Part shown: one piece after another, positions 1 through 64,000 of the stretch
How positions within the stretch are numbered: position 1 is the first letter of the stretch
Layout: every line of letters starts with the position of its first letter
Source: Gelidibacter sediminis
GTDB lineage: Bacteria > Bacteroidota > Bacteroidia > Flavobacteriales > Flavobacteriaceae
Length of the DNA: 64,000 nt
Assembly: GCF_004364975.1 (NCBI RefSeq)
Contig: NZ_SOBW01000008.1
Location: forward strand, 124,001 to 188,000
Direction of reading: 5' to 3'
The notes under the pieces: model-generated
What the model was told of the DNA's origin: nothing
The model's input: the letters and a program-made list of their open reading frames with translations, nothing else
The model's database searches: none
Translations under genes and position numbers: made by a program

Positions 1-8
1 TTTTTCAT
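1..8 (-). CDS. Start of the gene after trpE (cut by window edge)
   Basis: An ATG (complement of 6-8) begins 2 bp after the trpE stop codon and reads Met-Lys before the window ends. The tight spacing indicates translational coupling in a trp operon. In Bacteroidota the usual gene here is trpG, the glutamine amidotransferase subunit of anthranilate synthase. That identity is inferred from position only, because just two codons are visible. Confidence 0.4.
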
Positions 9-10
9 AA

Positions 11-1414
11 TTATATCTCTTTGGCCATATCAATGGCTTTTGTTAAGGCTCCTAATTTGTTGTATACTTCCTGTAATTCGTCTTCAGGATTCGATTTGGA
101 AACAATCCCAGCACCAGCTTGCCAATGCAGTTGGTGATTTTTGCTCAAAAACGTTCGGATCATTATCGCATGGTTAAAATTCCCATCAAAATCCATAAAT
201 CCGATAGCACCACCGTAAAAATCGCGACTTGTTTTCTCGTACTTTTCAATGAGCTGCATGGCTTTATGTTTTGGTGCGCCACTTAAAGTTCCGGCCGGAA
301 AGGTATCTGCTACCATTTGCATCGTTGTCGTGTCTTTATGTTTTTGCCCTGTCACTTTACTCACCAAATGGATGACATGTGAAAAGAATTGGACTTCTCT
401 GTATTTTTCGACGGTGACTTGGCTGCCATGGCGACTCAAATCATTTCGTGCTAAATCGACCAACATCACGTGTTCTGCATTTTCTTTGTCATCAAGAGCT
501 AATTTTTTGGCGAGCTCTGCATCTTTTTCATCATTTCCTGTACGTTTAAAGGTGCCAGCAATGGGATGGATTTCTGCTTTGTCTTTATTGATGACCAACT
601 GCGCTTCTGGCGAACTTCCAAAAATCTTAAAATCGCCATAATCGAAATAGAAGAGGTAAGGGGATGGGTTGATACTTCTTAAGGCGCGGTATACATTAAA
701 TTCGTCACCTTTAAATTGTTGCGAGAAGTTTTTGGAGAGCACCAATTGAAAAACATCGCCTCTAGCACAATGTTTTTTGGCAAGCACCACATTGTCTTTA
801 TATTCATCATCTGTCAGATTAGAAGTCGTGGCGCCATCAGTAGTAAAATTAAAAGCTGCAAAGTTCTTCGATTTGATCAGCTGCAAGATTTCATCAATAT
901 TATTATCAGTGTCATAGCAATGGGCAAATACATACGCCTCATTTTTGAAATGATTGATGGCGATAATATTTTGATACACGGCATAATAAATATCAGGAAT
1001 ATTTTGATGGCCTTCTTTTTTTGTGATTTCTACATCTTCAAAATAACGAACCGCATCATAAGCAATATAGCCAAACACACCATTGTTGATGAATTTAAAT
1101 TGGTCTTCAGTATGGGTTTTAAATCGTTTGGTAAACTTATGGATGACGTTAGCCACATCAGTCTCTGCAGTAATGGATTGGGTCAATTGACTCTTGTCTG
1201 GAAAGATTTCCGTAATCACTTCATCTTGAACTTTAATGGACGCAATAGGATTGCAGCAGATGTATGAAAAACTGTTATCGTTGGCGTGGTAATCACTACT
1301 TTCCAACAAAATACTATTCGGAAATTTATCCCTTATTTTTAGATAGATGCTTACAGGGGTAATGGTATCTGCAAGGATTTTTTTGTGATGTGTGTATAGA
1401 CTAAAGGTCTTCAT
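11..1414 (-). CDS. trpE: Anthranilate synthase component I
   Basis: This is the large subunit of anthranilate synthase, which converts chorismate to anthranilate using ammonia from TrpG, the first committed step of tryptophan synthesis in the cytoplasm. About 467 residues is normal for the family. The C-terminal chorismate-binding domain is clear: PIAGTFKRTG, the DLARNDLSRHG block, TFPAGTLSGAPK and a final GAGIVSKSNPEDE segment. The N-terminal half holds the regulatory part, where tryptophan feedback inhibition normally acts. The open frame extends to a TTG at 1423, but ATG at 1414 gives MKTFSLYTHHK and is preferred. The gene is preceded by a leader peptide with three Trp codons and a terminator hairpin, so expression is probably controlled by attenuation. 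The isochorismate/aminodeoxychorismate synthase alternatives are less likely because of the leader. Confidence 0.93.
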   Translation of the reverse strand: MKTFSLYTHHKKILADTITPVSIYLKIRDKFPNSILLESSDYHANDNSFSYICCNPIASIKVQDEVITEIFPDKSQLTQSITAETDVANVIHKFTKRFKTHTEDQFKFINNGVFGYIAYDAVRYFEDVEITKKEGHQNIPDIYYAVYQNIIAINHFKNEAYVFAHCYDTDNNIDEILQLIKSKNFAAFNFTTDGATTSNLTDDEYKDNVVLAKKHCARGDVFQLVLSKNFSQQFKGDEFNVYRALRSINPSPYLFYFDYGDFKIFGSSPEAQLVINKDKAEIHPIAGTFKRTGNDEKDAELAKKLALDDKENAEHVMLVDLARNDLSRHGSQVTVEKYREVQFFSHVIHLVSKVTGQKHKDTTTMQMVADTFPAGTLSGAPKHKAMQLIEKYEKTSRDFYGGAIGFMDFDGNFNHAIMIRTFLSKNHQLHWQAGAGIVSKSNPEDELQEVYNKLGALTKAIDMAKEI

Positions 1415-1431
1415 AGGTTTCAAAAGTTGTT

Positions 1432-1470
1432 AAAAAAGAAAAAGGCTTGTCGTGAATGACAAGCCTTTTT
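1432..1470 (-). terminator. Attenuator terminator in front of trpE
   Basis: A perfect 11-bp stem (AAAGGCTTGTC at 1441-1451 with GACAAGCCTTT at 1458-1468, 6-nt loop) is followed on the minus strand by a U-rich run. It lies between the Trp-rich leader peptide and the trpE start, so it would stop transcription before trpE. That is the layout of a tryptophan attenuator. It could also end transcripts read on the plus strand. Confidence 0.8.
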
Positions 1471-1502
1471 TATATTAAATTTAAATATACAATAGCGTTA
1501 CC

Positions 1503-1559
1503 TCACGAATGTTGTTTCGAAAAGTTCCACCACCAAGTATGATTTAAAATTTTGTACAT
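1503..1559 (-). CDS. trpL: trp operon leader peptide (WWW)
   Basis: This short frame encodes MYKILNHTWWWNFSKQHS and a TGA stop. Three consecutive TGG codons sit in the middle of an 18-residue peptide placed about 8 bp after the predicted transcription start and about 35 bp before a terminator hairpin. By analogy with other trp leaders, ribosome stalling on the Trp codons when charged tRNA-Trp is scarce would prevent terminator formation and allow trpE expression. The stop region TCGTGA (1503-1508) is complementary to TCACGA in the terminator loop and 3' arm (1450-1455), a possible but weak antiterminator contact. The gene is too short for routine annotation, and the peptide itself probably has no other job. 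Confidence 0.85.
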   Translation of the reverse strand: MYKILNHTWWWNFSKQHS

Positions 1560-1573
1560 AATTATTGTTTTGC

Positions 1574-1604
1574 CAAATATAGAAATGAAAAATTTAGTTT
1601 TCAA
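1574..1604 (-). promoter_or_regulatory. trp operon promoter
   Basis: On the minus strand a TATATTTG -7 element (1574-1581) is preceded by TTG (1602-1604) with exactly 20 bp between them, the pattern used by the Bacteroidota primary sigma factor. Transcription would start near 1567, just ahead of the leader peptide. A 9-bp inverted repeat (TTGCCAAAT at 1570-1578, ATTTGGCAA at 1608-1616) brackets both elements. Confidence 0.7.
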
Positions 1605-1621
1605 ATAATTTGGCAATAAAA

Positions 1622-1652
1622 TAAAAAAAAGGATCCCGAAAAATCGGGATCC
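1622..1652 (-). terminator. Terminator after the yceI-like gene
   Basis: GGATCCCGA (1631-1639) pairs perfectly with TCGGGATCC (1644-1652) around an A4 loop. On the minus strand the hairpin is followed by a run of T, so it ends the marR-nitroreductase-yceI transcript. Confidence 0.85.
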
Positions 1653-1685
1653 AATCACTAAATGTTGCTATTAATCAATTCTTAG

Positions 1686-2240
1686 TTAGAACTTAAGATT
1701 TACATTTAGATCAAATTCATCATAGATAGCTTTGTCAGCTAATCCATCAAAGAAACTAGTTGATCTGTATTTGATGTCATATTTAGTTCTGTCTACTTTC
1801 AATTTGGCAGTAGCAGTATTATTATCTTTAACAGTCATGTTGAATGTGTTAGGGAAAGTTATGCCTTTGATTGTTAAATCTCCAGTAACTTTATACTTGC
1901 CCGCTTTACCTTCAACTTTAGTGATTACAAATTTTGAAGTTTTATGATTGTCAACTCCGAAGAAATCGTCAGATTTTAAGTGACCTTCAAGTTTTCCTTT
2001 AGATTCACCTTCAAGATCCTTAACTGTTAGAGTTGTCATGTCCATAACAAAAGTGCCGCCAGTAAGTTCATTTTTGTCATTAAATTTTAAGGCACCTTCT
2101 TTAAGTGTAATAGTACCATCGTGTTGACCAGTTACTTTATGGCCCACCCATGTGATCTCACTATTAACAACATCTACTTTTTTCTCTGTTGCTACTGAAA
2201 ATGCTGCGATTGCCATTGCTAAAATTATTGTACTTTTCAT
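1686..2240 (-). CDS. YceI-family periplasmic protein
   Basis: This 184-residue protein begins with a signal peptide (MKSTIILAMAIAAFSVA), so it is exported. It then shows the YceI lipocalin-like beta-barrel pattern: a VDVVNSEITWVGHKVTGQHDGTI start, a GHLKSDDFFGVDNHKTSKF segment and a GDLTIKGIT(F)P strand. Family members bind isoprenoid-type lipids in a hydrophobic cavity and are often induced by base or oxidative stress. The ligand cannot be read from the sequence. The gene is 32 bp behind the nitroreductase and is followed by a strong terminator, so it is the last gene of a MarR-controlled operon. Confidence 0.88.
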   Translation of the reverse strand: MKSTIILAMAIAAFSVATEKKVDVVNSEITWVGHKVTGQHDGTITLKEGALKFNDKNELTGGTFVMDMTTLTVKDLEGESKGKLEGHLKSDDFFGVDNHKTSKFVITKVEGKAGKYKVTGDLTIKGITFPNTFNMTVKDNNTATAKLKVDRTKYDIKYRSTSFFDGLADKAIYDEFDLNVNLKF

Positions 2241-2272
2241 AATGTTTGATTTTTGTTTTTAAAGTTTAAATA

Positions 2273-2905
2273 TTAAATAGTTGTGAATAATTCTTTTTTT
2301 GGTTTTCTTACTTTTTTATTATGTTGAGTTTCGTCTTCTTCTGATCTGTATCCTATGGCTGCAACAACCGCTGCATTTAGATTTTGCTCGTTTAGTCCCA
2401 AGATCTCATTATACTGATCAGCATCAAAACCTTCCATTGGGCAGGCATCAATTTTAAACTCCGCTGCTGCAGATAAAAGATTACCCAAGGCTATATACGT
2501 TTGTTTTGCCGTCCAAGATGCTTTAGCGTCTTTTGGTAACGGATTTAAGGTGTTGATCATAAAATCTGCATACCCTTTAAGATTAACAGGCTCAATACTT
2601 CTGGTGATGCCTATATTCTCAATATAATCATTGATTAAAGACTCGTCAAAGTCGGTCATATTAGCAAAAACAATGACGTGAGACGCATCTGTAATTTGAG
2701 ATTGTCCCCATGATGCAGCTTTCAATTGTTCCTTTATTTTTTGATCTTCAATAATTAAAACTTTATAAGGCTGGAGACCGTAAGAAGATGCAGAAAGTTG
2801 AATGGCATCCTTTAATTGATCTAAATCTTCTGCAGCAATTTTTTTGGTGCTGTCAAATTTTTTAGTCGCATATCTCCAATTTAAATTTTTAATATAATTT
2901 GTCAT
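2273..2905 (-). CDS. NAD(P)H-dependent nitroreductase family oxidoreductase
   Basis: This is a 210-residue FMN-binding nitroreductase of the NfsB/YdgI type. Typical features are the N-terminal RYATKKFD block that contacts FMN phosphate, the SSYGLQPYKVLIIED strand, and the C-terminal AAVVAAIGYRSEEDE loop with a final basic tail. Such enzymes reduce nitro compounds or quinones by two-electron steps in the cytoplasm; the natural substrate here is unknown. It lies 16 bp after a marR-like gene and ahead of yceI. That arrangement suggests a detoxification operon induced by an aromatic or electrophilic compound sensed by the MarR protein. Confidence 0.9.
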   Translation of the reverse strand: MTNYIKNLNWRYATKKFDSTKKIAAEDLDQLKDAIQLSASSYGLQPYKVLIIEDQKIKEQLKAASWGQSQITDASHVIVFANMTDFDESLINDYIENIGITRSIEPVNLKGYADFMINTLNPLPKDAKASWTAKQTYIALGNLLSAAAEFKIDACPMEGFDADQYNEILGLNEQNLNAAVVAAIGYRSEEDETQHNKKVRKPKKELFTTI

Positions 2906-2921
2906 AATCGTTTTCTTATGT

Positions 2922-3377
2922 TTAATCTCTAAGTTTTGATAATAATATGTTCAGGGTAATTAATTCATCCTTGCTCAATGCTTCTGTGAGCTTTGTCTCA
3001 GCTGAAAGCACTAACGGATCAATAGTTTCTAACGCTTTTAGACCCTTTTTTGTGATAAAAATTTCTACTTTTCTACGATTGTGTTCACAGACAAAGCGTT
3101 CTACAAAACCTTTTAAAATAAGTTTATCTACCAATCGGGTCGTATTACTCATTTTACTGACCATCCTATCCTGAATGTCTTGAAGGTTGGTAGGGTTCCC
3201 GTTTTGTCCTCTTAAAATTCGAAGCACATTAAACTGTTCAATTGAAATATCAAACGGTTTCAGAACATTAGATATGCTGTCTCTAAAATCTACACTAGTT
3301 AGAGAAATGTTGATCACAGTTTTCTTAGCTAATGAAATCTCAGATGTAGTTTTTAAAATGTCTTCTAACTCTTTCAT
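2922..3377 (-). CDS. MarR-family transcriptional regulator
   Basis: The product is a 151-residue winged-helix regulator. Helix-turn-helix and wing are visible as FDISIEQFNVLRILRGQNG, LQDIQDRMVSKMSNTTRLVDKLILKGFVER and the wing NRRKVEIFITKKG. The helices at both ends would form the dimer interface. The frame is open to a TTG at 3398, but that codon lies inside the promoter, so ATG at 3377 (MKELEDIL) is chosen. It heads the operon with the nitroreductase and yceI genes. A perfect 12-bp palindrome overlapping the -7 element just upstream is the likely autoregulatory operator, so the protein probably represses its own operon. Confidence 0.9.
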   Translation of the reverse strand: MKELEDILKTTSEISLAKKTVINISLTSVDFRDSISNVLKPFDISIEQFNVLRILRGQNGNPTNLQDIQDRMVSKMSNTTRLVDKLILKGFVERFVCEHNRRKVEIFITKKGLKALETIDPLVLSAETKLTEALSKDELITLNILLSKLRD

Positions 3378-3386
3378 GTACAACAA

Positions 3387-3425
3387 TTGTATATACAAAG
3401 GTATGTAATTTTAGAAATACCGCAA
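3387..3425 (-). promoter_or_regulatory. marR operon promoter with palindromic operator
   Basis: The minus strand carries TACCTTTG (3396-3403) as -7 element and TTG (3423-3425) 19 bp upstream. The perfect palindrome TTGTATATACAA (3387-3398) overlaps the 3' end of the -7 element, where a bound MarR dimer would block RNA polymerase. Regulator identity is inferred from adjacency. Confidence 0.65.
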
Positions 3426-3491
3426 TATTTTTTTTAAATAATTTTTTGTTAAAATTTCAATAGACATGAAATGGTTGTCTACATTTATAGT

Positions 3492-4019
3492 ATGAGAATA
3501 CTGTCTTTAATACTATTGGTTATACTTCTGTCTTGCAAAAATGATGCAAATGAAAATAGCACTGTTGCGGCTGATCTTCAAAAAGAATCCAATATAGAGC
3601 TAGACTTAACCGTCTATGATTTTGAAGGGTTAAAACCATATTTAAAAACTATGACTGATAGTGTATACGTGGTTAATTTTTGGGCTACATGGTGTGCCCC
3701 TTGTATTAAGGAAATGCCATATTTTGAAGCCATCAATAAAAAATATAAAAATAAAGGCGTCAAGGTTACCTTGGTCAGTTTAGATTTTCCGAGAAAGTAT
3801 GAATCGCATTTAAAACCATTTATCAAAAAGAATAAACTAACATCTGAAGTTGTAGTTTTAAATGATCCCGACTCTAATTCTTGGATTCCGGAAATCAACC
3901 CAGATTGGTCTGGAGCCATTCCTGCCACGCTTATTTTTAGTAAAGACAATCGGGCGTTTTATGAACAACCCTTTACTTTTGAAGAACTGGAAGCGGAACT
4001 TCTAAAATTCATCAATTAG
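3492..4019 (+). CDS. TlpA-like thioredoxin-fold lipoprotein
   Basis: This 175-residue protein has a lipoprotein signal (MRILSLILLVILLSC, lipidated Cys15) and a TlpA/ResA-type thioredoxin fold. The active site WCAPC (Cys68, Cys71) sits in the usual VVNFWATWCAPC context, and the cis-Pro region is SGAIPATLIF. It is likely a membrane-anchored thiol-disulfide reductant on the periplasmic side. Known relatives keep cytochrome c or other exported cysteines reduced; the partner here is unknown. The frame opens at 3471, but ATG 3492 gives the clean lipobox signal. It is divergent from marR and 59 bp ahead of another redoxin gene, with which it is probably co-transcribed. Confidence 0.88.
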   Translation: MRILSLILLVILLSCKNDANENSTVAADLQKESNIELDLTVYDFEGLKPYLKTMTDSVYVVNFWATWCAPCIKEMPYFEAINKKYKNKGVKVTLVSLDFPRKYESHLKPFIKKNKLTSEVVVLNDPDSNSWIPEINPDWSGAIPATLIFSKDNRAFYEQPFTFEELEAELLKFIN

Positions 4020-4078
4020 ATATAGAGACCATTATAACGCTTCTCGAGAGGAATCGCATTAGAATTTAAATTCGTATT

Positions 4079-4684
4079 ATGAACATATTAAAAGGAAGTC
4101 TCACAATTGTTGCAGTAGTTGTGCTCTCTGCATTTACTTCAGTTAGCAATGGTTATAAAGTGGGCGATATGGCAACAGACTTTAGTTTGGAAAATGTAGA
4201 TGGCACTATGGTGTCTTTGTCTGATTATACAAGTGCTAAGGGCTTTATCGTCATTTTTACTTCAAATGTTTGTCCTTATGCGATATCTTACGAAGATCGA
4301 ATACTTGCACTCAATAGAAAATACGCCCCACAAGGCTATCCGATCATAGCAATTATGCCTAATAATACTGCGCTACAACCGGGAGATAGTATGGAGGCCA
4401 TGCAATTAAAAGCGAAGAAAAAAGCGTATACGTTTCCATATTTAATTGATCAAGGCCAAAAAATTTATCCACAGTATGGTGCTACAAAAACGCCACATGT
4501 ATTTGTATTGCAGAAAACAATTGCAGGTAATCAAGTAAAGTACATTGGCGCAATTGACGACAATTATCAGGATGAGACTGCGGTTAAGACTAAGTATGTT
4601 GAAAATGCTGTTGAAGCATTACTCTCAGGAAAATCAATTGAACAAACAGAAACGAGAGCAATTGGATGTTCAATTAAATATTAA
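4079..4684 (+). CDS. Exported peroxiredoxin-like redoxin
   Basis: This is a 201-residue AhpC/TSA-type (PRX-like) redoxin with an N-terminal signal sequence (MNILKGSLTIVAVVVLSAFT). The thioredoxin fold is recognised by YKVGDMATDFSLENVDG, the single active-site Cys65 in FTSNVCPYA, and TKTPHVFVLQ with the cis-proline. The second cysteine of a CxxC motif is replaced (CPYA). It therefore cannot act as a classical disulfide reductase; a one-cysteine mechanism or a peroxiredoxin-like role is more likely. A C-terminal Cys (AIGCSIKY) might act as a resolving residue. It follows the TlpA-like gene and probably shares its transcript. Confidence 0.85.
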   Translation: MNILKGSLTIVAVVVLSAFTSVSNGYKVGDMATDFSLENVDGTMVSLSDYTSAKGFIVIFTSNVCPYAISYEDRILALNRKYAPQGYPIIAIMPNNTALQPGDSMEAMQLKAKKKAYTFPYLIDQGQKIYPQYGATKTPHVFVLQKTIAGNQVKYIGAIDDNYQDETAVKTKYVENAVEALLSGKSIEQTETRAIGCSIKY

Positions 4685-4794
4685 TGGAGTTCAGATTCTC
4701 ATTAGTATTCAACATAAATTTTACTGAGACTAAGATTTATGTTAATAGATCGAAATGTTAAAAATTGAATCTGAAGTGTAACACCTTGGATTTT

Positions 4795-4826
4795 TTTGTC
4801 TTTATCTTATAGAATTGTTAAATTTG
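4795..4826 (+). promoter_or_regulatory. Promoter of the rhodanese genes
   Basis: TTTG (4795-4798) is followed after 20 bp by TAAATTTG (4819-4826), matching the Bacteroidota -33/-7 pattern, and lies about 20 bp ahead of the ATG at 4847. Confidence 0.65.
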
Positions 4827-4846
4827 TTGCCTTAAAAACAACTACA

Positions 4847-5158
4847 ATGGCAGATTTAACTCAACAAGAATGGGCTTCTCAATTAGATAAGGATGAGAAT
4901 GCAGTAATTTTAGATGTAAGAACAGAAGAGGAGGTTAATGAAGGGTATATTCCTGGAGCCATTAATTTGGATATTCATCAAGGTCAGGATTTTATTGATG
5001 CCCTTAAGGAATTGGATTCAGAAAAACACTATTACGTATATTGCCGTTCAGGTGGAAGAAGTGGTCAGGCCTGTTCCATAATGAATCAACTGGGCATTGC
5101 AAACACTTATAACCTTATGGGCGGTTTCAGTAATTGGGACGGGGCTTCAACAAAATAA
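4847..5158 (+). CDS. Cytoplasmic single-domain rhodanese
   Basis: This 103-residue protein is a single rhodanese domain: VILDVRTEEEVNEGYIPGAINLD, the catalytic loop YCRSGGRSG with Cys66, and a GGFSNWDG end. Rhodaneses form a cysteine persulfide and move sulfane sulfur to acceptors such as cyanide or thiols; the physiological acceptor is not evident. There is no signal peptide. The upstream in-frame TTG at 4796 falls inside the promoter, so ATG 4847 is used. A second, exported rhodanese follows 41 bp later, so sulfane sulfur may be handled on both sides of the membrane. Confidence 0.93.
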   Translation: MADLTQQEWASQLDKDENAVILDVRTEEEVNEGYIPGAINLDIHQGQDFIDALKELDSEKHYYVYCRSGGRSGQACSIMNQLGIANTYNLMGGFSNWDGASTK

Positions 5159-5199
5159 AGATTATTTCATTATTTCACAAGACTACTAAATTATTACTT

Positions 5200-5598
5200 A
5201 TGAAACGCCTTTTGCTAATTTTTACCGTTGTTACAGCTGCTTTTTTGACAAGTTGTAAGGATGATATTGACGGTGAGATACAATTGGTGACTCCTGAAGA
5301 AATGCAGGCGCTAATGGAATTGGAGGATGTGCAGCTGGTAGATGTAAGAACAGCTCAGGAACGCCTAAACGGATTTATCAAAAACTCGCAAAATATTGAC
5401 TTCAATTCCCCAACTTTTGACGAAGATATTGAAAAGCTGGATAAAACCAAACCAGTTATTTTGTATTGCCATTCTGGTGGTAGGAGTAAAAAATGTGCTG
5501 AAAAACTGAAAAATGCTGGATTTATAAAAATTTATGATCTTAAAGGAGGCATTACCCAATGGCGTTTTAAAGATTATTATATTGAGATGCCTAATTAA
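5200..5598 (+). CDS. Rhodanese-domain lipoprotein
   Basis: The 132-residue product has a lipoprotein signal (MKRLLLIFTVVTAAFLTSC, lipidated Cys19). A rhodanese domain follows, with LVDVRTAQERLNGFIKNSQNID and an active loop YCHSGGRSKKC around Cys90. It is expected to sit on the periplasmic face and handle sulfane sulfur there. An extra Cys four residues after the active-loop Arg-Ser (RSKKC) could relay sulfur or form a disulfide. The start at 5200 is chosen for the lipobox. It is the second gene of the rhodanese pair and is followed by a clear terminator. Confidence 0.92.
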   Translation: MKRLLLIFTVVTAAFLTSCKDDIDGEIQLVTPEEMQALMELEDVQLVDVRTAQERLNGFIKNSQNIDFNSPTFDEDIEKLDKTKPVILYCHSGGRSKKCAEKLKNAGFIKIYDLKGGITQWRFKDYYIEMPN

Positions 5599-5620
5599 AG
5601 AGTAATTATAATCCTATTTA

Positions 5621-5657
5621 AAACCTTGTAAGTTATTAATTTACAAGGTTTTTTTTA
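5621..5657 (+). terminator. Terminator after the rhodanese pair
   Basis: AAACCTTGTAA (5621-5631) pairs with TTACAAGGTTT (5641-5651) and runs into a T-tract. Confidence 0.88.
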
Positions 5658-5724
5658 TTTAATGCAATTGCTCTTGTATTTTTATTAGGTCAGGCAAGGT
5701 CTCAATTTAGATTACTCGTACGAA

Positions 5725-5767
5725 TGACCAATATCATATGCTGCCCGTAATGATTTAAGTAATTTAG
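5725..5767 (+). promoter_or_regulatory. Fnr-like box and -7 element upstream of a USP gene
   Basis: TGACCAATATCA (5725-5736) is an Fnr/Crp-type dyad. The -7-like element TAATTTAG (5760-5767, one mismatch to TAnnTTTG) lies with its centre exactly 33 bp further on, which puts the box near -41, the usual activator position. The same geometry recurs at three other promoters in this region. Confidence 0.6.
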
Positions 5768-5784
5768 GGTATAATATATGAATC

Positions 5785-6621
5785 ATGAAAAATATTCTGC
5801 TATTAACTGATTTTTCCGATCCATCTAAAAACGCCATTTCTTATGCGCTAAAACTCTTTGAAAAAGAAAAGTGTACCTTTCATCTGCTCTATGTTCAAGA
5901 TTCCAAATCTTACATTACTGATGATGTAATAGTTCAGGCATCGTCGAGTTTGTATGAATCGCTTGTCAACAAAAATCGATTAAAGCTAATTGATTATGTA
6001 GCTAATTTAGAATCAGAATTTCAAAGTGATAATTTTAGTTTTAAGGTGTCCGTGGACTATGATTTCTTAATAACAGCGGTAAAGCAGCTTGTTAAAACGA
6101 AAAACATAACACTCATAGTTATGGGCACAAACGGCGCTACTGGAGCAAATGAAGTTGTTTTTGGTAGCAATACCATAAATGTAATCAGGAAGGTGATGTG
6201 TACCACCTTGGTTATACCTCAAAAATATGTCTACCAACAACCTCCAAAAGCAATGCTCTTGGCGTTAGACCGTTCAGATCAATTAAAGGGCACCTACATT
6301 AAAACTTTAAAAAAATTCATCGTTGCTCACCAACTTGCATTACATGTGATCAGATTAGATTCTGAAATGGGTCATAAAGACCTTAAGGTGGCGGACATTC
6401 AGGAGCTCGATTTACTTGTGAAAGACACTAATTACCACTATTACCTGATTGAACATGTCCCGATGGTATATGCTGTAAGCACTTATTTGCAAACAAATTC
6501 AATAGATATTGTAGGTCTTGTTGCACAACAGGAATCCTTTTTAGAGCGCCTATTTGTAGGTTCAGCAACCACTGAAATTACTAAGCATGCTCAATTTCCA
6601 ATATTGGTCTTCCACCCTTAA
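5785..6621 (+). CDS. Universal stress protein, tandem domains (USP 1)
   Basis: This 278-residue protein is two UspA domains in tandem. Domain 1 (about 1-145) starts MKNILLLTDFSD with the nucleotide-contacting Asp9. It carries the ATP-binding pattern G-x2-G-x9-G-S (VMGTNGATG...FGSNT, residues 112-130). Domain 2 (about 150-278) keeps the fold but has lost the glycine motif, so it probably does not bind ATP. USPs are cytoplasmic proteins made under starvation, hypoxia or other stress; the exact activity is unknown. This copy alone is on the plus strand, pointing at the convergent USP/nuclease operon. Its promoter has an Fnr-like box, so it is probably controlled by the Crp/Fnr-type response regulator encoded at 13906-14955. 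Confidence 0.93.
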   Translation: MKNILLLTDFSDPSKNAISYALKLFEKEKCTFHLLYVQDSKSYITDDVIVQASSSLYESLVNKNRLKLIDYVANLESEFQSDNFSFKVSVDYDFLITAVKQLVKTKNITLIVMGTNGATGANEVVFGSNTINVIRKVMCTTLVIPQKYVYQQPPKAMLLALDRSDQLKGTYIKTLKKFIVAHQLALHVIRLDSEMGHKDLKVADIQELDLLVKDTNYHYYLIEHVPMVYAVSTYLQTNSIDIVGLVAQQESFLERLFVGSATTEITKHAQFPILVFHP

Positions 6622-6675
6622 TATTTCCAATTTTTAAGGTGCTCGCAATGGTGTTGGCAATAAATTGGAGGTCAA

Positions 6676-7089
6676 TTATAGAATTAATCCTTTAGTGTAT
6701 TCCATCATTTCAGATTTTAATTGGCCCGCTTGGCTTAAAAACTTAACAACTTCTAATTCTGTATCATGGTATTGTTTAAGAAAATAATTGTCGCATGACA
6801 ACTCGTCGCATTCTACTTTAAGTTGAACTTCCTTAAATTGTTTTTCCACCTCCGTTGTTAAAGTTAACATAACCTTTGTATGTTGATCAATTTGAGTTTT
6901 AAACTTTTCAATCGTTTCGAATAAATTAGGTGTTTTTGAATCGAATATATGAGAACTTAGGAGGTGTTTAAAAAACTCTAAATCCTGCATTAAAAGTTCC
7001 AAACGCGACTTGTAAAATGCCAGATTAAATTGGAGTTCCTCAGTGTTTTTATCGGAGTAGGCATATTTATGGATTTCATAGGTGTTCAT
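6676..7089 (-). CDS. Coiled-coil protein of unknown function
   Basis: I do not recognise a family for this 137-residue protein. It is acidic, cytoplasmic (no signal or membrane segment) and almost wholly helical. Stretches such as LQFNLAFYKSRLELLMQDLEFFKHLL and FETIEKFKTQIDQHTKVMLTLTTEVEKQFKE have heptad spacing suggesting a coiled coil. Two cysteines lie at VECDELSCD. It is the last gene of the USP/nuclease operon, 12 bp behind the RNase-like gene. Co-expression with stress proteins and nucleases is the only functional clue; a scaffold or partner role is a guess. Confidence 0.75.
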   Translation of the reverse strand: MNTYEIHKYAYSDKNTEELQFNLAFYKSRLELLMQDLEFFKHLLSSHIFDSKTPNLFETIEKFKTQIDQHTKVMLTLTTEVEKQFKEVQLKVECDELSCDNYFLKQYHDTELEVVKFLSQAGQLKSEMMEYTKGLIL

Positions 7090-7101
7090 GATTGTATTTT
7101 T

Positions 7102-8475
7102 TTAAACAGTTAAATTTACAACGTCAAAGAGCTTTGGTATGCTTACATTCCAATTAAAGGTGTCTGTTATCTTTACTCGTAAAGCATTTGTTGCAGACGG
7201 CTCTCCATGGATAAGATATACTTTTTCAGGAACATTTACAATAGCGCCCATCCAATTCAACAATTCTTTTTGATCAGCATGGGCTGATAAACTTTCAAGA
7301 TGTTTTATGGTCGCCTTAACAGAATAATATTTTCCTCCAAATTTAATTTCATGAGCACCGTCATATAACTGTCGGCCGCGAGTGCCTTCCGCTTGGTATC
7401 CAACCAATAAAACGGTGGTAGACGTGTCGTCAATAAGTTGCTGCAAATAGGTAAGGACCCTTCCACCCGTGACCATCCCGCTGCCGGCGATAATAATTTT
7501 AGAGCGCTTATCGTCAATTGTTTCCCAGGTCTCTTTATAAGATTCTATAATGTTGGTATGGTTGTACATATGATTAAATTCAGCGTCAGAAAGTTTATGC
7601 CATTTAGGAAAGCGTTTAAACACGTCCAATACATTATTACCCATTGGACTATCTACAAAAATTGGGATGTTGGGAATTTTGTTTTTCTGATTAAGGTTAT
7701 AAAGTATAAACATCAATACCTGAAGCCGCTCTACCGCGAAACTGGGAATAATCAGATTGCCTTTTTTCTCAATTGTTTCTAAGATGATATTGGTAAGCAA
7801 TTGTTCTACATCTTCATTAGGATGGTTTTTATTGCCATAAGTGCTTTCTATAAAAAGATAATCTGCGCTTGAAGGTCGTTTAGGTTGCTCTAGCAAAAAA
7901 TCATGGGGCCTCCCAATGTCACCAGAAAACACAAATCGCTTGGTATTGATATCCAATTCTATAAAGGTTGCCCCAAGAATATGTCCATTATATTGAAACC
8001 TATAAGCTATATGTTCAGACAATTCTATCCAGTGCGCTTCTTCTTTGGCATGAAACATAAGTAGAGTTTGCTCAACATCTTCAACGCTATAAAATGGTAG
8101 GGCAGGGTTGTGTTTAGTATAATTTTTTTCATTAGCTTTTCCGGCATCTTCTTCATGGATCTTTGCACTATCCCTTAAAATTATTTCCGCAATAGCCAAG
8201 GTTGGTCCCGTCCCAATAATTTTACCACTAAAGCCTTGTTTAACAAGTCTTGGCAGGTATCCCACATGATCTAAATGGCCGTGCGTAAGCAATACTAAAT
8301 CTATATTGGCTACAGATATTGGAAGGTCTACCCAATTGAGTTGGCGGAGTTCTTTCAAACCCTGAAACACCCCACAATCAATAAGAATATTTAATTCTGG
8401 GGTTTCAATAAAAAACTTCGAACCTGTAACAACATTAGAGGCGCCTAGAAAAGTGACTTTTACATTAGAAACCAT
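7102..8475 (-). CDS. Beta-CASP metallo-beta-lactamase RNase-like protein
   Basis: This 457-residue protein belongs to the YSH1/CPSF-like group (COG1236) of nucleic-acid-processing metallo-beta-lactamases. Visible motifs: the zinc motif THGHLDHVG near residues 63-71, a GHILGATFIELD strand, FSGDIGRP (metal Asp), a beta-CASP domain with SPMGNN and GSGMVTGGR, and the C-terminal RMMBL segment ESLSAHADQKELLNW and LIHGE. Relatives act as endo- or 5'-exoribonucleases, so mRNA turnover or processing is the likely role. It lies 6 bp after an ATP-cone nuclease and 12 bp before the coiled-coil gene, inside an operon of universal stress proteins. This suggests RNA decay under the same stress. Confidence 0.9.
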   Translation of the reverse strand: MVSNVKVTFLGASNVVTGSKFFIETPELNILIDCGVFQGLKELRQLNWVDLPISVANIDLVLLTHGHLDHVGYLPRLVKQGFSGKIIGTGPTLAIAEIILRDSAKIHEEDAGKANEKNYTKHNPALPFYSVEDVEQTLLMFHAKEEAHWIELSEHIAYRFQYNGHILGATFIELDINTKRFVFSGDIGRPHDFLLEQPKRPSSADYLFIESTYGNKNHPNEDVEQLLTNIILETIEKKGNLIIPSFAVERLQVLMFILYNLNQKNKIPNIPIFVDSPMGNNVLDVFKRFPKWHKLSDAEFNHMYNHTNIIESYKETWETIDDKRSKIIIAGSGMVTGGRVLTYLQQLIDDTSTTVLLVGYQAEGTRGRQLYDGAHEIKFGGKYYSVKATIKHLESLSAHADQKELLNWMGAIVNVPEKVYLIHGEPSATNALRVKITDTFNWNVSIPKLFDVVNLTV

Positions 8476-8481
8476 ATGTCT

Positions 8482-9330
8482 TCAAAGTTTACAGAGAAGT
8501 TTAATCTCTTTATTAATTTTAGTCTTTCGTACTTCAGATATCCCTAAATGATCCAAGAAGAAAACGTCATCTAACAAATCGCGATAAAGTACGAGATCTC
8601 GACTTAATAAAAATTGCTTTTCCCGATTGGTTAATTGTGTAGACACTGTTATAGGATAAAGCCCTAATCTATCAATCCGGTCTTTTAAACCATCATTGTT
8701 TGGATAATCCCAACTTAGGAGATATAGACCGATACATTTTCCATACTGCAAAGCATCTTCGGTAAACCTCGTATTGGTTACTACCCAGCCTATATCCAAT
8801 GTGGAATTTTGAGGCGTGGCGCTCCAATGCGTTTTAAGATCATGATAACGTGAAGCAATGTATAAAGGCACCTTTACGTTGCAATTCCTGCCTTCTTCAC
8901 TATGAAATTTGCATTCTATAAATGTTGTCGTATCATTTTTAATGGCTACAACATCTATTTCATGACGCACACAATGGCCTTTAAATATTTGACTGACATG
9001 GGTGTCATATCCTGAGTACTTTAAAATAGCCGCTACAAACCGTTCAAATGGATATCCTGTTGGCCCCAGTTCATATATTGCTTTTTTTAATTTGTATTTG
9101 GAGGCCAAATGACTGCCTTTTTTTTTAAGTAAGGCAAAAGCTCTGTTATATAGTTCTTTTGTGGAAATACCATCATATAACTCATATTTTACTTTAGTAA
9201 TAATTTCTTGTATGGTTTGGTCATCGGCACCTGATTTTGCAAGGGATGAACGCAAGTTGCGCAATGAAAATTTGACTTTTTCACCGGAAGTTTTAATAAT
9301 GTCAAAATTAGGTTCCATAGCAATTTTCAT
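8482..9330 (-). CDS. ATP-cone plus Mrr-like PD-(D/E)XK nuclease protein
   Basis: This 282-residue protein joins two domains. Residues about 5-95 look like an ATP-cone: IIKTSGEKVKFSLRNLRSSL, then KVKYELYDGISTKELYNRAFALLKK. ATP-cones are nucleotide-sensing modules best known from ribonucleotide reductase and NrdR. Residues about 95-200 look like an Mrr-type restriction-endonuclease fold: GYPFERFVAAIL, HEIDVVAIKN and FIECKFH give the expected E, D and ExK catalytic residues. The rest is unassigned. A nucleotide-gated DNase is a plausible reading but unproven. No methylase or specificity subunit is nearby, so this is not a classical restriction system. It sits between USP genes and the beta-CASP RNase in one operon. 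Confidence 0.82.
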   Translation of the reverse strand: MKIAMEPNFDIIKTSGEKVKFSLRNLRSSLAKSGADDQTIQEIITKVKYELYDGISTKELYNRAFALLKKKGSHLASKYKLKKAIYELGPTGYPFERFVAAILKYSGYDTHVSQIFKGHCVRHEIDVVAIKNDTTTFIECKFHSEEGRNCNVKVPLYIASRYHDLKTHWSATPQNSTLDIGWVVTNTRFTEDALQYGKCIGLYLLSWDYPNNDGLKDRIDRLGLYPITVSTQLTNREKQFLLSRDLVLYRDLLDDVFFLDHLGISEVRKTKINKEIKLLCKL

Positions 9331-9403
9331 TATGAATGGGTTTAAAACGCATGTTGTCAGGTGTATACTACATGCGGGTTTTGCATTTAGAGTATGATCA
9401 TCT

Positions 9404-10258
9404 CTAGTTTCTCAAATCATGCATAACCAATATTGGTACTCTAGAATCATTTGCAATCCCTTTGACCAGAGGCTGATTGATGATACTTGCAAAGAAGGAA
9501 TGTTTTCTATTAATGAAGGCAACCATATCACTTTCCCTACTTTCCACAAAACAATTTATGGCAGCTGGAATGGAAATGTTTCTTAAAAAATGGAATGAGT
9601 ATTGAACGCCATCAAAATAGTCTTCCAATTGATTTTGTTTTATCAGTTGTTTTTCGGTCAACTCAGCACCTTCCATGATGTGCAAAATTTTAATTGAAGC
9701 ATTACACCGTTTGGCAATGTCAGTTAGGTATTTTAGATTGCAACCTTTAAACTGTGTTTTGTAATTAGTAGGGAAGACAATTTCTTTTGGTAGGTTTGAT
9801 TTTGCCAACTTAGGGACCACTATCACTGGACAGTTTCTAACCTTCTCCATTACACTTAAGGCTGTACTGCCATAAATTTTACTTCCGGAGTTGGATTGGC
9901 CTCGCGTTCCCATAATAATAAGATCTATATCCTTTTCTTCCACGACAGACTTAATAGCATCCAGAGGATGGTTGCAAATTGAAATGGTTTGAAAACTGTG
10001 TTTGGGATTGCCTTTAGAGCCAAAAACCAATTCATTCATTACGTTTTCCAAACCGCTTATCGATTCAGCTTTTGAAGCTTCATAGAAACCATTGCCGGGC
10101 TCCATGTTCATGAGGTCTTCAATATTATTGGAATCAATAAAAAACACATTTAAAAGATAAAAAATACAAGGCTCATCTTTATATAGCTCTATGGCGTAGT
10201 TAAGGGCTCGTGTGGCATTAACTGAAAAGTCTGTCGGAATTAATAATCGTCGTTTCAT
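9404..10258 (-). CDS. Universal stress protein, tandem domains (USP 2)
   Basis: This 284-residue two-domain UspA protein starts MKRRLLIPTDFSVNATRAL. The first domain has the ATP motif IMGTRGQSN...YGSTA. The second domain (from about residue 155) lacks it. Within the motif the spacer reads SNSGSK rather than the TGA(K/N)E of other copies, so this is a distinct subgroup together with USP 5. It lies 54 bp after USP 3 and 73 bp before the ATP-cone nuclease gene, and no Fnr-like box is visible in either gap, so it is read from the upstream promoter at about 12906. Confidence 0.92.
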   Translation of the reverse strand: MKRRLLIPTDFSVNATRALNYAIELYKDEPCIFYLLNVFFIDSNNIEDLMNMEPGNGFYEASKAESISGLENVMNELVFGSKGNPKHSFQTISICNHPLDAIKSVVEEKDIDLIIMGTRGQSNSGSKIYGSTALSVMEKVRNCPVIVVPKLAKSNLPKEIVFPTNYKTQFKGCNLKYLTDIAKRCNASIKILHIMEGAELTEKQLIKQNQLEDYFDGVQYSFHFLRNISIPAAINCFVESRESDMVAFINRKHSFFASIINQPLVKGIANDSRVPILVMHDLRN

Positions 10259-10312
10259 GAGTGCTCTTGTTTTATAAAATAAAATTAAAGGAGGTGGTAG
10301 TTCATCACATTA

Positions 10313-11152
10313 TCAATTATTGGCTGGAATGATTAGAAATGGAATGATGGGGTGATAACCTATTTTTTTAATGATAGGTTCTTTGGTCATGTTTTCGATA
10401 ATACTGTGTCTATAGTTAAACATGGCTAACATGTCTATATTCATTTCTTTAATAAAATCATTAATGATTTCAGATTTTGTTGAGTAGGCTGGCATCCAAT
10501 GGAAGCTATGTTTGTTATCCTTCAAAAATTCCTTCAATTCATTTACGTTTTTTTGTTGGACATCGCTCAGCGTTTTTTCAACATTAATATGCACTACATT
10601 GAGATGGGCATCATGTAGATTGATGAGTGCGAGTAACTTATCTAGCACGGCTTTAACATAAGGACGGTTAAAATCTGTCGCAAATGCAATTTGTCTAGGC
10701 GCCACAAAAGCCATGTTGTCAGGCACAGCAAGTACAGGGCAGCTTTTAATATTTTGGATAGTCTTAACCGTATTGCTCCCAAAAAAGAATTTGTCTATAC
10801 CAGAAGCACCTTTTGTGCCCATAACCACAGTATCAATGCTATATTTTTCGATACTATGTTTAATGGCATATGACAATTCATCACTGCTCATTATGATCTC
10901 AAAAGAATGTGCTGTGTTGGTGTTTTGTTTTTCAATTTTGTTTTTCAACGCAACCAAGTCGCGTTGCGAGGCTTCTTTTAATGTGGCAATAAAGTGGCTA
11001 GTGATAAAGGTTCGGGAGTGAGCATTTGAAAAATAATATGAGTTGAGCAGGTAGAAGGTACATTCTTCACCAGCATAAAATTTTAAGGCATAGTTTAAAG
11101 CGCTCCATGCATTTTCTGAAAAATCAGTAGGTATTAAAATAGACTTTTTCAT
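10313..11152 (-). CDS. Universal stress protein, tandem domains (USP 3)
   Basis: A 279-residue tandem UspA protein beginning MKKSILIPTDFSENAWSAL. The first domain carries VMGTKGASG...FGSNT, consistent with ATP binding; the second is degenerate. Its start overlaps the stop of USP 4 by 4 bp, so the two are translationally coupled. It is probably a paralogue from local duplication, since the island has five minus-strand copies in a row. Cytoplasmic; biochemical function unknown. Confidence 0.92.
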   Translation of the reverse strand: MKKSILIPTDFSENAWSALNYALKFYAGEECTFYLLNSYYFSNAHSRTFITSHFIATLKEASQRDLVALKNKIEKQNTNTAHSFEIIMSSDELSYAIKHSIEKYSIDTVVMGTKGASGIDKFFFGSNTVKTIQNIKSCPVLAVPDNMAFVAPRQIAFATDFNRPYVKAVLDKLLALINLHDAHLNVVHINVEKTLSDVQQKNVNELKEFLKDNKHSFHWMPAYSTKSEIINDFIKEMNIDMLAMFNYRHSIIENMTKEPIIKKIGYHPIIPFLIIPANN

Positions 11153-12012
11153 GATGATATATTTTTAGAATTGATCTGTGAAGGGATGACTAAAAAGGGA
11201 GTTGTTAAATGGAATCCAATTTGGTTAACTGTCGAGTTGAACAATATATTTTCAAAAAATGATTTCTTGTTATTTATCATGACCAACATGTTTGCAGCAA
11301 TCTCATTTTGCAAATTGGTAATGCCTTGCATCACATTTTCATCTTGAGTTTCGTGCATTGCATAGTTTATATTAGATAATAGGTGTTGCAGCTTGGCTTT
11401 ATTACGTAATTGAAAATCAGATAATACAGACGTCAATACATGTAAAATATGGATTTTTGAAGCTTGTGAATTGATGATGTCAAATAGAATTTCGAGTTGC
11501 TTTTTGTGATAGGTTATGCCATAATCTGAAGGAAACAAAATTATATTAGGTTTCTTATAAATAAAACCTTCTGGTATGGCCAACACAGGACATTTTACGT
11601 TTTTAAAAACTTGGACAGTGTTGGAGCCAAAAAGGACTTCCTTTGCGCCAGTAGCTCCTTTAGTGCCCATCACAATTAGGTGTATGGCATGTAAATTCAA
11701 AAACTCTTTAATGCCGGATACCAAACCGTCAAATCTGGCCATCTGCTGAATATCGTGCTTAGGATTGTTGCCAAAGTCCTCAATGATACGGTTGCTGAGG
11801 GTATTAAGTTGTTGCTGTGCCGTGTTTCTAATAGAATCTTGCAAACCAAATTGCGCAGGATGACCTAGCACATATTCTACGTGATAAATTACAGGAGTAT
11901 AGGTGTTCAGTAGATAAAAAGTACACACTTCATCTGTAAACAAATGCATTGCATAGCGGATGGCGTTCCATGAGTTTTCAGAAAAATCCGTTGGCAAAAG
12001 TATATTTTTCAT
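11149..12012 (-). CDS. Universal stress protein, tandem domains (USP 4)
   Basis: A 287-residue tandem UspA protein starting MKNILLPTDFSENSWNAIRYAM. The intact ATP motif VMGTKGATGAKEVLFGSNT is in the first domain, almost the same wording as in USP 1 and USP 3. The C-terminal domain has a conserved FPSDYGITYHKKQLE strand-helix but no glycine motif. It lies 18 bp behind USP 5 and overlaps USP 3 by 4 bp, firmly inside one operon. Confidence 0.92.
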   Translation of the reverse strand: MKNILLPTDFSENSWNAIRYAMHLFTDEVCTFYLLNTYTPVIYHVEYVLGHPAQFGLQDSIRNTAQQQLNTLSNRIIEDFGNNPKHDIQQMARFDGLVSGIKEFLNLHAIHLIVMGTKGATGAKEVLFGSNTVQVFKNVKCPVLAIPEGFIYKKPNIILFPSDYGITYHKKQLEILFDIINSQASKIHILHVLTSVLSDFQLRNKAKLQHLLSNINYAMHETQDENVMQGITNLQNEIAANMLVMINNKKSFFENILFNSTVNQIGFHLTTPFLVIPSQINSKNISS

Positions 12013-12030
12013 AAGTGCTGATTTTATGTC

Positions 12031-12882
12031 TTACCCGTCTCTTTTAATATTTTGCATAGCCAAAAATGGCACATTAAGTTTTAAACTGAGTTGGTCAACT
12101 CTTGATGGATAGAGAAAAGATTCTAAAAATGATTCTCTAGTATTTACCATCACCAACATGTCTATAGGGTGTTCATTAACATACTGTTCTATAGAAGCCA
12201 CCACATCTTTGCTGTCTATAGTCTTAAAATTGATTTCATTTTTACACAGTGCTTCTTTCATGAATAATTGATTGTCTTCTTGTCTTAGTGACAACTTTTT
12301 TATTTTTGAAATATAAACCACGTCTATAATTGAGCGGTACGGTGCTACCATATCGCACAATAATTTGAGTTCTCTTCTTTTATATGGAATAAGATAATTA
12401 GTAGGGAATAAAATATGTTTAGGTTGTGTGTAGCGCTGTTTTTCAGGAATTGCCAACACAGGGCATTGCACGTATTTTAACACTTGCAAGGTCTGGCTCC
12501 CAAATGTTATCTTTCTGTCATTGCTCTTTCCTCGTGTACCCATCACTATAAGATCTATATTCTTTTCGTCAACAATTTTATCCGCTTCATCGATGAGAAT
12601 ATTATGGGATGAAATAGTATGATACTTGTGTCGTGGGTTTGGGGAAAATGTGTTGATTTCTTTTAGGATTCGGTCCAATTCAGCGGCCGATCTATCAGCG
12701 ACCTCCTTGGTAACTTTACCTATGTTTTCTCGAGTAAGATTTGTGGTTTCTTTATAAATGGTATCTTCGTAAGCATGCATGATGTAGAAGTCATACCTTT
12801 CGTATTTAAAAAGCTCGAGCGCATATCGCACCGCGTTCATGGCATTGTCTGAAAAATCTGTTGGGATTAAAATACTTCTCAT
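12031..12882 (-). CDS. Universal stress protein, first gene of the USP/nuclease operon (USP 5)
   Basis: A 283-residue tandem UspA protein starting MRSILIPTDFSDNAMNAVRYAL. The ATP motif reads VMGTRGKSNDRKITFGSQT. This is the promoter-proximal gene of a seven-gene minus-strand run: USP 5, USP 4, USP 3, USP 2, ATP-cone nuclease, beta-CASP RNase, coiled-coil protein. The largest internal gap is 73 bp. An Fnr-like box and a -7 element precede it, so regulation of this one promoter could set the level of the entire set. Confidence 0.92.
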   Translation of the reverse strand: MRSILIPTDFSDNAMNAVRYALELFKYERYDFYIMHAYEDTIYKETTNLTRENIGKVTKEVADRSAAELDRILKEINTFSPNPRHKYHTISSHNILIDEADKIVDEKNIDLIVMGTRGKSNDRKITFGSQTLQVLKYVQCPVLAIPEKQRYTQPKHILFPTNYLIPYKRRELKLLCDMVAPYRSIIDVVYISKIKKLSLRQEDNQLFMKEALCKNEINFKTIDSKDVVASIEQYVNEHPIDMLVMVNTRESFLESFLYPSRVDQLSLKLNVPFLAMQNIKRDG

Positions 12883-12902
12883 GATTCTCTACGTTTATCA
12901 AC

Positions 12903-12945
12903 TAAAGATAACGTTCATAGAGGATAAAAACTATGATAAATATCA
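12903..12945 (-). promoter_or_regulatory. Fnr-like box and -7 element of the USP/nuclease operon
   Basis: TGATAAATATCA (12934-12945) has perfect TGAT/ATCA half-sites with a 4-bp spacer. On the minus strand a TATCTTTA -7-like element (12903-12910) is centred exactly 33 bp downstream, giving a box position near -41 typical of activation by a Crp/Fnr-family protein. Confidence 0.68.
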
Positions 12946-12984
12946 GATCCTTAGGGCGCTATGGTAGAGAGTAGAAACGCGATC

Positions 12985-13824
12985 TTAATGAAGAACTAAA
13001 AACGGTACATCAGTATGGTAGCTTATTTTTTCAATCTTAGAATGAAATAGGATATGTTGAAAATAATTAAGGTTTTTTGCCACCATGGTAATCATATCAA
13101 TATTACGGCTTTCAACAAAGCATTGTACCGCATTTTCAACTTTATTGTTTGTTAAGAAGTGAAAACTATGGTCAATATGGCTAAAGTAATCTTCTAGGAG
13201 TTCCTTATTTTTTATTTGATCAGTATTCAGAACCGTGTCTTTTTTACTAATATTTAATATTCTGATAGCGGCAGCGTGCTTTTCAACAACATTCACTACG
13301 GGTTGAAGAATGTCAATATTGTAAAGCATTGAGAAATCAGTAGGGAAGGCTACTTCTTTAAGGGTTGTATAGGTGGCGTTTTCAGGTACTACCAAAGCAT
13401 TACAATGCACTTTGGTAATCACATCACCAGTATTGCTGCCTACAATCAATTTTTTAAGCCCAGTGGCACCTTTGGTTCCCATAACAATCATGTGTATGTT
13501 TTTCTCAGCCACTTGTTGCCTCATGGAATCGACTAGGAAATTGTGATCTATTATGGTGTAAAACTTATGCTTTTTATTTGTAGAGAGCGTTGTTGAAATA
13601 TGATTTGATAAGTCCTTTAATCTAGCTTTTGCAGTTTGGGTATAGACATCACTAACCTGCGTTGCTGAAATCATATATGGGGAATCGCTAATACCGAAGC
13701 CACTTGATTTGACAACATGCAGTAAATAAAAATTACATGCCGATTCTTCAAACATATGCAATGCGTAGTTAATCGCATTCAATGCGTTCTCTGAAAAATC
13801 TGTTGGCAATAATATATTTTTCAT
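12985..13824 (-). CDS. Universal stress protein, tandem domains (USP 6)
   Basis: A 279-residue tandem UspA protein starting MKNILLPTDFSENALNAINYAL. The ATP motif VMGTKGATGLKKLIVGSNT is complete in domain 1; domain 2 lacks it. It sits between the response-regulator gene (81 bp upstream) and the USP/nuclease operon (102 bp downstream). Each of those gaps holds its own Fnr-like box and -7 element, so it appears to be a separate transcription unit next to its presumed regulator. Confidence 0.92.
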   Translation of the reverse strand: MKNILLPTDFSENALNAINYALHMFEESACNFYLLHVVKSSGFGISDSPYMISATQVSDVYTQTAKARLKDLSNHISTTLSTNKKHKFYTIIDHNFLVDSMRQQVAEKNIHMIVMGTKGATGLKKLIVGSNTGDVITKVHCNALVVPENATYTTLKEVAFPTDFSMLYNIDILQPVVNVVEKHAAAIRILNISKKDTVLNTDQIKNKELLEDYFSHIDHSFHFLTNNKVENAVQCFVESRNIDMITMVAKNLNYFQHILFHSKIEKISYHTDVPFLVLH

Positions 13825-13842
13825 TTGTTAATTCTTCGTCAA

Positions 13843-13885
13843 CAAATGTAAAGGGCCTTATCACCTTAAAAAATGATAAAAGTCA
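13843..13885 (-). promoter_or_regulatory. Fnr-like box and -7 element of USP 6
   Basis: TGATAAAAGTCA (13874-13885) and, centred exactly 33 bp downstream on the minus strand, a perfect TACATTTG -7 element (13843-13850). This is the best -7 match of the four promoters with this arrangement. Confidence 0.7.
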
Positions 13886-13905
13886 TGTTTGATTCTGATG
13901 TATTC

Positions 13906-14955
13906 CTAGCTTATGCTTTTTAATTTTTCAATATCAATAATCTTGATATTTCTGCCTTCTATCTCTAAAATGCCTTCCTTTTTAAAGCTAGACATAGTTC
14001 TTATTAGGGTTTCTGTGGCAATACCAGCTACACTTGCGAGGTCATTTCTAGAAATTCGGATGGCCTCATCGGACTTTTTGTTCAATTTCTCTGCAAACTT
14101 TAATATGGTGGTGGCTGTTTTTTTATGGACAGAACTGTATGCCATTTGTAAGAGTTGATCTTTGGTACCTTTAATATCTTCAGTGAGCAAATCAATCAAT
14201 TCCATGGTTACCTGATGGTTGGTGTTGAGGATGCCTTTAAGTGTGTTTTTGGAAACCCCAACCAATTCCGTTTTCTGTATGGCAGTTGCTGTTTCTTGGT
14301 AAGAGGTGTTTTCAGAAAATGAGGTGTAGCCAAACAAATCATCCTCTTTGTGCAGTGCGGTAGTCAATTCTTTGCCTTGCTCATCTAAAATATGACATTT
14401 AACCAACCCTTTTATAATTAAATAAATAGTGTTGGCATGCTGGCCCTCTTCATAAATATGATCACCTTCTGCTACATGTATGGTGTCTCCATTGTCATCA
14501 AAAAAGTTTTTCAGATCGTTTAAGGTGCGTAATTCTGACCTATTTTCAGGAACTGTTTCACCTTTTTCATGAATTTCCTTTAAAATTGACACTTTGGCCA
14601 ACCTACTTTCTATGGCGCTAATGAGTTCTTCTTCGCTAAAAGGTTTGGTAATATAATCATCAGCACCCAGGTTCATTCCTTTTCTAACATCATTGCGTTC
14701 TGTTTTTGCTGATAAATAAATGAATGGAATGTGTTTTGTACTATTCTCTTTGGCCAGTGCTTCTAAAACCTCATAACCATCCATTTCTGGCATCATAATA
14801 TCACAAACAATAAGGTCAGGGAGATGCTCTTTGGCAAATTGCATCCCAATTTTTCCATTAGGAGCGGTTATCACTTCAAAATCTGAGAGTTCTAACAACT
14901 CAGCAGTGTTTTCTCTTAAAACGGTATCATCTTCTATTAAAAGTAATCTTTTCAT
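13906..14955 (-). CDS. Response regulator fused to a Crp/Fnr-type regulator
   Basis: This 349-residue protein has a receiver domain (residues 1-120, phospho-acceptor Asp52 in VCDIMMPEMDG, Lys104 in TKPFS), a cyclic-nucleotide-binding-type beta-roll (about 155-240) and a Crp-type winged helix (about 275-345). The beta-roll lacks the Arg-Ser pair that holds cAMP in Crp, so cAMP is unlikely to be the signal, and there is no Fe-S cysteine cluster as in Fnr. The recognition helix ATETLIRTMSSFKKEG keeps the Glu315 and Arg319 that read TGA half-sites in Crp/Fnr proteins. Phosphorylation by the adjacent kinase is the likely switch. Its start overlaps the kinase stop (TAATG). Four nearby TGA-N6-TCA boxes are its probable targets. 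Confidence 0.9.
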   Translation of the reverse strand: MKRLLLIEDDTVLRENTAELLELSDFEVITAPNGKIGMQFAKEHLPDLIVCDIMMPEMDGYEVLEALAKENSTKHIPFIYLSAKTERNDVRKGMNLGADDYITKPFSEEELISAIESRLAKVSILKEIHEKGETVPENRSELRTLNDLKNFFDDNGDTIHVAEGDHIYEEGQHANTIYLIIKGLVKCHILDEQGKELTTALHKEDDLFGYTSFSENTSYQETATAIQKTELVGVSKNTLKGILNTNHQVTMELIDLLTEDIKGTKDQLLQMAYSSVHKKTATTILKFAEKLNKKSDEAIRISRNDLASVAGIATETLIRTMSSFKKEGILEIEGRNIKIIDIEKLKSIS

Positions 14956-16199
14956 TAGTGTGCTTTATTTGGTAATGTAATTGTAAAAGTACTCCCTTCT
15001 TTTTCTCTACTTGAAAACTCTATGGTGCCTCCTAAATGTTCTAAATGGCTTTTTACAATGTTAAGTCCAATGCCTGTACCCTGAATGTTTAACACGTTTT
15101 CAGCTCTAAAGTAACGATTGAAAATATTTTTTTGCTCAATCTCAGGGATGCCTATACCTTGGTCTTTGATAGTGAATACAGTTTGCATGTCATCTTGTAA
15201 AATTTTGATGTCAATATTTGTGTGTTCTGGCGAATATTTTATTGCATTATGAACCACATTGGATAAAGAGAGTTCTAAGATTTTTTCATCCTGATGTAAT
15301 GACATGTCGTCTATATTTTCTGGATAATTGATCTTTTGTCCATCTTTTAGAAGCATGTTGGCATTGTAAATAACCTCATTTAAAACCTTACTCAATTTAA
15401 AGGTTTTAAAAGTATAATTCACCTTTCCGGTCTCCAGTCGTTCTACTGAAAGGAAATCGTTAAGAATATTGTTGAGATAATGTACCTTATTGATAATTGT
15501 GTTGAGGTGCTTGTCGCGTTTTTCTTGTTGCTCTGCCAATTTGTACTTGCCTAATAAAACTGTGGATGTCAAAATGCCGCTTAATGGAGTTTTAAATTCG
15601 TGAGACACCAATGATAAAAACTTGGTTTTCAGTTCATTGAGTTCTATTTCCTTTTGAAGGGCAATTTGGGTCTCGGTCTCCGCCTTAATCCGTCGTTTAT
15701 TTTCAGTGTCCAGTTCAGAATTTACAACTTTAAGCTCCTCTACAATTTGGTGCAAGGTTTTAGTTCGTTCCTCAACTTTTTTCTCAAGTCTATTGTTAAG
15801 CTCTAAAACTTCCTGCTCTTGCTTTTTTCGATCGCTTATATCGATAATAAGCGACATCACATAAGTTTTGTCATAAATTTCAAAAGGGTTTAATCCAGCT
15901 TCGACAGGAAAAATAGAGCCATCCTTCCTTCTGCCATATATATCACGGCCTTTACCCATTTGTCTGCGTTCCTGTTTTTCCATGAACTCATTAAAATGGC
16001 CACCATGGCTGGCATGGTACCTTTGCGGAATTAAGGTATTGAGAGGCTGGCCTACAAGTTCATCTCTTGTATAGCCAAAAATAGTTTCAGCGGAAGTATT
16101 GATCTCTACAATGGTTTGGTTTTCATCTACTATGATGACGCCTTCGGATACCGCTCCTAATAGGGTTTTAAATACTTTTCTCTGATCTTGTTCAAACAT
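14955..16199 (-). CDS. PAS-domain sensor histidine kinase
   Basis: A 414-residue soluble kinase without membrane segments. Residues about 5-125 form a PAS domain, 123-190 a coiled coil, and the HisKA phospho-acceptor is His200 (SLVSHEFKTPLSG). The ATPase domain shows N318 (NVVHNAIKYSPEH), DQGIGIP (346-352) and GTGIGL (374-379). The PAS domain resembles that of FixL oxygen sensors in wording (LIPQRYHASHGGHF, GRRKDGSIFPVE). His65 and Arg85 fall where FixL has the haem ligand and its key Arg, but other FixL haem-pocket residues seem absent, so haem binding is uncertain. It is one base overlapped with the fused response regulator and is its obvious partner. A cytoplasmic redox or oxygen-linked signal is likely. 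Confidence 0.9.
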   Translation of the reverse strand: MFEQDQRKVFKTLLGAVSEGVIIVDENQTIVEINTSAETIFGYTRDELVGQPLNTLIPQRYHASHGGHFNEFMEKQERRQMGKGRDIYGRRKDGSIFPVEAGLNPFEIYDKTYVMSLIIDISDRKKQEQEVLELNNRLEKKVEERTKTLHQIVEELKVVNSELDTENKRRIKAETETQIALQKEIELNELKTKFLSLVSHEFKTPLSGILTSTVLLGKYKLAEQQEKRDKHLNTIINKVHYLNNILNDFLSVERLETGKVNYTFKTFKLSKVLNEVIYNANMLLKDGQKINYPENIDDMSLHQDEKILELSLSNVVHNAIKYSPEHTNIDIKILQDDMQTVFTIKDQGIGIPEIEQKNIFNRYFRAENVLNIQGTGIGLNIVKSHLEHLGGTIEFSSREKEGSTFTITLPNKAH

Positions 16200-16438
16200 A
16201 AATGGGAGCCAAAAAATACAATTGATAAAAATACAAAAATTAGGGATTATAAAAAGGATAATCCATAATATAAGACGAATATAAATAGTAGTAAATGTGC
16301 CACAATCAACATAAGTAAAGATGGTTAATTATGTAAAAGACTATTTTTATAAAAAGAAAATTTTTAGTTGGGAATAACTTACATTTAATGGTATGATGCG
16401 TGTATATAAATGATATAATTGTGTTTTTAGTGCTACCC
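16200..16438. other. Intergenic region between the kinase gene and the plus-strand lipoprotein gene
   Basis: An AT-rich divergent region. I see the expected room for a kinase promoter, but no clear -33/-7 pair on the minus strand and no hidden gene. The lipoprotein promoter follows at 16439-16481. Confidence 0.5.
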
Positions 16439-16481
16439 TGATAGATGTCATGGTAAAATGTCATTATTGTAATTATTTTTA
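16439..16481 (+). promoter_or_regulatory. Fnr-like box and -7 element of the RsiV-like lipoprotein gene
   Basis: TGATAGATGTCA (16439-16450) is followed by TATTTTTA (16474-16481), centred exactly 33 bp away. This is the same spacing as at the three USP promoters and marks this divergent gene as a likely regulon member. Confidence 0.58.
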
Positions 16482-16506
16482 TGAACAACATTTTTTAGTC
16501 CACATT

Positions 16507-17400
16507 ATGAGATATAGCTATATAGTGCTTCTAATATTTTTATTATTAAATTGTAAAAATGATAATCCTGAGCGCGGTTTTAATCAGATTAAGGATCAAG
16601 AAGAAATTCAATTATCAATTGATAGTGTGCCAATGCCCAAGGGGGCGATGGAATTGAATGAAAAGTCTGTCTCTATCGAGATGAAGCAAAAAGATCTTAT
16701 TCAAAAGAAAGACCAAAGATTAGCTTATGAGCCATTGTTAATTGAAAAAACATATATTGAAGTACGTAAAGATTATACCATCAATTTTAAATACCCGCTA
16801 TTGAACGAATCGCTCAAACCTACCCATGCTAATTTTAATCAATTTATTACCAATCATTACGTAAACATCAATAAAGCTATAGCCGATATTGACGCGAGTA
16901 AACTACTGTGTGATAGTATTGCATCCTTGAAATTTAGAGAAGACCGGTTTATAGATTATAAAATCTATATTGTTAATGACCAGCTGGTCAGTGTCCTTTT
17001 TTATAAAGAAAATTTTCAATCAGGCGCAATGCATCCGAGCTATTCCTTTGATTGTTTTAACTTTGATTTGAATAAAGGTCTTTTTATGAGCTTTGAAGAT
17101 TTTTTCAATCAAGGTTCTGAGGAAGAGGTTTTACACATCTTAAATCAAAAAATAATCAGTAATATTCAAAATGCGAACTTATATTACGACTGTTGGGAGG
17201 TTTCTTCATCTGACTTTTTTGCGAGTAAAAATAATTTTGTGGTCAATGATGATGTGGTCGAGTTTTATTTTGATGATTGTGTGATGTGTCCATCCTATAC
17301 GGGCTCTTATTCTATCGCGTTACCCCTTGAAGAGTTGTTGCCAGTATTGAAAAAATCCAATGCTGTACCATTAAATCTCAACGCCAAAGGTGGCAAATAG
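16507..17400 (+). CDS. Lipoprotein with RsiV/DUF3298-type domain
   Basis: A 297-residue protein with a lipoprotein signal (MRYSYIVLLIFLLLNC, Cys16) and a DUF4163/DUF3298-like extracytoplasmic domain. The pattern FQSGAMHPSYSFDCFNFDLNKGLFMSFEDFF is typical of DUF3298, and the conserved end of the domain is FYFDDCVMCPSYTGSYSIALPLEEL. The best-known relative, RsiV, binds lysozyme; other members have unknown roles in the cell envelope. The open frame reaches 16450, but ATG 16507 starts the signal peptide. It is divergent from the kinase gene and has an Fnr-like box upstream, so it may be an envelope part of the same stress response. Confidence 0.8.
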   Translation: MRYSYIVLLIFLLLNCKNDNPERGFNQIKDQEEIQLSIDSVPMPKGAMELNEKSVSIEMKQKDLIQKKDQRLAYEPLLIEKTYIEVRKDYTINFKYPLLNESLKPTHANFNQFITNHYVNINKAIADIDASKLLCDSIASLKFREDRFIDYKIYIVNDQLVSVLFYKENFQSGAMHPSYSFDCFNFDLNKGLFMSFEDFFNQGSEEEVLHILNQKIISNIQNANLYYDCWEVSSSDFFASKNNFVVNDDVVEFYFDDCVMCPSYTGSYSIALPLEELLPVLKKSNAVPLNLNAKGGK

Positions 17401-17466
17401 GGGTGTAGACATGGCCGTAAAATACTTAGAGGTAAACTCAAGGCTAAGCTTTAAATTTTTGAAATT

Positions 17467-18270
17467 ATGTTAACAAAAGATCTTAAAATTGGATTGGTTT
17501 TGTCTGGTGGTGGCATGAGAGGAGTTGCCCATATTGGCGTCATTAAAGCGCTAGAAGAACATCACATAGTTCCAACCCACATTGCTGCCTCTAGTGCGGG
17601 AGCTATTGTAGGGTCTTTGTATGCATATGGTTATACATGGGAAGAGATGTTAGCATTTTTTAAAGACGTTTCGTTATGGGGTTTTAGAAAATATGCAATT
17701 AAAAAGCCTGGATTGATGGATTCAGAAAAATTTTATGATGATATCAAACTGTATATTAAAGATGATGATTTTTCGTATTTGAAGAAAAAATTGTTTATTA
17801 CCGGAACCAATATTCTAAATGGGAAATTAAAAATTTTTGAGAAGGGAGAGTTGATTCTACCCGTTTTGGCATCGGCATCTTTTCCTGGGCTCTATGCACC
17901 AGTCAAAATTAAAAATGCGTATTATACTGATGGTGGAGCGCTTAACAATTTTCCCATAGAACCATTACAAGACCGATGCGATATTATAATTGGGGTTTAT
18001 GTTGATGGATTTGATGTGGTGTCCATCAAAGATTTAAAACACTCCCATAATGTGGTAGAGCGGGTGTTTAAAATTAAAGCGGCCATAGAAAATCAACCTA
18101 AATTTGATAGTTGTGATATTATGGTTGCCCCTAAAACATTGGATAAATATGGCACTTTTGATAAGAAAAATTGCGATGCTATCTTTAACATTGGCTATAA
18201 GGCCGCGATAGAAGCGCTTTCTAAGTTTAATATTGAAGATTTTAAGAATGCCCATAAACCTTCAAAATAG
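17467..18270 (+). CDS. Patatin-like phospholipase
   Basis: A 267-residue patatin-family serine lipase with no signal peptide. The glycine-rich oxyanion loop is SGGGMRGVAHIG (13-24). The nucleophile Ser43 is in ASSAG, where the usual first Gly of GxSxG is Ala. The catalytic Asp155 is in the DGG motif (TDGGALNNFPIEPL). The Ser-Asp dyad is therefore complete. Cytoplasmic patatins of this size are expected to cleave acyl chains from phospholipids or acyl-CoA; the substrate is unknown. It stands alone 66 bp after the RsiV-like lipoprotein gene. Confidence 0.92.
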   Translation: MLTKDLKIGLVLSGGGMRGVAHIGVIKALEEHHIVPTHIAASSAGAIVGSLYAYGYTWEEMLAFFKDVSLWGFRKYAIKKPGLMDSEKFYDDIKLYIKDDDFSYLKKKLFITGTNILNGKLKIFEKGELILPVLASASFPGLYAPVKIKNAYYTDGGALNNFPIEPLQDRCDIIIGVYVDGFDVVSIKDLKHSHNVVERVFKIKAAIENQPKFDSCDIMVAPKTLDKYGTFDKKNCDAIFNIGYKAAIEALSKFNIEDFKNAHKPSK

Positions 18271-18454
18271 CCTCATGCTTAATTATAAAATTATTGTCTA
18301 GGTCCTTTGTTTTTAGCAAACGATATAAATAGGCGTCACCCTGGGACATATGATGTTTGTATTTGTTTTGCAGAATGAATAGAAAAGTTTAATTTTCCTT
18401 CCAAATTGAAGTCATAGTATTGACGGCATCATTGAGATTTTTCAAAAATTAAGT

Positions 18455-19099
18455 ATGAAAACATATAAGGTCCATAAAGTAAATGTCAACACCATGAGCA
18501 TAAATGGTAGAGGGGATCATCCATTATGGAATCGAGCACATATGATAAATGACTTTTCTTCGCCATGGCATTTTGAATCTGTAGGGGATATCGAATTTCG
18601 AGCGATTCATGATGGGGAGACCTTGTTTTTATTCTATAAAGTACACGATAGTCAATTGCATATTGACAGCACTGATAATTCCAAGAAAAGCGTCGACAAT
18701 TCAGATAGGGTAGAACTGTTTTTAAGATCTGATGAGCATCTAAACCCTTATTATTGTTTGGAAATTGACCCATTGGCAAGAGTTCAGGATTTTATGGCAA
18801 GACCACAACGGCAATTTGATTTTTCATGGAATTGGCCAAAGGACGATATCGCTATAAAATCTTTTATTACCGAAACCTATTTTTGTGTGGAAGTAGCCCT
18901 TAGCATGAATTCTTTAAAGCAATTAGAACTAATTCAGAGTGATGGTAGCATCCAAGCTGGAATATATCGCGCAAAGTACAATCAACAGCAAAATGGTCAG
19001 TTTGAACCCACGTGGATTACCTGGGTAGATCCACAAACTGATACTCCAGAATTTCATACCGCTTCTTCCTTTGGTACATTTCTCTTAGAAGATTTTTAA
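18455..19099 (+). CDS. CBM9-like carbohydrate-binding protein
   Basis: A 214-residue protein resembling carbohydrate-binding module family 9 as found in Bacteroidota hypothetical proteins. The signs are WHFESVGDIEFRAIHDGETLFLFYKVHD, DNSDRVELFLRSDE and YYCLEIDPLARVQDF, then a beta-sandwich ending TWVDPQTDTPEFHTASSFG. No signal peptide is seen, which is odd for a sugar-binding module, so the protein would be cytoplasmic unless exported another way. Its stop overlaps that of the convergent lacI-type gene by 4 bp. An accessory role in handling glycans from the next cluster is possible but not shown. Confidence 0.75.
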   Translation: MKTYKVHKVNVNTMSINGRGDHPLWNRAHMINDFSSPWHFESVGDIEFRAIHDGETLFLFYKVHDSQLHIDSTDNSKKSVDNSDRVELFLRSDEHLNPYYCLEIDPLARVQDFMARPQRQFDFSWNWPKDDIAIKSFITETYFCVEVALSMNSLKQLELIQSDGSIQAGIYRAKYNQQQNGQFEPTWITWVDPQTDTPEFHTASSFGTFLLEDF

Positions 19100-20133
19100 G
19101 GTCGTAAAAAGGGTGTTACATTTTCTGAGTTGATAATATCTATAGGCAATAGAAATTTTTCAGGTATAGGTTTATCAAACACCAAATATTCTATAAGGTA
19201 TTTTAACCCTAGGTAAGCTTGTTGCCGCGGATTTTGATGGATCAGAAAATCGATGGTGCCCGTGTTGAGATAGTTTACATTATCACATAATAAATCATAA
19301 CCCACCAACTTAATATGCGTTTTATGTTCAGACTCTAAAAGCCGAGCCACGTGAAACGCTTTGGAGTTTGTTACAAACATTCCCTCTAAATTAGGATGAT
19401 CATTGATAAAGTCGCGAAGTTTATCTTCAGTTTCAATGTATTTTACCTTACAGGTTAATATGGTATTTTCAAAGTTATCTAGATTCTCAAAATAATTTCT
19501 AAAGCCCTTTTCCTTCTCTTGCATATGCACCGCATTTTTATATTTTTCGTCAATATGCACAATTGCCATATCGCCTTTATCGCTTATACTATGCAACAAC
19601 TTAGCGGCTATTCTTCCACTTTGATATAGATCTTGACCAATAAAACTTGCTGAAGAGGAGGTAATCTGGTTGTTAAATGTGCCTACTGGTATATTTAGAG
19701 ACTGATAATGTTTTAAAACACGAGTAGCTTCTTTATAAAACAATGGTACCATAAGAATAACGTCAGGCTCGGACTTTAACAGTTGTTCATTGCGTGTTAA
19801 AAAATCAGCGGTACTTGTGGGGTCGTATAAAAAGGTATTAATACGCACATCAAAGGCGCTAAACTCAGCTAAGGCACTATTGATACCATCCGTACATACG
19901 GCCCAATAGGCATCAATCTCAGGATCAGGTATTAAAATGCCAATATTAAATATTTTGTTGTTCTTTAAATTGCGCGCAATCAGATTAGGTTGGTAATTAA
20001 TTTCCGTCAGTAACGCTCTTACCTTGTCTTCTACGTCTTTCGCCACATTGCCTCTATTGTGGATGACCCTGTCCACAGTTCCTTTAGAAACCCCTGCCAA
20101 CTGTGCAATATCTTTAATGGTGTATTTTTTCAT
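19096..20133 (-). CDS. LacI-family transcriptional regulator
   Basis: A 345-residue LacI/GalR regulator. The N-terminal helix-turn-helix and hinge are clear: YTIKDIAQLAGVSKGTVDRVIHNRGNVAKDVEDKV, then NYQPNLIARNLKNN. The periplasmic-binding-protein-like domain follows (IGILIPDPEIDAYW, ILMVPLFYKEA, FVTNSKAFHVARLLE, LVGYDLL). Several upstream in-frame starts exist (20157, 20148); 20133 (MKKYTIKD) matches the family. It is transcribed away from the N-acetylhexosamine genes and probably controls them through the GTGTTCGAGCAC dyad in the shared intergenic region. The inducer may be a hexosamine or its phosphate. Confidence 0.9.
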   Translation of the reverse strand: MKKYTIKDIAQLAGVSKGTVDRVIHNRGNVAKDVEDKVRALLTEINYQPNLIARNLKNNKIFNIGILIPDPEIDAYWAVCTDGINSALAEFSAFDVRINTFLYDPTSTADFLTRNEQLLKSEPDVILMVPLFYKEATRVLKHYQSLNIPVGTFNNQITSSSASFIGQDLYQSGRIAAKLLHSISDKGDMAIVHIDEKYKNAVHMQEKEKGFRNYFENLDNFENTILTCKVKYIETEDKLRDFINDHPNLEGMFVTNSKAFHVARLLESEHKTHIKLVGYDLLCDNVNYLNTGTIDFLIHQNPRQQAYLGLKYLIEYLVFDKPIPEKFLLPIDIINSENVTPFLRP

Positions 20134-20180
20134 GATTGACATTTGTTTTGCATTCAATAGATGTTTATATTCGCATTACT

Positions 20181-20192
20181 GTGTTCGAGCAC
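20181..20192. promoter_or_regulatory. Candidate LacI operator
   Basis: GTGTTCGAGCAC is a near-perfect dyad with a central CG step, the form LacI-family proteins bind. It lies between the divergent lacI-type and nucleotidyltransferase genes, 17 bp upstream of the -33 element of the latter. Confidence 0.5.
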
Positions 20193-20208
20193 AATTTATG
20201 AAAATTCC

Positions 20209-20239
20209 TTGGTTATTTCAAATTCATATCTTAGGTTTG
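20209..20239 (+). promoter_or_regulatory. Promoter of the N-acetylhexosamine cluster
   Basis: TTG (20209-20211), 20 bp spacer, TAGGTTTG (20232-20239). A second weak dyad (TTGT...ACAA, 20237-20251) covers the start site and might be a further operator. Confidence 0.65.
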
Positions 20240-20328
20240 TGTTCAATACAACATTTTATTTGTAAGAAAGTCAGTGTTTTAGGGTTGATGCTCAATTGAT
20301 TAATTCCAAAACTAAAAAAAATAAAAAC

Positions 20329-21240
20329 ATGGTAAGAACAAACAAACCTACATTGGTCATTTTGGCTGCTGGAATGGGGAGTAGGTATGGCGGTTTAAAA
20401 CAGATAGATTCGTTTACACCCGAGGGTGATACGATCATTGATTTTTCAATATATGATGCCCTACAGGCCGGGTTTGGCAAGTTTGTTTTTATCATAAGAA
20501 AGAGTTTTGAAAACGAATTTAGAAGTCTCATCGATCATAAATTAAAAGGAAAAGCAGAGGTGGCTTATGTCTATCAAGAGTTTGACAGCGTTCCTAAAAA
20601 ATATATTGATCCCAATAGGACCAAACCATGGGGTACAGGTCATGCCTTGTTAATGGCAAAAGATGTGGTGCATGAAAATTTTGCAATTATCAATGCTGAT
20701 GATTTTTATGGCCGTGAAGCCTTTGAGGTCATGGCTAAGTCCCTATCTGAGAAAAGTGAGGAATCGTATGATTTTAACATGATGGCATACCTCCTTAAAA
20801 ACACAGTATCAGATCATGGACATGTAGCTCGTGGCGAATGTGATGTTGATGCCAATGGCTATTTAAAAGATGTGACTGAACGTACCCATATAGAAAAAAT
20901 AGATGGTAAGTTGATGCGAAAGGATGCCAATGGTAAGTGGCTTCCAATTGATGGAGATACCATTGTATCAATGAATTTTTGGGGGTTTACCCCAAAATGT
21001 TTTGAATTTGGAGGACAGCTGTTTGACGCGTTTTTGAAAGTTAATAAAAACAATCCGAAAGCTGAGTTTTTTATTCCTTACGTCGTCAATGAAATATTAA
21101 GATCAGACAAGGCCAGTGTAGAAGTTCTTAAATCTGATGCACAATGGTTTGGGGTGACTTATAAAGAAGATAAGGAAATAGTGGAGGCTGCTATAGGGAA
21201 GCTGAAGGCAAAAGGGGTGTATCCAAAAAAATTATGGTAG
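20329..21240 (+). CDS. Sugar-1-phosphate nucleotidyltransferase
   Basis: A 303-residue member of the NTP_transferase superfamily. The nucleotide-binding signature is at the N-terminus (VILAAGMGSRYGGLKQ), followed by a KPWGTGHALL segment and the metal-binding INADDFYG. It should join a sugar 1-phosphate to a nucleoside triphosphate. Its partner, 1 bp downstream, is a NahK-like N-acetylhexosamine 1-kinase, so GlcNAc-1-P or GalNAc-1-P with UTP is the likely pair of substrates, feeding UDP-sugar salvage. ATG 20329 is preferred over an upstream TTG. It is the first gene of the operon. Confidence 0.85.
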   Translation: MVRTNKPTLVILAAGMGSRYGGLKQIDSFTPEGDTIIDFSIYDALQAGFGKFVFIIRKSFENEFRSLIDHKLKGKAEVAYVYQEFDSVPKKYIDPNRTKPWGTGHALLMAKDVVHENFAIINADDFYGREAFEVMAKSLSEKSEESYDFNMMAYLLKNTVSDHGHVARGECDVDANGYLKDVTERTHIEKIDGKLMRKDANGKWLPIDGDTIVSMNFWGFTPKCFEFGGQLFDAFLKVNKNNPKAEFFIPYVVNEILRSDKASVEVLKSDAQWFGVTYKEDKEIVEAAIGKLKAKGVYPKKLW

Positions 21241-21241
21241 G

Positions 21242-22306
21242 ATGATGACAGAAAGATTAAAATTTGTTTTTGCACAATTTGAGCATGAGGCTGAATTTGA
21301 TTCCTACAAAGAATTGGCATCAGGCCATATCAATGATACCTATTTGATAAAGACTAAGCATAAACCCTATTATGTGTTGCAACGCATCAATCATGGGGTG
21401 TTTAAAGATGTGCCGGGGCTTATTGAAAATAAAATGATGATCAGTAATCACATTAAAGAAAAGCTTAGTCATTTGTCGCCAAAAAAACAAAATCGACGCA
21501 TTCTGAGATTTTATACCACCAAAACGGGTGACTCCTATTATAGGGGCGATGAAGGAAATTATTGGAACCTCATGCATTTTATTGATAAAAGTGTGACTCA
21601 TGAGTCTGTATCCAATACTGACATTGCTTACGAAGGCGGCCGATTATTAGGGCAATTTTTGACTTTGACAAGTGATTTTGAAGCGTCTAAATTAACTGAG
21701 GTGATACCAAAATTCCACGATATGTCTTTTAGATATTGGGAGTTTGAAGAGGCCAAACGATTGGCTACAAAGGAACGTTTGGAAACGGCCAAATCTTATA
21801 TAACGCTAGTAGAAAATGCTAAAGAGGAAATGCATATTCTTCAAAATTTAAAGGAATCTGGAGATATTAAAGTGCGCGTTACCCATAATGACACCAAAAT
21901 CTCTAACGTTTTATTTAATAAGCATGATAAAGGATTGTGTTTGATTGATACCGATACCGTGATGCCAGGAATTGTACATTACGATTTTGGAGATGCCATC
22001 CGTACCATTTGTAATACAGCCGCGGAGGATGAAAGGAATTTGGATTTGGTGGAGTTTAATATGGAATATTACAATGCCTTTACTAAGGGGTTTCTCAAGA
22101 AAATGAAGTCGGCATTATCGCCTACAGAACTGAAATACTTACCCTTGGGCGCGAAGACCATGATATTCATTATAGGGTTACGGTTTTTAACTGATTATCT
22201 CAATAACGATATTTATTTTAAAACAAAATACCCTGAGCATAATCTTGATCGTGCAAAGAATCAATTTAAATTATTACAAAGTTTGAGTGAAAAATTAGGT
22301 GTTTAA
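21242..22306 (+). CDS. NahK-like N-acetylhexosamine 1-kinase (APH family)
   Basis: A 354-residue aminoglycoside-phosphotransferase-fold kinase whose wording follows bifidobacterial NahK. Matches include SGHINDTYLIKT near 26, YVLQRINHGVFKDV, the Brenner motif VTHNDTKISNVLF with catalytic Asp and Asn, the metal motif DTDTVMPGIVHYDFGD, and KYPEHNLDRAKNQFKL at the end. NahK phosphorylates GlcNAc and GalNAc at C1. Only 1 bp separates it from the nucleotidyltransferase, pointing to a two-step salvage GlcNAc/GalNAc to UDP-sugar. AmgK-type kinases acting on N-acetylmuramate are an alternative, but the NahK-like motifs favour hexosamine. Confidence 0.85.
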   Translation: MMTERLKFVFAQFEHEAEFDSYKELASGHINDTYLIKTKHKPYYVLQRINHGVFKDVPGLIENKMMISNHIKEKLSHLSPKKQNRRILRFYTTKTGDSYYRGDEGNYWNLMHFIDKSVTHESVSNTDIAYEGGRLLGQFLTLTSDFEASKLTEVIPKFHDMSFRYWEFEEAKRLATKERLETAKSYITLVENAKEEMHILQNLKESGDIKVRVTHNDTKISNVLFNKHDKGLCLIDTDTVMPGIVHYDFGDAIRTICNTAAEDERNLDLVEFNMEYYNAFTKGFLKKMKSALSPTELKYLPLGAKTMIFIIGLRFLTDYLNNDIYFKTKYPEHNLDRAKNQFKLLQSLSEKLGV

Positions 22307-22375
22307 AGCAACGTAAACACTTTGAGCATTATAAAAACCGAGATTAACTATGCAACTAACCAAAACCCTGTAAAT

Positions 22376-23686
22376 ATGAGTACTACAACTAAAAACAATC
22401 TTGTCCCTATTCTTATCATTGGAGGACTCTTCGCAATTTTCGGTTTTGTAACATGGATTAATGGTGCTTTAATTCCTTTTATGAAGACCATTAATGAGCT
22501 TACTGAAGCACAGTCATACTTGGTAGCCACAGCATCTTATATTTCTTTCGTGGTCATGGCCTTGCCTGCGTCTTACATCATCAATAAAGTAGGTTATAAA
22601 AACGGTATTTCTTTAGGATTGGCCGTCATGGCTGTAGGCGCTCTGGTCTTTATACCAGCTGCTGATGCCCGCACCTATTGGTTGTTTTTAGTAGCGATTT
22701 TTATTCAAGGTATCGGGATGACCATCTGTCAAACTGCAGCAAATCCGTACATCACCATTTTGGGACCCATTGAAAGTGGTGCTAAACGTATGGCAATGAT
22801 GGGCATCGCCAATAAAGTGGCAGGCGCTTTAGGTTCGGTTATTTTTGGAGCACTATTGTTATCAGGAATTGATGAGGTAAATAAAAAACTGGGCAGTGTC
22901 TCAGCTGATGAAAAATCGGTGTTGTTAGACGCGATGGCGGATAGTGTACACACACCATATATTGTAATGGCCGTTGTGCTATTCATTTTTGCCTTCTTAA
23001 TAAGAAAAGCCAACTTGCCAAATGTGGAAGCCACGGTAGAAGACGAGGTGACCACTGGAGGTGCTACTTCAAAAAGTATATTTCAATACCCACAATTGTG
23101 GTTGGGGGTGATTGCCTTATTTGTATATGTTGGAGCGGAAGTTATAGCAGGAGATACCATTATTGCCTACGGAATATCCCTAGGAATCAAAGCTGCCGAA
23201 GCTAAATTTTTTACAACCTATACGCTAATGGCCATGGTAGCAACCTACGCGTTAGGAGTGTTCTTAATCCCAAAATACCTCTCTCAAAAAACAGCGCTTA
23301 TCGGAAGTGCCGTTTTAGGAATTATATTCAGTTTCTTGATTCTGTCTACTTCAGGATTTACCTCTGTACTTTTTGTGGCAGCCTTAGGAATCTCAAACGC
23401 TTTGGTTTGGCCAGCAATTTGGCCATTAACCTTAGATGGATTGGGCAAGCATACTAAAACAGCATCGGCCTTATTGATTATGGCCATATCGGGTGGGGCA
23501 ATTATTCCACCATTATACGGACGTATGGTTGATGCCAATAAACACGATTTGATTGCTAGTGGACTTCAGGAAGCTGATGCCTTGTCAACCGCTTCAACTA
23601 GTAGCTATTGGATTTTGATACCGTGTTACATCATCATTCTGTTTTTTGCACTGTGGGGTCATAAAATTAAAAGCTGGAGTAAATAA
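22376..23686 (+). CDS. FucP/NagP-type MFS sugar transporter
   Basis: A 436-residue inner-membrane transporter with 12 hydrophobic segments of the FucP-like group of the major facilitator superfamily. Typical stretches are GFVTWINGALIPFMK in helix 1, QTAANPYITILGP in the middle of the N-domain, and NALVWPAIWPLTLDGLGKHTKTASALLIMAISGGAIIPPLYG. Group members import fucose, glucose/galactose or GlcNAc with protons. Its place next to a hexosamine kinase and NagB makes N-acetylglucosamine (NagP-like) the best guess. The ATG at 22376 is chosen over an upstream TTG frame extension. Confidence 0.88.
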   Translation: MSTTTKNNLVPILIIGGLFAIFGFVTWINGALIPFMKTINELTEAQSYLVATASYISFVVMALPASYIINKVGYKNGISLGLAVMAVGALVFIPAADARTYWLFLVAIFIQGIGMTICQTAANPYITILGPIESGAKRMAMMGIANKVAGALGSVIFGALLLSGIDEVNKKLGSVSADEKSVLLDAMADSVHTPYIVMAVVLFIFAFLIRKANLPNVEATVEDEVTTGGATSKSIFQYPQLWLGVIALFVYVGAEVIAGDTIIAYGISLGIKAAEAKFFTTYTLMAMVATYALGVFLIPKYLSQKTALIGSAVLGIIFSFLILSTSGFTSVLFVAALGISNALVWPAIWPLTLDGLGKHTKTASALLIMAISGGAIIPPLYGRMVDANKHDLIASGLQEADALSTASTSSYWILIPCYIIILFFALWGHKIKSWSK

Positions 23687-23699
23687 TTTGTAAGGTTGA

Positions 23700-24707
23700 A
23701 TGATAGCGATGAAGGAGAATAGAACATATAAATGGGGCATGATTGGATGTGGCAGTGTGACGGAGGTTAAAAGTGCGCCTGCATACCAACACACTGAAGG
23801 CTTCGAGCTTTTTGCAGTGATGGGTCGTGACCTTTCTAAAGCCAAAGATTATGCTCACAGGCATCAAGTTCCTAATTTTTATGATGATGCGGATACCCTC
23901 ATAAATCATCCAGAAATTGATGCCGTTTATATTGCCACGCCTCCAGATTCTCATGAATTCTATGCGTTGAAAGTTGCTGCAGCTGGCAAGGTTTGCTGTA
24001 TTGAAAAACCTATGGCAACTAGTTATGAGGCCTGTAAAAGAATTAATGCTGCATTTAAAAATGCTGGCTTACCATTATTTGTATCCTACTATAGACGGTC
24101 TTTGCCAAGATTTCTTCAAATAAAGCAATGGATTGATGAAGGCAAAATAGGTAGTATCCGTCACATTCATTGGCAATTTTGCAAACCCGCCAATGAACTC
24201 GATATGTCCAGAACCTACAATTGGCGTACAGATATCAATATTGCTCCTGGTGGGTATTTTGATGATTTAGCCTCCCACGGACTGGATTTGTTCGTGTATC
24301 TATTAGGGTCTATAAACAGTGCGGAAGGTTTAGCTGAAAATAAGTTGGGTCTGTATTCTGCAAAAGATACCATCAAAGGCAAGTGGCAGCATGATTCCGG
24401 AGTTACGGGATTTGGTAGTTGGAATTTTGGAGCGGAGTCACGTGAGGATATTGTGAAACTTTATGGAAATAAGGGAAATATTACCTTTTCAGTGTTTGGT
24501 GAAAGTCCTATCGTTTTAGAATGCGATGATGAAACCACGCAATTGTCTATTCCAAATCCAGAACATATCCAAACACATCATGTTGAGAATATAAAATCGC
24601 ATTTAAGAGAAGGCGCATTACACCCCTCAACTGGAGAGACCGCAGCCCATACCAATTGGGTTATGGAATCTATTCTAAAAAACAAAATTGAAGTCATAAA
24701 TAATTAA
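23700..24707 (+). CDS. Gfo/Idh/MocA-family oxidoreductase
   Basis: A 335-residue NAD(P)-dependent dehydrogenase-type protein. The Rossmann motif is WGMIGCGSVTEVKSAP near residue 12, with the cofactor-side IEKPMATSYEACKRI near 100 and the C-terminal alpha/beta domain containing GGYFDDLASHGLDLFVYLLG. The EKP Lys is present. Family members oxidise or epimerise sugars and some remove N-acetyl-sugar linkages by a redox mechanism. No export signal is seen. Within this operon it may act on a hexosamine derivative; the substrate is unknown. A second possible start is ATG 23709. Confidence 0.88.
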   Translation: MIAMKENRTYKWGMIGCGSVTEVKSAPAYQHTEGFELFAVMGRDLSKAKDYAHRHQVPNFYDDADTLINHPEIDAVYIATPPDSHEFYALKVAAAGKVCCIEKPMATSYEACKRINAAFKNAGLPLFVSYYRRSLPRFLQIKQWIDEGKIGSIRHIHWQFCKPANELDMSRTYNWRTDINIAPGGYFDDLASHGLDLFVYLLGSINSAEGLAENKLGLYSAKDTIKGKWQHDSGVTGFGSWNFGAESREDIVKLYGNKGNITFSVFGESPIVLECDDETTQLSIPNPEHIQTHHVENIKSHLREGALHPSTGETAAHTNWVMESILKNKIEVINN

Positions 24708-24717
24708 TTATATAGCC

Positions 24718-26646
24718 ATGTTAAAAAGTACCATCGATAAAGCAACTGGTTTCGAGAAACGATTTGAAAATATTAATACCAAAGTTTTTGAAGACTCTCA
24801 AACAGCATCTAAAGCCATCGCTAAGGAAATTGCAAAACTTATAAAAGTAAAACAATCACAAAAACAACCATGTGTATTGGGCTTGGCAACAGGCTCATCT
24901 CCAAAAGGTTTGTATGCGGAACTGGTAAGGCTTCATAAGGAAGAAGGCTTGAGCTTTAAAAATGTGGTCACGTTTAATTTGGATGAATATTATCCAATGG
25001 AACCAGACTCCGTAAATAGCTATGTGCGTTTTATGAAAACCTTGCTGTTTGATCAAGTAGACATCCTAAAGGAAAATTGTCATATTCCTGATGGTACATT
25101 ATCTAAGGCAGATATTGCGGACTATTGTAGCCGTTATGAAGCGAAGATAGAAGCTTTGGGTGGTATTGATTTGCAGATTTTAGGTATTGGTGGAAATGGT
25201 CATATTGGATTTAATGAATCGGGGTCTTTACAAAACTCTAAAACACGATTGGTAGCTTTAGATCATATTACGCGAGTAGCGGCAAGTAAAGATTTTGCAG
25301 GCTTAGTCAATACACCAAAAACGGCTATTACATTAGGTGTAAAGAAAATTATGGAAGCTAAACGCGTTATCCTTATGGCTTGGGGTGAAGCTAAATCTGC
25401 TATCATTAGAGCTTCTGTTGAAGGTCAGATCACTAATCAAGTGCCAGCATCGTTCTTGCAAGAGCACAATAATGCAACCTTTGTATTGGACAAGGGTGCG
25501 GCTTCAAAGTTAACTCGAATCAATACGCCATGGTTAGTTGAAAAAGTTGTTTGGACTGATAAACTTATAAGAAAAGCGGTAACCGGATTAGCTCTGCATC
25601 TAAACAAACCCATCCTTATGCTCACGGAAGCAGACTATATTGAAAATGGGATGAGCGATTTGTTGGCCGATTACGGAAATGGCTATGACATTAATATCAA
25701 AATATTTAATGATCTCCAACATACCATTACAGGCTGGCCTGGTGGAAAACCTAATGCCGACGATACTAAACGTCCTGAACGTGCCGAACCTGCTAAAAAA
25801 CGTGTTATTATATTCAGTCCGCATCCAGATGATGATATCATTAGTATGGGTGGGACTTTTAAAAGACTTCACGAACAAGGGCATGACGTACATGTGGCAT
25901 ATCAGACCTCAGGTAATATAGCTGTAGCTGATGAAGAAGCGTTGCGCTTTGCAAATTTTGTTATTGATTACAATGAGAAATTTGGAATCAACAGTGATGC
26001 AACCCAGAAAATCTACACTAAAATGGTGAAGGCACTTAAAGAGAAAAAGCCAAGTGAAATTGATATCCCAGAAACGCGATACATCAAAGGCTTAATCAGA
26101 AAAGGAGAAGCAAGAGCGACAAGTCATTTTGTAGGCTTATCTGATAAACAAATACATTTTATGGAAATGCCTTTTTATGAAACTGGGACTATTGATAAAA
26201 AGCCTTTAGGAGAAGAAGATATTCAACTCACAGTAGATTTAATTGAAAGTATTAAACCCCATCAAATTTATGCGGCTGGAGATTTAGCTGATCCACACGG
26301 TACTCACAAAGTGTGTTTAGATGCAGTATTTGAGGCGGTGAGAAGATTAAAGGATAAACCGTTTATGAAAGATTGTCGTGTGTGGCTCTATAGAGGAGCA
26401 TGGCAAGAGTGGGGTGTTGATGAAATTGAAATGGCAGTACCAATGAGCCCTGAGCAGGTACTGGAAAAACGCCATGGCATATTTAAGCACCAATCGCAAA
26501 AAGATGGTGTAGTGTTCCAAGGCTCTGATTCAAGAGAGTTTTGGCAACGTGCGGAAGATAGAAATAAAGAAACTGCTGACACATATGATCGCTTAGGCTT
26601 ATCACATTATGCAGCTATGGAGGCCTTTGTAAGATGGCATTTTTAA
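24718..26646 (+). CDS. nagB: Glucosamine-6-phosphate deaminase fused to PIG-L deacetylase-like domain
   Basis: A 642-residue fusion. Residues about 1-265 are NagB: ATGSSPKGLY, NLDEYYPM (Asp89, Glu90), GIGGNGHIGFNE (His162, Glu167). NagB converts glucosamine-6-phosphate to fructose-6-phosphate and ammonia. Residues about 360-640 are a PIG-L/LmbE-type zinc deacetylase domain with PHPDDDIISMGG near 368 and DLADPHGTHKVC near 523. The zinc ligands (HPDD and HxxH-like GTHKVC) are partly visible, so it could remove an acetyl group from an N-acetyl-hexosamine phosphate and pass it to NagB. That coupling is inference. Bacteroidota relatives often have this long form. It directs GlcNAc to glycolysis, whereas the kinase pair upstream directs it to nucleotide sugars. 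Confidence 0.9.
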   Translation: MLKSTIDKATGFEKRFENINTKVFEDSQTASKAIAKEIAKLIKVKQSQKQPCVLGLATGSSPKGLYAELVRLHKEEGLSFKNVVTFNLDEYYPMEPDSVNSYVRFMKTLLFDQVDILKENCHIPDGTLSKADIADYCSRYEAKIEALGGIDLQILGIGGNGHIGFNESGSLQNSKTRLVALDHITRVAASKDFAGLVNTPKTAITLGVKKIMEAKRVILMAWGEAKSAIIRASVEGQITNQVPASFLQEHNNATFVLDKGAASKLTRINTPWLVEKVVWTDKLIRKAVTGLALHLNKPILMLTEADYIENGMSDLLADYGNGYDINIKIFNDLQHTITGWPGGKPNADDTKRPERAEPAKKRVIIFSPHPDDDIISMGGTFKRLHEQGHDVHVAYQTSGNIAVADEEALRFANFVIDYNEKFGINSDATQKIYTKMVKALKEKKPSEIDIPETRYIKGLIRKGEARATSHFVGLSDKQIHFMEMPFYETGTIDKKPLGEEDIQLTVDLIESIKPHQIYAAGDLADPHGTHKVCLDAVFEAVRRLKDKPFMKDCRVWLYRGAWQEWGVDEIEMAVPMSPEQVLEKRHGIFKHQSQKDGVVFQGSDSREFWQRAEDRNKETADTYDRLGLSHYAAMEAFVRWHF

Positions 26647-26665
26647 CCTTAAATGAAATTGAATT

Positions 26666-27226
26666 ATGATGGAAGTAACAATGAAAACCTTGTCGAAAAT
26701 GAGTGGATATTCTGTTTCTACGGTATCCAAGGCGTTACGCGACAAAAAGGACATTAGTCCAAAAACCAGAAGGATTATTAAAGAATTGGCAGAGAGTTGT
26801 GATTTTGTTCCAAACAATTCGGCTATCGCACTCAGGTCTCAAAAAAGCAATACCATTGCAGTAATTGTACCGCAGATTGATTCTAAAATTTATGGAAGTA
26901 TGTTAAATAGCATACAGCATATTGCTTTTGAACGAGGCTATCGCGTGGTGGTGCAACAGTATTGTAATGGTGAAAATGGTGCATTTGAAAGTCTGAAAAG
27001 CTTAAGAAATGGTGGTATTGATGGCATCATCCTTATTGGGACTTCTAATGAATTGGATGCCATTAAAAAAGACGCTGCAGATCATTTTTTGCCAACAGTG
27101 GTGAATAAAATTGAAGATACTGGATTACATACAGACGATTATAAATATTTTGGAAAGAAAAACATTCAATCGTTATTGTCTAAAATTGACTCGTATAGCG
27201 CCGGAATTAAATTACACATGGTATAA
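26666..27226 (+). CDS. Short LacI-type protein, C-terminal half missing
   Basis: This 186-residue protein begins as a normal LacI regulator (MKTLSKMSGYSVSTVSKALRDKKDISPKTRRIIKE, then NNSAIALRSQKSNTIAVIVPQI). It stops about halfway through the ligand-binding domain, so it is roughly 150 residues shorter than the family norm. No continuation of the domain is seen in the other frames downstream, so a simple frameshift is not the explanation. The DNA-binding part is intact. It could act as a non-inducible repressor or be a decaying gene. It lies 19 bp after nagB, in the operon it might control. Confidence 0.75.
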   Translation: MMEVTMKTLSKMSGYSVSTVSKALRDKKDISPKTRRIIKELAESCDFVPNNSAIALRSQKSNTIAVIVPQIDSKIYGSMLNSIQHIAFERGYRVVVQQYCNGENGAFESLKSLRNGGIDGIILIGTSNELDAIKKDAADHFLPTVVNKIEDTGLHTDDYKYFGKKNIQSLLSKIDSYSAGIKLHMV

Positions 27227-27274
27227 GTTGAATTGAGAAGTAGTGTTTAGGTTGTATAAAATGACACTGCGCTA

Positions 27275-27616
27275 ATGAAAGAGGGAATTAAGATGAAGCA
27301 CGATCAAAATTTATGTGACCAACTCAGTCACCATGTGGTTTTTCAAATGACGTTTTCGTGTTCAAAAACCTACGATCAATTTGTTAACTGGCTGTGCGAC
27401 GAATTTTATTTCTTTCAGCAAGACCATGATCCTGCATTGACAATATACTTTCCAAATGGAAAATTATGGGAAAAGCGGGTAGTTGAAAACGACAGTACGC
27501 TACTTTCGAAATTAACTATTGAAAGCAAGTGTAAAATTTTCGGATCAAAGATTGAAAAAAAACTCTCAGCATTTTTGAATCATATTGAGAGATATCATAA
27601 GCTCAGCCAAATTTAG
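27275..27616 (+). CDS. Hypothetical protein, about 110 residues
   Basis: I do not recognise this 113-residue protein. It has no signal peptide and mixed alpha/beta character: VVFQMTFSCSKTYDQFVNWLCDEFYFF, ALTIYFPNGKLWEKRVVEND, then a helical tail. A start at 27293 (MKHDQNL) is equally possible, with GAGGG nearby as a purine-rich lead. It sits 48 bp after the short LacI gene and before a terminator, so it may be the last gene of the hexosamine operon. Confidence 0.55.
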   Translation: MKEGIKMKHDQNLCDQLSHHVVFQMTFSCSKTYDQFVNWLCDEFYFFQQDHDPALTIYFPNGKLWEKRVVENDSTLLSKLTIESKCKIFGSKIEKKLSAFLNHIERYHKLSQI

Positions 27617-27643
27617 AGTGCATTTTGTTAATCCGCAAAGTGG

Positions 27644-27685
27644 AAAACCTTGTAAACATCTTGTTTATGGGGTTTTTGTTTTTTT
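27644..27685 (+). terminator. Terminator after the hexosamine cluster
   Basis: AAACC-TTGTAAACA pairs with TGTTTA-TGGGGTTT (some G-U pairs) around a short loop and is followed by a T-rich stretch. Confidence 0.65.
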
Positions 27686-27733
27686 GGCATTTAGCACTTC
27701 AAATAGGTTGTAATTATAGAGGATATCTTTAAA

Positions 27734-29065
27734 TTATACTGATTTCAATAGTCGGCTCCCTTTTTCATAAAAAGCCTCCCGTTGATATTCTGGCACCAAT
27801 AAACCTCCTGTGGCCCAAACAATATGAGTGGCATTTTTCATATTGAGGTGATATGTTTTTGCGTATTCTGAAGCTTGAATCCGTTGTGGTCCGATGAATC
27901 CTGCAGTGGCCGAAGGTTCTAAAAAGATATTCTCGGCATCTTTTAATTGTACTAATAGTTTAAATAGCTCATCATCTTCAACGGTCAAAATACCACTTAT
28001 CAAATGCTTGCTGATTTTTGTAGCGAAATTAGACGGTCGTCCCACCGCTAATCCATCTGCTTCTGTATGATTGTCCAAGCCAATATCTTGTACGCTTATG
28101 TTGCTCATTTCACCAGTAACCAAGCCGGTTAAAACACCAGGGCTATGGGTGGGTTCTATAAAGAAACAATGCACATCATCTCCATAGAGTTGTTTTAATC
28201 CAAAAGCGATGCCACCTGGAGAGCCACCTACGCCGCAAGGGGAGTAGACAAACAACGGATGATCCGCATCCACGGTAATATTTTGGGCTTTTAATTGCTG
28301 GGCCATCCTAAGGGCACCACTCGTGTAGCCAATAAATAAATCTTCTGAATCTTCATCATCAACAAAATGGGCGTTCGGGTCCGTCAATGTTTGTTGGCGT
28401 CCAGCTAAAATGGCTTCACTAAAATCGCCTTCAAATTCAACAACAATAACACCTTTTTCGCGCAACAACTCTTTTTTCCATTGTTTGGCATCGGCTGAAA
28501 CGTAAACAGTAATTTTAAAACCTAGGGTTGCACTCATGATGCCAATTCCGAGTCCGAGGTTGCCAGTGGAAGCCACTCCAATGTTATGCCTACTAAAAAA
28601 CATGCGGAACTCAGGAGATAGCAACTTACTGTAATCATCGTCCTTTTTCAAAAGTCCAGCGTCGACCGCTAATTTTTCTGCATATTTGATGATTTCAAAA
28701 AAACCACCACGGGCTTTAATTGAGCCTGCAATTGGGAGTTCGTTATCACATTTTAAGAACAATCGCCCTTCAAAGTTTCCATGACTGCTTTCCAAAACAG
28801 ATTTCATATTCGGAATTTCTTTGAGAGGCGATTCTAAAATGCCGTGGCTTTCAATAGTCTCTGGAAAGGCTTTTACAAAAAACGGTGCAAAACGAACCCA
28901 TAACCGTTCCGCTTCTTCCATGTCTTTAAGACTTAGGGAGAATTTAGGGGCGCTTATAAAAGGTTGTAACTCGGGATTTAACCAAGTCACAACCTGTGCA
29001 TCTATAATAACCTGAAGGATGGGAGCTCTTTTAATAAAAGCAGCTATTTCTTTTTTGGAATACAT
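27734..29065 (-). CDS. dsdA: D-serine ammonia-lyase
   Basis: A 443-residue PLP enzyme that deaminates D-serine to pyruvate and ammonia. The PLP Lys117 is in the family motif GSIKARGG, the phosphate-binding region is STGNLGLGIGI, and SPCGVGGSPGGIAFG is the C-terminal cofactor loop. Length matches DsdA (about 440). It is a lone gene between two convergent or divergent units, with no D-serine permease or DsdC next to it. In Bacteroidota it is commonly solitary and is thought to detoxify D-serine. Confidence 0.93.
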   Translation of the reverse strand: MYSKKEIAAFIKRAPILQVIIDAQVVTWLNPELQPFISAPKFSLSLKDMEEAERLWVRFAPFFVKAFPETIESHGILESPLKEIPNMKSVLESSHGNFEGRLFLKCDNELPIAGSIKARGGFFEIIKYAEKLAVDAGLLKKDDDYSKLLSPEFRMFFSRHNIGVASTGNLGLGIGIMSATLGFKITVYVSADAKQWKKELLREKGVIVVEFEGDFSEAILAGRQQTLTDPNAHFVDDEDSEDLFIGYTSGALRMAQQLKAQNITVDADHPLFVYSPCGVGGSPGGIAFGLKQLYGDDVHCFFIEPTHSPGVLTGLVTGEMSNISVQDIGLDNHTEADGLAVGRPSNFATKISKHLISGILTVEDDELFKLLVQLKDAENIFLEPSATAGFIGPQRIQASEYAKTYHLNMKNATHIVWATGGLLVPEYQREAFYEKGSRLLKSV

Positions 29066-29183
29066 GGGATCAATTATTTAAATTATTATACTTTTTATAT
29101 GGCATTTTTATCCTCCGATGAGCATACTTAAGATTGATTTTTGCCGCATGAATTCCAAATTCAATAGTTTTAACTAATTAGGA

Positions 29184-30752
29184 TTATTCCGCTCTATGAA
29201 ATTCCAAATCCTGGAAATCATAACTGAAATCCGTCAGTGGCGAAATCGGACTCATCATAAAACCAACCGCTTTCCCTTGAGTGTCTAAATTAAAATTCAC
29301 AAAAGCATCCGCTTTTAATGCAGCGTCATTCCAACGCACTACATAAGTTGTTCCTTTGTAAAAGGTCATCGTTCCAGTTAAATCTGACGATTTTTCAGAT
29401 TTAAAATGAAGTTTGCCGTTTTGGTTCGTTATGGCAACATTGCCAAACCAATTATCCTTATACGTCCCAACATAATCTGAAAGATTCGGTTTTGGAGCTT
29501 TACTTTTAAGTTGTGCGGCAATGTCTTTTTCTAATTCAGAAACAATGCGTTCCTCATCTTTTTCGCCCGCCAATCGACGTTCATTGTATTGTTTGATGCG
29601 GTCTTGGTTTTTGATACCGAAATAACCATCCTTAATAGAATTGGTGATCGCGTTAAATGCCGCACCGCTTTGTTGGTTGGTCAGAACGATTATTCCTAAA
29701 TCCAATTCAGGAATAATGGTGACTTGGCTTACGATTCCTAACAGTCCTCCCGTGTGGGTCACTTGAAAATAGCCATTCACATCGCTCAAAAACCATCCTA
29801 AACCATAGGCCGAAAAATGAGTGTTATAAGGACCTTTGCCACTTCTAATCAAGGTTTGTGGCGTCCACATTTCTCTATGAGCTTTGGTGCTAAAAAGACT
29901 GTCAGTCAATTTTTCGCCATATTTCCCATCATTCAATTGTGCTTGTACCCACGTGCTCATGTCGTTGATGGAGGCATAAATACCGGCTGCAGGCGTAGAG
30001 ATTTGCGTAAACGTATCAGTTGTCAATTCTAAAGTGCCATTAACGGGCGCATGACCGTCAATTCTATTAGGATCCGCTTTTATTTCAGGAATCGACAATA
30101 AGGAACGTTCCATTTTTAACGGTTTGAAGAAGTGATCGGAGATATAATCATCAAAGGATTGTCCTGAAATTCTTGAAACAATTTCACCAGCTACTATATA
30201 TAATAAGTTGTCATAATCAAACTGACTGCGGAAGGAGGATACCGGCTTTAAATAGCGAAGATTGTGAATCATCTCGTCTTTAGTAGTCGTATTTGAAGCC
30301 GGAAACACCATCAAATCGCCCGCACCAAGACCTAAGCCGCTACGGTGGGTTACAAGATCGCGCACTGTGAATTCGCGAGTTACGTAGGCATCATAAAGTT
30401 GAAACTCAGGAATAACGTCTATTACTTTGGTATCCCAAGTGAGTTCTCCACGATCAATGAGTTGTGCCAAGGCTGAGGTTGTAAACGCTTTGGTATTGGA
30501 TGCCACTCCAAAAAGCGTGTGTTCATTTACTGGGGCCTTTGTTTTTACCGAACGTACGCCATAGGTGTTTTTATGATAAATTTTACCATCTTTTAAGACT
30601 GCGACAGCTATTCCGGGAACGTCAAACGTTTGCATTGTTTTTTGAACTACACTGTCAATTTGTGTCCCGCTTAATGCTTGGGCATTTATAGATACATTTA
30701 TTGAAACGAATAGTGCTCCAAAAAGAAGCGATTTTAAAGTTGTTGAGGTCAT
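29184..30752 (-). CDS. Exported beta-lactamase-family serine hydrolase
   Basis: A 522-residue class C beta-lactamase/AmpH-like serine hydrolase with a signal peptide ending SINAQA. The active-site motif is Ser85-x-x-Lys88 (VASNTK); the second motif is YDN (near 184, FRSQFDYDNLLYI) and the third is HTGG. A C-terminal DUF3471-type beta domain covers about the last 100 residues. Activity may be on peptidoglycan peptides, D-amino-acid esters or peptides. The frame opens further upstream, but the ATG at 30752 starts the signal. It shares an AraC-type operator repeat with the fucose operon, placed upstream in the same relative orientation, so it may belong to the same regulon. Confidence 0.88.
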   Translation of the reverse strand: MTSTTLKSLLFGALFVSINVSINAQALSGTQIDSVVQKTMQTFDVPGIAVAVLKDGKIYHKNTYGVRSVKTKAPVNEHTLFGVASNTKAFTTSALAQLIDRGELTWDTKVIDVIPEFQLYDAYVTREFTVRDLVTHRSGLGLGAGDLMVFPASNTTTKDEMIHNLRYLKPVSSFRSQFDYDNLLYIVAGEIVSRISGQSFDDYISDHFFKPLKMERSLLSIPEIKADPNRIDGHAPVNGTLELTTDTFTQISTPAAGIYASINDMSTWVQAQLNDGKYGEKLTDSLFSTKAHREMWTPQTLIRSGKGPYNTHFSAYGLGWFLSDVNGYFQVTHTGGLLGIVSQVTIIPELDLGIIVLTNQQSGAAFNAITNSIKDGYFGIKNQDRIKQYNERRLAGEKDEERIVSELEKDIAAQLKSKAPKPNLSDYVGTYKDNWFGNVAITNQNGKLHFKSEKSSDLTGTMTFYKGTTYVVRWNDAALKADAFVNFNLDTQGKAVGFMMSPISPLTDFSYDFQDLEFHRAE

Positions 30753-30867
30753 GAAAAGTGTTTTAAAATGGAACTTGAAAGATATTAATTTTTTTACTTC
30801 TTCTATTGAAATTTGAGAGCCTTCATCGTTGATAAATAATATGAATTGTGCTATAAAACTTTCAATC

Positions 30868-30885
30868 AATACTTTTTTTGCACTT
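30868..30885 (-). promoter_or_regulatory. Candidate AraC operator, copy 1
   Basis: This 18-bp site reads AAGTGCAAAAAAAGTATT on the minus strand. It lies 115 bp upstream of the serine hydrolase start (reading direction of that gene) and 39 bp upstream of the araC gene. A perfect copy lies at 31811-31828 in front of the fucose genes. Confidence 0.6.
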
Positions 30886-30924
30886 TAACATCCAATTTGA
30901 GGTAAATGTGTTATTTTCATTGCG

Positions 30925-31803
30925 ATGAAATTACATTTAATTGATCGAAGTACTACTACGGCTACCATTTCCGTACGGAAGAATAGTTATGCTAATTTTT
31001 TAAAAATTTGGCATTACCATCCTGAACTCGAATTGGTCACCGTTCTTAAAAGTAAAGGCACCCGATTTATCGGCGATAGCATTAAGAAATTTCAACCTAA
31101 AGATGTGGTGCTGATTGGGAAGAATCTACCGCACATGTGGTTGAATGATCCCAAATATTTTCAAGACGACAAATCGTTAATTGCCGAAGCTATTTCTATT
31201 CATTTTAAGGAGGATTTTTTAGGGGAAAGGTTTCTGCAATTAACAGAAATGAAACCGATTGTGGAGTTATTTAAAAAAGCCGAGCAGGGCATTCTATTTA
31301 AAAATCTTCCCAAAGCCCTGCGGCAAGCCATCATCAACTTAAATGATGAAACTGATTTTAATAAAACCCATCAATTTATTGGCACTCTACATCAGTTGGC
31401 ATTGCATGAGGATATGAAACTCTTGGCAAGTGCTGGCTATGTGGCCTCATTAAAACTTGAAGAACCAAAACTGTCCAACAAAGTCATCGCTTATATCTTT
31501 AAGAATTTTAATACCGATATGGATCTGGCGACTGTGGCGGAACTCGTCAACATGAATCCTTCAGCGTTCAGTCGATCCTTTAAACGCGTTCATCGTAAAA
31601 CATTTTCAAAATATGTGAATGAAATCAGGATTGGATACGCGTGTAAACTTCTGATGGAGAACGAGCTCAATGTGGCTGCTATCGCTTACGAGTCAGGGTT
31701 TAATAATCTGTCGAATTTCAATCGCCAATTTAAAATCATAAAAAATATGTCGCCCTCCGCATATTTAAAAAAGCATAGTAATTTCACTGCTAATACTATT
31801 TAA
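30925..31803 (+). CDS. AraC-family regulator of the fucose genes
   Basis: A 292-residue AraC/XylS regulator. The N-terminal cupin domain shows WHYHPELELVTVLKSKGTRFIGD and DVVLIGKNLPHMW, the typical sugar-sensing barrel. The C-terminal double helix-turn-helix (about 190-285) shows FNTDMDLATVAELVNMNPSAFSRSFKRVHRKTFSKYVNEIRI and AIAYESGFNNLSNFNRQFK. The ligand could be L-fucose or an intermediate. The gene lies between the divergent serine hydrolase and the fucose operon. An 18-bp inverted repeat at both sides of the gene is its presumed operator, and both copies sit upstream of promoters like activator sites. Confidence 0.92.
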   Translation: MKLHLIDRSTTTATISVRKNSYANFLKIWHYHPELELVTVLKSKGTRFIGDSIKKFQPKDVVLIGKNLPHMWLNDPKYFQDDKSLIAEAISIHFKEDFLGERFLQLTEMKPIVELFKKAEQGILFKNLPKALRQAIINLNDETDFNKTHQFIGTLHQLALHEDMKLLASAGYVASLKLEEPKLSNKVIAYIFKNFNTDMDLATVAELVNMNPSAFSRSFKRVHRKTFSKYVNEIRIGYACKLLMENELNVAAIAYESGFNNLSNFNRQFKIIKNMSPSAYLKKHSNFTANTI

Positions 31804-31810
31804 ATATACT

Positions 31811-31828
31811 AAGTGCAAAAAAAGTATT
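31811..31828 (+). promoter_or_regulatory. Candidate AraC operator, copy 2
   Basis: AAGTGCAAAAAAAGTATT on the plus strand, 123 bp upstream of the fuconate dehydratase start and about 20 bp upstream of its -33 element. It is identical to the inverted copy at 30868-30885. Confidence 0.62.
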
Positions 31829-31848
31829 AGTTAGGGTTGAATAATGAG

Positions 31849-31879
31849 TTGAATTGATGCAATTCATACTATAGATTTG
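31849..31879 (+). promoter_or_regulatory. Promoter of the fucose operon
   Basis: TTG (31849-31851), 20 bp, TAGATTTG (31872-31879). The start site would be near 31886, leaving a 5' leader of about 65 nt. Confidence 0.7.
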
Positions 31880-31951
31880 TAAGGTTATGAAATGAGTGGT
31901 CGTTATCGATGCGCCATATTCATTCCCCTCTTAAACATTATTTATTAAAAG

Positions 31952-33271
31952 ATGAAGCAAACAATAACCATTACCGAAGTCTTAACAAAAGATGTGCGTT
32001 TCCCAACAAGTGATGAACTGGACGGTTCAGATGCTATGAACACGGATCCGGATTATTCCGCGGCCTATGTCATTTTAAAAACGGACCATCCTGAATTTGA
32101 AGGTCACGGACTGACCTTTACCATTGGTCGTGGCAACGAATTATGTGTGGCCGCAATTGAGTCGCTTTCACATTTAATTATTGGTAAAACCTTGGAGTCG
32201 TTCACTCAAAATATGGGCGATTTCTGGAAGATGATTACGGGCGACAGTCAATTGCGTTGGTTGGGTCCAGAAAAAGGCGTCATCCATTTGGCGACAGGTG
32301 CCGTGGTTAATGCGGTGTGGGATTTATACGCTAAAGTTGAAGGGAAGCCCCTTTGGAAATTGATTGCCGACATGTCACCGGAGGAGTTCGTCAAATGTGT
32401 GGACTTTACATATATCACTGATGCGATCACCCCTGAGGAAGCTTTGGAATTGCTTAAAAACAATGCGGCTACCAAGCAAGAACGCATTGATATATTAATT
32501 AAAAACGGCTACCCTGCCTATACAACGTCTGCAGGTTGGTTGGGCTATAGCGATGATAAAATGCGCAGATTATGCCAAGAAGCCAAAGCGGAGGGTTTTA
32601 AACACATGAAAATTAAAGTCGGTTCTGATTTGCAGGATGATATGCGCCGTGCACAGATTATTCGTGAGGAAATTGGAGACGATTTGCAATTGATGATGGA
32701 TGCCAACCAAAAATGGGATGTAGATGAGGCGATAGAAAATATGGCATCGCTCAAAAAATTTAATCCGTATTGGATTGAGGAGCCTACAAGTCCGGACGAT
32801 ATTTTAGGTCACGCCAAAATTGCCAGAGCTGTAGCACCAATAAAAGTGGCGACGGGAGAACATTGCCAAAACCGCGTCATGTTTAAACAATTGATTATGG
32901 CCGATGCTTTGCAAATCTGTCAAATTGATAGCTGTCGTGTTGGTGGCGTCAATGAAATTCTAGCCATTTTATTAATGGCGGCAAAATATAAAGTCCCTGT
33001 GTGTCCTCATGCAGGCGGTGTCGGGTTGTGCGAGTATGTGCAGCACTTATCCATGATCGATTATATTTGTGTGAGTGGCACTATGGAAGACCGAATTATT
33101 GAATATGTAGACCATTTACACGAACATTTCTTCGATCCTGTGGTCATTAAAAATGGCGCTTATATGCCACCGCAACAACCAGGGTACAGTATCACCATGA
33201 AACCAGAATCATTAGAAACCTATAGTTTTCCTAACGGAGACGTTTGGGCTAAAAAATTACAAAACGCATAA
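31952..33271 (+). CDS. L-fuconate dehydratase (enolase superfamily)
   Basis: A 439-residue enolase-superfamily acid-sugar dehydratase with the wording of L-fuconate dehydratases (DVRFPTSDELDGSDAMNTDPDYSAAYVIL at the start). Catalytic features are KIKVG near residue 217-221, the metal ligands in MDANQKWD (about 248), EEPTSPDD (about 275) and ATGEHCQNRVMFKQL, and the HAGGVGLCEYVQH end. It removes water from L-fuconate to give 2-keto-3-deoxy-L-fuconate in the cytoplasm. It is the first gene of the operon, 2 bp before the SDR that acts on its product. The context of transporter, lactonase and dehydrogenase supports fucose over other deoxy sugars. Confidence 0.9.
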   Translation: MKQTITITEVLTKDVRFPTSDELDGSDAMNTDPDYSAAYVILKTDHPEFEGHGLTFTIGRGNELCVAAIESLSHLIIGKTLESFTQNMGDFWKMITGDSQLRWLGPEKGVIHLATGAVVNAVWDLYAKVEGKPLWKLIADMSPEEFVKCVDFTYITDAITPEEALELLKNNAATKQERIDILIKNGYPAYTTSAGWLGYSDDKMRRLCQEAKAEGFKHMKIKVGSDLQDDMRRAQIIREEIGDDLQLMMDANQKWDVDEAIENMASLKKFNPYWIEEPTSPDDILGHAKIARAVAPIKVATGEHCQNRVMFKQLIMADALQICQIDSCRVGGVNEILAILLMAAKYKVPVCPHAGGVGLCEYVQHLSMIDYICVSGTMEDRIIEYVDHLHEHFFDPVVIKNGAYMPPQQPGYSITMKPESLETYSFPNGDVWAKKLQNA

Positions 33272-33273
33272 TT

Positions 33274-34050
33274 ATGGTATTTATTTTAAAAGGAAAAACA
33301 GCCATCATCACCGGTGGTGGAAGTGGAATTGGGAAAGCCATTGCGACCACATTCGCAAAACAAGGCGCACATGTTTGTATTTTAGATTTTAATACAGATA
33401 ATGGCAATGCTACCGTTTCAGAAATTGAAAAGGAGAAGGGGTCAGCCAATTTTTATCAATGTGATGTTTCTAATCAAGAGCAAGTCGAGGGCATTTTTAA
33501 GGAAATAGCGCAGACTAATGCCATCGATATTTTAATAAACAATGCCGGAATAGCGCATGTTGGAAATATTGAAAATACCAATCCCGATGATTTGGACCGT
33601 TTGTATAATGTGAATATCAAAGGCGTTTATAATGGAATGAAAGCGGCCATCCCATATTTCAAAAAACAGAACAAAGGGGTGATTGTCAATATGGCGTCCA
33701 TCGCCTCTTCGGTTGGGATTTCTGACCGTTTTGCCTATTCTATGACTAAAGGCGCGGTGTTGACCATGACCTATTCCGTAGCAAAAGATTATGTGGCTGA
33801 CGGCATCAGATGTAACTGTATTTCTCCAGCACGTGTGCATACGCCGTTTGTAGATGGATTTATAGAAAAAAATTACCCAGATAATCAGGCTGAAATGTTT
33901 GAGAAACTTTCAAAGACCCAACCTATCGGACGCATGGGGAAACCTGAAGAAATAGCCCATTTGGCATTGTATTTATGTAGTGATGAAGCATCGTTTATCA
34001 CAGGAACTGATTTTCCTATTGATGGCGGATTTATTAAATTGAATGGGTAA
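33274..34050 (+). CDS. SDR dehydrogenase, likely 2-keto-3-deoxy-L-fuconate dehydrogenase
   Basis: A 258-residue classical short-chain dehydrogenase. The NAD-binding motif is TGGGSGIG (13-20), the NNAG motif is at 89-92, and the catalytic residues Ser142, Tyr155 and Lys159 (YSMTK) are all present. A C-terminal ITGTDFPIDGGF is typical. By position, 2 bp after fuconate dehydratase, it should oxidise 2-keto-3-deoxy-L-fuconate to the 2,4-diketo acid that the FAH-type hydrolase cleaves. The alternative assignment, fucose dehydrogenase, fits the other SDR in this operon better. Confidence 0.85.
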   Translation: MVFILKGKTAIITGGGSGIGKAIATTFAKQGAHVCILDFNTDNGNATVSEIEKEKGSANFYQCDVSNQEQVEGIFKEIAQTNAIDILINNAGIAHVGNIENTNPDDLDRLYNVNIKGVYNGMKAAIPYFKKQNKGVIVNMASIASSVGISDRFAYSMTKGAVLTMTYSVAKDYVADGIRCNCISPARVHTPFVDGFIEKNYPDNQAEMFEKLSKTQPIGRMGKPEEIAHLALYLCSDEASFITGTDFPIDGGFIKLNG

Positions 34051-34060
34051 TTCCCATCCT

Positions 34061-34202
34061 GCCCTTTCCGAAGGGAAGGAACTCAGACGGAAGTTAAAAT
34101 GAAATATCGTTTATGAATATTTAAATAAAAACGAATATTAAAAGGTAATGTGAAATGGTTTCCTCCCCTTATTTCAAGGGGAGGTGCCGATAGGCGGAGG
34201 GG
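34061..34202. repeat. Hairpin-type intergenic repeat
   Basis: The 258-bp gap between two fucose genes holds GC-rich hairpins in an AT-rich background: CCTTTCC/GGGAAGG near 34063-34079, and a perfect 9-bp stem CCTCCCCTT (34162-34170) with AAGGGGAGG (34176-34184) followed by GTGCCGATAGGCGGAGGGG. Such palindromic units are scattered in flavobacterial genomes. A related unit is at 39812-39870 in this window. Confidence 0.6.
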
Positions 34203-34308
34203 TTGTTTCAGTTAGACTCAATTAAATCGAAAGACCGATATAAATAACTGCCCATCCCAATAGATGATATCAATAAAAAATAAATAATAGTATAATAACA
34301 CCTCAAAA

Positions 34309-35160
34309 ATGAAACTCATAAGATTCGGATCAGAAGGTCAAGAAAAACCAGGATTGCAATTAGAAGATAAACGTATAGATGTCAGCGCTTTTGGTGAAGA
34401 TTTTAACGAAAAATTCTTCGAAACCAACGGATTGGAGCGTTTAAAGGACTGGTTGAAAACCAATGCCGAAAATTGCCCAACAGTGGATGACGCTGTACGT
34501 TTAGGATCGCCAATTGGCAGACCTTCCAAATTGGTTTGTGTCGGATTAAATTACGCACAGCACGCTGCTGAAGCGGGTATGAAAGTGCCTTCAGAGCCAG
34601 TGTTGTTTTTCAAATCGACCACGGCAATTGTCGGCCCAAATGATAATGTTATCATTCCAAAAAACAGTGAAAAAACAGATTGGGAAGTGGAATTGGCCAT
34701 CGTGATTGGTAAAAAAGCATCATATGTTGAGTTAGAAGATGCCGACGATTATATCGCGGGATATGTGTTGCATAACGATGTATCTGAACGTGCTTTTCAA
34801 ATTGAAAAAGAAGGCCAATGGTGTAAGGGGAAAGGTTGTGACACTTTCGCACCGTTAGGACCGTTTATGGCTACTAAAGATGAAGTTAAAGATCCAAATA
34901 ATTTGAATTTGTGGTTAGAGGTAAACGGCGAGCGTTTGCAAGATTCTTCAACTTCCGATTTTATTTTTAATGTTCAGCATGTAGTGTCCTACATCAGTCA
35001 GTTTATGACCTTATTGCCTGGCGATGTGATTTCAACAGGAACGCCATTTGGTGTTGGATTAGGATTCAATCCGCAACGTTATTTAAAACCAGGAGACGTG
35101 ATGCGTTTAGGGATTGATGGTTTAGGGGTTCAAGAACAAACTGCAGTAGCTTACAAATAA
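34309..35160 (+). CDS. FAH-family hydrolase, likely 2,4-diketo-3-deoxy-L-fuconate hydrolase
   Basis: A 283-residue fumarylacetoacetate-hydrolase-fold protein. The signature is KLVCVGLNYAQHAAEAG, then FFKSTTAIVGPNDNVIIPKNSEKTDWEVELAIVIGKKA with the metal-binding Glu residues, HNDVSERAFQ and LLPGDVISTGTPFGVG. In the known non-phosphorylating L-fucose route this enzyme cuts the 2,4-diketo acid to pyruvate and L-lactate, which fits the lactate dehydrogenase gene downstream. It lies in the operon but after a 258-bp gap filled by a repeat element, which could tune downstream expression. Confidence 0.88.
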   Translation: MKLIRFGSEGQEKPGLQLEDKRIDVSAFGEDFNEKFFETNGLERLKDWLKTNAENCPTVDDAVRLGSPIGRPSKLVCVGLNYAQHAAEAGMKVPSEPVLFFKSTTAIVGPNDNVIIPKNSEKTDWEVELAIVIGKKASYVELEDADDYIAGYVLHNDVSERAFQIEKEGQWCKGKGCDTFAPLGPFMATKDEVKDPNNLNLWLEVNGERLQDSSTSDFIFNVQHVVSYISQFMTLLPGDVISTGTPFGVGLGFNPQRYLKPGDVMRLGIDGLGVQEQTAVAYK

Positions 35161-35248
35161 ATTTAACGCGCCTATTCAAAATTTAATAGCGCAACAGAAA
35201 TGGCTAATTTCCAACAGCAGGTGTCCAAAAAACCATAGATAAAAACTC

Positions 35249-36079
35249 ATGAAAATAGACGCACATCAACATTTTTGGTACTTTAATCCGCAAAGAGATG
35301 CGTGGATTACTGACGACATGCGTGTGCTTAAACGTGACTTTTTACCTGAAGATTTACAGCCCTTATTGAAGCAGCATCAGTTTGATGGATGCGTTGCCGT
35401 ACAAGCGGATACTTCAGAAAAGGAAACCGAATTTTTATTGAATTTAGCGGAACAACACCCATTTATAAAAGGTGTTGTGGGCTGGTTGGATTTGTGTAGT
35501 GATGCCATCGATGAGCGCTTAGCGCATTTTTCAACCTATAAAAACCTAAAAGGGTTGCGGCATATTGTACAAGCAGAACCAAATGGATATATGCTGCGGA
35601 AGGATTTTCAACGCGGGATTTCTAAGTTGGAAAAGTACAATCTCACCTATGACATTTTGATTTTTCCACATCAATTGGAAGAAGCCATCGCACTAGTCAA
35701 CACTTTTCCTAACCAGAAATTTATACTCGATCATTGTGCAAAACCCTATATCAAAGACGGGAAAATAAAGACCTGGAAACGTCATATCGAAACTCTTTCA
35801 GGTTTTGAAAACGTCGCCTGTAAAGTGTCCGGATTAACAACCGAAGCCGATTGGAAGCATTGGGACAACACGACTATACAACCGTATTTGGATGTTGTTT
35901 TTAATGCCTTTGGAACCAAGAGAACACTTTTTGGAAGCGATTGGCCAGTAAGTGTATTGGCAGGAACTTATGCCGAAACGGTTGGCCTTATAGAACAATA
36001 TATTGCCCATTTCACAGAAACCGAACAACAACAGATTATGGGCCTCAACGCAAAAACGTGGTACCATTTAAAAGATTGA
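35249..36079 (+). CDS. Amidohydrolase-family L-fuconolactone hydrolase
   Basis: A 276-residue COG3618 metal-dependent hydrolase. The N-terminal HxH metal motif is IDAHQHFWYF, FILDHCAKP provides another ligand, and LFGSDWPV gives the conserved Asp near residue 230. Relatives open fucono- and rhamnono-lactones. In this operon it should hydrolyse L-fucono-1,5-lactone, made by the adjacent dehydrogenase, to L-fuconate. It lies 4 bp before that dehydrogenase gene. Cytoplasmic, no signal peptide. Confidence 0.88.
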   Translation: MKIDAHQHFWYFNPQRDAWITDDMRVLKRDFLPEDLQPLLKQHQFDGCVAVQADTSEKETEFLLNLAEQHPFIKGVVGWLDLCSDAIDERLAHFSTYKNLKGLRHIVQAEPNGYMLRKDFQRGISKLEKYNLTYDILIFPHQLEEAIALVNTFPNQKFILDHCAKPYIKDGKIKTWKRHIETLSGFENVACKVSGLTTEADWKHWDNTTIQPYLDVVFNAFGTKRTLFGSDWPVSVLAGTYAETVGLIEQYIAHFTETEQQQIMGLNAKTWYHLKD

Positions 36080-36083
36080 AACT

Positions 36084-36863
36084 ATGGATTTAAAACTAAA
36101 GGATAAAGTGATCATTGTCACGGGAGGATCAAAAGGTATCGGCAACGGTATTTGTAATTTATTGGCCCAAGAAGGCGCAATTCCTGTGATTGTAGGACGC
36201 ACGGAATCGGATGTTTTAGAAGCTGTAAAGACCATAAAAGATAATGGAGGGCGAGTATTTCACGCCATTGCGGAACTGACCAATAAGGAAGAATGCAAAC
36301 AAGCAGTTGAAAAGGTGATTAAAGAATTCGGGCGTATTGACGGCTTGGTGAATAACGCTGGGGTTAATGATGGCGTCGGACTCGAATTTGGGAATTACGA
36401 TGACTTTATGAGGTCCATCCAGCGCAATGTGGCGCATTATTATGCGATGGCGCAATACGCGTTGCCTGAGCTTAAAAAATCTAAAGGCGCGATTATCAAT
36501 ATTGGTTCCAAAACATCTGTTACAGGCCAAGGTGGCACCTCAGGTTACGCTGCTGCCAATGGTGCCCGAAATGCATTGACCAGAGAATGGGCCTTAGAAT
36601 TATTACCGTATAGAATCCGAGTCAACGCCGTTATTGTTGCGGAATGTGATACGCCACAATATGCCAGTTGGTTAAAAACCTTTCCAAATCCTGAAGAACG
36701 ACTGGCTGAAATCACCAAAAATATTCCTTTAGAAAACCGAATGACCACCACTGCTGAAATTGCCAATACGGTCGCATTTTTAGTGTCAGAAGTATCAAGC
36801 CATACTACCGGACAATTGGTGTTTGTTGATGGTGGCTACACCCATTTAGACCGCGCTTTATAA
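36084..36863 (+). CDS. SDR dehydrogenase, likely L-fucose dehydrogenase, with YxxxN
   Basis: A 259-residue short-chain dehydrogenase with the cofactor motif TGGSKGIG (13-20), NNAG (90-93), Ser142 and Tyr155. The position of the catalytic Lys is Asn159 (YAAAN; codon AAT at 36558-36560), a clear departure from YxxxK. The rest of the protein is intact and uninterrupted. L-fucose dehydrogenase oxidises fucose to the lactone with NAD(P), and the neighbouring lactonase and transporter support that role. The Lys-to-Asn change could weaken or alter catalysis, or be a subgroup feature. It overlaps fucP by 1 bp. Confidence 0.82.
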   Translation: MDLKLKDKVIIVTGGSKGIGNGICNLLAQEGAIPVIVGRTESDVLEAVKTIKDNGGRVFHAIAELTNKEECKQAVEKVIKEFGRIDGLVNNAGVNDGVGLEFGNYDDFMRSIQRNVAHYYAMAQYALPELKKSKGAIINIGSKTSVTGQGGTSGYAAANGARNALTREWALELLPYRIRVNAVIVAECDTPQYASWLKTFPNPEERLAEITKNIPLENRMTTTAEIANTVAFLVSEVSSHTTGQLVFVDGGYTHLDRAL

Positions 36864-38194
36864 TGATGAAAAACCTAACTAAACAACCAATCGTATCCCG
36901 AAATATTCTCCTGCCATTCATATTGATTACCTCCTTGTTTGCATTGTGGGGAATCGCTAATGATTTAACCAATCCAATGGTGTCGGCATTTAAAAAAGTA
37001 ATGCCTGAACTCTCCAATACACAAGCGTCTTTGGTGCAGTTCGCGTTTTATTTTGGCTACTTCTTTATGGCCTTGCCCGCAGCCTTGTTCATCAGAAAAT
37101 ACAGTTATAAGTCTGGAATCCTTGTTGGGTTGACCTTGTATGCCATTGGTGCCTTCTTGTTTTTTCCAGCGGCCAAATTCGAAACTTTTAATTACTTTCT
37201 AATTTCACTCTGGGTCATGACCTGCGGATTGGCATTTTTAGAAACCACTTCTAATCCGTTGATTTTAGCTTTAGGACCAAAAGAAACCGCCACACAGCGC
37301 CTCAATTTAGCCCAGGCTTTTAATCCGATAGGTTCCTTAACGGGAATGATTATCGCCCAAGTGTTTATCATTGATGCCCTTCGATCCGTAGATTTTACGG
37401 AAGACGCCTATCAAGCGTTGTCCAGTTCCGAAATGGCAGCCATCAGAGAAAATGATTTAAGCGTCATCAGTGTGCCCTACATTGCTTTAGGTGTTTTGGT
37501 CTTGATCATCATGGCCGCAATTATGGCAGTAAAATTCCCTAAGGTGGAAGCGCATTCTAAAATCGCTCTTTCCAAAACATTTAAAATCTTAGCTAAAAAC
37601 AAAACTTTTATTACCGGTGTCATCGCACAAATGTTTTATGTGGGTGCGCAAATTATGTGCTGGACCTTCATTTTTCAATATGTGGACAATCTGAATGCAA
37701 CATTACCTGCAGATGAACAACTTACGGCCACTTGGTATAACGTCGGGGCCATGCTATTATTTCTAGCAGGAAGATGGCTCGGAACCCTATCTATGAAGAA
37801 AATTAGTCCTGCCAAATTATTGTTCATTTTTGGAATTGGTGGCGTTATCACGACGACGATTACAGTTTTTGTTGGCGGACATTTGGGCTTATACAGCCTA
37901 GTGGCAACATCCCTTTTTATGAGTATCATGTTCCCAACTATTTACGGAATTTCGCTCAACAATATGGGCGATGAGGCTAAAATTGGTTCCGCCGGTTTGG
38001 TGATGGCCATTGTAGGCGGCGCCTTGTTGCCAGTGTTACAAGGAAGTATATTAGATATTGGAGGCCCTGGCTTTAGCGATGCAAAAATCTTGGGTTACAT
38101 TCCTGAGGTTAATTTTTCGTTCATCCTACCTCTAATCTGTTTGGCCGTGGTGGCATTATTTGGATATAAAACTATGAAGCATGAAAACGTATAG
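36863..38194 (+). CDS. fucP: L-fucose/proton symporter
   Basis: A 443-residue MFS transporter of the FucP group with 12 hydrophobic helices. Characteristic segments are FALWGIANDLTNPMVSAFKKVMPELSNTQASLVQFAFYFGYFFMALP with the charged Asp/Asn of helix 1, LETTSNPLILALGP, and FPTIYGISLNNMGDEAKIGSAGLVMAIVGGALLPVLQG. It brings L-fucose in with protons. Its start overlaps the dehydrogenase stop and its end overlaps the mutarotase by 14 bp, so it is tightly coupled. Its wording fits fucose; the second FucP-like gene at 22376 is likely for a hexosamine. Confidence 0.92.
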   Translation: MMKNLTKQPIVSRNILLPFILITSLFALWGIANDLTNPMVSAFKKVMPELSNTQASLVQFAFYFGYFFMALPAALFIRKYSYKSGILVGLTLYAIGAFLFFPAAKFETFNYFLISLWVMTCGLAFLETTSNPLILALGPKETATQRLNLAQAFNPIGSLTGMIIAQVFIIDALRSVDFTEDAYQALSSSEMAAIRENDLSVISVPYIALGVLVLIIMAAIMAVKFPKVEAHSKIALSKTFKILAKNKTFITGVIAQMFYVGAQIMCWTFIFQYVDNLNATLPADEQLTATWYNVGAMLLFLAGRWLGTLSMKKISPAKLLFIFGIGGVITTTITVFVGGHLGLYSLVATSLFMSIMFPTIYGISLNNMGDEAKIGSAGLVMAIVGGALLPVLQGSILDIGGPGFSDAKILGYIPEVNFSFILPLICLAVVALFGYKTMKHENV

Positions 38195-38522
38195 ACACTG
38201 TTTTGCACTCGACTTGATCAATGATGACGAATTGATTTCAGCCTACAAAAAACATCATCAAAAAGTGTGGCCCGAAATTGTTGAAAGCATTACCGATAGT
38301 GGCATTCTCAATCTAGAGATTTATTCGGTCGAGAATCGTTTGTTTATGATTATGGATGTGAATGAGTCGTTTTCGTTTGATGAAAAGACTAAAAATGATG
38401 CCAATAATCCGACAGTTCAAGAATGGGAAAGCCTGATGTGGAAGTATCAACAAGCACTTCCTACTGCCAAAGAAGACGAAAAGTGGTTGTTGATGGAAAA
38501 GATTTATCATTTAAAAGCGTAG
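38181..38522 (+). CDS. Sugar mutarotase of the rhamnose mutarotase family
   Basis: A 113-residue protein of the L-rhamnose mutarotase (RhaM/YiiL) family: RHCFALDLINDDELISAYKKHHQKVWPEI, LNLEIYSVENRLFMIMDV and WESLMWKYQQ. These small dimeric enzymes interconvert alpha and beta anomers of deoxy sugars. In an operon for L-fucose it should supply the anomer that fucose dehydrogenase uses. It overlaps fucP by 14 bp and is 6 bp before the lactate dehydrogenase gene. A classical FucU is of another family, so the function is by context. Confidence 0.88.
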   Translation: MKTYRHCFALDLINDDELISAYKKHHQKVWPEIVESITDSGILNLEIYSVENRLFMIMDVNESFSFDEKTKNDANNPTVQEWESLMWKYQQALPTAKEDEKWLLMEKIYHLKA

Positions 38523-38528
38523 CGGATC

Positions 38529-39677
38529 ATGGAATTGACAATAAATCCGAAATATCCTTCCGTCACCGATTTACGAAACCGAGCGATGGTGAAAATGCCA
38601 AAGTTCGCTTTTGAATATCTTGATGGTGGCTGTAATGAAGATATCAACTTAGATAAAAATCGCACCGACTTGCAAAAAGTGGAATTAATGCCACAGTATT
38701 TGTCCAAGTTTGATAAGTCAGATACCCGAACGGAATTGTTTGGGCATACTTACGATTCTCCTTTCGGAATTGCGCCTGTAGGACTTCAAGGTCTGATGTG
38801 GCCTAACGCGCCAGAAATTCTGGCCAAAGCCGCCTTTGCGCATAATATTCCGTTTATTCTGAGTACCGTGACGACCTCCAGCATTGAGCGCATTGCGGAA
38901 CTGACGGAAGGGACTTCTTGGTTTCAACTCTACCATCCTGCGGATGAAAAAGTGAAACGCGACTTATTGGATAGAGCAGCAAACGCCGGCACTGATGTGC
39001 TTGTAATTTTAGCCGATGTACCAACCTTTGGATACCGACCGCGAGATATTAGAAATGGCTTGGCCATGCCGCCAACCATGAACCTTAAAAATATTCTTGA
39101 AGTATTTACAAAGCCTGATTGGGCGCTTCAAACCTTAATTCACGGGCAACCATCATTCAAAACCATGGAAGCCTATATGCCCAAAGGCCTAAATTTGAAA
39201 GGCTTGGGTGAATTTATGGATGCGACATTTTCTGGTCGTTTAAATGAAGACAGAATCGCTTCAATCAGAGATCAGTGGAAAGGAAAACTGGTGATTAAAG
39301 GCGTGGTGAGTGAAGAAGATGCGCAGAAAGCGATCAATTTAGGTGTGGATGGATTAATTGTGTCCAATCACGGCGGACGCCAATTGGATGCCGGGCAATC
39401 TACCATTGTGCCAATGACACATCTTGCAGAAAAATTTAAGGGCCAAATCAAAATTATGGTCGACTCAGGATTACGTGGTGGCCCGGATATCGCTAGAGCC
39501 ATGGCAAGCGGTGCCGAATTTACCTTTATGGGCCGTAGTTTTATGTATGGCGTTGGCGCTTTAGGAAAAGAAGGTGGCAATCATACCATTTCGTTGATGA
39601 AGCGCGAATTTCAGCAAGTGATGGAGCAGGTGTGTTGTGAAAAGGTTGAGGATTTACCTAGGTTTTTGGTGAAGTGA
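38529..39677 (+). CDS. FMN-dependent L-lactate dehydrogenase
   Basis: A 382-residue alpha-hydroxy-acid oxidising flavoprotein (LldD/glycolate oxidase type). Signs are FEYLDGGCNEDINL, FGIAPVGLQGLMWPNAPEILAKAA, FQLYHP, LVIKGVVSEEDAQKAINLGVDGLIVSNHGGRQLD with the catalytic His and Arg, and VDSGLRGGPDIARAMASGAEFTFMGRSFMYG for FMN phosphate. It would oxidise the L-lactate released by the FAH hydrolase to pyruvate and pass electrons to quinone or oxygen. Placing it in the fucose operon fits the pathway exactly. Likely the end of the core operon; repeats follow. Confidence 0.9.
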   Translation: MELTINPKYPSVTDLRNRAMVKMPKFAFEYLDGGCNEDINLDKNRTDLQKVELMPQYLSKFDKSDTRTELFGHTYDSPFGIAPVGLQGLMWPNAPEILAKAAFAHNIPFILSTVTTSSIERIAELTEGTSWFQLYHPADEKVKRDLLDRAANAGTDVLVILADVPTFGYRPRDIRNGLAMPPTMNLKNILEVFTKPDWALQTLIHGQPSFKTMEAYMPKGLNLKGLGEFMDATFSGRLNEDRIASIRDQWKGKLVIKGVVSEEDAQKAINLGVDGLIVSNHGGRQLDAGQSTIVPMTHLAEKFKGQIKIMVDSGLRGGPDIARAMASGAEFTFMGRSFMYGVGALGKEGGNHTISLMKREFQQVMEQVCCEKVEDLPRFLVK

Positions 39678-39689
39678 TGCAGATTATAG

Positions 39690-39982
39690 AGAAGAGAACA
39701 TAGAAAAGAGAAAAGAGAAATAGAACAAAGAATAGAGAGAAGAGAGAAGAGAGAAGAGAAAATTGTCGATTTACAATTCGCGATTTTCAAATTAAAGCTC
39801 ACACTTTAATTCTCCTCCTTTTAAAGGAGGAGTGGATTCTGCTTCCGGAGAGAAACAGAAGACGAGGTGGTTTTTTGGATGGTGATGATTAGAATTGAAG
39901 ATTGAATAAAGAAAAGAGAAAAGAGAATATCGAATACTGAATAAGGAACAAAGAATCAAGAACAAAGAATCAAGAATCAAGA
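39690..39982. repeat. Purine-rich low-complexity intergenic stretch
   Basis: The 372-bp gap before GH95 is mostly degenerate purine repeats on the plus strand. Units such as AGAGAA, and later CAAAGAATCAAGAA twice in a row (about 39952-39979), recur with no fixed length. No convincing gene is visible. A hairpin unit at 39812-39832 is embedded in it. It may be a slippage-grown region that separates the glycosidase genes from the operon. Confidence 0.6.
39812..39870. repeat. Hairpin-type intergenic repeat, second copy
   Basis: A near-perfect palindrome of 21 bases (CTCCTCCTTT / AAAGGAGGAG, 39812-39832) is followed by GTGGATTCTGCTTCCGGAGA and an AGACGAGGTGG tail. The layout (hairpin, GTG, short GC-rich tail) resembles that at 34162-34202. 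Confidence 0.6.
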
Positions 39983-40049
39983 CTTGTTTTGAACTAACTC
40001 ATAATCTTTCGTGAATCTGAATTATGATTGTTCATATTTTACGTGTTTA

Positions 40050-42440
40050 ATGGGACTCAGATTAGATAAATATAAAATTAAAAACAACTTGAAAAATTTA
40101 AAATTAGCCTTTAGTGCCTGCTTCGTTTTGTTGACACTAACAACGGTTGCCCAAAAAAGTAATCCTTTAGAATTGTGGTATGAGGAGCCCGCGACAGTGT
40201 GGATGACCCAAGCCTTGCCGATTGGGAACGGTTATGTTGGTGCGATGTTTTTTGGAGGCGTTCAGGAAGAACAGATTCAATTTTCAGAAGGTACACTTTG
40301 GTCTGGGGGGCCTGAGTCAAATCCGGAGTACAACTTCGGGATCCGCGATGGTGCCCATAAACATTTACCAGAGGTTAGAGCATTATTAGAAGAAGGCAAA
40401 AAAGCTGAGGCTCATAAATTAGCACAGTCAAAATTTACAGGAATCATTGATACCGGTAAACAGTATAATGCTGAATTTGGCGATTATGGAGCCCAACAAA
40501 CCATGGGCGATATTTTTGTAAAAGTGAGGCATTCTGGAGACGTTACTAACTACAAGCGCAGTTTGGATATTAGCAACGCCTTAGGGAAAGTGGAATACAC
40601 TATTGGTAAAACGACCTATAACCGTACCTATTTTGGAAATTACCCAAGCAATACAATGGTGTACCGTTTTGAAAGCTCCAAAAAGACGGATTATGAAATC
40701 CGATTTGAAACCCCGCATGTCCTCGTGTCCCAAAATTTTAAGGACGGCGTCTATACGTTTGAAGGCAAGGTTGCCGATAACAATATGCCGTTTGAAACGA
40801 AATTATCCGTGAAAATGTCCGATGGTAAAATAAGTTTCAAGGATGGTGTCATTTATATCAAAAAGGCCAAAGATGTCGTTATTTTAAACACGTCGGCAAC
40901 AGGATATACTTTAGAGTTTCCTACATATAAGGGCAATGATTATAAGGCAGCAAATAACGCAGTAGTTCAGAAATGGCACAACACCACATTTGAAAAACTA
41001 AAGAAAGAACATAGTGCAGATTACACTCATTTATTTGATCGTGTCAGTTTGAATCTGGGCGAGCGCAATGCGCTAAATATGCCTACCAATAAACGTTTAC
41101 AGGCCTATGCTGAAGGCGCCAATGATAATGCTTTAGAAAGTCTGTACTTTCAATATGCCCGTTATTTAATGATCGCAGGAAGCCGTCCAAACACCATGTC
41201 CATGCACTTACAGGGCAAGTGGAACAATTCCACCAACCCGCCGTGGGCTGCTGACTACCACAGTAATATTAACTTGGAAATGATTTATTGGCCTGCTGAA
41301 ATGACCAATCTTTCTGAATGTCATGAACCGTTTTTAGACTTGATTGAGAGTTTGGTGGAGCCAGGGAAATTGGCCGCCAAAGAATTTTTTAATATCCGTG
41401 GTTGGATGGCCAATACCATGATTAATGCTTTTGGGTATACCTCACCAGGATGGGGTGTGGACTGGGGATTCTTTCCAACCGGCGCAGCGTGGTTTTCGCA
41501 ACATTTATGGGACCATTATGATTTTACCCAAGACAAAACCTATTTGAAAGAAAAGGCCTATCCTATCATGAAGGAATCGGCGCTTTTTTGGATCGATTAT
41601 TTGACTAAAGATGAAAATGGCAAGTTAGTCTCTACGCCTTCGTATTCGCCAGAACACGGTGGGATTTCGCAAGGTGCTTCTATGGACCATCAAATTGCCT
41701 GGGATATTTTAAACAATTCACTCAAAGCGGCTGAGGTGTTAGGAATCAATGATGACTTTACCAATACCGCAAAATTGACTAGAGATGCTATTTTACTTCC
41801 AAAAATTGGCTCTTGGGGACAATTACAAGAGTGGACCGAAGATGTTGATGATCCAAAAAGCGACCACCGTCACGTTTCTCATTTATTCGCTTTACATCCA
41901 GGAAATCAAATTTCCACCGCGAAAACTCCAGAATTGGCGGAAGCATCACGTGTTACACTAAACGCTCGTGGTGATAGTGGAACAGGTTGGTCTCGTGGAT
42001 GGAAAATGAACTTTTGGGCACGTCTAAATGACGGAAACCGGACCCATAAAATGTTGAAAAGCTTACTAAAACCTGTAGCCGATAACAATACCGGGACATC
42101 CACGGCTGGAGGTACTTATTCCAATTTATTGTGTGCACATCCACCATTTCAACTCGATGGAAATATGGGAGGCGCTTCCGGAATGGTAGAAATGCTGTTA
42201 CAATCGCACTCCGGAATCATCGAATTGTTGCCAGCCTTACCGGACGCCTGGAGCTCAGGAGAAGTGACGGGACTAAAGGCTCGTGGCGGATTTGAAATAG
42301 ATATGCGTTGGGAAAATGGACGTGTCAAAGAAGCCAAGATTGTAGGAGCACCTAACCAATCAGGCGAAGTTAAAGTATATGATGAGGTGTTAACATTCAG
42401 CTTAAATGCTGACGGTATTTATACTTATAAAGTGCAATAG
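40050..42440 (+). CDS. GH95 alpha-L-fucosidase
   Basis: A 796-residue glycoside hydrolase of family 95 with an N-terminal signal-type segment (FSACFVLLTLTTVAQ), so it acts outside the cytoplasm. Domains run from an N-terminal beta-sandwich (LWYEEPATVWMTQALPIGNGYVGAMFFGGVQEEQIQFSEGTLWSG) to the (alpha/alpha)6 barrel. The barrel carries NNSTNPPWAADYHSNINLEMIYWPAEMTN with the conserved Asn residues, SPEHG and RHVSHLFALHPG. Members cleave terminal alpha-1,2-linked L-fucose by inversion. ATG 40050 is chosen over a GTG at 40011. It supplies fucose to the adjacent catabolic genes. Confidence 0.9.
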   Translation: MGLRLDKYKIKNNLKNLKLAFSACFVLLTLTTVAQKSNPLELWYEEPATVWMTQALPIGNGYVGAMFFGGVQEEQIQFSEGTLWSGGPESNPEYNFGIRDGAHKHLPEVRALLEEGKKAEAHKLAQSKFTGIIDTGKQYNAEFGDYGAQQTMGDIFVKVRHSGDVTNYKRSLDISNALGKVEYTIGKTTYNRTYFGNYPSNTMVYRFESSKKTDYEIRFETPHVLVSQNFKDGVYTFEGKVADNNMPFETKLSVKMSDGKISFKDGVIYIKKAKDVVILNTSATGYTLEFPTYKGNDYKAANNAVVQKWHNTTFEKLKKEHSADYTHLFDRVSLNLGERNALNMPTNKRLQAYAEGANDNALESLYFQYARYLMIAGSRPNTMSMHLQGKWNNSTNPPWAADYHSNINLEMIYWPAEMTNLSECHEPFLDLIESLVEPGKLAAKEFFNIRGWMANTMINAFGYTSPGWGVDWGFFPTGAAWFSQHLWDHYDFTQDKTYLKEKAYPIMKESALFWIDYLTKDENGKLVSTPSYSPEHGGISQGASMDHQIAWDILNNSLKAAEVLGINDDFTNTAKLTRDAILLPKIGSWGQLQEWTEDVDDPKSDHRHVSHLFALHPGNQISTAKTPELAEASRVTLNARGDSGTGWSRGWKMNFWARLNDGNRTHKMLKSLLKPVADNNTGTSTAGGTYSNLLCAHPPFQLDGNMGGASGMVEMLLQSHSGIIELLPALPDAWSSGEVTGLKARGGFEIDMRWENGRVKEAKIVGAPNQSGEVKVYDEVLTFSLNADGIYTYKVQ

Positions 42441-42466
42441 TTCCATCTCTAAAACAGCGTGTTTAC

Positions 42467-44665
42467 GTGATTAAAAAGCTCCAATTCACAATAACGGTAC
42501 GAACAATCTTAGTTGGTGCACTCTCCAGCACAATGCTGTTGAGTTGCGCTGGCCAACGCCATTCCCACGCCGTCGTCGAAAATTTAGCGGAGCGAATACT
42601 GCCTGTAACAACTTCAAAACAATTTGCTTTTGAAAAACTAGACAATGGTGGACTTGATAAATTTGAGTTACGTACTAAAAACGGCAAAGTATTGGTTAAA
42701 GGAAACACGCCCGTAGCCATGGCTTCAGGGCTGAATTGGTATCTCAAATATCATACGAATAGCAGTGTGTCGTGGAGTGGAAATCAAATTGACCTTCCTA
42801 AGTCGTTACCCCAAATTGAGGGGTCAATAATTAAAGAATCGGCATTTGAGCACGCCTACTATCTCAACTATTGCACGTTTAATTATACCATGTCTTTTTG
42901 GGATTGGGACCGCTGGGAGCAGGAAATTGACTGGATGGCTTTAAATGGCATCAATCTACCGCTCGCTATTACCGGTACTGAAGCGGTTTGGTACAACGTA
43001 CTTAAAAGATTGAATTATTCAGAAACGGAAATTCTGGAATTTATTCCTGGTCCTGCATTTACCAGTTGATGGCTGATGACCAATTTGGAAGGGTGGGGCG
43101 GTCCTGTTTCAAAAGAGTATATCGACCAGCAAGTAGCCTTGCAAAAAAAGATTCTCAAACGCATGCGCGAGTATGGGATGAAGCCTGTGCTCCCCGGGTT
43201 TTACGGTATGGTACCGAATAATCTCAAAGAAAAATATCCTGATGCCGATATTCGCGATCAAGGGCTTTGGGCTGGCGGATTTAAAAGACCGGCATTTTTG
43301 TTGCCTACCGATCCGCTGTTCTTGGAAATCGCTAAAATTTTTTATGAAGAACAAAAAAAGCTGTTTGGCGAAACGGAGTATTTCTCCGGAGATCCTTTTC
43401 ACGAAGGTGGGAGTACCGATGGCATTGACTTGTCTGCCGCGGGAGAGAATTTAATCGGTAGCGTCAAACAGGTGTATCCTAATGCGAAGTGGGTGTTTCA
43501 AGCTTGGCATGCCAATCCGAGGTTGGAACTGTTATCCCGAATTAAAGCGGAAGATATCTTAATTCTGGATTTGGATGCCGATAACAACCCACAGTGGTCA
43601 CAGAAGAACGCATGGGGAGATAAAAACTGGATCTGGTCCACCATTACTAATTACGGCGGAAATGTTGGGATGTTTGGGAGGCTTGATGTCATTAATCGTG
43701 AAATTTTTAAAGCCGAGGAAAAGCATCCGCAGAGTTTAAAAGGCATTGGCGTGATGCCCGAAGGGATTGAAAATAATCCTGTGGTTTATGAGCTGTTGTA
43801 CGAGTTTAGATGGAGAGATGGGGCTGTAGATATGGATACCTGGTTAGCAGATTATGCCCACAGACGGTATGGTATTGCTAACCCTAACTTAAACAAGGCT
43901 TGGCAGGTCCTAAATAACACAGTGTATGGCAAGAAAATTGGTCCGCCATACCAACAAGGCACCAACGAATCCATTTTTTGTGCCCGTCCGTCGCTAAATA
44001 TCACAAGTGTTTCCAGTTGGGCAACCACCGAGTTACACTATAATCCTGTAGAGTTGTTGGAAGCTTGGCAATTGTTCATTCAAGAATCTGATGGTTTAGC
44101 GGACCGTACCAATTTTCAATATGATTTGGTAGACCTAACCCGACAAGTATTGGCCAACTACGCACAGGTGATCTATGCTGATATGGTGCGCCACTATAAA
44201 AATGGCGACTTAAGCGGTTTTAATAGGGCCAGCGAAAAATTCACCACCTTATTAAAAGATCAAGACCGCTTATTAAATTCCAGAAAAGAGTTCATGTTAG
44301 GGCTTTGGTTAGAAGCTGCAAAATCTAGAGCGACTAATCCTGCCGAAAAAGACTTATTTGAATACAATGCGCGGACTCAAATTACCACCTGGAGTTTTCA
44401 AGATTCCAATTTACACGATTATGCCCATAGAGAATGGGGCGGGATGCTGTCTGATTTCTATCTGCCACGATGGGAATTGTTCATTGCCAAACTTAAGGCT
44501 GAATTGAACGGCGAACACTCTAAAGATATCGATTATTATGCTTTTGAAGAGGGTTGGAATAATGAGCACAAGCTGTTTCCCACCACAGAACAAGGTGATG
44601 GCGTGGCCATTGCTAAAGCCTTATACGCCACCTATATTCAAGACATAAAAGCAGCCTATCAATAA
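42467..44665 (+). pseudogene. GH89 alpha-N-acetylglucosaminidase with an in-frame stop
   Basis: Two open pieces, 42467-43069 and 43076-44665, lie in the same frame and together form one GH89/NAGLU protein of about 732 codons. The only interruption is TGA at 43067-43069, where GPAFTS-stop-WLMTNLEGWGG is read. Related enzymes have Trp-Trp-type residues here, so TGG has probably become TGA. Both halves are otherwise well conserved (NYCTFNYTMSFWDWDRWEQEIDWMALNGINLPLA in the first; FSGDPFHEGGSTDG and WVFQAWHANP in the second). It begins with GTG and a lipoprotein signal (Cys28 in LLSCAG). GH89 cuts alpha-linked GlcNAc. It may be a recent nonsense mutation, readthrough or a sequencing error. Confidence 0.85.
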
Positions 44666-44747
44666 TATGCGTTTTTTAACAAACTTATAAAAATTATCAG
44701 GTATAATAGCGCTCCACTAAAGATGAAGTTCTAATTTTTTGCTATCC

Positions 44748-45374
44748 CTAGAGTTCCAAATCGTCGATGCTGATCACGCCCCAGCCTTGGGTATGGATGA
44801 GTACCCAGATCACATCTTTTTTGATTTCAAAATGACTAATAGTGAAACTAGCGACATTCCCCATAATGGAAATCCCTTTTGTCGTTTTTAATTTCGACGC
44901 CAATTGCGCATTGATGAGAGCGATTTTTTCGTTGACGATGGGCATTAGATCAATGCTCAACGTGTTGATGACTTTTTTATAGATAAAGGTGTTCAAAACA
45001 GTTTTCAGCAGTGTGTTGGTCACCCAGTTCTTTCCGCTACTGTCCATATCGTAGGCTTCCACGTATAATTTTTGGGTGGCCACATCCAATTTTAAATCGG
45101 CCAGGACCGATACATCAACCGTATTATTGTTAAATAACAGCGTGAGCGGTTGTAGGTGTAGCTTTAGACTGAGATTATATTCTGGATGATCACTTTCTTC
45201 CAGCTTCAAATCGAGGATTTTAAAGTAGTTGGAAGTGTTGCCTTTATCATCTTTATGACTGATGTTGGTATCCTTAAATTTTTTCTTCAGGAAGGCATCC
45301 AAGACTTTAAAACCCATTTGAACGGGCAAGGTTAATGAAATATCCTGATCTGACGGGGTTGGATTGGTATTCAT
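44748..45374 (-). CDS. DUF4403-like protein
   Basis: A 208-residue protein without signal peptide. It resembles DUF4403/YceB-type lipid-binding proteins: ISLTLPVQMGFKVLDAFLKKKF at the start, LKLHLQPLTLLFNNNTVDVSVLADLKLD, and a repeated amphipathic beta pattern with IGNVAS-like turns. No catalytic motif is visible. The function is unknown; binding of a hydrophobic ligand is suggested by the family only. It is convergent with the GH89 gene and stands alone. Confidence 0.6.
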   Translation of the reverse strand: MNTNPTPSDQDISLTLPVQMGFKVLDAFLKKKFKDTNISHKDDKGNTSNYFKILDLKLEESDHPEYNLSLKLHLQPLTLLFNNNTVDVSVLADLKLDVATQKLYVEAYDMDSSGKNWVTNTLLKTVLNTFIYKKVINTLSIDLMPIVNEKIALINAQLASKLKTTKGISIMGNVASFTISHFEIKKDVIWVLIHTQGWGVISIDDLEL

Positions 45375-45618
45375 AGCAATAACATTGAGAAGTAGAAAAT
45401 TAAGATAAATTTTGAAAGCAGGTTGTCTTCTTGCGATGTTATCTTATCTCAAATGAATGATGCATATAATATTTTACTAGAATCATTTGAGACAGTAGGA
45501 AGATTATAAATAGAGTTAACAATAATTATTTATATAACAGTTTGAATTTTGATTTGTCAATTACTGTTCTCTTTTCCTTATATTCATTATCTTTTACCAC
45601 TAACTAAACTTGATTATA

Positions 45619-45822
45619 ATGAATAACACCGTCAAAACAATTTTAATGGTCGCCGGAATTGTGCTATTAATTTATGGTATTTACACATTGATTGCTCCAG
45701 AAGCCTCAATAAGTGTTGGGCCGCTAAATGTTGAAGCACAAGATAATACCAATTCTTATATCACTATAGGATTAGGGATTGTCGCACTAGTGGCTAGCTT
45801 TTTAGGTGGTAAAAAGGCGTGA
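45619..45822 (+). CDS. Small membrane protein, two helices
   Basis: A 67-residue protein with two hydrophobic helices (TILMVAGIVLLIYGIYTLI and YITIGLGIVALVASFLGG) around a short polar loop, and a basic GGKKA end. Such small DUF-like proteins are common in flavobacteria, sometimes in stress-linked loci, but this family is not recognised. ATG 45619 is used rather than the TTG at 45610. The gene stands alone. Confidence 0.6.
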   Translation: MNNTVKTILMVAGIVLLIYGIYTLIAPEASISVGPLNVEAQDNTNSYITIGLGIVALVASFLGGKKA

Positions 45823-46415
45823 TGTGTCTAGCACTTTAATATATTGAGCTTATATATGCGATCAATTTGAATGTCTTAGACAATTCAATTGTAGTGAGTC
45901 TTCGTTAATCATAAACTATAAATGAGCTGCATCATTTGCTTGTTTTCTTGATAAAAGTCCATTCATTATGAAAGATCGATTGTTAAAAAACTCCATGGTT
46001 TTTTCACTTCAATACTTTTCTAAACTCCACTTCCGTTACCAAGGTTTTCTAAGATTTAAATGAGTTCCCACGTTCCTATTAATTCTGGAGTGATACTTGC
46101 AATTTTCTCATTATTATTTGAACACGATAAAAAACACATTGATAATATTAAAATATATTTTTCTTATAGGTTATTGGTTCGTTATAATTGAGGTTAAAAA
46201 TATCTAAACATACTTAAATTGTTTACAACTTATTTGTGTCTTAACGAATTTAATCTTTTTCTATTAAAGCATTAGGTCTATTTTACACAAACCATTTAAA
46301 TTGAATGTGGTGACACATGACGTTAAAAATATAAGGGTTCACCTTCTTTTAGCCCGACCTATTTGATGATTTCCAATGACTCAAATTAGAGATATTAAAA
46401 AAGCCAAATTTTTTC
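45823..46415. other. Long intergenic region ahead of the TonB receptor gene
   Basis: About 590 bp of AT-rich sequence with no convincing gene. The one frame that could be opened near its end (46376-46603) is out of frame with the TonB receptor and lies across its promoter and signal peptide. I see no RNA fold of a known class, but a long 5' regulatory region or unrecognised small RNA cannot be excluded. Confidence 0.5.
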
Positions 46416-46446
46416 TTGTCAAGGTAATTTTCAGTATTTATATTTG
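46416..46446 (+). promoter_or_regulatory. Promoter of the TonB receptor operon
   Basis: TTG (46416-46418), 20 bp, TATATTTG (46439-46446). Downstream, TCTAAATAAG before the ATG resembles one half of a flavobacterial Fur-type box; the other half is poor. Confidence 0.65.
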
Positions 46447-46478
46447 CTCACTATTTTTAACTAATCTAAATAAGAATA

Positions 46479-48863
46479 ATGAAATACTATTTATTGACTG
46501 CCCTTCTCTTAATTTCTTTAAAAACATTTTGCCAGTCTACCCTAAATGGACAAATTACAAGCGAAGCAACGGAACCAGTACCTGGTGCAACGATATATGT
46601 TGAAGAATTACAAAAATGGACTACATCAGATTTTGATGGATTCTACACCTTATCGGACATTCCAGAAGGAACCTGGACAGTAACGATAAGAATGATGGGT
46701 TACAAAACAAAAAAGGAAAAATTAAATTTCTCCTCCAATGGTTCGGTAACCTTCAACTCTATCTTAAAAGAGGATTTTGGTAGTCTGGACGAAGTTATCG
46801 TTTCAGCCAGTAGGCAAACAGAATATCTCTCGGAAATTCCAGCATCTGTCACCGTTGTAAATTCGGTCAAACTCCAAGAATTCACGCAGCTTACATCTAA
46901 TATCAATGACATCCTCGCATTTACCGTTCCTGGATTGGCCGTGAGTACAGGCACTTTTTCCAATTGGGGACAAACCTTAAGAGGTCGATCTTTATTGGTA
47001 ATGGTAGATGGAATTCCTCAATCTACTCCTCTGAGAAATGGACAATTGGGAATTAAGAGTATTAACCCCAATGATATAAGTCGGGTTGAAGTAATAAAAG
47101 GTGCAACTTCAATATTCGGTAACGGCGGAAATGGTGGCTTTATCAACTATATTACCAAAAACCCCAATACTGCTGAAAAAATAAGCGGAATTACCAATAT
47201 TTGGGGCACCTCTCAACTTTCTAAATCAGATAACGCACTGGGTTATGGAGTATATCAATCCCTTACGGGTCAAATAGATAAATTTAATTACTACGTTAGT
47301 GGAAGTATAGAACAAACCGGAAACAAATATAATGCAAAAGGAGTTCCACTTCTTCCAACTTACGGTTTTGACAATACAGATATTTATAGTGTTTATGGCA
47401 AACTAGAATATGTACTTGCTGAAAATCAAAAATTGACTCTCAATGGCAACTTTTATAAATCGCTTCAAGATTCACCTTTTATCCCAGTATTTGCAGAAGT
47501 TTCGGTATTAAATAAGGATGGAGACTTCCAATTAACTCCCGGATATGGTGTGGAAGGATCCATTCCTGGAGAAGAACCTACAGGTTCACAATTGATAAAC
47601 GGAAGGTTAAAATATAATTTAAATTCTATATTTTCTGGTACTACAGATTTTGAGACCGATCTCTATTATTCAAAAGCCAAAAGTATTTTCTTTTATTCTG
47701 ATAAATTTGAGAATGGAGGTCAATCTGTAATCAATTCAGAAAAATATGGACTGAGGCCAAATTTTAATACCAGATTCAATTTTAACAATGTTATGGATCT
47801 ATCATTTATCTATGGTCTTGATTTATTAAGGGATAAAACTAATCAAGGACTATTAGATGGCAGGCTGTGGGTACCAAATATAGAACTTACGGGCGTGGCT
47901 CCTTATTTACAAACCACCTTCAAGATGGATCAAAAATGGGTATTTAAGGCAGGAGTACGGTATGACGATTTAAAAATGGATATTGTAGATTACAGCACGT
48001 TACCCTATTCTCCAAAAGGCGACGGAAACTTTAATCCTTCCATAGCCGTTCAAGGTGGCGAGCTGGCGTTTAATAATATAGCTTTTAATTTGGGGGTCCG
48101 GTTTATAGAACACCAGGAGTTTATTCCATACATCAGTTATTCCCAAGGCTTCTCCATTGCCGATTTGGGATCTATTTTAAGATCTGCGGTAGCTGAAAAC
48201 ATTAACGATATTCAATTGGAACCAGCTGTTACCAATAATTATGAATTCGGGTTTATTTCTAAATTCAATAATTTCCGCCTAGAAGCGGTGGGGTACTATA
48301 GCACTTCAAATTTGGGTACCGGTGTTTCATTCAGTGATGAGTTAAATTCTTTTATACCTTCGGAGCAGCCTCAAAAGATATTCGGAGGGGAATTGTCACT
48401 CGATTATAAGTTTCCAAATAATAAATTGATCATAGGGACATCCTATTCCTATGTGGAAGGACTAAAGAATTCTAAAGGAGATGAAAACAACTTGAGCTAT
48501 GTTGGTGGAGATGTTATTTCTGCGCCTAAGTTAACCGCCTATGCTACATGGAAGCCAATCAGCAAGTTAAGTGCTACTTTGAATGTGATCAACTTAAGTG
48601 ATCGAAAAAGATTTGATCCATTTCAGGATGCAGCCGGGAATTATGCTTTTAGACATACTGAATTTCCTGTAAATGGCTACACCTTGGTCAATCTCTCTGC
48701 GCGTTACGAAATAATGGATAATTTAGATATTTCGTTAGGTGTAAACAATCTGTTTAATGAGTATTATTTACCAGCGAGATCGCAATGGGCTGCACCATTA
48801 AGATCTTTTACAGCAGTAGGGGAAGGCGCGAATGCCAAAATAGGAATCACATATAATTTTTAA
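46479..48863 (+). CDS. TonB-dependent outer-membrane receptor
   Basis: A 794-residue receptor with a signal peptide (MKYYLLTALLLISLKTFC). It has a carboxypeptidase-regulatory-like domain (about 20-105), a plug domain from about 106 (DEVIVSASRQTEYLSEIPASVTVV, LRGRSLLVMVDGIPQSTP, VIKGATSIFGNGGNGGFINYIT), and a 22-strand-type barrel. The barrel ends in a phenylalanine (KIGITYNF) for outer-membrane insertion. The wording is close to ferric-siderophore receptors. The PepSY gene that follows 67 bp later is a frequent companion in iron-siderophore uptake, so an iron chelate is the best guess for the ligand. Confidence 0.9.
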   Translation: MKYYLLTALLLISLKTFCQSTLNGQITSEATEPVPGATIYVEELQKWTTSDFDGFYTLSDIPEGTWTVTIRMMGYKTKKEKLNFSSNGSVTFNSILKEDFGSLDEVIVSASRQTEYLSEIPASVTVVNSVKLQEFTQLTSNINDILAFTVPGLAVSTGTFSNWGQTLRGRSLLVMVDGIPQSTPLRNGQLGIKSINPNDISRVEVIKGATSIFGNGGNGGFINYITKNPNTAEKISGITNIWGTSQLSKSDNALGYGVYQSLTGQIDKFNYYVSGSIEQTGNKYNAKGVPLLPTYGFDNTDIYSVYGKLEYVLAENQKLTLNGNFYKSLQDSPFIPVFAEVSVLNKDGDFQLTPGYGVEGSIPGEEPTGSQLINGRLKYNLNSIFSGTTDFETDLYYSKAKSIFFYSDKFENGGQSVINSEKYGLRPNFNTRFNFNNVMDLSFIYGLDLLRDKTNQGLLDGRLWVPNIELTGVAPYLQTTFKMDQKWVFKAGVRYDDLKMDIVDYSTLPYSPKGDGNFNPSIAVQGGELAFNNIAFNLGVRFIEHQEFIPYISYSQGFSIADLGSILRSAVAENINDIQLEPAVTNNYEFGFISKFNNFRLEAVGYYSTSNLGTGVSFSDELNSFIPSEQPQKIFGGELSLDYKFPNNKLIIGTSYSYVEGLKNSKGDENNLSYVGGDVISAPKLTAYATWKPISKLSATLNVINLSDRKRFDPFQDAAGNYAFRHTEFPVNGYTLVNLSARYEIMDNLDISLGVNNLFNEYYLPARSQWAAPLRSFTAVGEGANAKIGITYNF

Positions 48864-48930
48864 ATAAGGCAGGCAATTACTATATCTCATTGTATAAGCA
48901 ACAACTCCCTAATACAACTAAACTTAACTC

Positions 48931-50016
48931 GTGAAGCTTTTCCCTAAAATAGCCAAGAAAATACATCTTTATCTAGGGTTGTCATGTGGTCTTATAGCAT
49001 CTATATCAGGACTCACCGGTGCTTTATACGTATGGCAGCCAGAGATAACGGCCGCTTTAAATCCAAAATTACTCCAGGTAGATGCTTTTGATACTATTTC
49101 GGAAGCATCAATCTTAAAAACTTCACTGGCACTTTATGAAAACCAAAAGGACTCTGTAGCTAAAATATTTCTTCCTTATCGGGAACAGCAAACAATTTCC
49201 ATTGTCTATACCACTGGAGAAACCCTGTATTATCATCCTGAAAATGGAATAGTTTTAGGTCAAAAGTCTGTTTCTATATCATTTTTCGAAGATTTGATAC
49301 ATATCCATCGAACCCTAGGCATTCCTGAAATAGGTAAATATATTGTGGGTGGAAGTGCTCTTTTGTTTTTCGTTTTCCTTCTCACCTCTGGAATGTTTAT
49401 ATGGTGGAAAAAATATAAAGAAAATATAAAAAAAGGGATTAAGATTAAATGGAAACGAAATAAGAAGCGGGTTAATTATGACCTACATAAAACCTTCGGG
49501 TTTTTCTTTTTTATGCCTTTGATGCTCATGGCTTTTTCTGGTGGTTATTTTACCTATAACACTTATTATAAAGAGGGTTTTAAACTGACAGATGGCTTTA
49601 TGGAAAACACCAAACCTGAAAAAGATATGAAAACCGACAATGTCTTAGACTTGCAAGATTTATTGGAGAATCCGGATAAAAATTATGCACTCCGTGCCAT
49701 CTACGTTCCACACGATGCAAATGGAACATATCAATTTAGGTATATCAAGGATCGTTTTATTGTTCCCGGACTTAGAAGAACCAAGGAATTAAAAGTAGAT
49801 CAAAATGGTAAAGTCATTAATGTTGCCTCATTTGACAGTGATCCGGTTAGCGAACAAATAGCAGCACAAATGTATCCTGTTCATATTGGAGAAATCGCTG
49901 GATTGCTGGGGAGAATATTGGTTTTTATTTCAGGATTTGTTCCAGCGCTTTTATTTGTAACTGGATTTAAATATTTTTATTTTCGAACGTTTAAAAAGAC
50001 CATAAATAAAAATTAG
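48931..50016 (+). CDS. PepSY-domain inner-membrane protein
   Basis: A 361-residue membrane protein of the PepSY_TM family (DUF2271-type neighbours often occur). Four hydrophobic segments can be seen (about 12-35, 140-165, 187-208, 325-350) with PepSY-like domains between them (VAKIFLPYREQQTISIVYTTGETLYYHPENGIVLG; LRAIYVPHDANGTYQFRY). It starts with GTG. Proteins of this type sit beside siderophore receptors and are thought to reduce or release ferric iron. Conserved His residues (HIHRTLG, DLHKTFG) could bind haem. Role by context. Confidence 0.85.
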   Translation: MKLFPKIAKKIHLYLGLSCGLIASISGLTGALYVWQPEITAALNPKLLQVDAFDTISEASILKTSLALYENQKDSVAKIFLPYREQQTISIVYTTGETLYYHPENGIVLGQKSVSISFFEDLIHIHRTLGIPEIGKYIVGGSALLFFVFLLTSGMFIWWKKYKENIKKGIKIKWKRNKKRVNYDLHKTFGFFFFMPLMLMAFSGGYFTYNTYYKEGFKLTDGFMENTKPEKDMKTDNVLDLQDLLENPDKNYALRAIYVPHDANGTYQFRYIKDRFIVPGLRRTKELKVDQNGKVINVASFDSDPVSEQIAAQMYPVHIGEIAGLLGRILVFISGFVPALLFVTGFKYFYFRTFKKTINKN

Positions 50017-50233
50017 CTTTTTCACGACCAAAGCAAAGGTTCTTATAGTTTCAGGCCAATTGTAATGACTTAAAAACATGAATATAGTATCTATAAGTAT
50101 AAGATTTTAAATTTTGTAAAGCGTTGATAAGTATTGGAATGATAGGTTTAACGAGAGTTATTTTGAAACGTCATATAGCTATGCAAATTGGTCTTAAGAT
50201 GAAATGAGTTGCATTTACATGAAAAAAAAATTT

Positions 50234-50267
50234 AAAACCCTGTAAGGCATAGTTTTACAGGGTTTTT
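50234..50267 (+). terminator. Terminator of the TonB/PepSY operon
   Basis: AAAACCCTGTAA (50234-50245) and TTACAGGGTTTT (50255-50266) form a perfect 12-bp stem followed by T. Confidence 0.85.
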
Positions 50268-50290
50268 AGTGAGTTTTGGCACCCCAAAAC

Positions 50291-50304
50291 TGGAGTCGGA
50301 GAGA
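50291..50304. repeat. Short copy of the tmRNA 3' end
   Basis: TGGAGTCGGAGAGA occurs here and again at 50450-50463, the last bases of the tmRNA acceptor and T arm, in the same orientation, 159 bp apart. tmRNA 3' ends are common integration sites, so this may be an old attachment-site duplication. Confidence 0.5.
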
Positions 50305-50383
50305 TTAACTACGTTGTTCTCAATCACTCCAATTCTGCAATTACAACTGGCTGTCCTTTCAGTCCAGGTACTTTAAAACAACA

Positions 50384-50413
50384 AAATCCGCTCAAGCAAG
50401 CTTGGCGGATTTC
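50384..50413 (-). terminator. tmRNA terminator
   Basis: AAATCCGC...GCGGATTT dyad just after the tmRNA 3' end on the minus strand, with T-rich sequence after it (TTTTGTTGTTTT). Confidence 0.7.
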
Positions 50414-50449
50414 TTATGTTTCAAATCACGTTCCAGTTGTGATTGATTG

Positions 50450-50841
50450 TGGAGTCGGAGAGAATCGAACTCTCGTCCAAACAAGTTACTAAAGGGCCTT
50501 CTACACGCTTATTCTTTTCTTGGGTTTTCGATTGCAAGCTGGTTAAAGACAACCCACTTACAACTTATCTTCTTAGTTTCAAGAGCAAATCGAAGCGCTT
50601 CACTCTCTATGTCAACATTTACGATGTCTCTGAGCTGACCGCCGCTGACCAGGGCTTTCAAGAGACATTTAGCTTCCCTACCTAGTAGAGATTAGCAAAT
50701 CTTACTGTGATTCAGATTATGCAGCTAAAGCGTAGTTATTCTCGCCGTTTAAAAGTGTGAAATAGTCTTTTACGTGTTTCAATTTCATTACACGACGTGC
50801 TTACCGTTCAATAAATCTCGCTGTCAAAACCAGTCGACCCC
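50450..50841 (-). ncRNA. ssrA: tmRNA (transfer-messenger RNA)
   Basis: tmRNA rescues stalled ribosomes by acting first as tRNA-Ala, then as a template for a degradation tag. The 5' end GGGGUCG (from 50841) pairs with CGACUCC at the 3' end (50451-50457). The T arm reads GAGAGTTCGATTCTCTCC and GGTTTTGACAGC follows the 5' acceptor strand. The tag template (50717-50746) encodes GENNYALAA and stops at TAA, the tag pattern known from Bacteroidota. The CCA end is not encoded (ACAA follows), so it is added after transcription. Frames drawn across this gene are not proteins. About 392 nt is a normal size. Confidence 0.96.
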
Positions 50842-51189
50842 AAATATTGTAATAGTAATTTTTTATTTTTGTCAAGGTATAAGTTCCGATAACTCGGAGC
50901 TTATAATCTAACGCAGTTGCAAAGTTATCAAAAAACTTCTTCTAATCTTGCAACCATCTTCTTTATTTCAAAAAGTATGCCATGTCAAAAGAATTTTCAA
51001 TAGATGTCAAACTGACTGCCATACCCAGGAAAAGTTTTAGAATAAATTATTGTAATATCATTTTTTCCTATGACAATGCATATTTGTAAAAATTGGGATA
51101 ATATAGTATCAATAATAGACTATTTAATATAATAGGATATAAGACATAAATCATACTTTTGCGGTCTTAAAAATTTAAGTAGTTCTCCT
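50842..51189. other. Region between tmRNA and the EamA transporter gene
   Basis: This AT-rich stretch holds the divergent promoters. On the plus strand TACTTTTG (51154-51161) is a perfect -7 element for the transporter gene, with no clear -33. On the minus strand TTGACA near 50873 lies upstream of tmRNA. I see no gene. Confidence 0.5.
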
Positions 51190-52056
51190 ATGACAAAACC
51201 AAGAATTGCCCTCGCTGTTGGAATCATATGTATTTCAATTTTTCCAATTTTGGTGAAGTTGAATTTAACACCTGGATTGGTATCTGCTTTTTATAGAATG
51301 GCCATTGCGTCTGCAATCTTGGTGCCTTATGTTTTCATCACAAAACAATTTAAAGTTACCTCACGTAAAGCATTCTGGTTAGCGGTTATTTGTGGTGTCG
51401 TTTTTGGTTTGGATGTGGGGGTGTGGAATATAGCTATTCAAGAGTCTACTGCTACACAGGCAACGCTGTTAACCAATTTGTCACCGGTATGGGTAGGCAT
51501 TGGTGCATTTTTGTTTTTAAAGGATAAGCCAAAGCAGAATTTTTGGATTGGTACCGTTGTCGCAATTGCAGGCATGGTGCTGTTGGTGGGCTTTGATTTG
51601 TTTCTGAACCTCGATTTTAATCTGGCCTTTATGTTTGGTATCCTTTCAGGAATGCTCTATGCAGTCTATATGTTAACCAGTAAGCGCATTTTGGGAGAAT
51701 TGGAGGTCATGACATTTATGACCGTCAGCCTCGTTTCTTCAGTGGTTGCACTTGGGATTTTAAGTTATGTCTTGGATGAGCCCTTCAGCGGATTTTCTTA
51801 TAACGGTTGGTTGGTGTTGGCTATTCAGGGGATTGTATGTCAGCTTCTGGCGTGGTTACTAATTAGTTTTGCCACAAAACACATGCGAGCTACAAGAGTG
51901 TCTGTAAGTTTGTTGGGGCAGGCGGTATTGGCGTCCATTTTGGCGTGGTGGTTGTTAGATGAACAAATTTCATTGCAAATGGTCATTGGCGGAATAGTAT
52001 TACTTCTCGGTATCCGACTTACATTTTATGAAAAACCTCTCTTAAAAAAGAAGTAA
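51190..52056 (+). CDS. EamA/DMT-family transporter
   Basis: A 288-residue inner-membrane protein with ten hydrophobic helices in two EamA repeats. Repeat 1 (about 5-135) includes ILVKLNLTPGLVSAFYRMAIASAILVPY and ATQATLLTNLSPVWVGIGAFLFLKDKP. Repeat 2 (about 145-285) includes GMLYAVYMLTSKRIL and RATRVSVSLLGQAVLASILAWWLLDEQIS. Such transporters export amino acids, nucleosides or other metabolites; the substrate cannot be told here. It is a lone gene with its own -7 element. Confidence 0.9.
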   Translation: MTKPRIALAVGIICISIFPILVKLNLTPGLVSAFYRMAIASAILVPYVFITKQFKVTSRKAFWLAVICGVVFGLDVGVWNIAIQESTATQATLLTNLSPVWVGIGAFLFLKDKPKQNFWIGTVVAIAGMVLLVGFDLFLNLDFNLAFMFGILSGMLYAVYMLTSKRILGELEVMTFMTVSLVSSVVALGILSYVLDEPFSGFSYNGWLVLAIQGIVCQLLAWLLISFATKHMRATRVSVSLLGQAVLASILAWWLLDEQISLQMVIGGIVLLLGIRLTFYEKPLLKKK

Positions 52057-52250
52057 AAATTGCCTCTCATTTTGCTAAATTACCTCGTGTCTTGAGAGCT
52101 AAGGTTAGTTTAGTAGGTATTTTTTTGTTAAATGTTTCAAATCCACTTATTTTCGTGGCAAATGGTTTGTAGATTTTAAATTGACTCATAATTTTTAATC
52201 TATAACTACTGGAGTTTCTGTTTAAAACACATTCATAATCATCATTGTCA

Positions 52251-53453
52251 ATGAAATTTGCCATCATCAAAGAACGTAAAAACCCACCAGACAGACGTGT
52301 TGTATTTTCACCTGAAAAATTAGCGGAAGCCAGGATGCAATTTCCCGATGCAGAGTTTATAGTAGAGGCGAGTGAGGTCCGGATTTTTCCGGATGCTGCT
52401 TATAGAGCGCTGGGTTTTGAAGTGACTGATGATGTGTCTAGTGCTGATGTGATGCTTGGAGTTAAGGAGGTCCCAATCGAGGCATTAATCCCAAATAAAA
52501 AATACTTTTTCTTTTCACACACCATAAAAAAACAACCTTATAATAGGGGGCTCCTTCAGGCCATTATCGAAAATAATATTGAGCTTTTTGATCATGAAAC
52601 CATTGTAAAAAAGAGTGGGGCACGACTGATAGGTTTTGGACGTTATGCAGGGCTAGTTGGTGCATACAACGGATTTAGAGGGTTAGGCCTTCGAGATCAT
52701 CTATATAAACTACCTAAAGTAGAAGCGCTCTCTGATTTAAATGCTGTTAAGGCTGAGCTTGATAAAATAAAGGTGCCAAACATTAAAATTTTACTTTCAG
52801 GAACTGGAAAAGTAGCTTATGGCGCAAAAGAAATACTAGATCACCTTCAAATTAAGGAAGTCAGTGATGCCCTGTATCTCACTTCAGAATTTACAGAACC
52901 GGTGTACTGTATGGTAGATGTTATGGAGTATAACAAGCGAAAAGACGGCAAGGTGGGCAACAAGCAGCAGTTTTATAAAGACCCTACAGGTTACGAAAGT
53001 AACTTTATGGCCTATGCTAAAGCCACGGACCTGTTTATTGCGGGGCACTTTTATGGCAATAATGCACCTTACTTATATACACGAGAAGACGCAAAATCAC
53101 CTGAGTTCAGGATTAATTTTGTTGCTGATATCAGTTGCGATATTGATGGACCTATAGCTTCAACCATAAGACCCTCTACAATTGCCAATCCATTTTACGG
53201 CTATGATGCAAAAAATGAGAACGAGGTTGCATTTGATGCAACAGGTGCTATAAGTGTAATGGCTGTTGATAATTTACCATGCGAGTTGCCAAAAGATGCA
53301 AGCGAAGGTTTCGGAGATATGTTTTTGGACAATGTCATTCCGGCATTTTTCAACGGGGATGAACGCGGTATACTGAAACGAGCTAAGGTGACTTCAAATA
53401 GGCGTTTAACAGAGCGGTTTAGTTATTTACAAAGTTATCTGGATGGACACTGA
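52251..53453 (+). CDS. Lysine/saccharopine-dehydrogenase-like oxidoreductase
   Basis: A 400-residue protein of the alanine-dehydrogenase/saccharopine-dehydrogenase (lysine-forming) fold. MKFAIIKERKNPPDRRVVFSPEKL is the typical N-terminal substrate-binding start, with LGVKEVPIEALIPNKKYFFFSHTIKKQPYN next. ILLSGTGKVAYGAKEIL is the Rossmann glycine loop near residue 185, and FVADISCDIDGPIASTIRPSTI is the conserved C-terminal part. Related enzymes join lysine and 2-oxoglutarate or reverse that step. No lysine-pathway neighbour is present, so substrate is uncertain. ATG 52251 is preferred over the TTG at 52245. Confidence 0.82.
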   Translation: MKFAIIKERKNPPDRRVVFSPEKLAEARMQFPDAEFIVEASEVRIFPDAAYRALGFEVTDDVSSADVMLGVKEVPIEALIPNKKYFFFSHTIKKQPYNRGLLQAIIENNIELFDHETIVKKSGARLIGFGRYAGLVGAYNGFRGLGLRDHLYKLPKVEALSDLNAVKAELDKIKVPNIKILLSGTGKVAYGAKEILDHLQIKEVSDALYLTSEFTEPVYCMVDVMEYNKRKDGKVGNKQQFYKDPTGYESNFMAYAKATDLFIAGHFYGNNAPYLYTREDAKSPEFRINFVADISCDIDGPIASTIRPSTIANPFYGYDAKNENEVAFDATGAISVMAVDNLPCELPKDASEGFGDMFLDNVIPAFFNGDERGILKRAKVTSNRRLTERFSYLQSYLDGH

Positions 53454-53660
53454 ATTAAGATTTTAAAATGTCAATCAAGACTTTAATAGCATCAACCAAT
53501 GATGTATTCTCCGGTTATTACCAGCTATTTAAACAGTAATATAACCTCTGGGAGATTAATTTAAGTGGTTTAAAATTTATCAATCTCCTATATTGTCAAG
53601 TGTATCAATAGCCTTCGGTTATCTTACTGACTAAGGTGGAGTTGGTTAGATATTGCTGCC

Positions 53661-54296
53661 TTATTCAATGTTTATTTTTTCACCTAAATATTTAGGTTGT
53701 ACATTAAATATGGCATCGGCAGCAGCTTTGGTCCGGGCTAAATATTCCCTGATTTTTGTTTTAAAACCGTAACTATTACTTACATCTTTGGCATTATAGG
53801 CAATGGCGTCAATGTTGAAATGTTTAGCCAAGAAGATGGCACGTTCATTATGGAACTGCTGCGAAATGATCGTAAATGTAGAGAGTCCGAAAACTTCATT
53901 AGCCCTGACCACAGAATCTAATGTTCTGAAGCCGGCAAAATCTAAGAAAATTCGCTCTTCTGGTATGCCTCTCGCCACAAGATCGTCTTTAAAGGTTGTA
54001 GGTTCGTCATAATTAATGCTCCCATTATCGCCACTTACCAGAATGTAATCTATCTTTTCAGCTTCAAAAAGTGCTACAGCTGCATTTATACGGTATGCAT
54101 AATACAGATTGACAGATCCGGAACTTAAATATTTGCTAGTGCCTAAAAGCAGGCCTACCTTATTTTTGGGGATTTGGGAACTTTTGTCATAAAGCTGATC
54201 TTGCGTCTTATAGGTTATCCAATAATTAATGGCCATAACCCCAATAATTAATAGTGAAATACAAAAGAGTAGCGCTCTAGTTAATTTTCTGATCAT
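53661..54296 (-). CDS. SanA/YdcF-like DUF218 protein
   Basis: A 211-residue protein with one N-terminal membrane anchor (LLFCISLLIIGVMAINYWI). The DUF218 domain shows GLLLGTSKYLSSGSVNLYYAYRINAAVALFEAEKIDYILVSGDNG, then TFKDDLVARGIPEERIFLDFAGFRTLDSVVRANEVFG and ISQQFHNERAIFLAKHF. This matches SanA-type proteins linked to envelope barrier function and vancomycin sensitivity in Escherichia coli. The exact activity is unknown. It lies 84 bp upstream of nothing shared and seems a single gene. Confidence 0.88.
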   Translation of the reverse strand: MIRKLTRALLFCISLLIIGVMAINYWITYKTQDQLYDKSSQIPKNKVGLLLGTSKYLSSGSVNLYYAYRINAAVALFEAEKIDYILVSGDNGSINYDEPTTFKDDLVARGIPEERIFLDFAGFRTLDSVVRANEVFGLSTFTIISQQFHNERAIFLAKHFNIDAIAYNAKDVSNSYGFKTKIREYLARTKAAADAIFNVQPKYLGEKINIE

Positions 54297-54379
54297 AGCG
54301 TTGGTATGGAGTTACTTTTTAAGGATAGAACTATAACAGCAATGAGGGTATAGAAACACTCATTACCCTAAACATTGAC

Positions 54380-54844
54380 TTATAGTTCTCGAGAAACAGA
54401 ATAGACTTGGAACGCCAAACCTTTAATATTTTTTTTCTGTTTTTTATCAACTTCATAATAATGACTGTCAAAAAAGTCTAAGGCATTGGTACTAATATCC
54501 GCTTTTATAACCTCAAATCCATTAATGGATACCCTAGATTCCATTATGCGTAATAATTTGGACCCAACGGTGCGTCGTAGATAATTTTTACTTACATAAA
54601 GACCATCCAAATAATAGCCGTTTTTCAAATATGAAAAGCCTACAATTTCATTTTTGACTTCGGCCACAATAAAATAAAGGTTTTCAATGCGCTCCTTCCA
54701 CACATCAATATCATCAGCCCCTGAAGACCAAACTTGAATGTGTTTGTCAGAATAATGTTTGCTGTTGATGTGGCGTATGGTATCTCTGAAAATTGTGGTA
54801 ATTTCAGGTAAATCGTCCAGGGTTGCTTGTCTTATTTGTATCAT
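54380..54844 (-). CDS. GNAT-family N-acetyltransferase
   Basis: A 154-residue GNAT enzyme. The start is IQIRQATLDDLPEITTIFRDTI, acceptor-side strands are YFIVAEVKNEIVGFSYLKNGYYLDGLYVSKNYLRRTVGSKLLRIMES, and the acetyl-CoA loop is LRRTVGSKLL near 95-104, close to the Q/RxxGxG/A pattern. The acceptor is unknown. It overlaps neither neighbour, but its stop lies 83 bp upstream of sanA-like, and only 2 bp separate its start from the outer-membrane protein gene stop, so the pair is co-transcribed. Confidence 0.88.
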   Translation of the reverse strand: MIQIRQATLDDLPEITTIFRDTIRHINSKHYSDKHIQVWSSGADDIDVWKERIENLYFIVAEVKNEIVGFSYLKNGYYLDGLYVSKNYLRRTVGSKLLRIMESRVSINGFEVIKADISTNALDFFDSHYYEVDKKQKKNIKGLAFQVYSVSREL

Positions 54845-54846
54845 AA

Positions 54847-55698
54847 TTATACTCTAAAAAGTCCGCCGATGCTAAAAATGCTTTCAGCAAAGAAAAATTG
54901 TTGTGATGCGCTTTCGCCAGTGTTGGGTGTTGTTCTGATATCACCCATATTTATATATCCGCCTTTAATATCACATTGAATATAAAAGTGTTTAAAAAAC
55001 GTTAGGTTTAAACCTGCACTCGCCGAAATCCCAAAGCCGGATAAATGAAAAGCATCATGGCGTTCGCGATTAAAGAGTGTGCTATTTGTTTTTGGATATA
55101 ATATGCCGGCGCCAAATGCTTCTATTATATTCAATTGAAACTTATCAGTATTTTGGATGTGAAATAGTGAAGAGATGTCATCATATCTAGCAATTTCTGA
55201 AAAGATAAAATTAAGTCCGTCAGTATGTTCAAATCGTAAAAATGGTTTGGAAACAATAAGCTCTTCATGATTATAAGCACCATTAAAAACGGCACCAGCA
55301 TCTTCAGAAGGCAATTTAATAAAACCATCAATTACTCGGCTTTTATTATTAGTCATCACATATTTCATATGATCCACACCAATTGAGACGGCATAATGGT
55401 CTGAAATAAAATAGCCCAATTTAAGATTGGTTTGTGGAATAGTCATTCGCGATGGATTTACATAATCAATATGCCATCCTTTAGGTTTGTCGCCCGCGGT
55501 AGCATTTTGAATGGTAAACTTATAACCGCGACCTTTAAAAGTAATATTAGATTTTGAATAAACGGCTCTATTGCCACCCCAACTTACTAAAAATTTTCGT
55601 TTATGAGATTTTGTATATTTTTTTGTTGCCAAATTGTCTTGTGAATAACAGTTCAATATAAGCAAAAAAAAGATTGCACCAACTAGTGGTGTCTTCAT
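54847..55698 (-). CDS. Putative outer-membrane beta-barrel protein
   Basis: A 283-residue exported protein: MKTPLVGAIFFLLILNCYSQ is a signal peptide. The rest alternates hydrophobic and polar residues in strands such as LKLGYFISDHYAVSIGVDHMKYVM, FIFSEIARYDDISSLF and YIQCDIKGGYINMG, and it ends SIGGLFRV, as in small outer-membrane barrels. No family name could be given. ATG 55698 is chosen for the signal; 55710 is possible. It lies 26 bp after kdsA and before the GNAT gene, so the three may share a transcript. Confidence 0.72.
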   Translation of the reverse strand: MKTPLVGAIFFLLILNCYSQDNLATKKYTKSHKRKFLVSWGGNRAVYSKSNITFKGRGYKFTIQNATAGDKPKGWHIDYVNPSRMTIPQTNLKLGYFISDHYAVSIGVDHMKYVMTNNKSRVIDGFIKLPSEDAGAVFNGAYNHEELIVSKPFLRFEHTDGLNFIFSEIARYDDISSLFHIQNTDKFQLNIIEAFGAGILYPKTNSTLFNRERHDAFHLSGFGISASAGLNLTFFKHFYIQCDIKGGYINMGDIRTTPNTGESASQQFFFAESIFSIGGLFRV

Positions 55699-55724
55699 AT
55701 GATCAAACATTAAGTTTGGGGATT

Positions 55725-56543
55725 TTAAAGGCTATTAACTACTTTTCGAATGGCAACTAAATTAGTCAGTAGTTTTTCTAGATTATCGAGATGAAGCATA
55801 TTGGCGCCATCACTTTTGGCATTTGCCGGATCAAAATGGGTTTCTATAAAAAGCCCATCTACATTATTGACAATACCAGCTCTTGCAATGGTTTCAATCA
55901 TATCAGGTCGGCCACCCGTTACACCAATAGATTGATTAGGCTGTTGCAAAGAATGTGTAACGTCTAAAACTGTTGGTGCATATTGACGCATAGTAGGGAT
56001 GCCTCTAAAATCGACAATCATATCTTGGTAACCAAACATGGTACCTCTATCTGTAATCCAAGCCTTATCATTCCCAGCATCCTTCACTTTCTGTACGGCA
56101 TGCTTCATAGCTTCTGGACTCATAAATTGTCCTTTTTTAAGGTTGACTACTTTTCCGGTTTCTGCTGCAGCAACCACCAAATCTGTCTGTCTTACTAAAA
56201 ACGCAGGAATTTGCAATACATCAACATATTCAGCTGCCATTGCTGCGTCAGATATTTCATGGATATCCGTAACCGTAGGTACATCAAAAGTTTCAGAAAC
56301 TTTGCGTAATATTCTAAGCGCCTTGTCGTCACCAATTCCTGTAAAACTATCAATTCGGCTACGATTTGCTTTTTTAAAACTCCCTTTAAAAATATATGGT
56401 ATTTCTAGGTCATTGGTAATACGCACTACTTTTTCTGCAATACGTAGCGCCATTTCTTCACCTTCAATAGCACACGGGCCACAGAGTAAAAAGAAATTAT
56501 CAGAAGTTATATGTTTTAATTTAGGAACGTCGTTAAGAGTCAT
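55725..56543 (-). CDS. kdsA: 3-deoxy-8-phosphooctulonate synthase
   Basis: A 272-residue KDO-8-phosphate synthase, making the lipopolysaccharide precursor KDO-8-P from arabinose-5-phosphate and phosphoenolpyruvate in the cytoplasm. Typical features are FFLLCGPCAIEGEEMALRIAEKV, FKGSFKKANRSRIDSFTGIG, VPTVTDIHE, LQIPAFLVRQTDL, VNLKKGQFMSPEAM, TDRGTMFGYQDMIVDFRG and the C-terminal IETHFDPANAKSDGANML. The Cys in GPCAIEG alone does not decide the metal class. Length is normal. TAACTTTG at 56565-56572 is the likely -7 element. Confidence 0.95.
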   Translation of the reverse strand: MTLNDVPKLKHITSDNFFLLCGPCAIEGEEMALRIAEKVVRITNDLEIPYIFKGSFKKANRSRIDSFTGIGDDKALRILRKVSETFDVPTVTDIHEISDAAMAAEYVDVLQIPAFLVRQTDLVVAAAETGKVVNLKKGQFMSPEAMKHAVQKVKDAGNDKAWITDRGTMFGYQDMIVDFRGIPTMRQYAPTVLDVTHSLQQPNQSIGVTGGRPDMIETIARAGIVNNVDGLFIETHFDPANAKSDGANMLHLDNLEKLLTNLVAIRKVVNSL

Positions 56544-56969
56544 CTGCTATATATTATAAAAATGCAAAGTTACGGAAAATAATGTGTGAAGCCATTGCAA
56601 TGCTATAGGGTTTTTATAATGGAGTTATGAGCTTAGATGACCAAATGTGACAAGAAAAACGCTATACATCGCTTAAAAGCATATTGTCAAAAAGGCTTAA
56701 AATTGAATTATATTAGGTGTTATCGCGCTTTGGCAATAAACGCTAAAACGCTCAGTCGTGAAGCTTCTAAAGTCCAGCAGCCTTAAGTGGTACGTAATAA
56801 ATATAAAGCGGATAAAAGTTAAAATTATGTACATCAATAAATTAGGACGGCAATTTTAGAGGTTCAAAAATTTATTTTCTCTAAAAAAAAATTAAAATCA
56901 CCTCTCTTGGTAACAACTAGTAAAAAAAAATTAGCGTACATTTGCACGCTGAAAAATGGCACCATATAT
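56544..56969. other. Divergent region between kdsA and typA
   Basis: 426 bp without a gene. It holds a TAACTTTG -7 element for kdsA on the minus strand (56565-56572) and TACATTTG for typA on the plus strand (56937-56944), both without a well-spaced TTG. The middle 250 bp show no feature that I can name. Confidence 0.55.
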
Positions 56970-58769
56970 ATGGCAAAGATAAAAAATATTGCAATTATTG
57001 CACACGTTGACCACGGTAAGACTACGTTGGTTGACAAAATTATGTACCACTGTAAAACGTTTCGTGAAAACGAAAATACAGGTGATTTAATTCTTGATAA
57101 TAACGACTTGGAGCGTGAAAGAGGTATTACCATTACATCTAAAAACATCTCCGTTATTTATAAGGATACAAAAATTAATGTTATTGATACCCCTGGTCAC
57201 GCCGATTTTGGCGGTGAAGTTGAACGTGTATTGAACATGGCTGATGGCGTGTTGTTATTGGTTGATGCATTTGAAGGCCCCATGCCACAAACGCGATTTG
57301 TACTTCAAAAAGCTCTTGATTTAGGATTGAAACCTTGTGTTGTTGTTAATAAGGTAGATAAAGAGAACTGTACCCCAGAAGAAGTTCATGAATCCGTTTT
57401 TGATTTAATGTTCGAATTGGGTGCAGAAGAATGGCAGTTAGATTTCCCTACGGTATACGGTTCTGCAAAGAACAATTGGATGAGTACGGATTGGAAAAAT
57501 CCAACCGATTCTCTTGAACCATTATTAGATATGGTGATTGAACATATTCCTTCTCCAAAAATTGAAGAGGGGACTACACAAATGTTAATTACTTCCTTAG
57601 ATTTTTCTTCTTTTACAGGTAGAATTGCTATTGGTAGATTAACTCGTGGTGAATTAAGAACAGGAATGAACATCTCTTTGGTAAAGCGCGACGGAAAAGT
57701 CGTGAAATCTAAAATTAAAGAGCTTCACGTTTTTGAAGGCGTTGGCCGTAGAAAAGTTGAAGAAGTTCAAACTGGCGATATTTGTGCCATCGTTGGATTG
57801 GAAGGTTTCGAAATTGGCGATACTGTTGCTGATTTTGAAAACCCTGAAGGATTGAAAACAATCGCTATAGATGAGCCCACAATGAGTATGTTATTTACCA
57901 TTAACGATTCACCGTTTTTTGGTAAAGATGGAAAGTTTGTAACGTCACGTCATATTAAGGATCGTTTGACTAAAGAGCTTGAGAAAAACTTGGCATTACG
58001 TGTTCAAGAAACGGACAGTGCTGATAAGTTTATGGTGTTTGGTCGTGGGGTATTGCATTTATCTGTATTGATTGAAACCATGCGTCGTGAAGGGTATGAG
58101 TTGCAAATTGGTCAACCACAAGTTATCATTAAAGAAATTGATGGCGTTAAATGTGAGCCTGTAGAGGAAATGACTATTGATTTGCCAGAAGCTGTTTCTG
58201 GAAAAGCGATAGAGATGGTAACTATACGTAAAGGTGAAATGATCAGTATGGAAGCTAAAGGTGAACGTATGGTGTGTAAATTCATTATTCCTTCTCGAGG
58301 AATTATTGGTTTGCGTAATCAATTACTAACAGCAACAGCTGGTGAAGCAATCATGTCTCACCGTTTTACAGAATATCAACCACTAAAAGGGGGTATTCCA
58401 GAACGTCAAAATGGATCTTTAGTGTCTATGGAAAAAGGTCAAGCAATTCCTTATTCTATTGACAAATTACAAGATAGAGGTAAATTTTTCGTTGATCCTG
58501 GTGAAGATATTTACGAAGGTCAGGTTATTGGTGAAAATTCACGCGGTGATGATATGGCTGTTAACGTAACTAAAACTAAAAAATTGAGTAACGTCCGTTC
58601 TTCAGGTGCTGATGATAAAGCGCGTATTATTCCAGCTATTAAATTCTCATTGGAAGAAGCGTTGGAATATATCCAAAAAGATGAGTACGTTGAGGTAACT
58701 CCTAATCATATTCGTTTGCGTAAAATATATTTGACTGAAGTTGAACGTAAGAGAAATAAGAATATCTAA
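56970..58769 (+). CDS. typA: Translational GTPase TypA/BipA
   Basis: A 599-residue ribosome-associated GTPase that supports ribosome assembly and stress or cold adaptation. G motifs are G1 [11 protein letters not shown] near 11-20, G2 in GITITSKN, G3 [14 protein letters not shown], and G4 NKVDK. Domains II to IV follow: [55 protein letters not shown], and the C-terminal BipA region with [25 protein letters not shown] 56970 ([12 protein letters not shown]) matches family starts; the longer frame to 56907 covers the promoter. A single gene, ended by a hairpin terminator. Confidence 0.96.
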
Positions 58770-58796
58770 AATATTGTTTTTGGGTACATTATATAA

Positions 58797-58829
58797 AAGG
58801 AATTCCATTTGGAGTTCCTTTTTTTTTAT
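58797..58829 (+). terminator. Terminator after typA
   Basis: AAGGAATTCC pairs with GGAGTTCCTT (58798-58820 region, small internal mismatch) and is followed by a run of T. Confidence 0.8.
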
Positions 58830-58952
58830 GAAACGTGTTGGTATGGCTCTCAAAAACTTATCCTGTATTGTCAATAAATGTAATCAAATTTAAGACCCTC
58901 ACTAAAAATATTGTAATTTGGATGCGCATTTAAATATCTTAATTAATATTTC

Positions 58953-59939
58953 GTGTCAGCCCTGAAAGAGTTTACTGTTACTTTATACCAGCCTGAATTT
59001 AAATCAGATTGGGATACCTTTATAATTAATAGTAAAAACGGTACCTTTTTATTTCAACGTGATTTTATGGAGTACCATAACAATCGGTTTGATGATTTTT
59101 CATTACTTCTTTTTAAAGGCCATATATTGATTGGGGTAGTACCAGCACACCGGGTAGAAGACACACTGTATTCGCATCAAGGCTTAACTTACGGCGGTTT
59201 AATTTTATCGGCTGATGTTCCATTTAAATCGGTTTTGAATAGTTTTAGGACACTATTGAAGTTTCTGTCAGACCAGAAGATTAGATATTTATATATAAAG
59301 GAAGTTCCAACAATTTATCATCAAGGCCCGTCTGACGAAATTCGTTATTTGAGCGCTATATTACAGGCACAACTAGAACGGAGAGACGTGCTGTCAGTTG
59401 TGGAAAACACAAATAGGTTGCGCTTTTCCAAAAGTAGACGGGAAGGCATTAAACGCGGTAAGTTAAATGACTTACAAATTGTTAATGACGATGATTTTGA
59501 GACCTTCTGGAACCTAATTTTACAACCTAATTTGAATCTAAAACATAACACCCATCCGGTACATTCGCTCGAAGACATATTATTTTTGAAATCGAAATTC
59601 CCTGACAGTATCAAGCAATTCAATGTGTATGATGATGGTAAGATTGTTGCAGGCGCAACCATTTTTGAAACGGTGCATGTGGCCCATTGTCAATACATTT
59701 CAGGAAATGCTGATAAAAACACATTGGGAAGCCTTGATGCGCTGCATAACGTTTTAATTAATGAAGTGTATGTTGACAAGCCTTATTTTGATTTTGGCAC
59801 TTCTAACCTTAACAATGGGCAACAGATTAATTACGGACTCCAATTTTGGAAGGAAGGATTTGGCGCCCGTACCATAACACAAGATTTTTATACTATTGAA
59901 ACACGAAATTATAAAAAACTGGATGCTGTATTGGTATGA
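58953..59939 (+). CDS. GNAT/FemAB-like acyltransferase
   Basis: A 328-residue protein of the double-GNAT (FemAB/BioF2-like) type. Domain 1 shows WDTFIINSKNGTFLFQRDFMEYHNNRFDDFSLLLFKGHILIGVVPAHRVEDTLYSHQGLTYGGL. Domain 2 shows IKQFNVYDDGKIVAGATIFETVHVAHCQYISGNADKNTLGSLDALHNVLINEVYVDKPYFDFGTSN. Such proteins transfer acyl or aminoacyl groups to sugars or peptides. It starts with GTG 58953. The aminotransferase gene that follows starts inside its last codons (4-bp overlap), so it may acylate the amino sugar made by that enzyme. Confidence 0.8.
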   Translation: MSALKEFTVTLYQPEFKSDWDTFIINSKNGTFLFQRDFMEYHNNRFDDFSLLLFKGHILIGVVPAHRVEDTLYSHQGLTYGGLILSADVPFKSVLNSFRTLLKFLSDQKIRYLYIKEVPTIYHQGPSDEIRYLSAILQAQLERRDVLSVVENTNRLRFSKSRREGIKRGKLNDLQIVNDDDFETFWNLILQPNLNLKHNTHPVHSLEDILFLKSKFPDSIKQFNVYDDGKIVAGATIFETVHVAHCQYISGNADKNTLGSLDALHNVLINEVYVDKPYFDFGTSNLNNGQQINYGLQFWKEGFGARTITQDFYTIETRNYKKLDAVLV

Positions 59940-61042
59940 TTAAATTTCTAGATTTACATAAAATAAATACCCGTTTTGAATCTGAATTTCAAAAAGGTTT
60001 TAAGCGTTTTTTAGATTCTGGGCAGTATATTTTGGGGTCGGAAGTGGCGCGTTTTGAATCAGATTTTGCCACTTATTGTGGGACTGATCATTGTGTGGGT
60101 ACCGCAAACGGTCTGGATGCACTCACATTAATCTTTAAGTCCTACTTGCACCTAGGTAAGCTAAGGCCTAATGATGAAGTGATAGTGCCTGCCAACACGT
60201 ATATAGCCTCCATTCTGGCTATTATCAATGCGGGTTTAAAGCCAGTTTTAGTAGAACCTGATCTTCAAACCTATAATCTTTCTTCTCAACACATTGAAAA
60301 ACATATCACATCCAAAACAAAAGCCATTTTGGTAGTGCATTTGTATGGTCAATTAAATGCGATGACTCTTATAAACACACTTGCTGAGTCTAGAGGTTTA
60401 CTTGTGGTAGAAGATGCGGCACAAGCACATGGTGCGGTGGACGCAATAAATTCTAGGAAAGCCGGCAATTTATCCCATGCAGCAGCCTTTAGTTTTTATC
60501 CCAGCAAAAATTTGGGGGCCTTGGGAGATGGTGGTGCCGTCACAACCAACGATATACAATTGGCTGAAACGCTCAAACTTATGCGCAATTATGGGAGTTC
60601 AAAGAAATACTGTAATGAAATTGTGGGTGTCAATAGCAGGCTAGATGAATTACAAGCAGCTTTTTTAAATATTAAGTTAAAATTTCTCGATGCTGACAAT
60701 ACCAGACGTCAGAACATTGCGAAACGCTATCTTAGTGAGATTAAGAATAAAAAAATAACACTGCCGTTCTATAATGGGTCTAAAGATCATGTGTTTCATG
60801 TGTTTGTGATTCGAATTACTGATCGTGCCAACTTCATGGCGTATCTCAGAGCAAATAATGTAGAATTTGTAATGCACTATCCAATTGCGCCGCATCATCA
60901 ACAGGCCTTAAAAGATTTTAGAGGTCAGCATTTGCCCATAACAGAACTTATTCATAACACTATAATTAGTATTCCTATCAGCCCGGTAATGACAGATAAA
61001 GAGGTTTCTAAAGTTGTTGAAATAATAAATACCTACCAATGA
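59936..61042 (+). CDS. DegT/DnrJ/EryC1-family sugar aminotransferase
   Basis: A 368-residue PLP aminotransferase acting on nucleotide-linked keto sugars. The signs are YCGTDHCVGTANGLDALTLIF (about 47-67), VPANTYIASILAIINAGLKPVLVEPD, VEDAAQAHG with Asp160, and the PLP Lys191 in FYPSKNLGALGDGGAV. RLDELQAAFL and HVFVIRI complete the fold. The wording is close to FdtB/QdtB-type 3-aminotransferases that make dTDP-3-amino-3,6-dideoxyhexoses, but the dTDP-sugar genes lie outside the window. It overlaps both neighbours by 4 bp, so it is in an operon for a surface polysaccharide with the preceding acyltransferase. Confidence 0.9.
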   Translation: MIKFLDLHKINTRFESEFQKGFKRFLDSGQYILGSEVARFESDFATYCGTDHCVGTANGLDALTLIFKSYLHLGKLRPNDEVIVPANTYIASILAIINAGLKPVLVEPDLQTYNLSSQHIEKHITSKTKAILVVHLYGQLNAMTLINTLAESRGLLVVEDAAQAHGAVDAINSRKAGNLSHAAAFSFYPSKNLGALGDGGAVTTNDIQLAETLKLMRNYGSSKKYCNEIVGVNSRLDELQAAFLNIKLKFLDADNTRRQNIAKRYLSEIKNKKITLPFYNGSKDHVFHVFVIRITDRANFMAYLRANNVEFVMHYPIAPHHQQALKDFRGQHLPITELIHNTIISIPISPVMTDKEVSKVVEIINTYQ

Positions 61043-62343
61043 GTAAAATTAACCGTTATATTAATGATCAAGTGTTATTTAAGGTGGCCAATCTTAATTC
61101 GATAACTATCTTAACTAAAATAGTTGCTGGAATTTTAACTTCTAAAGCGATTGCTGTTTTTATTGGGGTGGAAGGTATGGCACTTATAGGAAACATGCGT
61201 AATTTTTTAAGCGCTATCCATACATTTTCAATTCTTGGATTTTATAATGGCTTTGTAAAGGCTATAGCAGAGTATAAAAACGACGCATTAAAATTAAGTC
61301 AAACCTTGTCTACAGCGTATTATTTAGGATTTAGTGCTACAATATTTATATCTTTTTTGACATATTATAATGCTGAATCTATTAATGATTTCCTGTTTTC
61401 TGCGCATTACAATTACGCTTATGTAATTAAAATTATGGCAGTCGCACTGCCTTTTTATGCGTTGAATATGTTCAGCTTTGCCATAATGAATGGCTTTTCC
61501 AAATATAAAATTTTACTCATTATTAATATTATTGGTCAGGTTTTAGGGCTATTGGTGACCTTGCTGTTAATCTATCAGAATAATATAGATGGGGCCTTGC
61601 TTGCTGCAGTAATAGCACCATCACTTATATTGCTAATCACTTTTGTAGGTTTTGTCAATCAGCGCAGTTTGGCGCCGTCCATTAAGCTGACTAATGTCAA
61701 CATAGGCATTTTAAAAAAATTGGGACCTTTTGCCATAATGGGTCTTATTACCGCCATTGCCATTCCATTGGTTTCAATTCTCATCAGGAACTATATTATT
61801 GATCAGGTCGGGATTAAACAAGCAGGACATTGGGAGGCCATGCAACGTATTTCAGATTATTATTTAATGTTTATCAATTCTTTAATGACTTTGTATTTCT
61901 TGCCCAGATTTAGTGAAATTGACAGTAAACAAGAGTTTAGAAAAGAAGTGTTCAGCTTTTATAAATCTACAATTCCTATTTTCGCCGTAGGCTTGGTTGT
62001 GATTTATGTTTTGCGATCGGTGTTGGTATCTTTAATCTTTTCTGAGGCTTTTCAACCTACAGTAGATTTGTTTTTATGGCAACTTTTAGGTGATTTTGTG
62101 AAAGTGCTTTCCATTGTAATTGCCTACCAATTTATTGCTAAAAAGATGTTTACACATTTTATCATCATTGAAATTTTTCTAGTAGTTGTGATGTATCTCT
62201 CTAGCATCTATTTGATTGATATTTTTGGTGTTGAAGGGGCAGTTATCGGTCATTTTGTAAGCTATGTGATGCATTATGGAATTATATTGTTAATTTTTAG
62301 TAGTTCACTTTTTGGGGTATTACCTAGTACTCAAGATGAATAG
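61039..62343 (+). CDS. Wzx-type polysaccharide flippase, copy 1
   Basis: A 434-residue inner-membrane protein with about 12 hydrophobic helices of the polysaccharide-transport (Wzx/O-antigen flippase) superfamily. Segments include ILTSKAIAVFIGVEGMALIGNMRNFLSAI, VLGLLVTLLLIYQNNIDGALLAAVIAPSLILL, and RNYIIDQVGIKQAGHWEAMQRISDYYLMF. It would flip a lipid-linked oligosaccharide across the membrane. It starts within the aminotransferase stop (ATGA overlap). A close paralogue follows 24 bp later. Confidence 0.88.
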   Translation: MSKINRYINDQVLFKVANLNSITILTKIVAGILTSKAIAVFIGVEGMALIGNMRNFLSAIHTFSILGFYNGFVKAIAEYKNDALKLSQTLSTAYYLGFSATIFISFLTYYNAESINDFLFSAHYNYAYVIKIMAVALPFYALNMFSFAIMNGFSKYKILLIINIIGQVLGLLVTLLLIYQNNIDGALLAAVIAPSLILLITFVGFVNQRSLAPSIKLTNVNIGILKKLGPFAIMGLITAIAIPLVSILIRNYIIDQVGIKQAGHWEAMQRISDYYLMFINSLMTLYFLPRFSEIDSKQEFRKEVFSFYKSTIPIFAVGLVVIYVLRSVLVSLIFSEAFQPTVDLFLWQLLGDFVKVLSIVIAYQFIAKKMFTHFIIIEIFLVVVMYLSSIYLIDIFGVEGAVIGHFVSYVMHYGIILLIFSSSLFGVLPSTQDE

Positions 62344-62367
62344 TCTCAACCAAAAAAGCAAAGGCTT

Positions 62368-63666
62368 TTGAAAAGAATTTTACATCATCTCAATAGTAAC
62401 TTGCTTCTCAAAATAGCCTCATTTAATTCTGTAGCTGTTTTAATAAGAGTGCTAGCAGGTTTTATGACTTCTAAAGCCATAGCTGTCTTTATTGGGGCGG
62501 AAGGGTTGGCACTAATTGGGAATTTAAGAAATTTTGCGGCTACTACGGAGTCTTTTGCCACTCTAGGCTTTTCCAATGGGGTTGTAAAATATGTTGCCGA
62601 ATTCAAAAAAGATGATGCCAAACTCAAGCAAGCTATTGGTACTGTTTTAATAACGGTATTCATGAAGTCAATACTAGGGTCTTTGCTGTTTTACTTGTTT
62701 GCAGAACCAATTAGTCTATGGATTTTTAACAGTGCGCAGTCCTATGTGTATGTTATAAAATTTCTCGCTTTGGCACTACCTTTTACGGCTCTAAATTTGG
62801 TGCTGATTGCAATCATCAACGGATTGTCAAAATATAATACTGTGGTTAAAATTAATATTTACAGTCAACTATTTGGGCTTGCCATTACTTTATTATTAAT
62901 CTGGAAATCTCAGCTGGATGGGGCTTTGGTAGCATCAGTTGTAATTCCTGGACTCTTATTTTTTGTGACCTTATTCAGTTTTTTTGACAGCATTGATTTT
63001 TTTAAAACCGTCAGACTCTCTAGTGTAAATCTGAAGATTCTTAAGAATTTGAGTTCGTATTCTGTAATGGCTTTATTTACCGCCACGGTTATGCCGCTTG
63101 TTTTTGTGCTTATCAGGAATTATTTAATAGATCATGTCGGTCTAAAGGATGCTGGATTCTGGGAAGCCATTAGGCGAATTTCAAATTATTATTTAATGTT
63201 TGTGAGTTCTTTGCTCGCGCTGTATATATTGCCACGCTTTTCAGAAATTAAAACTTCAGTGGCGTTTAGGAAGGAAGTCGTTCACTTTTATAAAACGGTG
63301 ATTCCAATTTTTGCAGTGGCCTTGATTGTTATTTATTTCTTTCGATCATTTATTATTCAGGTGCTATTTACGGAGGAGTTCCAACCTGTAGCACATCTCT
63401 TTAAATGGCAACTTTTGGGCGATTTCCTGAAAGTCATCTCTTCCGTAATAGCCTTTCAATTGATTGCAAAAAAGATGGTGCTTTATTATTTAGGCATCGA
63501 ACTGTTTTCTATTGTCACGCTGTATCTCGCCAGTATTTACTTTATTGATCTATATGGTGTTGAAGGTGCGGTTATAGCTCATTTTGTTAACTTCGCCCTT
63601 CATACGATTGTGATTGCAATCGTCTTTAAAAAACTGTTATTTGGTCGTCAAAATTATGACATATGA
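62368..63666 (+). CDS. Wzx-type polysaccharide flippase, copy 2
   Basis: A 432-residue flippase-like membrane protein parallel to the preceding one: SKAIAVFIGAEGLALIGNLRNFAATTESFATLGFSNGVVKYVAEFKKD, SQLDGALVASVVIPGLLFF, and DHVGLKDAGFWEAIRRISNYYLMFVSSLLALYILPRFSEIKTS. The two share the same layout and many identical residues, so they arose by tandem duplication. It seems to start with TTG at 62368; no ATG upstream in this frame looks better. The stop overlaps the next gene by 4 bp. Confidence 0.86.
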   Translation: MKRILHHLNSNLLLKIASFNSVAVLIRVLAGFMTSKAIAVFIGAEGLALIGNLRNFAATTESFATLGFSNGVVKYVAEFKKDDAKLKQAIGTVLITVFMKSILGSLLFYLFAEPISLWIFNSAQSYVYVIKFLALALPFTALNLVLIAIINGLSKYNTVVKINIYSQLFGLAITLLLIWKSQLDGALVASVVIPGLLFFVTLFSFFDSIDFFKTVRLSSVNLKILKNLSSYSVMALFTATVMPLVFVLIRNYLIDHVGLKDAGFWEAIRRISNYYLMFVSSLLALYILPRFSEIKTSVAFRKEVVHFYKTVIPIFAVALIVIYFFRSFIIQVLFTEEFQPVAHLFKWQLLGDFLKVISSVIAFQLIAKKMVLYYLGIELFSIVTLYLASIYFIDLYGVEGAVIAHFVNFALHTIVIAIVFKKLLFGRQNYDI

Positions 63667-64000
63667 TGAAGGCATTTAAATTAAAACTTGTGGCGGCTGT
63701 GCACTATTTCAGAAAACTGTTCTACAGATGGGCGTCTACAAATGAACGTATCAGCGGAACGTTTAGGGATATTCAGCCAGTCATTTGCAAAGGTAATGGC
63801 AGCATCAGGTTTGGGACTAATGTAAAATTTGGAGTGGCCAATTCGCCTATGTTTTACAATACCTACGCCTATATTGAAGCGCGTACGGAACAGTCGGCTA
63901 TAACTTTTGGTAACAACGTGAGCATCAATAATCAATTTACGGTGGTTTCAGAAGATGCGATAACTATTGGTGACGATGTGCTTATCGGATTGAACTGTAC
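63663..64000 (+). CDS. Hexapeptide-repeat acyltransferase (cut by window edge)
   Basis: This frame begins ATGATGAAGGC and is open to the end of the window (112 codons read). The visible residues show the left-handed beta-helix pattern of O-acetyl/serine transferases: GSIRFGTNVKFGVANSPMF, then ITFGNNVSINNQFTVVSEDAITIGDDVLIGLNC, with repeated [IV]xFG/xxIG turns. It probably acetylates a sugar of the surface polysaccharide. It starts inside the stop of the second flippase. The rest of the protein lies outside the window. Confidence 0.8.
   Translation, partial: MMKAFKLKLVAAVHYFRKLFYRWASTNERISGTFRDIQPVICKGNGSIRFGTNVKFGVANSPMFYNTYAYIEARTEQSAITFGNNVSINNQFTVVSEDAITIGDDVLIGLNC

Follow-up and report, generated by a model that had tools for sequence, protein, structure and literature searches.

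The window analyzed here, a 64,000-nt stretch of the Gelidibacter sediminis genome, holds a kinase gene, a response regulator gene, USP genes and a lipoprotein gene, along with four FNR-type boxes that are each followed by a -7 element (read on the gene strand):

5725 to 5736, + strand: FNR-type box TGACCAATATCA, upstream of USP 1
5760 to 5767, + strand: -7 element TAATTTAG, gap 23, one mismatch to TAnnTTT[AG]
5785 to 6621, + strand: USP 1 (Pfam Usp 3.2e-24)
12031 to 12882, - strand: USP 5, first gene past the box at 12934 to 12945 (Pfam Usp 4.8e-24)
12903 to 12910, - strand: -7 element TATCTTTA, gap 23, fits TAnnTTT[AG]
12934 to 12945, - strand: box TGATATTTATCA, upstream of a USP/nuclease gene run
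12985 to 13824, - strand: USP 6 (Pfam Usp 2.9e-26)
13843 to 13850, - strand: -7 element TACATTTG, gap 23, fits TAnnTTT[AG]
13874 to 13885, - strand: box TGACTTTTATCA, between response regulator and USP 6
13906 to 14955, - strand: response regulator, REC + cNMP-binding fold + HTH_Crp (Pfam), the proposed binder
14955 to 16199, - strand: kinase, PAS + HisKA + HATPase, with a FixL-like PAS (H65, R85)
16439 to 16450, + strand: box TGATAGATGTCA, upstream of the DUF3298-like lipoprotein
16474 to 16481, + strand: -7 element TATTTTTA, gap 23, fits TAnnTTT[AG]
16507 to 17400, + strand: DUF3298-like lipoprotein, start assigned by reading

For the lipoprotein, an upstream ATG overlapping the box was not used as start, and the DUF3298 match (9.2e-4), which falls below the curated cut-off, is the sole family evidence.

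The four TGA-N6-TCA boxes were found where the first-pass annotation had placed them, and the constant 33 bp that it reported between box and element centers proved accurate: at every site, 23 nt separate the end of the box from the -7 element, which results in a center-to-center distance of 33. The single mismatch it had flagged is that of the 5725 site. Its caution that TGA-N6-TCA alone is common by chance was justified as well. The window contains 32 occurrences against 21.9 expected, and since at least 32 were reached in 3 out of 100 shuffles, the box by itself is a weak signal. Combined with TAnnTTT[AG] at gap 23, three occurrences were detected in the window compared with ~0.1 expected per spacing; the loosened element TAnnTT[TA][AG], a form picked after the 5725 site was known, yielded four compared with 0.16. 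Within the whole genome, 15 matches were counted versus three for the reversed pattern.

As the spacing was first noticed on the window sites, 80 loci picked only for encoding the neighboring response regulator served as a clean test. Here, gap 23 occurred 308 times, while the other gaps in the range of 0 to 59 reached a mean of 4.6 (sd 2.7), in support of the earlier view that the constant spacing is what carries significance. Strict sites amounted to 302 versus zero in the reversed control, with at least one in each of the 80 loci. Extension to 120 Flavobacteriaceae genomes revealed 1,660 sites versus 62 reversed controls, at least one site being present in 110 of the genomes. The genome scan suggested in the first-pass annotation, run here in part, thus showed a spacing matched neither by reversed controls nor by other gaps. 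That frequent AT-rich words line up here by chance, as the near-chance frequency of TGA-N6-TCA alone in the window would suggest, is refuted by the gap count of the 80 loci and runs counter to the excess over reversed controls in the 120 genomes; we give this reading practically no credence. A gap of 21 was considered as a second spacing (four matches versus zero in the control within the own genome), but rejected, showing no excess in the 80 loci. One gap-21 match of the own genome uses the hemN box and faces sodC.

In a published sigma-A map of F. psychrophilum, the -7 box extends from -12 to -5. Together with gap 23, this puts the box center at -41.5, in line with the position near -41 estimated previously and as expected for class II Crp/Fnr operators, the start sites being those predicted from F. 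psychrophilum. The comparisons support an assignment of the boxes as class II activator sites of a real regulon.

Conservation of the boxes next to their genes was seen for all three USP sites. The USP 1 orthologue in the same-genus genome G013 and in Gelidibacter algens has a box and a TAnnTTTA element at the same upstream place, and the boxes ahead of USP 5 and USP 6 are kept in two relatives and two close relatives, respectively. Boxes and -7 elements upstream of these three genes are conserved although the flanks diverge. A strict box lies just beyond the response regulator stop in 76 of the 80 loci and is missing from this place in four; a USP comes next in 72. Overall, a USP frame follows 149 of the 302 strict sites. 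Lipoprotein orthologues carry a box at -55 to -64 in 5 out of 11 cases (two of the five being near-identical), whereas six have no box at the expected place. By sequence comparison, the lipoprotein site is conserved less well than the USP sites.

The response regulator retains D9, D10, D52, S82, and K104 in 80/80 loci, i.e., the acidic pocket, phospho-Asp and Lys of response regulators. Its recognition helix ATETLIR keeps E315, I318, and R319, likewise in 80/80 loci, which bears out the Glu315/Arg319 pair named before. The Crp half contains one Cys in place of the four-Cys set of [4Fe-4S] FNR. According to an alignment to solved Crp/Fnr chains, FGYTS and SYQET replace FGELS and PRTSS of the phosphate-binding cassette, whose residues (Glu, Arg-Ser) bind cAMP. 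An NarL/FixJ-type HTH output was not found, the output being a cNMP-binding fold plus HTH_Crp_2. The best PDB matches of the kinase PAS domain are FixL, followed by DosP. Both the haem His and the distal Arg of FixL are present in the window kinase. Across 78 loci, the His is retained by 77 kinases (one lacks it) and the Arg by 72 (six lack it); as a control, 1 of 11 PAS domains of the own genome has both. Conservation of these two residues is insufficient to prove haem.

Regulator presence and site number were compared across the 120 genomes. The response regulator without a Cys-rich FNR is found in 28 genomes (median 14 sites, range 6–37), FNR without the response regulator in 42 (median 11.5, some with as few as two to three), both in 26 (median 25), and neither in 24 (median one, with one outlier). 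The difference between response regulator-only genomes and those with neither gave p = 1.1e-8, p-values being optimistic here because the genomes are related. The outlier, G048, holds 29 sites with neither regulator found and is 82% complete with 6% contamination. Genomes lacking both regulators are often small, though the six with at least 2.6 Mb and at least 99% completeness hold zero to two sites. FNR-only genomes show the same box, and 20 FNRs of relatives contain CxxC and a late Cys (20/20), the full four-Cys set (16/20), the helix ATESAIR (13/20), and Glu/Arg (20/20). Since the box thus appears to be common to a separate Cys-rich FNR in other genomes, it does not belong to the response regulator alone.

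Genes downstream of the boxes encode a cbb3 oxidase, a hemN-type enzyme, a nirK-type reductase, and cytochrome c, as well as CBS, formate-THF ligase, and USPs. The first-pass annotation had spoken of a stress regulon. The label is too narrow, and a stress-only regulon is ruled out, because most named members outside the window in the own genome serve microaerobic respiration, nitrite reduction, and haem synthesis. Congruently, cbb3 and haem-synthesis genes are upregulated in F. psychrophilum under oxygen limitation (PMC9723704). Past the boxes of response regulator-only genomes, 30 of 107 sites were sampled (9 labeled, 18 unlabeled frames, 3 without frame), and in FNR-only genomes 30 of 112 (5, 19, and 6), taking the first five sites per genome and labels from a reference panel, as a sample and not as a comparison of gene content between the two groups.

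The response regulator had been called the obvious binder. This required a comparative test, as a Crp/Fnr paralogue (C2:575842-576426) keeps the same Glu/Arg pair; the binder assignment is supported by the 120-genome comparison. The paralogue might itself be the true binder, sensing NO or haem, given its recognition helix VETVIR, its presence in the own genome, where it could share sites, and an adjoining putative truncated globin gene (by reading). However, its class occurs in 26 of the 120 genomes, far fewer than have sites; alone, it accompanies two and five sites in two genomes, whereas 16 genomes with the response regulator but neither FNR nor this class hold 6–37 (median 14). In six of these 16, 49 of 107 sites lie at most 50 kb from the response regulator gene (counted by eye). 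On this table, the paralogue was dropped as sole explanation, and we regard it as an improbable main binder. Still less probable is that the boxes are leftovers of a lost FNR, with weak or absent binding in the own genome. The Cys-rich FNR was indeed not found there, while G013 carries one, and FNR-only genomes share the box; yet the own genome keeps 14 strict sites versus 15 in G013, the three USP boxes withstood divergence of their flanks, and the 28 genomes with the response regulator only are well supplied with sites. The REC-Crp response regulator is therefore most likely the binder of the boxes.

We consider it likely that the boxes are class II sites of a low-oxygen regulon run by the PAS-haem kinase and this REC-Crp regulator. 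Falling oxygen would be sensed by the kinase (14955-16199) through a putative haem, leading to phosphorylation of Asp52 of the response regulator (13906-14955). Its Crp/Fnr half would then bind [AC]TGAY-N4-RTCAT and recruit sigma-A RNA polymerase at the TAnnTTT[AG] promoter 23 nt downstream, presumably activating cbb3 oxidase, haem synthesis, nitrite reduction, the CBS protein, and USPs. In the own genome, the response regulator would be the main protein on the boxes; many relatives also carry a Cys-rich FNR, whose recognition helix is almost identical, along with the same box. With regulator and boxes as described, the kinase could sense NO, CO, or redox state instead of oxygen, as a PAS His fixes neither ligand nor response and a nitrite-reductase-like gene belongs to the regulon. 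We rate this as unlikely: the closest solved relatives, FixL and DosP, are oxygen sensors whose His and Arg are kept, and the gene set is typical of low oxygen. The fixed box distance most likely stems from a shared family-wide low-oxygen network under the adjacent two-protein sensor system.

For the family as a whole, we lean toward an oxygen regulon with two interchangeable inputs on one operator, namely an iron-sulphur FNR and a FixL-like haem kinase with a phosphorylation-driven receiver-Crp/Fnr fusion. Lineages would keep either or both, and the two-protein system could replace FNR outright, as in the own genome. Within this two-input reading, the FixL-FixJ-FixK cascade would thus be short-circuited to a two-protein FNR substitute. 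A search of titles and abstract openings returned neither a described oxygen-control operator in Flavobacteriaceae nor, for Bacteroidota, any paper dealing with this regulator or this box. For Flavobacteriaceae, the results supply an operator that can be tested, its promoter position, a set of genes, and a regulator. They also allow two oxygen-type inputs to be compared naturally on a single set of boxes, including in genomes that have just one of them.

Class II activators of the FNR/Anr/FixK type use TGA-N6-TCA at about -41.5, a helix with Glu and Arg, and cbb3, hemN, and denitrification targets; operator, position, recognition-helix residues, and target types are alike here. In contrast to FNR, the window regulator has no Cys ligand set, and the flank consensus is ATGAY/RTCAT compared with TTGAT/ATCAA of FNR. 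The mycobacterial DosRST dormancy regulon likewise places several USPs, HSP20, CBS, and reductase genes under a haem kinase and a response regulator, a likeness in USP and CBS control that here includes a predicted haem; DosR, however, is NarL-type with another operator, unlike the Crp/Fnr-type output found here. Burkholderia cenocepacia, of another phylum, has low-oxygen-induced USPs (lxa locus), with uspA beside the Crp/Fnr gene anr2, and the accessible part of that report does not mention a fused receiver (PMC9104464). In Rhizobium leguminosarum, one operator type driving cbb3 oxidase is likewise served both by a FixL-type kinase pathway (FixL-FxkR-FixK) and by the FNR-type protein FnrN; that kinase acts via a separate regulator raising fixK transcription, whereas receiver and Crp/Fnr are fused here (PMC7888657). 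Unlike that system, the present one belongs to Bacteroidota, whose promoters have a -7 element of their own. The arrangement resembles a FixL-FixJ-FixK cascade reduced to two proteins.

The first-pass annotation had described four FNR-type boxes (TGA-N6-TCA) at one fixed distance from a TAnnTTT[AG]-like -7 element. All four boxes and their -7 elements were recovered where it had placed them, with a gap of 23 nt from box end to element start in each case (4/4). The features concerned are as follows.

5725: box upstream of USP 1
12934: box upstream of USP 5, in the USP/nuclease run
13874: box upstream of USP 6
16439: box upstream of the DUF3298-like lipoprotein
6676-13824, minus strand: consecutive run of five USPs, a beta-CASP metallo-hydrolase and an Mrr-like/ATP-cone protein
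13906-14955, minus strand: response regulator, receiver plus Crp/Fnr-type half
14955-16199, minus strand: kinase (PAS, HisKA, HATPase)

The box alone hardly exceeds chance in the window (32 observed vs 21.9 expected), unlike the box combined with the -7 element at the fixed gap, which is clearly above chance. Loci retrieved for encoding the regulator, not for the spacing, were evaluated as the best 80 of 548, with a few genomes contributing two loci; these contained 302 strict sites vs 0 for the reversed pattern, and at least one site in 80/80. Scanning gaps of 0-59 with a looser box in these best 80 of 548 loci resulted in 308 matches at gap 23, the other gaps averaging 4.6 (sd 2.7). The site consensus is [AC]TGAY-N4-RTCAT, a T directly following the box in 96%. 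Since the sigma-A box of F. psychrophilum is placed at -12 to -5 (PMC9723704), the box centre would be located at -41.5.

Within the best 80 of 548 loci, the frames next to the 302 strict sites were USPs (149), unlabelled (121) or otherwise labelled (11), with no frame at 21 sites; a strict box directly past the regulator stop was present in 76/80 loci, and a USP came next in 72/80. Second among the near-regulator box targets, behind the USPs, ranks a group of 37 proteins of ~136-141 aa without Pfam match (L079:7932-8354 and 36 similar frames). Other targets comprise S30AE ribosome-hibernation-type, DnaJ-type, thioredoxin, HSP20, pyridoxamine-oxidase-like and WG-repeat proteins, ribonucleotide reductase (no class given), and cbb3 oxidase (16). 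The kinase gene itself is preceded by a box in four loci (L117, L118, L120, L124), with another box divergent, so that kinase autoregulation is possible in these Tenacibaculum loci.

Extension to the G. sediminis genome (3.56 Mb), of which the window forms part, gave 15 matches to box-N23-TAnnTTTR vs 3 reversed controls. Targets are two USPs and the lipoprotein inside the window, another USP outside it, a CBS protein, a Radical_SAM protein (hemN by reading only), a Cu-oxidase_3 plus Cytochrom_C protein (nirK by reading only), a cytochrome c, the cbb3 oxidase operon (Pfam COX1; ccoS by reading only), formate-THF ligase, a TolC-like protein (OEP), one small protein outside the family scan, and a 129-aa frame without family. 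Two sites within reading frames (L002, L004) are probably chance matches. At C2:335279-335350 (L008), the box is flanked by a hemN-type gene at gap 23 and by a Cu/Zn superoxide dismutase gene at gap 21. At L013 and L015, the box has its target on one side and a Crp-like frame on the other (same strand in L013, by reading only; divergent in L015), as if Crp-like genes belonged to the network.

The regulator shares 88% identity with its counterpart in a same-genus genome (G013) and 85% with the one in Gelidibacter algens. In both genomes, the orthologues of USP 1, USP 5 and USP 6 retain the upstream box and -7 element, the flanks having diverged. Lipoprotein orthologues carry a box at -55 to -64 in 5/11 cases, two being near-identical Tenacibaculum rows, and one further orthologue of the 11 has a loose match at -126; no box was found upstream of the G. 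algens orthologue. The lipoprotein site is less general than the three USP sites.

Five HTH_Crp matches exist in G. sediminis. The recognition-helix Glu and Arg are kept in two of them, the response regulator with the helix ATETLIR and a 242-aa Crp/Fnr protein with VETVIR, whose gene (L019, C2:575842-576426) adjoins, and is divergent from, a globin-like gene. The 242-aa protein is possibly an NO or haem sensor and probably not the main binder of the boxes. A third Crp/Fnr kind of ~225 aa is frequent in relatives. All 20 proteins read have CxxC, a late Cys, and Glu plus Arg; 16/20 have the full four Cys and 13/20 the helix ATESAIR. By its Cys pattern, which corresponds to the FNR ligand set, this protein is an FNR.

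Across 120 Flavobacteriaceae genomes, the strict pattern yielded 1660 sites vs 62 controls. The response regulator was scored present where a match covered the full length at 40% identity or more (54 genomes; G001, G025 and G119, all FNR-positive, at just 41-44%), FNR at at least 47% (68 genomes; G020 at 43%, G043 at 41% and every match at or below 37% counting as absent), and the L019 class at at least 39% (26 genomes). Median site number was 25 with both response regulator and FNR (26 genomes), 14 with the response regulator and no FNR (28 genomes, minimum 6), 11.5 with FNR and no response regulator (42 genomes, minimum 2) and 1 with neither (24 genomes). One outlier, G048 (82% complete, 6% contaminated), has 29 sites and neither regulator was found. 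Genomes with the response regulator, lacking both FNR and the L019 class (n=16), hold 6-37 sites; two with the L019 class only hold 5 and 2. In six of these 16, a count by eye placed 49/107 sites no more than 50 kb from the regulator gene (~3% expected), and a site directly follows the gene's 3' end in 6/6. The site consensus is identical in response-regulator-only and FNR-only genomes (30 sites each).

Receiver residues and E315, I318 and R319 are unvarying in 80/80 loci (best 80 of 548). Because the Crp half has one Cys and, by alignment, lacks the usual cAMP-contact residues, control by phosphorylation would be the remaining expectation. A long frame ends directly before the regulator gene in 78/80 loci, the other two having <200 bases of upstream sequence, and matches the window kinase in 78/78 (49-87% identity). 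The FixL haem His is present in 77/78 kinases and the Arg in 72/78; FixL is the best solved-chain match of the kinase PAS (E 5.5e-16), and among 11 PAS domains in G. sediminis only that of the window kinase, a candidate FixL-like haem domain, has both residues.

The FNR/Anr and DosR regulons hold a gene mix similar to the near-regulator box targets. No description of the fused receiver-Crp/Fnr form was found in the literature searched; it occurs in 43/296 Bacteroidota genomes at E <=1e-50 and, at >=50% identity, is confined to Flavobacteriaceae in this sample. FixL-FxkR-FixK and FnrN act on one anaerobox in Rhizobium (PMC7888657), and Burkholderia possesses low-oxygen USPs, one adjoining anr2 (PMC9104464).
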